DNA of 7,596 nt. It comes from Deltaproteobacteria bacterium (GTDB taxonomy: Bacteria; Desulfobacterota; DSM-4660; Desulfatiglandales; HGW-15). This document shows positions 1 through 7,596 of the stretch, in pieces. The stretch's first letter is position 1; each line of letters starts with the position of its first letter. A model generated the notes under the pieces. That model made no database searches. It saw only the letters and a program-made list of their open reading frames with translations, and was not told the origin of the DNA. The translations under genes and the position numbers were made by a program. The stretch spans positions 645,835 through 653,430 of the forward strand of contig CP070840.1 in NCBI GenBank assembly GCA_020342025.1. The letters are read 5' to 3'.

Positions 1-2976
1 CCGGCCATTGGCGGCAAGATGGCCCAGCTCGACAAGACCTTTCCCACGAATGACTGCTCCATGTGCATTGAATCTCCCAAGTTTATTGAATGCAGCAGAC
101 ATCCCAATATAGAGATCCTGACCTATACTGAAGTTGACCGGGTTGAAGGGGAGGCAGAAAACTTCAAGGTCACCCTGATTAAAAAGCCCAGATACATTTT
201 GGAGGAGAAATGCACGGGTTGTACCACCTGTGTTGAGTACTGCCCGGTCAAGGTCCCTGACCCGTATAATCAAAACTTGTCTTTGAATAAAGCCATCCAT
301 ATATACTTTTCTCAAGCCGTTCCCCTTGTCACTTACGTAGACCCTGAAACCTGCCTCTACCTTCAAGGCGAGAAGTGTACCATTTGCCGAGGAGTCTGTA
401 AGCATAAAGCCATAGATCTTCATCAAGAGGAGGAGAAGGTGGAAGTAAAGGTAGGGGCGATCGTTCTGTCTCCGGGCTATGACATATTTGACCCCAAGCT
501 GAGGGGCGACTATGGCTACGGCAAGATGGAGAACGTGGTAACCAGTATGGACTTTGAACGGCTGTTGTGCGCCACCGGGCCATACGAGGGTGAGATCAGG
601 CGCCCTTCTGACGGGAAGCATCCACACAAAATAGCCTGGATTCACTGCGTCGGTTCCAGACAGGTTATCGAAGGCGGCAACAGCTATTGTTCCGCGGTAT
701 GCTGCACCTATACCCAGAAGCAGGTGATTTTGGCAAAAGACCATGACGCTGAGATGGAGGCTACCATATTCCATAACGATATCCGGTCATTTGGCAAGGA
801 TTTCGAGCGATTCTACCAAAGAGCAGAGAACCTTGCCGGGGTTCGCTTTATTAGGAGCTATGTATCCATAGGAAAAGAGATCCCGGAAACCAAGAATGTA
901 ACCATAAGATACTCCACTTATGAGGACGGAGTAAAAGAGGAAGAATTCGATCTGGTGGTATTATCCGTTGGGTTGAGCCCTCCTGATGATGCGGAGGACC
1001 TGGCAAATAAGTTCGGTATCGAACTCAATGCTCACGGATTCTGTAAGACCAATCCTCTTAATGCTATTGAGACCTCTCGCCCGGGAATTTTTGTAAGCGG
1101 CGCCTTCCAGGGCCCTATGGATATCCCCGAGTCGGTCATGACCGCCAGCGGGGCTGATGCCCTTTGTAGTCAGTTTCTTGCCTACCGGCGAGGGAAGCTG
1201 GACAGAGAAAGGGTATATCCTATGGAAAGGGATGTCTCAGGAGAGGAACCCAGGGTTGGGGTCTTTGTGTGTCATTGTGGTGCCAATATCGGAAGGGTGG
1301 TAGATGTTCCTTCCGTCGTTGAATATGCCTCCAGCTTAGACAATGTGGTCCACGCTCAAGAAAGCATCTTTGCATGTTCTACGGATAATGCCCAGGAAAT
1401 ATCGGACAAGATCCGGGAAAAAGGGCTCAATCGCGTGGTCGTGGCCGCCTGTACGCCCAGGACCCATGAGCCGTTATTCCGGGACACATGTCGTGAAGGG
1501 GGTATTAATCCGTATTTCTTTGATATGGCTAATATCAGAGAACATTGCTCCTGGGTCCACTCGCGAGAAAAGGAAGATGCCACCCAGAAGGCAAAGGATA
1601 TCGTCCGGATGTCGGTGGCCCGAACCGCCCTTTTAGAACCTTTACAGGAATTTGAGCTGCCGGTGGACAAAAGGGGGTTAGTGGTGGGAGGAGGCCTGGC
1701 CGGGATGACCAGTGCTCTGAGCTTAGCTGAGCAGGGATTTGAGGTCTATCTGGTGGAAAAGGATAAAGATTTGGGGGGAATGGCTCGAAGAATTCATTAC
1801 ACCCTGGAAGGGATGGATGTTCAAGCATATTTGAATGACATGATACGCAAAGTTTACCAACACCCCTCGATTCATGTCTCTACCGATTCTACCATCACAG
1901 AGGCGTCCGGATACGTGGGAAATTTCACAACTAAAGTGACGTCTGAAGGAAGGGTCAAGGAGATACACCATGGAATAACCATTATCGCTACGGGTGCCGA
2001 AGAATATAAACCCACAGAATACCTTTATGGGGAAGATGATCGGGTATTGACCCTGCTGGAGTTGGAGGAGCAAATCGCCAAAAGAGAAGAAAAGGTGATC
2101 AACTCCCAGAGTCTGGTGATGATCCAATGTGTCGGTTGCAGACAAGGAGACAGAAATTATTGCAGCCGGGTGTGTTGTGATCAGGCGATAAAAAACGCCT
2201 TGAAATTGAAAGAGATCAACCCCGAGATGGATATCACCATTCTCTTTCGGGATATGAGAACGTATGGGTTTAAAGAGGATTATTACCGGGAAGCGGCAGA
2301 TAAAGATATAAAGTTCATCCGCTATGAGCCGGATGATAAACCCCAGGTGGAAGCCGTTGAAGAGGATGGTAAGCCCATATTAAAAGTTACCGCGACTGAT
2401 CTTATTTTAGGCAAAAAACTTTCTATAGATGCCGATTCACTCGCTTTGGCTGCCGCTGTTATTCCGTCAGCAACAAGTCATGAAATATCCATATTATTCA
2501 AGGTGGCTCTGAACCCGGATGGTTTCTTTCAGGAGGCCCATGTAAAACTACGGCCCGTTGACTTTGCCGCAGATGGCGTTTTCCTGTGCGGGATAGCTCA
2601 CTATCCCAAGCATATATCGGAAACGATCAGCCAGGCTTACGGAGCTGCCGGTCGAGCTGCCAATATACTTACAAGTGATTCGATCATAGCATCCGGTGCT
2701 ATTTGCGAGGTAAACGAGAACGAGTGTGTCACGTGTGGGGCATGTATTTCAGTTTGTAACTATGGTGCTATAGAGTTTGTTGATACACCGCAAGGCAAAA
2801 GGGCCAGGGTTAATCCTATTCTGTGTAAAGGAGATGGTCTCTGTAACTCAAGGTGTCCAACAGGGGCTATCTTTCTGAAGCACTATACCGATGAAGAGAT
2901 CTTGTGCCAAATCGACGCAGCGGTTCCAGCCCTTGTAGATATCCAAACAATGAACAAAGCAAAGATTGCTGCTTAA
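1..2976 (+). CDS. HdrA-like tandem iron-sulfur flavoprotein (BamE-type), 5' partial
   Basis: Likely a cytoplasmic electron-transfer hub that splits or merges electrons at FAD, as HdrA does in heterodisulfide reductase complexes. The frame is open from base 1: codons before the ATG at 19 read PAIGGK and continue into MAQLDKTFPTNDCSMC, the conserved HdrA FAD-domain segment, so the true start lies upstream and the Met at 19 is internal. Numbering that Met as 1, module 1 has an inserted ferredoxin domain (C65/68/71/75; C112/120/123/127), an IHCVGSRQ...YCSAVCC block (C210-C229) and a flavin-binding end near 356-381. A second HdrA copy follows: N-terminal domain VGVFVCHCGANIG (413-425), FAD motif GGGLAGM (557-563), QCVGCRQ...YCSRVCC (703-720), flavin end (853-880) and a C-terminal ferredoxin domain (C903/906/909/913; C936/942/946). 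Copy 2 lacks the inserted ferredoxin. One expected Cys in the last cluster is Asp939. No transmembrane segment is apparent. The family call is firm; the BamE role comes from gene order. Confidence 0.9.
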   Translation, partial: PAIGGKMAQLDKTFPTNDCSMCIESPKFIECSRHPNIEILTYTEVDRVEGEAENFKVTLIKKPRYILEEKCTGCTTCVEYCPVKVPDPYNQNLSLNKAIHIYFSQAVPLVTYVDPETCLYLQGEKCTICRGVCKHKAIDLHQEEEKVEVKVGAIVLSPGYDIFDPKLRGDYGYGKMENVVTSMDFERLLCATGPYEGEIRRPSDGKHPHKIAWIHCVGSRQVIEGGNSYCSAVCCTYTQKQVILAKDHDAEMEATIFHNDIRSFGKDFERFYQRAENLAGVRFIRSYVSIGKEIPETKNVTIRYSTYEDGVKEEEFDLVVLSVGLSPPDDAEDLANKFGIELNAHGFCKTNPLNAIETSRPGIFVSGAFQGPMDIPESVMTASGADALCSQFLAYRRGKLDRERVYPMERDVSGEEPRVGVFVCHCGANIGRVVDVPSVVEYASSLDNVVHAQESIFACSTDNAQEISDKIREKGLNRVVVAACTPRTHEPLFRDTCREGGINPYFFDMANIREHCSWVHSREKEDATQKAKDIVRMSVARTALLEPLQEFELPVDKRGLVVGGGLAGMTSALSLAEQGFEVYLVEKDKDLGGMARRIHYTLEGMDVQAYLNDMIRKVYQHPSIHVSTDSTITEASGYVGNFTTKVTSEGRVKEIHHGITIIATGAEEYKPTEYLYGEDDRVLTLLELEEQIAKREEKVINSQSLVMIQCVGCRQGDRNYCSRVCCDQAIKNALKLKEINPEMDITILFRDMRTYGFKEDYYREAADKDIKFIRYEPDDKPQVEAVEEDGKPILKVTATDLILGKKLSIDADSLALAAAVIPSATSHEISILFKVALNPDGFFQEAHVKLRPVDFAADGVFLCGIAHYPKHISETISQAYGAAGRAANILTSDSIIASGAICEVNENECVTCGACISVCNYGAIEFVDTPQGKRARVNPILCKGDGLCNSRCPTGAIFLKHYTDEEILCQIDAAVPALVDIQTMNKAKIAA

Positions 2977-2980
2977 GGAG
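2975..2980 (+). promoter_or_regulatory. Ribosome binding site for the MvhD-like selenoprotein gene
   Basis: AAGGAG overlaps the TAA stop of the HdrA-like gene and lies 10 bases before the ATG at 2991. It is a strong Shine-Dalgarno match. It supports 2991 as the real start rather than any codon downstream of the in-frame TGA: TTG at 3066 has no comparable site at the right distance and would remove the conserved N-terminus. Confidence 0.8.
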
Positions 2981-2990
2981 TGAGACAAGA

Positions 2991-3758
2991 ATGGGGACAG
3001 GATTTGGGTTTAAACCAAGGATCTTAGGTTTTTTATGCAATTGGTGAGGATACTCCGCGGCTGACTTGGCTGGAGTTTCCAGACTACAATATGCGCCTCA
3101 TATTAAGATTGTCCGCGTCATGTGCACCGGCAGAGTCGACCTGGCATTTATACTTCGAGCTTTCTCAAATGGAGCAGACGGGGTGTTTATCGGTGGTTGT
3201 TTGCTTGGTGAATGCCATTATATTACGGAAGGAAATTACCTTGCATTAAGCATGATGCATCTATGTAGAAAATTACTAGAACGGATAGGCGTAAACCCCG
3301 AGAGGTTAAGACTTGAATGGATATCTGCCTCTGAAGGCTTCCGTTTCGCCGAAGTTATGAATGACTTTTCCAGGAAGCTGAAGGAGTTAGGACCTCTTGG
3401 CAATGGCGAAGGAATAAATGGAAATGGATTAAAGTTCAAACTTGAAGCCGTCAAAAATTTAGTCCCCTACATTAAGCTGGTGGAAAGGGAGAGGCTGAGA
3501 GTACGTTTTGATACAGAAGAAGAATATAACGAATTTTTCGACAGTGACGAGGTGGACAGGTTATTTCATGAATTAATTGGTGATAAATTGGCCATAAGCC
3601 AAATTTTGTTACTCCTGCGAGAAAGACCCCTTTCAACGGGGGAAATCTCTGAGATTTTAGGCGTAGACCCGTCTGAAATATCAATACACCTTAACCGTTC
3701 AGCAAGGCAAGGATTAATCGAATTCGATGAAAGCCAGAAGCGCTTTGTTCCTGTCTAA
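2991..3758 (+). CDS. MvhD-like [2Fe-2S] selenoprotein (BamF-type) with C-terminal winged-helix-like domain
   Basis: Predicted electron-transfer subunit linking a dehydrogenase or Nuo-like module to HdrA, the role MvhD plays between hydrogenase and HdrA in methanogens. From ATG 2991 the product is 255 residues, with TGA at codon 19 read as selenocysteine. The N-terminus reads ILGFLCNWU then GYSAADLAGVSRLQY, a clear match to the MvhD FLCNWC region. Further conserved blocks are RVMCTGRVD (C45), GADGVFIGGCLLGECHY (C70, C75) and RLEWISASEGFRFAEV; C16, Sec19, C45, C70 and C75 are the candidate cluster ligands. The MvhD core ends near residue 135. After a Gly/Asn-rich linker (about 136-146), residues about 200-255 look like a winged helix-turn-helix (STGEISEILGVDPSEIS, then a RQGLIEF wing), which the roughly 140-residue MvhD lacks. 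The gene starts 14 bases after the HdrA-like stop. Translation past codon 19 should require SelB, tRNA-Sec and selenium. A sequencing error or pseudogene is unlikely given the codon's position and the hairpin behind it. Confidence 0.9.
3045..3047 (+). other. In-frame TGA predicted to encode selenocysteine (residue 19)
   Basis: The TGA is in frame with the ATG at 2991 and with the whole downstream MvhD-like frame. It follows TGC AAT TGG (Cys-Asn-Trp) and takes the place of the second Cys of the conserved CNWC motif. Cys/Sec exchange at a redox-active Cys is the usual signature of a selenoprotein. VhuD, the MvhD homologue of some Methanococcales, and BamF of class II benzoyl-CoA reductase operons are, from general knowledge, also selenoproteins. 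Confidence 0.9.
3048..3080 (+). promoter_or_regulatory. Putative bacterial SECIS hairpin
   Basis: This is an inverted repeat directly after the Sec TGA. GGATACTCC (3048-3056) pairs with GGAGTTTCC (3072-3080) at eight of nine positions, with one U-U mismatch. Inside it, GCT (3060-3062) can pair with GGC (3068-3070), including one G-U pair, leaving a five-base apical loop GACUU (3063-3067) that starts with G. The loop begins 15 bases after the TGA. An alternative inner fold pairs 3057-3058 with 3069-3070 and leaves a ten-base loop starting GG. Position, stem and a G at the start of the loop fit bacterial SECIS elements, which lie inside the reading frame and recruit SelB. The fold was done by eye, with no energy calculation. 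Confidence 0.72.
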
Positions 3759-3808
3759 GGCAGGAGCGGAGAATAGGGCAAAGAAAAAGGAAGGTTAGGA
3801 CAGCGGCT
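3759..3808 (+). other. Purine-rich intergenic spacer, no terminator seen
   Basis: This is the longest gap in the window, 50 bases between the MvhD-like and NuoE-like genes. It is rich in A and G and contains the NuoE ribosome binding region. I see no stem followed by a T-run and no convincing -35/-10 pair, so transcription probably continues through it. Confidence 0.5.
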
Positions 3809-4261
3809 ATGGATAATGGTGAAATCGATCAGATTATAGATAAATATCCGAGCGATCCCAGTTCACTCATTCAAGTGTTACTGGAGATTCAGATCGAAAA
3901 TCGCTGGCTTCCTAAGGAAGCATTAGAGAAGGTCAGCAAGAAATTAAAAGTGCCTTTAAGCCGGATACAGCACATCGTTACCTTTTATAAAGCCTTCAGT
4001 GTAGTTCCTAAAGGACGTCATGAAATTCACGTATGTACGGGCACTGCCTGTCATGTTCGTGGTGCGCCACGTCTCCTCGGCAAAATTCAAGACCTGACTG
4101 GACTCAGACCTGGCCTAACGGACCAGGATTTAAAGTTCAGCCTGGAGACTGTTAACTGCGTCGGCTGCTGCGCTTTAGGGCCGGTGATGGTCATCGATGG
4201 CGAATATCATGGCAAGATGGCACCGGCCAAGTCAGAAGATGTGTTGAAAAGCTATGAGTAA
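3809..4261 (+). CDS. NuoE-like thioredoxin-fold [2Fe-2S] subunit (BamG/HndA type)
   Basis: Small NADH dehydrogenase module subunit, 150 residues, typical for NuoE/HndA. It partners the NuoF-like protein encoded next and holds the low-potential N1a-type [2Fe-2S] cluster near the FMN. An N-terminal helical domain (about 1-65, with LPKEALEKVSKKLKVPLSRI and the family motif VTFYKAF) precedes a thioredoxin-like domain. The cluster ligands are visible as HVCTGTACHVRGA (C76, C81) and VNCVGCCALGP (C117, C121), spacing C-x4-C and C-x3-C; C120 is an extra adjacent Cys. The ATG start gives the normal family N-terminus; TAGGA at 3796-3800 ends 8 bases upstream, with a further purine-rich AGGAAGG before it. 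A 50-base gap separates it from the MvhD-like gene, and only 9 bases separate its stop from the NuoF-like start. The product is soluble and cytoplasmic. The family is certain; the partner enzyme is inferred. Confidence 0.93.
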   Translation: MDNGEIDQIIDKYPSDPSSLIQVLLEIQIENRWLPKEALEKVSKKLKVPLSRIQHIVTFYKAFSVVPKGRHEIHVCTGTACHVRGAPRLLGKIQDLTGLRPGLTDQDLKFSLETVNCVGCCALGPVMVIDGEYHGKMAPAKSEDVLKSYE

Positions 4262-4267
4262 GGGAAG
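4260..4267 (+). promoter_or_regulatory. Ribosome binding site of the NuoF-like fusion gene
   Basis: AAGGGAAG overlaps the TAA stop of the NuoE-like gene and its AGGGA core ends 5 bases before the ATG at 4271. This layout suggests translational coupling of the two subunits. Confidence 0.6.
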
Positions 4268-4270
4268 ATT

Positions 4271-7200
4271 ATGCCAAGGATAAATTCACCTGCTGAATTG
4301 GAAAAATTCAGGAAGGAAATCATATCAAAAAGGGATCCGAATAAGCCTTGCATTGCTATATGTACGGGAACGGGTTGCCTCGCTCTCGGCGCAGCAAATG
4401 TGGTTGCCGCCTTCAAAGAGGAGATTAAAAAACAGGGGCTGGAGACCAAAGTGGATATCAGGGAAACAGGTTGCCCCGGCTTCTGTGAGAGAGGTCCCCT
4501 GATTGTGATTTATCCTGAGGAGATATGTTATCTTCAGGTGCAGCCGGGCGATGCAGAAGAGATCGTTTCTCAGACCATACTTGCCAAGAAGGTCATCGAT
4601 AGGCTGCTTTATGTGGATCCCATCGCCGATGAGAAGATAGTCCGTGAATCTGAGATACCATTCTACAATAATCAGATGCGGCGCCTTATCGGCAATAATA
4701 TTAGGCTTGACCCTAAAAGCATTGATAACTACCTCGCAGTGGGCGGTTATTCTGCCTTGGTTAAAGCCCTTTTTCAGGAGACTCCGGAGCAAGTGGTGGA
4801 GCTGGTGAAAAATTCTAAGCTGAGAGGGAGGGGTGGCGCCGGATTTCCTGCAGGGATAAAGTGGGAATTTGCTCGCAATAGTCCTGATAAGACAAAGTAT
4901 GTGATCGTCAACGCCGATGAGGGAGACCCGGGGGCTTTTATGGATAGGGCTCTACTGGAGGGGAACCCTTTCTCAGTCCTTGAAGGGTTGACCATCGGAG
5001 CTTATGCCATCGGCGCCCACGAAGGCTATGTTTACGTTCGACAGGAATACCCCTTAGCCGTAGAGAATGTGACCCTCGCCATCAAGCAGGCTGGGGCGTA
5101 TGGTTTTCTTGGGAAAGATATCCTTGGCTCCGGCTTTGATTTCACTGTTAAAGTGCATCGGGGAGCCGGCGCTTTCGTTTGCGGTGAGGAAACGGCTCTC
5201 CTCATGTCTCTAGAAGGCAAAGCAGGCGAGCCAAGGGCGAGGCCGCCATATCCGGCCGTAAAGGGGCTCTATGGCAAGCCGACAAATATAAATAATGTGG
5301 AGACATGGGCCAATGTTCCCTTGATTATTAACAACGGGGCTGAGTACCTTACCTCAATTGGCACTGAGGGAAGCAAGGGCACCAAGATATTTTCATTGGT
5401 TGGTAAGGTGAATAATACCGGCCTCGTGGAAGTCCCCATGGGTATAACCCTGAGAGATATTATCTATGAGGTGGGCGGCGGCATCCCCGGAGACAAGAAG
5501 TTCAAGGCCGTGCAGACGGGTGGTCCTTCGGGAGGATGTATCCCTGAGGAATACCTGGATATAGAGGTGGACTTTGACGAACTGGCCAAAGTTGGCGCAA
5601 TCATGGGTTCAGGTGGCATGATCGTCATGGATGAAGACACCTGTATGGTTGATGTGGCCAAGTACTTTCTCAAGTTCCTTTCTGGTGAATCGTGTGGCAA
5701 ATGCTCCCCATGTCGTGAAGGCATCAGGCAGATGCTTAAGATTCTGACTAAGATCAGTGAAGGAAAGGGAAGAGAGGGCGACATCGAACTTTTGGAGGAG
5801 CTATCCGAGGCCACCAGAGATGCCTCACTCTGTGCTTTAGGTGGGAGTGCCCCCAACCCGGTGCTGTCTACACTGAGATATTTTCGCCATGAATACGAAG
5901 ACCACATCCTCAATAAGCGATGCGAGGCAGGCGTCTGCTCAGAACTTTACAAGGCCAAATGCATCAATGCCTGTCCCATCGGCCAAGATGTCCCGGGTTA
6001 CCTTTCTCTGGTGGCCGAGGGCCGGTATGAGGAGGCCATCGCGCTCATCTATCAGACAAACCCCCTCCCGGGAGTCTGTGGCCGGGTCTGTACGCATCCG
6101 TGTACAGAGGTCTGCCTCAGGGGAGAAACCGATGAGCCATTGAGCATTGCAAAGATCAAGCGATTCGCCGCCGATATGGCAAAGAAAAAGGGCTTCACCG
6201 TCAAGGTTGAAAAAGGTGAGGCAAAGGAAGAAAAGGTGGCCGTCATTGGCGGTGGACCCGGTGGCCTGGCCGCAGCGTACAATCTGGCGTTGATGGGATA
6301 TAAACCCACTATCTTCGAGGAACTCCCGCAGCTGGGCGGCATGCTTCGTTATGGGATCCCCGCCTATCGTCTCCCCAGAGATATCCTTGATCAGGAGATC
6401 GATTTCATTCTAAGGGCAGGCGTTGAAGTCAAAACCAACACCAGGGTGGGGCGCGAGGTTTCCATGGAGCAACTCCAAAGAGACTACGATGCCATCTTTG
6501 TGGCCGTGGGCGCTCACAAGAGCCTCCCCATCCGCATTCCCGGGGACGACCTGCCCGGTGTCAGGGGGGGTGCCGAGTTCTTAAGAGAGGTAGAATTGGG
6601 AACCGCTCCGGACCCAGGGAAAAAGGTTGCCGTGATCGGGGGCGGCAATGTGGCTATCGATACAGCCAGGATCTGCCGAAGAATGGGGGCAGAGGTGACC
6701 ATTGCTTACAGACGTGAGAGGAAAGACATGCCCGCCTACGAAGAGGAGATTGTGGACGCCCTTGCAGAGGGCATCGAACTCAAGGAACTTGTGGCTCCCA
6801 AGTCCATCAGTCAGGTCAACGGCAGGTTGGCCCTTGAGCTGGATGAATGCGAGCTGAAGGATTTCGATCGCAGCGGCCGCCGAAGGCCGGTCCCCATAGA
6901 GGGATGCGTGATAAGCCGGGAATATGACACCATCTTTTCCGCCATTGGGCAGTCACCGGATCTTGAGTTCGCCGGATCGCTTGTCACTAAAGGGAACACC
7001 ATCACCGTAGAGCGTCATTCTTTGCTTACCAATGTCCCTAATGTCTTTGCAGGCGGGGATGCGGTCACCGGCCCGGCGCGGGTCGTGGATGCCCTGGCAC
7101 ACGGGAAACGGGTCGCGGTGGAGATAGACAAATATTTGGCCAAGAAGAGGGGCGGGAGACCCCATGAGGAACGTCTGGAAACGATCAACGTGACCATGAC

Positions 7201-7393
7201 GGTGCCCGAAGAAGTGATCGAACAGGCAATGGCAGAAATGCCCAAGCTAGATCCTAAAAAGCGAATCAGGGATTTCGCTGCAGAAGTGGAGATTGGGTTT
7301 GACGAGGAAACAGCCAAGAGGGAATGCGCTCGCTGTCTCAGGTGTGATGTGAAGGAAGAAACAATGATAGTCAAAGAGAGTAAAGAAAAATGA
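4271..7393 (+). CDS. NuoF-like NADH:acceptor flavoprotein fused to a GltD/NfnB-like FAD-NAD(P)H module (BamH-like)
   Basis: A 1040-residue fusion of NuoF/HndC with a glutamate synthase small-subunit/NfnB-type oxidoreductase. Residues 25-95 form a thioredoxin-like [2Fe-2S] domain (C31, C36, C68, C72). NuoF follows: RGRGGAGFPAG (185-195) and NADEGDPGAFMDR (214-226) for FMN and NADH, RGAGAFVCGEETALL (297-311), an SLBB region (about 372-450) and the N3-type [4Fe-4S] ligands SCGKCSPCREG (C475, C478, C481) with C521. From about 551 a GltD-type iron-sulfur domain carries eight Cys (551, 556, 564, 568, 603, 607, 611, 615), followed by FAD motif VIGGGPGG (658-665), second nucleotide motif VIGGGNVA (788-795) and FAD-closing motif AGGDAVTGPARVVDALAHGKRVA-like (927-949). 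The tail ECARCLRCDV adds C1019, C1022 and C1025. Arg residues in AYRRERKDMPA (812-822) resemble NADPH-binding GltD proteins. NADH oxidation in the first half is well founded; substrate and direction in the second half are not known. Its TGA stop overlaps the next ATG. Confidence 0.93.
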   Translation: MPRINSPAELEKFRKEIISKRDPNKPCIAICTGTGCLALGAANVVAAFKEEIKKQGLETKVDIRETGCPGFCERGPLIVIYPEEICYLQVQPGDAEEIVSQTILAKKVIDRLLYVDPIADEKIVRESEIPFYNNQMRRLIGNNIRLDPKSIDNYLAVGGYSALVKALFQETPEQVVELVKNSKLRGRGGAGFPAGIKWEFARNSPDKTKYVIVNADEGDPGAFMDRALLEGNPFSVLEGLTIGAYAIGAHEGYVYVRQEYPLAVENVTLAIKQAGAYGFLGKDILGSGFDFTVKVHRGAGAFVCGEETALLMSLEGKAGEPRARPPYPAVKGLYGKPTNINNVETWANVPLIINNGAEYLTSIGTEGSKGTKIFSLVGKVNNTGLVEVPMGITLRDIIYEVGGGIPGDKKFKAVQTGGPSGGCIPEEYLDIEVDFDELAKVGAIMGSGGMIVMDEDTCMVDVAKYFLKFLSGESCGKCSPCREGIRQMLKILTKISEGKGREGDIELLEELSEATRDASLCALGGSAPNPVLSTLRYFRHEYEDHILNKRCEAGVCSELYKAKCINACPIGQDVPGYLSLVAEGRYEEAIALIYQTNPLPGVCGRVCTHPCTEVCLRGETDEPLSIAKIKRFAADMAKKKGFTVKVEKGEAKEEKVAVIGGGPGGLAAAYNLALMGYKPTIFEELPQLGGMLRYGIPAYRLPRDILDQEIDFILRAGVEVKTNTRVGREVSMEQLQRDYDAIFVAVGAHKSLPIRIPGDDLPGVRGGAEFLREVELGTAPDPGKKVAVIGGGNVAIDTARICRRMGAEVTIAYRRERKDMPAYEEEIVDALAEGIELKELVAPKSISQVNGRLALELDECELKDFDRSGRRRPVPIEGCVISREYDTIFSAIGQSPDLEFAGSLVTKGNTITVERHSLLTNVPNVFAGGDAVTGPARVVDALAHGKRVAVEIDKYLAKKRGGRPHEERLETINVTMTVPEEVIEQAMAEMPKLDPKKRIRDFAAEVEIGFDEETAKRECARCLRCDVKEETMIVKESKEK

Positions 7394-7596
7394 GTAAAAT
7401 CCTTTTACAGATTGATGAAAGAGAAGTTGAAGCAGAGGAAGGGATGACCATTTTGGAGGCAGCCCAGAGTGTAGGGATATCTATTCCCACACTTTGTCAC
7501 CACGAGAAATTAAAACCTTATGGCGCTTGCCGAATCTGCGTCGTAGAAGTAGATGCTCGCGGCAGGACAAATCTCGTTGCTGCTTGCCTTCACCCG
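7390..7596 (+). CDS. NuoG-like / [2Fe-2S] ferredoxin-domain subunit, 3' partial (BamI-like, HndD-like or FdhA-like)
   Basis: The ATG overlaps the stop of the NuoF-like gene (ATGA at 7390-7393), so translation is probably coupled. AAAGAGAG at 7373-7380 is a moderate ribosome binding site, 9 bases upstream. Only 69 residues are present before the window ends. They start MSKILLQIDEREVEAEEGMTILEAA and form a plant-type-like [2Fe-2S] ferredoxin domain with C36, C47, C50 and C66 (C-x10-C-x2-C-x15-C), in the motif IPTLCHHEKLKPYGACRICVVEV. This N-terminal domain is shared by NuoG, the HndD-type [FeFe]-hydrogenase subunit, NAD-dependent formate dehydrogenase alpha subunit and the NuoG-like BamI. The visible part cannot tell them apart; gene order favours BamI. 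The cluster would accept electrons from the NuoF-like partner. Confidence 0.88.
   Translation, partial: MSKILLQIDEREVEAEEGMTILEAAQSVGISIPTLCHHEKLKPYGACRICVVEVDARGRTNLVAACLHP

Follow-up and report, generated by a model that had tools for sequence, protein, structure and literature searches.

The window, the whole stretch of 7,596 nucleotides analyzed here (contig CP070840.1 of a Deltaproteobacteria bacterium), carries bam-type genes on its forward strand in the order E-F-G-H-I. The first, bamE (19..2976), encodes an HdrA-type flavin and FeS subunit, is counted from the first ATG in the window, and contains no in-frame TGA. Its frame is open to base 1, and the nearest fetched relative by operon (locus L007) shows about 50 more N-terminal residues. 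Downstream, bamG (3809..4261) encodes a NuoE-type [2Fe-2S] thioredoxin-like subunit, and bamH (4271..7393) encodes a NuoF-type subunit (FMN and FeS) with a GltD-like FAD/NAD(P) domain fused on at about residues 550-960. A bamI-type gene for a Fer2 subunit (7390..7596) runs off the window end. The gene of interest, the mvhD-type bamF (2991..3758, forward strand), was assigned from its frame, its domain, alignment with chains of solved structures, and operon context. It comprises 255 codons when TGA is read as selenocysteine (Sec). The frame runs from ATG 2991-2993 to TAA 3756-3758, with a Shine-Dalgarno-like AAGGAG at 2975..2980, 10 nt upstream of the ATG. Its sole internal stop is the TGA at 3045-3047, codon 19, which the frame and the alignments predict to be the Sec of a CNWU motif, at the second Cys position of CxxC. 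An earlier, sequence-only reading had described this start, ribosome-binding motif, and single interruption, and its description is exact.

The product of bamF is conserved across the TGA. In a profile search, the FlpD family (PF02662) matches residues 11-134 (E 5e-51), covering model positions 1-123 of 123 with 172 bits against a curated cut-off of 22.3. When the first 25 residues are removed, the score falls to 141 bits and the first 15 profile positions are lost. A C-terminal helix-turn-helix (HTH_5) follows at residues 204-243. In alignments with three solved MvhD-type chains (5odc, 8rvu, and 7bkb), residue 19 is matched to the second Cys of CNWC; the in-frame TGA thus falls on a Cys conserved in homologues, as in a selenoprotein. 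Both the MvhD-like residues on either side of the TGA and its position within the CNWC motif had been proposed from the sequence, and the FlpD match and the structural alignment agree with them. The MvhD of the methanogen Hdr-Mvh complex (5odc) aligns with residues 7-136 (E 5e-46) and also works beside HdrA. However, it has Cys instead of Sec, is 140 amino acids long without the C-terminal domain, and partners a hydrogenase, whereas the window's partner is NuoEF-type.

In protein databases, this gene appears in shortened form. The record P0002, 98% identical to the window protein, is 230 amino acids long and begins at residue 26, seven codons past the TGA. P0059 and P0069, each 90% identical, are likewise 230 amino acids long and begin at residue 26. 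To judge from these protein records, the underlying genes probably carry the TGA too. The sequence-only reading had anticipated that standard gene callers would report a gene starting after the TGA, which is what these records look like.

The TGA recurs widely among relatives of bamF. In a scan with one genome per species, codon 19 in the best 80 of 587 confirmed loci is TGA in 56 and TGC or TGT in 23, and the site is absent from one (L080, which starts after it). According to record titles and the lineage labels of the tree tool, TGA carriers include Thermodesulfobacteriota, Bacillota, Deltaproteobacteria MAGs labelled Myxococcota, an Actinomycetes MAG (L006), and a Bacteroidetes MAG (L016). 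Strong matches (E up to 1e-60) occur in 102 of 395 genomes sampled from the phylum of L007's genome and in 4 of 400 from that of L008, a Dehalococcoidia MAG. Among the 128 match rows listed for the former phylum, 113 have one in-frame TGA, 13 have no stop, and two have TAA, counted by eye and with TGA scored irrespective of its position in the frame. A search of viral contigs found no relatives of the gene. In 65 TGA genes, differences at codon positions 1, 2, and 3 are 0.31, 0.16, and 0.57 for codons 5-17, before the TGA, and 0.23, 0.14, and 0.54 for codons 36-78; this likeness indicates a protein-type constraint on both sides of the TGA. One Geobacter MAG (genome G006) has both forms, a Sec-type copy (L009) and a Cys-type copy (L021) that shows no match to the bam-type neighbours tested. 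There is also a second FlpD subfamily, in which a C-terminal pair of [4Fe-4S] motifs replaces the helix-turn-helix (L113:18315-19043, L074, L076, and L092). The L113 copy has one TGA, L074 and L092 have TGA and the exact hairpin described below, and L076 has TGA and a one-base variant of it.

A conserved hairpin lies shortly after the TGA. At 3070..3082 (forward strand), the sequence CTGGAGTTTCCAG can form a four-pair CUGG/CCAG stem around the five-base loop AGUUU, whose G is 27 nt 3' of the TGA. Bacterial SECIS elements are described as stem-loops that closely follow the UGA and carry a G in their small apical loop (PMC1088965, in extract). The hairpin has this feature, although free-energy folding alone does not pick it out, and it is therefore a candidate SECIS. 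The codons for residues 27-31 are nearly frozen in 58 TGA rows of bamF relatives (window included, L053 twice): GCT reaches 0.96 (background 0.10), GGA 0.91 (0.22), GTT 0.90 (0.15), TCC 1.00 (0.34), and AGA 0.83 (0.22). In 23 Cys genes, other codons are used at these residues and none exceeds 0.83. Likewise, third-position difference over codons 27-35 is 0.26 in TGA genes vs. 0.57 in Cys genes. The stem was counted over 105 loci considered, leaving out five duplicates and one without the site, and its expected frequency was obtained by redrawing codons 27-31 from each gene's own synonymous usage. Of 76 distinct TGA genes, 74 have the full four-pair stem (4.5 expected), but only one of 24 Cys genes does (0.6 expected); the TGA rows are related to one another, so this expectation is a yardstick and not a p-value. 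A first count had given 63 of 65 distinct TGA genes (3.9 expected) and one of 24 Cys genes (0.6 expected), and the stem was then found in all 11 TGA genes added afterwards. The exact 13-mer occurs in 64 of the 76 TGA genes (0.06 expected) and in none of the 24 Cys genes. Within the window, the motif occurs once with up to one mismatch allowed (0.01 expected). The loop varies within the pattern N-GU-N-U, the exceptions being L063 and L076 with a final A. Its GU carries no weight as evidence because Val codons supply it in both gene sets. In an alignment of 40 TGA genes (32 distinct rows), 98.4% of the pair cells are formed, compared with 49.0% in 24 Cys genes. No covariation was seen in that alignment, as the stem pairs hardly vary. 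One Cys-type gene from an Armatimonadetes MAG (L002:3367-3416) is a single base short of the full motif, possibly a remnant SECIS.

Folding energies give a different picture. Against synonymous resampling, the stretch after the TGA is not unusually stable in TGA genes: with the window included and L053 counted twice, 53 TGA rows have a mean z of +0.42, slightly less stable than resampled sequences, and 23 Cys genes have -0.20. The window alone has a z of -1.69, which is due to a hairpin other than 3070-3082. In the isolated window RNA, a rival hairpin at 3048-3080 dominates, with a pair probability of about 0.87 vs. 0.11 for 3070-3082. This more stable structure (z -2.4 for 41 nt) was the first SECIS candidate and was dropped, as it is not common to the relatives. 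On general grounds, a ribosome with the UGA in its A site would cover the first part of the 3048-3080 stem and could thereby free the conserved hairpin. An Rfam search of the window returned only two weak snoRNA matches, far below their cut-offs. Among the open-licence PMC papers searched, no title points to a SECIS in bamF. The conservation of the 3070-3082 hairpin suggests a SECIS role.

Genes for Sec synthesis accompany the TGA form. The survey covered 47 genomes behind 50 of the best 80 loci, with "Cys-only" denoting genomes that have only Cys genes among those loci. A selA match above the cut-off was found in 25 of 26 TGA genomes vs. nine of 21 Cys-only genomes (Fisher p 6e-5). A tRNA-Sec above 60 bits was found in 23 of 26 and 12 of 21, respectively (p 0.02); this threshold was set after the scores were seen, because some matches that barely exceeded the family cut-off of 47 were second or third hits in a genome and resembled other tRNAs. 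The selA match is missing from one TGA genome (G033) and a tRNA-Sec above 60 bits from three of the 26, perhaps because their assemblies are incomplete. The gene for SelB was looked for in one genome, that of L007, where selB, selA, and tRNA-Sec are all present.

These observations bear on how the TGA is to be read. A nonsense mutation of TGC or TGT in a pseudogene, or a sequencing error, is conceivable with a single contig at hand, but the same codon would then not be TGA in 56 of the best 80 loci, which span several phyla. Nor would protein constraint persist on both sides of it, or the hairpin stem separate TGA genes from Cys genes so sharply (74/76 vs. 1/24); this reading is extremely unlikely. 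Translation could instead begin downstream at TTG 3066, yielding the 230-residue protein of the P0002, P0059, and P0069 records, with the upstream part not translated with it. However, the 18 upstream codons carry the conserved CxxU, evolve as coding sequence, and are in phase with the rest, and a protein starting there would forfeit the first 15 FlpD profile positions, which makes such a start very improbable. A reassigned code, or read-through of UGA as Trp or Cys, would also open the frame, and openness alone does not prove Sec. Yet TGA serves as the ordinary stop of bamH at 7391-7393 and is absent inside the HdrA, NuoE, and NuoF frames; no further TGA interrupts the four frames, about 2,430 codons in all, and TGA genes go with selA and with the hairpin. 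Another meaning of UGA therefore has a negligible chance of being correct. An archaeal-type selenoprotein was likewise set aside: the named TGA records among the best 80 loci are all bacterial or unplaced MAGs, and the hairpin lies within the frame, whereas archaeal genes have their SECIS in the 3'-UTR (PMC11227280, in extract).

The preferred reading is that bamF encodes an FlpD/MvhD-type electron-transfer subunit of a Bam-like complex with Sec at residue 19 (CNWU), its UGA being decoded with the hairpin at 3070-3082. We hold this to be very probably correct. Sec at this position had been claimed by the sequence-only reading and now has the support of the conserved TGA and of the hairpin stem. 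In this organism, SelB and Sec-tRNA would decode UGA 3045-3047, aided by the mRNA hairpin, and Sec insertion is accordingly predicted from the relatives and the sequence. The [2Fe-2S] cluster of MvhD lies near the bifurcating HdrA flavin (PMC12350162, PMC6019823, both in extract). By analogy, BamF would hold a [2Fe-2S] cluster and could pass electrons between an NADH-type module (BamGHI) and the bifurcating flavin of BamE/HdrA. The Sec of the CxxC pair would then sit at or beside this cluster, where its chemistry is conjectural. Five positions (16, 19, 45, 70, and 75) hold Cys, or Sec in the case of 19, without exception in the 76 TGA genes, the 24 Cys genes, and a set of 117 Cys proteins picked by their CxWC motif. 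Since a cluster usually has four ligands and five positions are invariant, Sec19 may be either a ligand or a neighbour of the cluster. The adjacent residues change with the form of the site. At residue 20, the 76 TGA genes have Ala, Gly, or Val, and the Cys set (24 genes, 117 proteins) has Cys, Ser, or Thr; at residue 23, the TGA genes have Ala or Ser, and the Cys set has Gly with two exceptions. This switch may reflect a compensating neighbouring Cys or plain inheritance.

The neighbouring genes place bamF in a bam-type operon. The genome of L007 has the order AOR-type BamB, BamC, CCG-type BamD, HdrA-type BamE, bamF, NuoE-type BamG, NuoF-type BamH, Fer2-type BamI, and a second BamB, and L113 reads B-C-D-E-F-G-H-I-B. 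The AOR proteins of L007/L113 match the solved benzoyl-CoA reductase chain 4z3w_A with 695 bits (first BamB-like) and 1128 bits (second), and the small FeS protein of L007 (BamC) is best matched by 4z3w_E (214 bits). We take the 4z3w structure to be from Geobacter metallireducens. Among the fetched loci, the window's HdrA and NuoF are closest to those of L007/L113, and its NuoE is tied closest. The bamF of G. metallireducens is listed as "hydrogenase, delta subunit; HTH" (PMC1924859, in extract). This entry and the operon order of L007 identify the window gene as bamF and the window as bamE'-F-G-H-I'; the earlier MvhD/BamF assignment is borne out by these neighbours and by the MvhD-chain alignment. 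Across 65 TGA loci, many of them cut by contig or fetch ends, the neighbours are HdrA (60), NuoE (60), NuoF (57), BamI (43), BamD (38), BamC (31), and AOR (6). Cys loci have mostly the same neighbours (HdrA in 22 of 24, NuoF in 19 of 24), and L021 and L035 have none.

Membership of a benzoyl-CoA-reductase-type complex is suggested by this context, with bamB and bamC lying outside the window. The same Sec protein could instead serve another HdrA-linked oxidoreductase, an alternative that we consider rather unlikely but worth weighing. The position of bamB outside the window would allow it, as would the first BamB-like protein of L113, whose 695 bits against the 1128 of the second suggest that AOR partners vary. 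The GltD-like fusion on the window NuoF, which is unmatched in the compared loci, also means that electron input may differ. Against this stands the closeness of the window's HdrA and NuoF, and the tied NuoE, to genes in the bamB-I-like operon of L007/L113. No counterpart of the GltD-like domain turned up among the 64 other TGA loci and the 24 Cys loci, where NuoF was seen in 56 and 19, respectively, and was sometimes cut. In the database, 32 of 120 relatives listed align with the fused NuoF over 93-99% of its length at 79-94% identity; the closest of those listed with a named organism is 89% identical and comes from a Thermodesulfobacteriota MAG. The fusion may change the electron carrier used.

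The history of the Sec and Cys forms was approached through trees. When FlpD-Fer4 Sec proteins serve as the outgroup, Sec genes branch off deepest, and the Cys genes fall into more than one group nested among them. A single Cys group appears in 0% of 200 bootstrap trees, yet Cys monophyly is not rejected in the AU test (p 0.125). The window and the three truncated records form one clade, which falls inside a Cys-type clade in the outgroup-rooted tree (97/94). One scenario is that the TGA and its 3' hairpin form a transferable N-terminal cassette that recombined back into a Cys-type bamF in the window lineage. Besides that placement, the cassette would explain why the first 50 or so residues of the window protein are closest to Sec genes (0.88-0.90 vs. 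0.80) and the last 85 or so to Cys genes (0.93-0.97 vs. 0.72-0.80), although the Cys proteins in this comparison were picked for likeness to the window. However, a Cys clade without the window clade is not rejected (p-AU 0.377), the window clade stands next to the Cys clade in a larger tree, and the 5' DNA of the window also resembles L007, the nearest fetched relative by operon, which leaves such a regain improbable. Separately, in a Pelotomaculum MAG, a decayed 5' piece of a Sec-type bamF (L035:4499-4662), in which the TGA and the letters of the CTGG/CCAG stem can still be recognized, immediately precedes an intact Cys-type gene. This arrangement is likely a fossil of the switch, in which a Sec gene was replaced by a Cys gene.

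Selenium has been connected with this system before. The purified Geobacter Bam complex reportedly contains selenium, and a 2004 paper by Peters is, by its title, on selenocysteine proteins in benzoate metabolism. Nineteen bacterial FrhD selenoproteins have been counted, including one in G. metallireducens (PMC1794560, in extract), which is presumably BamF. Extracts of other papers list a PF02662 selenoprotein family with a CxxU motif (PMC13188914), the selenoproteins mvhD1, 2, 3, and 5 of Desulfobacterium autotrophicum (PMC2702500), and selenoprotein genes that include mvhD and one named BamE (PMC5109826). BamF has also been called selenite-binding (PMC13119186). Thus, the description of a hidden selenoprotein given by the sequence-only reading holds for the annotation but not for the family, as Sec in FrhD/MvhD is already in print; the present analysis adds the conserved hairpin, the placement in a bam-type operon, and the joint change of residues 20 and 23. 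As far as the extracts go, the FrhD/MvhD/VhuD selenoproteins (PF02662, CxxU) have the same Sec at the second position of CxxC, whereas the window protein has a C-terminal helix-turn-helix. A close known counterpart is BamF of class II benzoyl-CoA reductase (bamBCDEFGHI of G. metallireducens), with the same E-F-G-H-I order, the same FlpD and helix-turn-helix architecture, and TGA genes in Geobacter and Geomonas records (L005, L009, L013, and L017). Unlike that system, the window's BamH is fused to a GltD-like domain, bamB and bamC are not seen in the window, and the host is uncultivated.

The analysis corrects the reading of a common gene. With an in-frame TGA in 113 of the 128 rows listed, truncated BamF/MvhD records are likely widespread in databases. 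The hairpin, near-frozen across phyla, provides a simple DNA signature for finding such genes. Finally, the strict switch between CxWU[A/G/V] and CxWC[C/S/T] offers a testable lead on the role of Sec by the [2Fe-2S] cluster of an electron-bifurcation partner.
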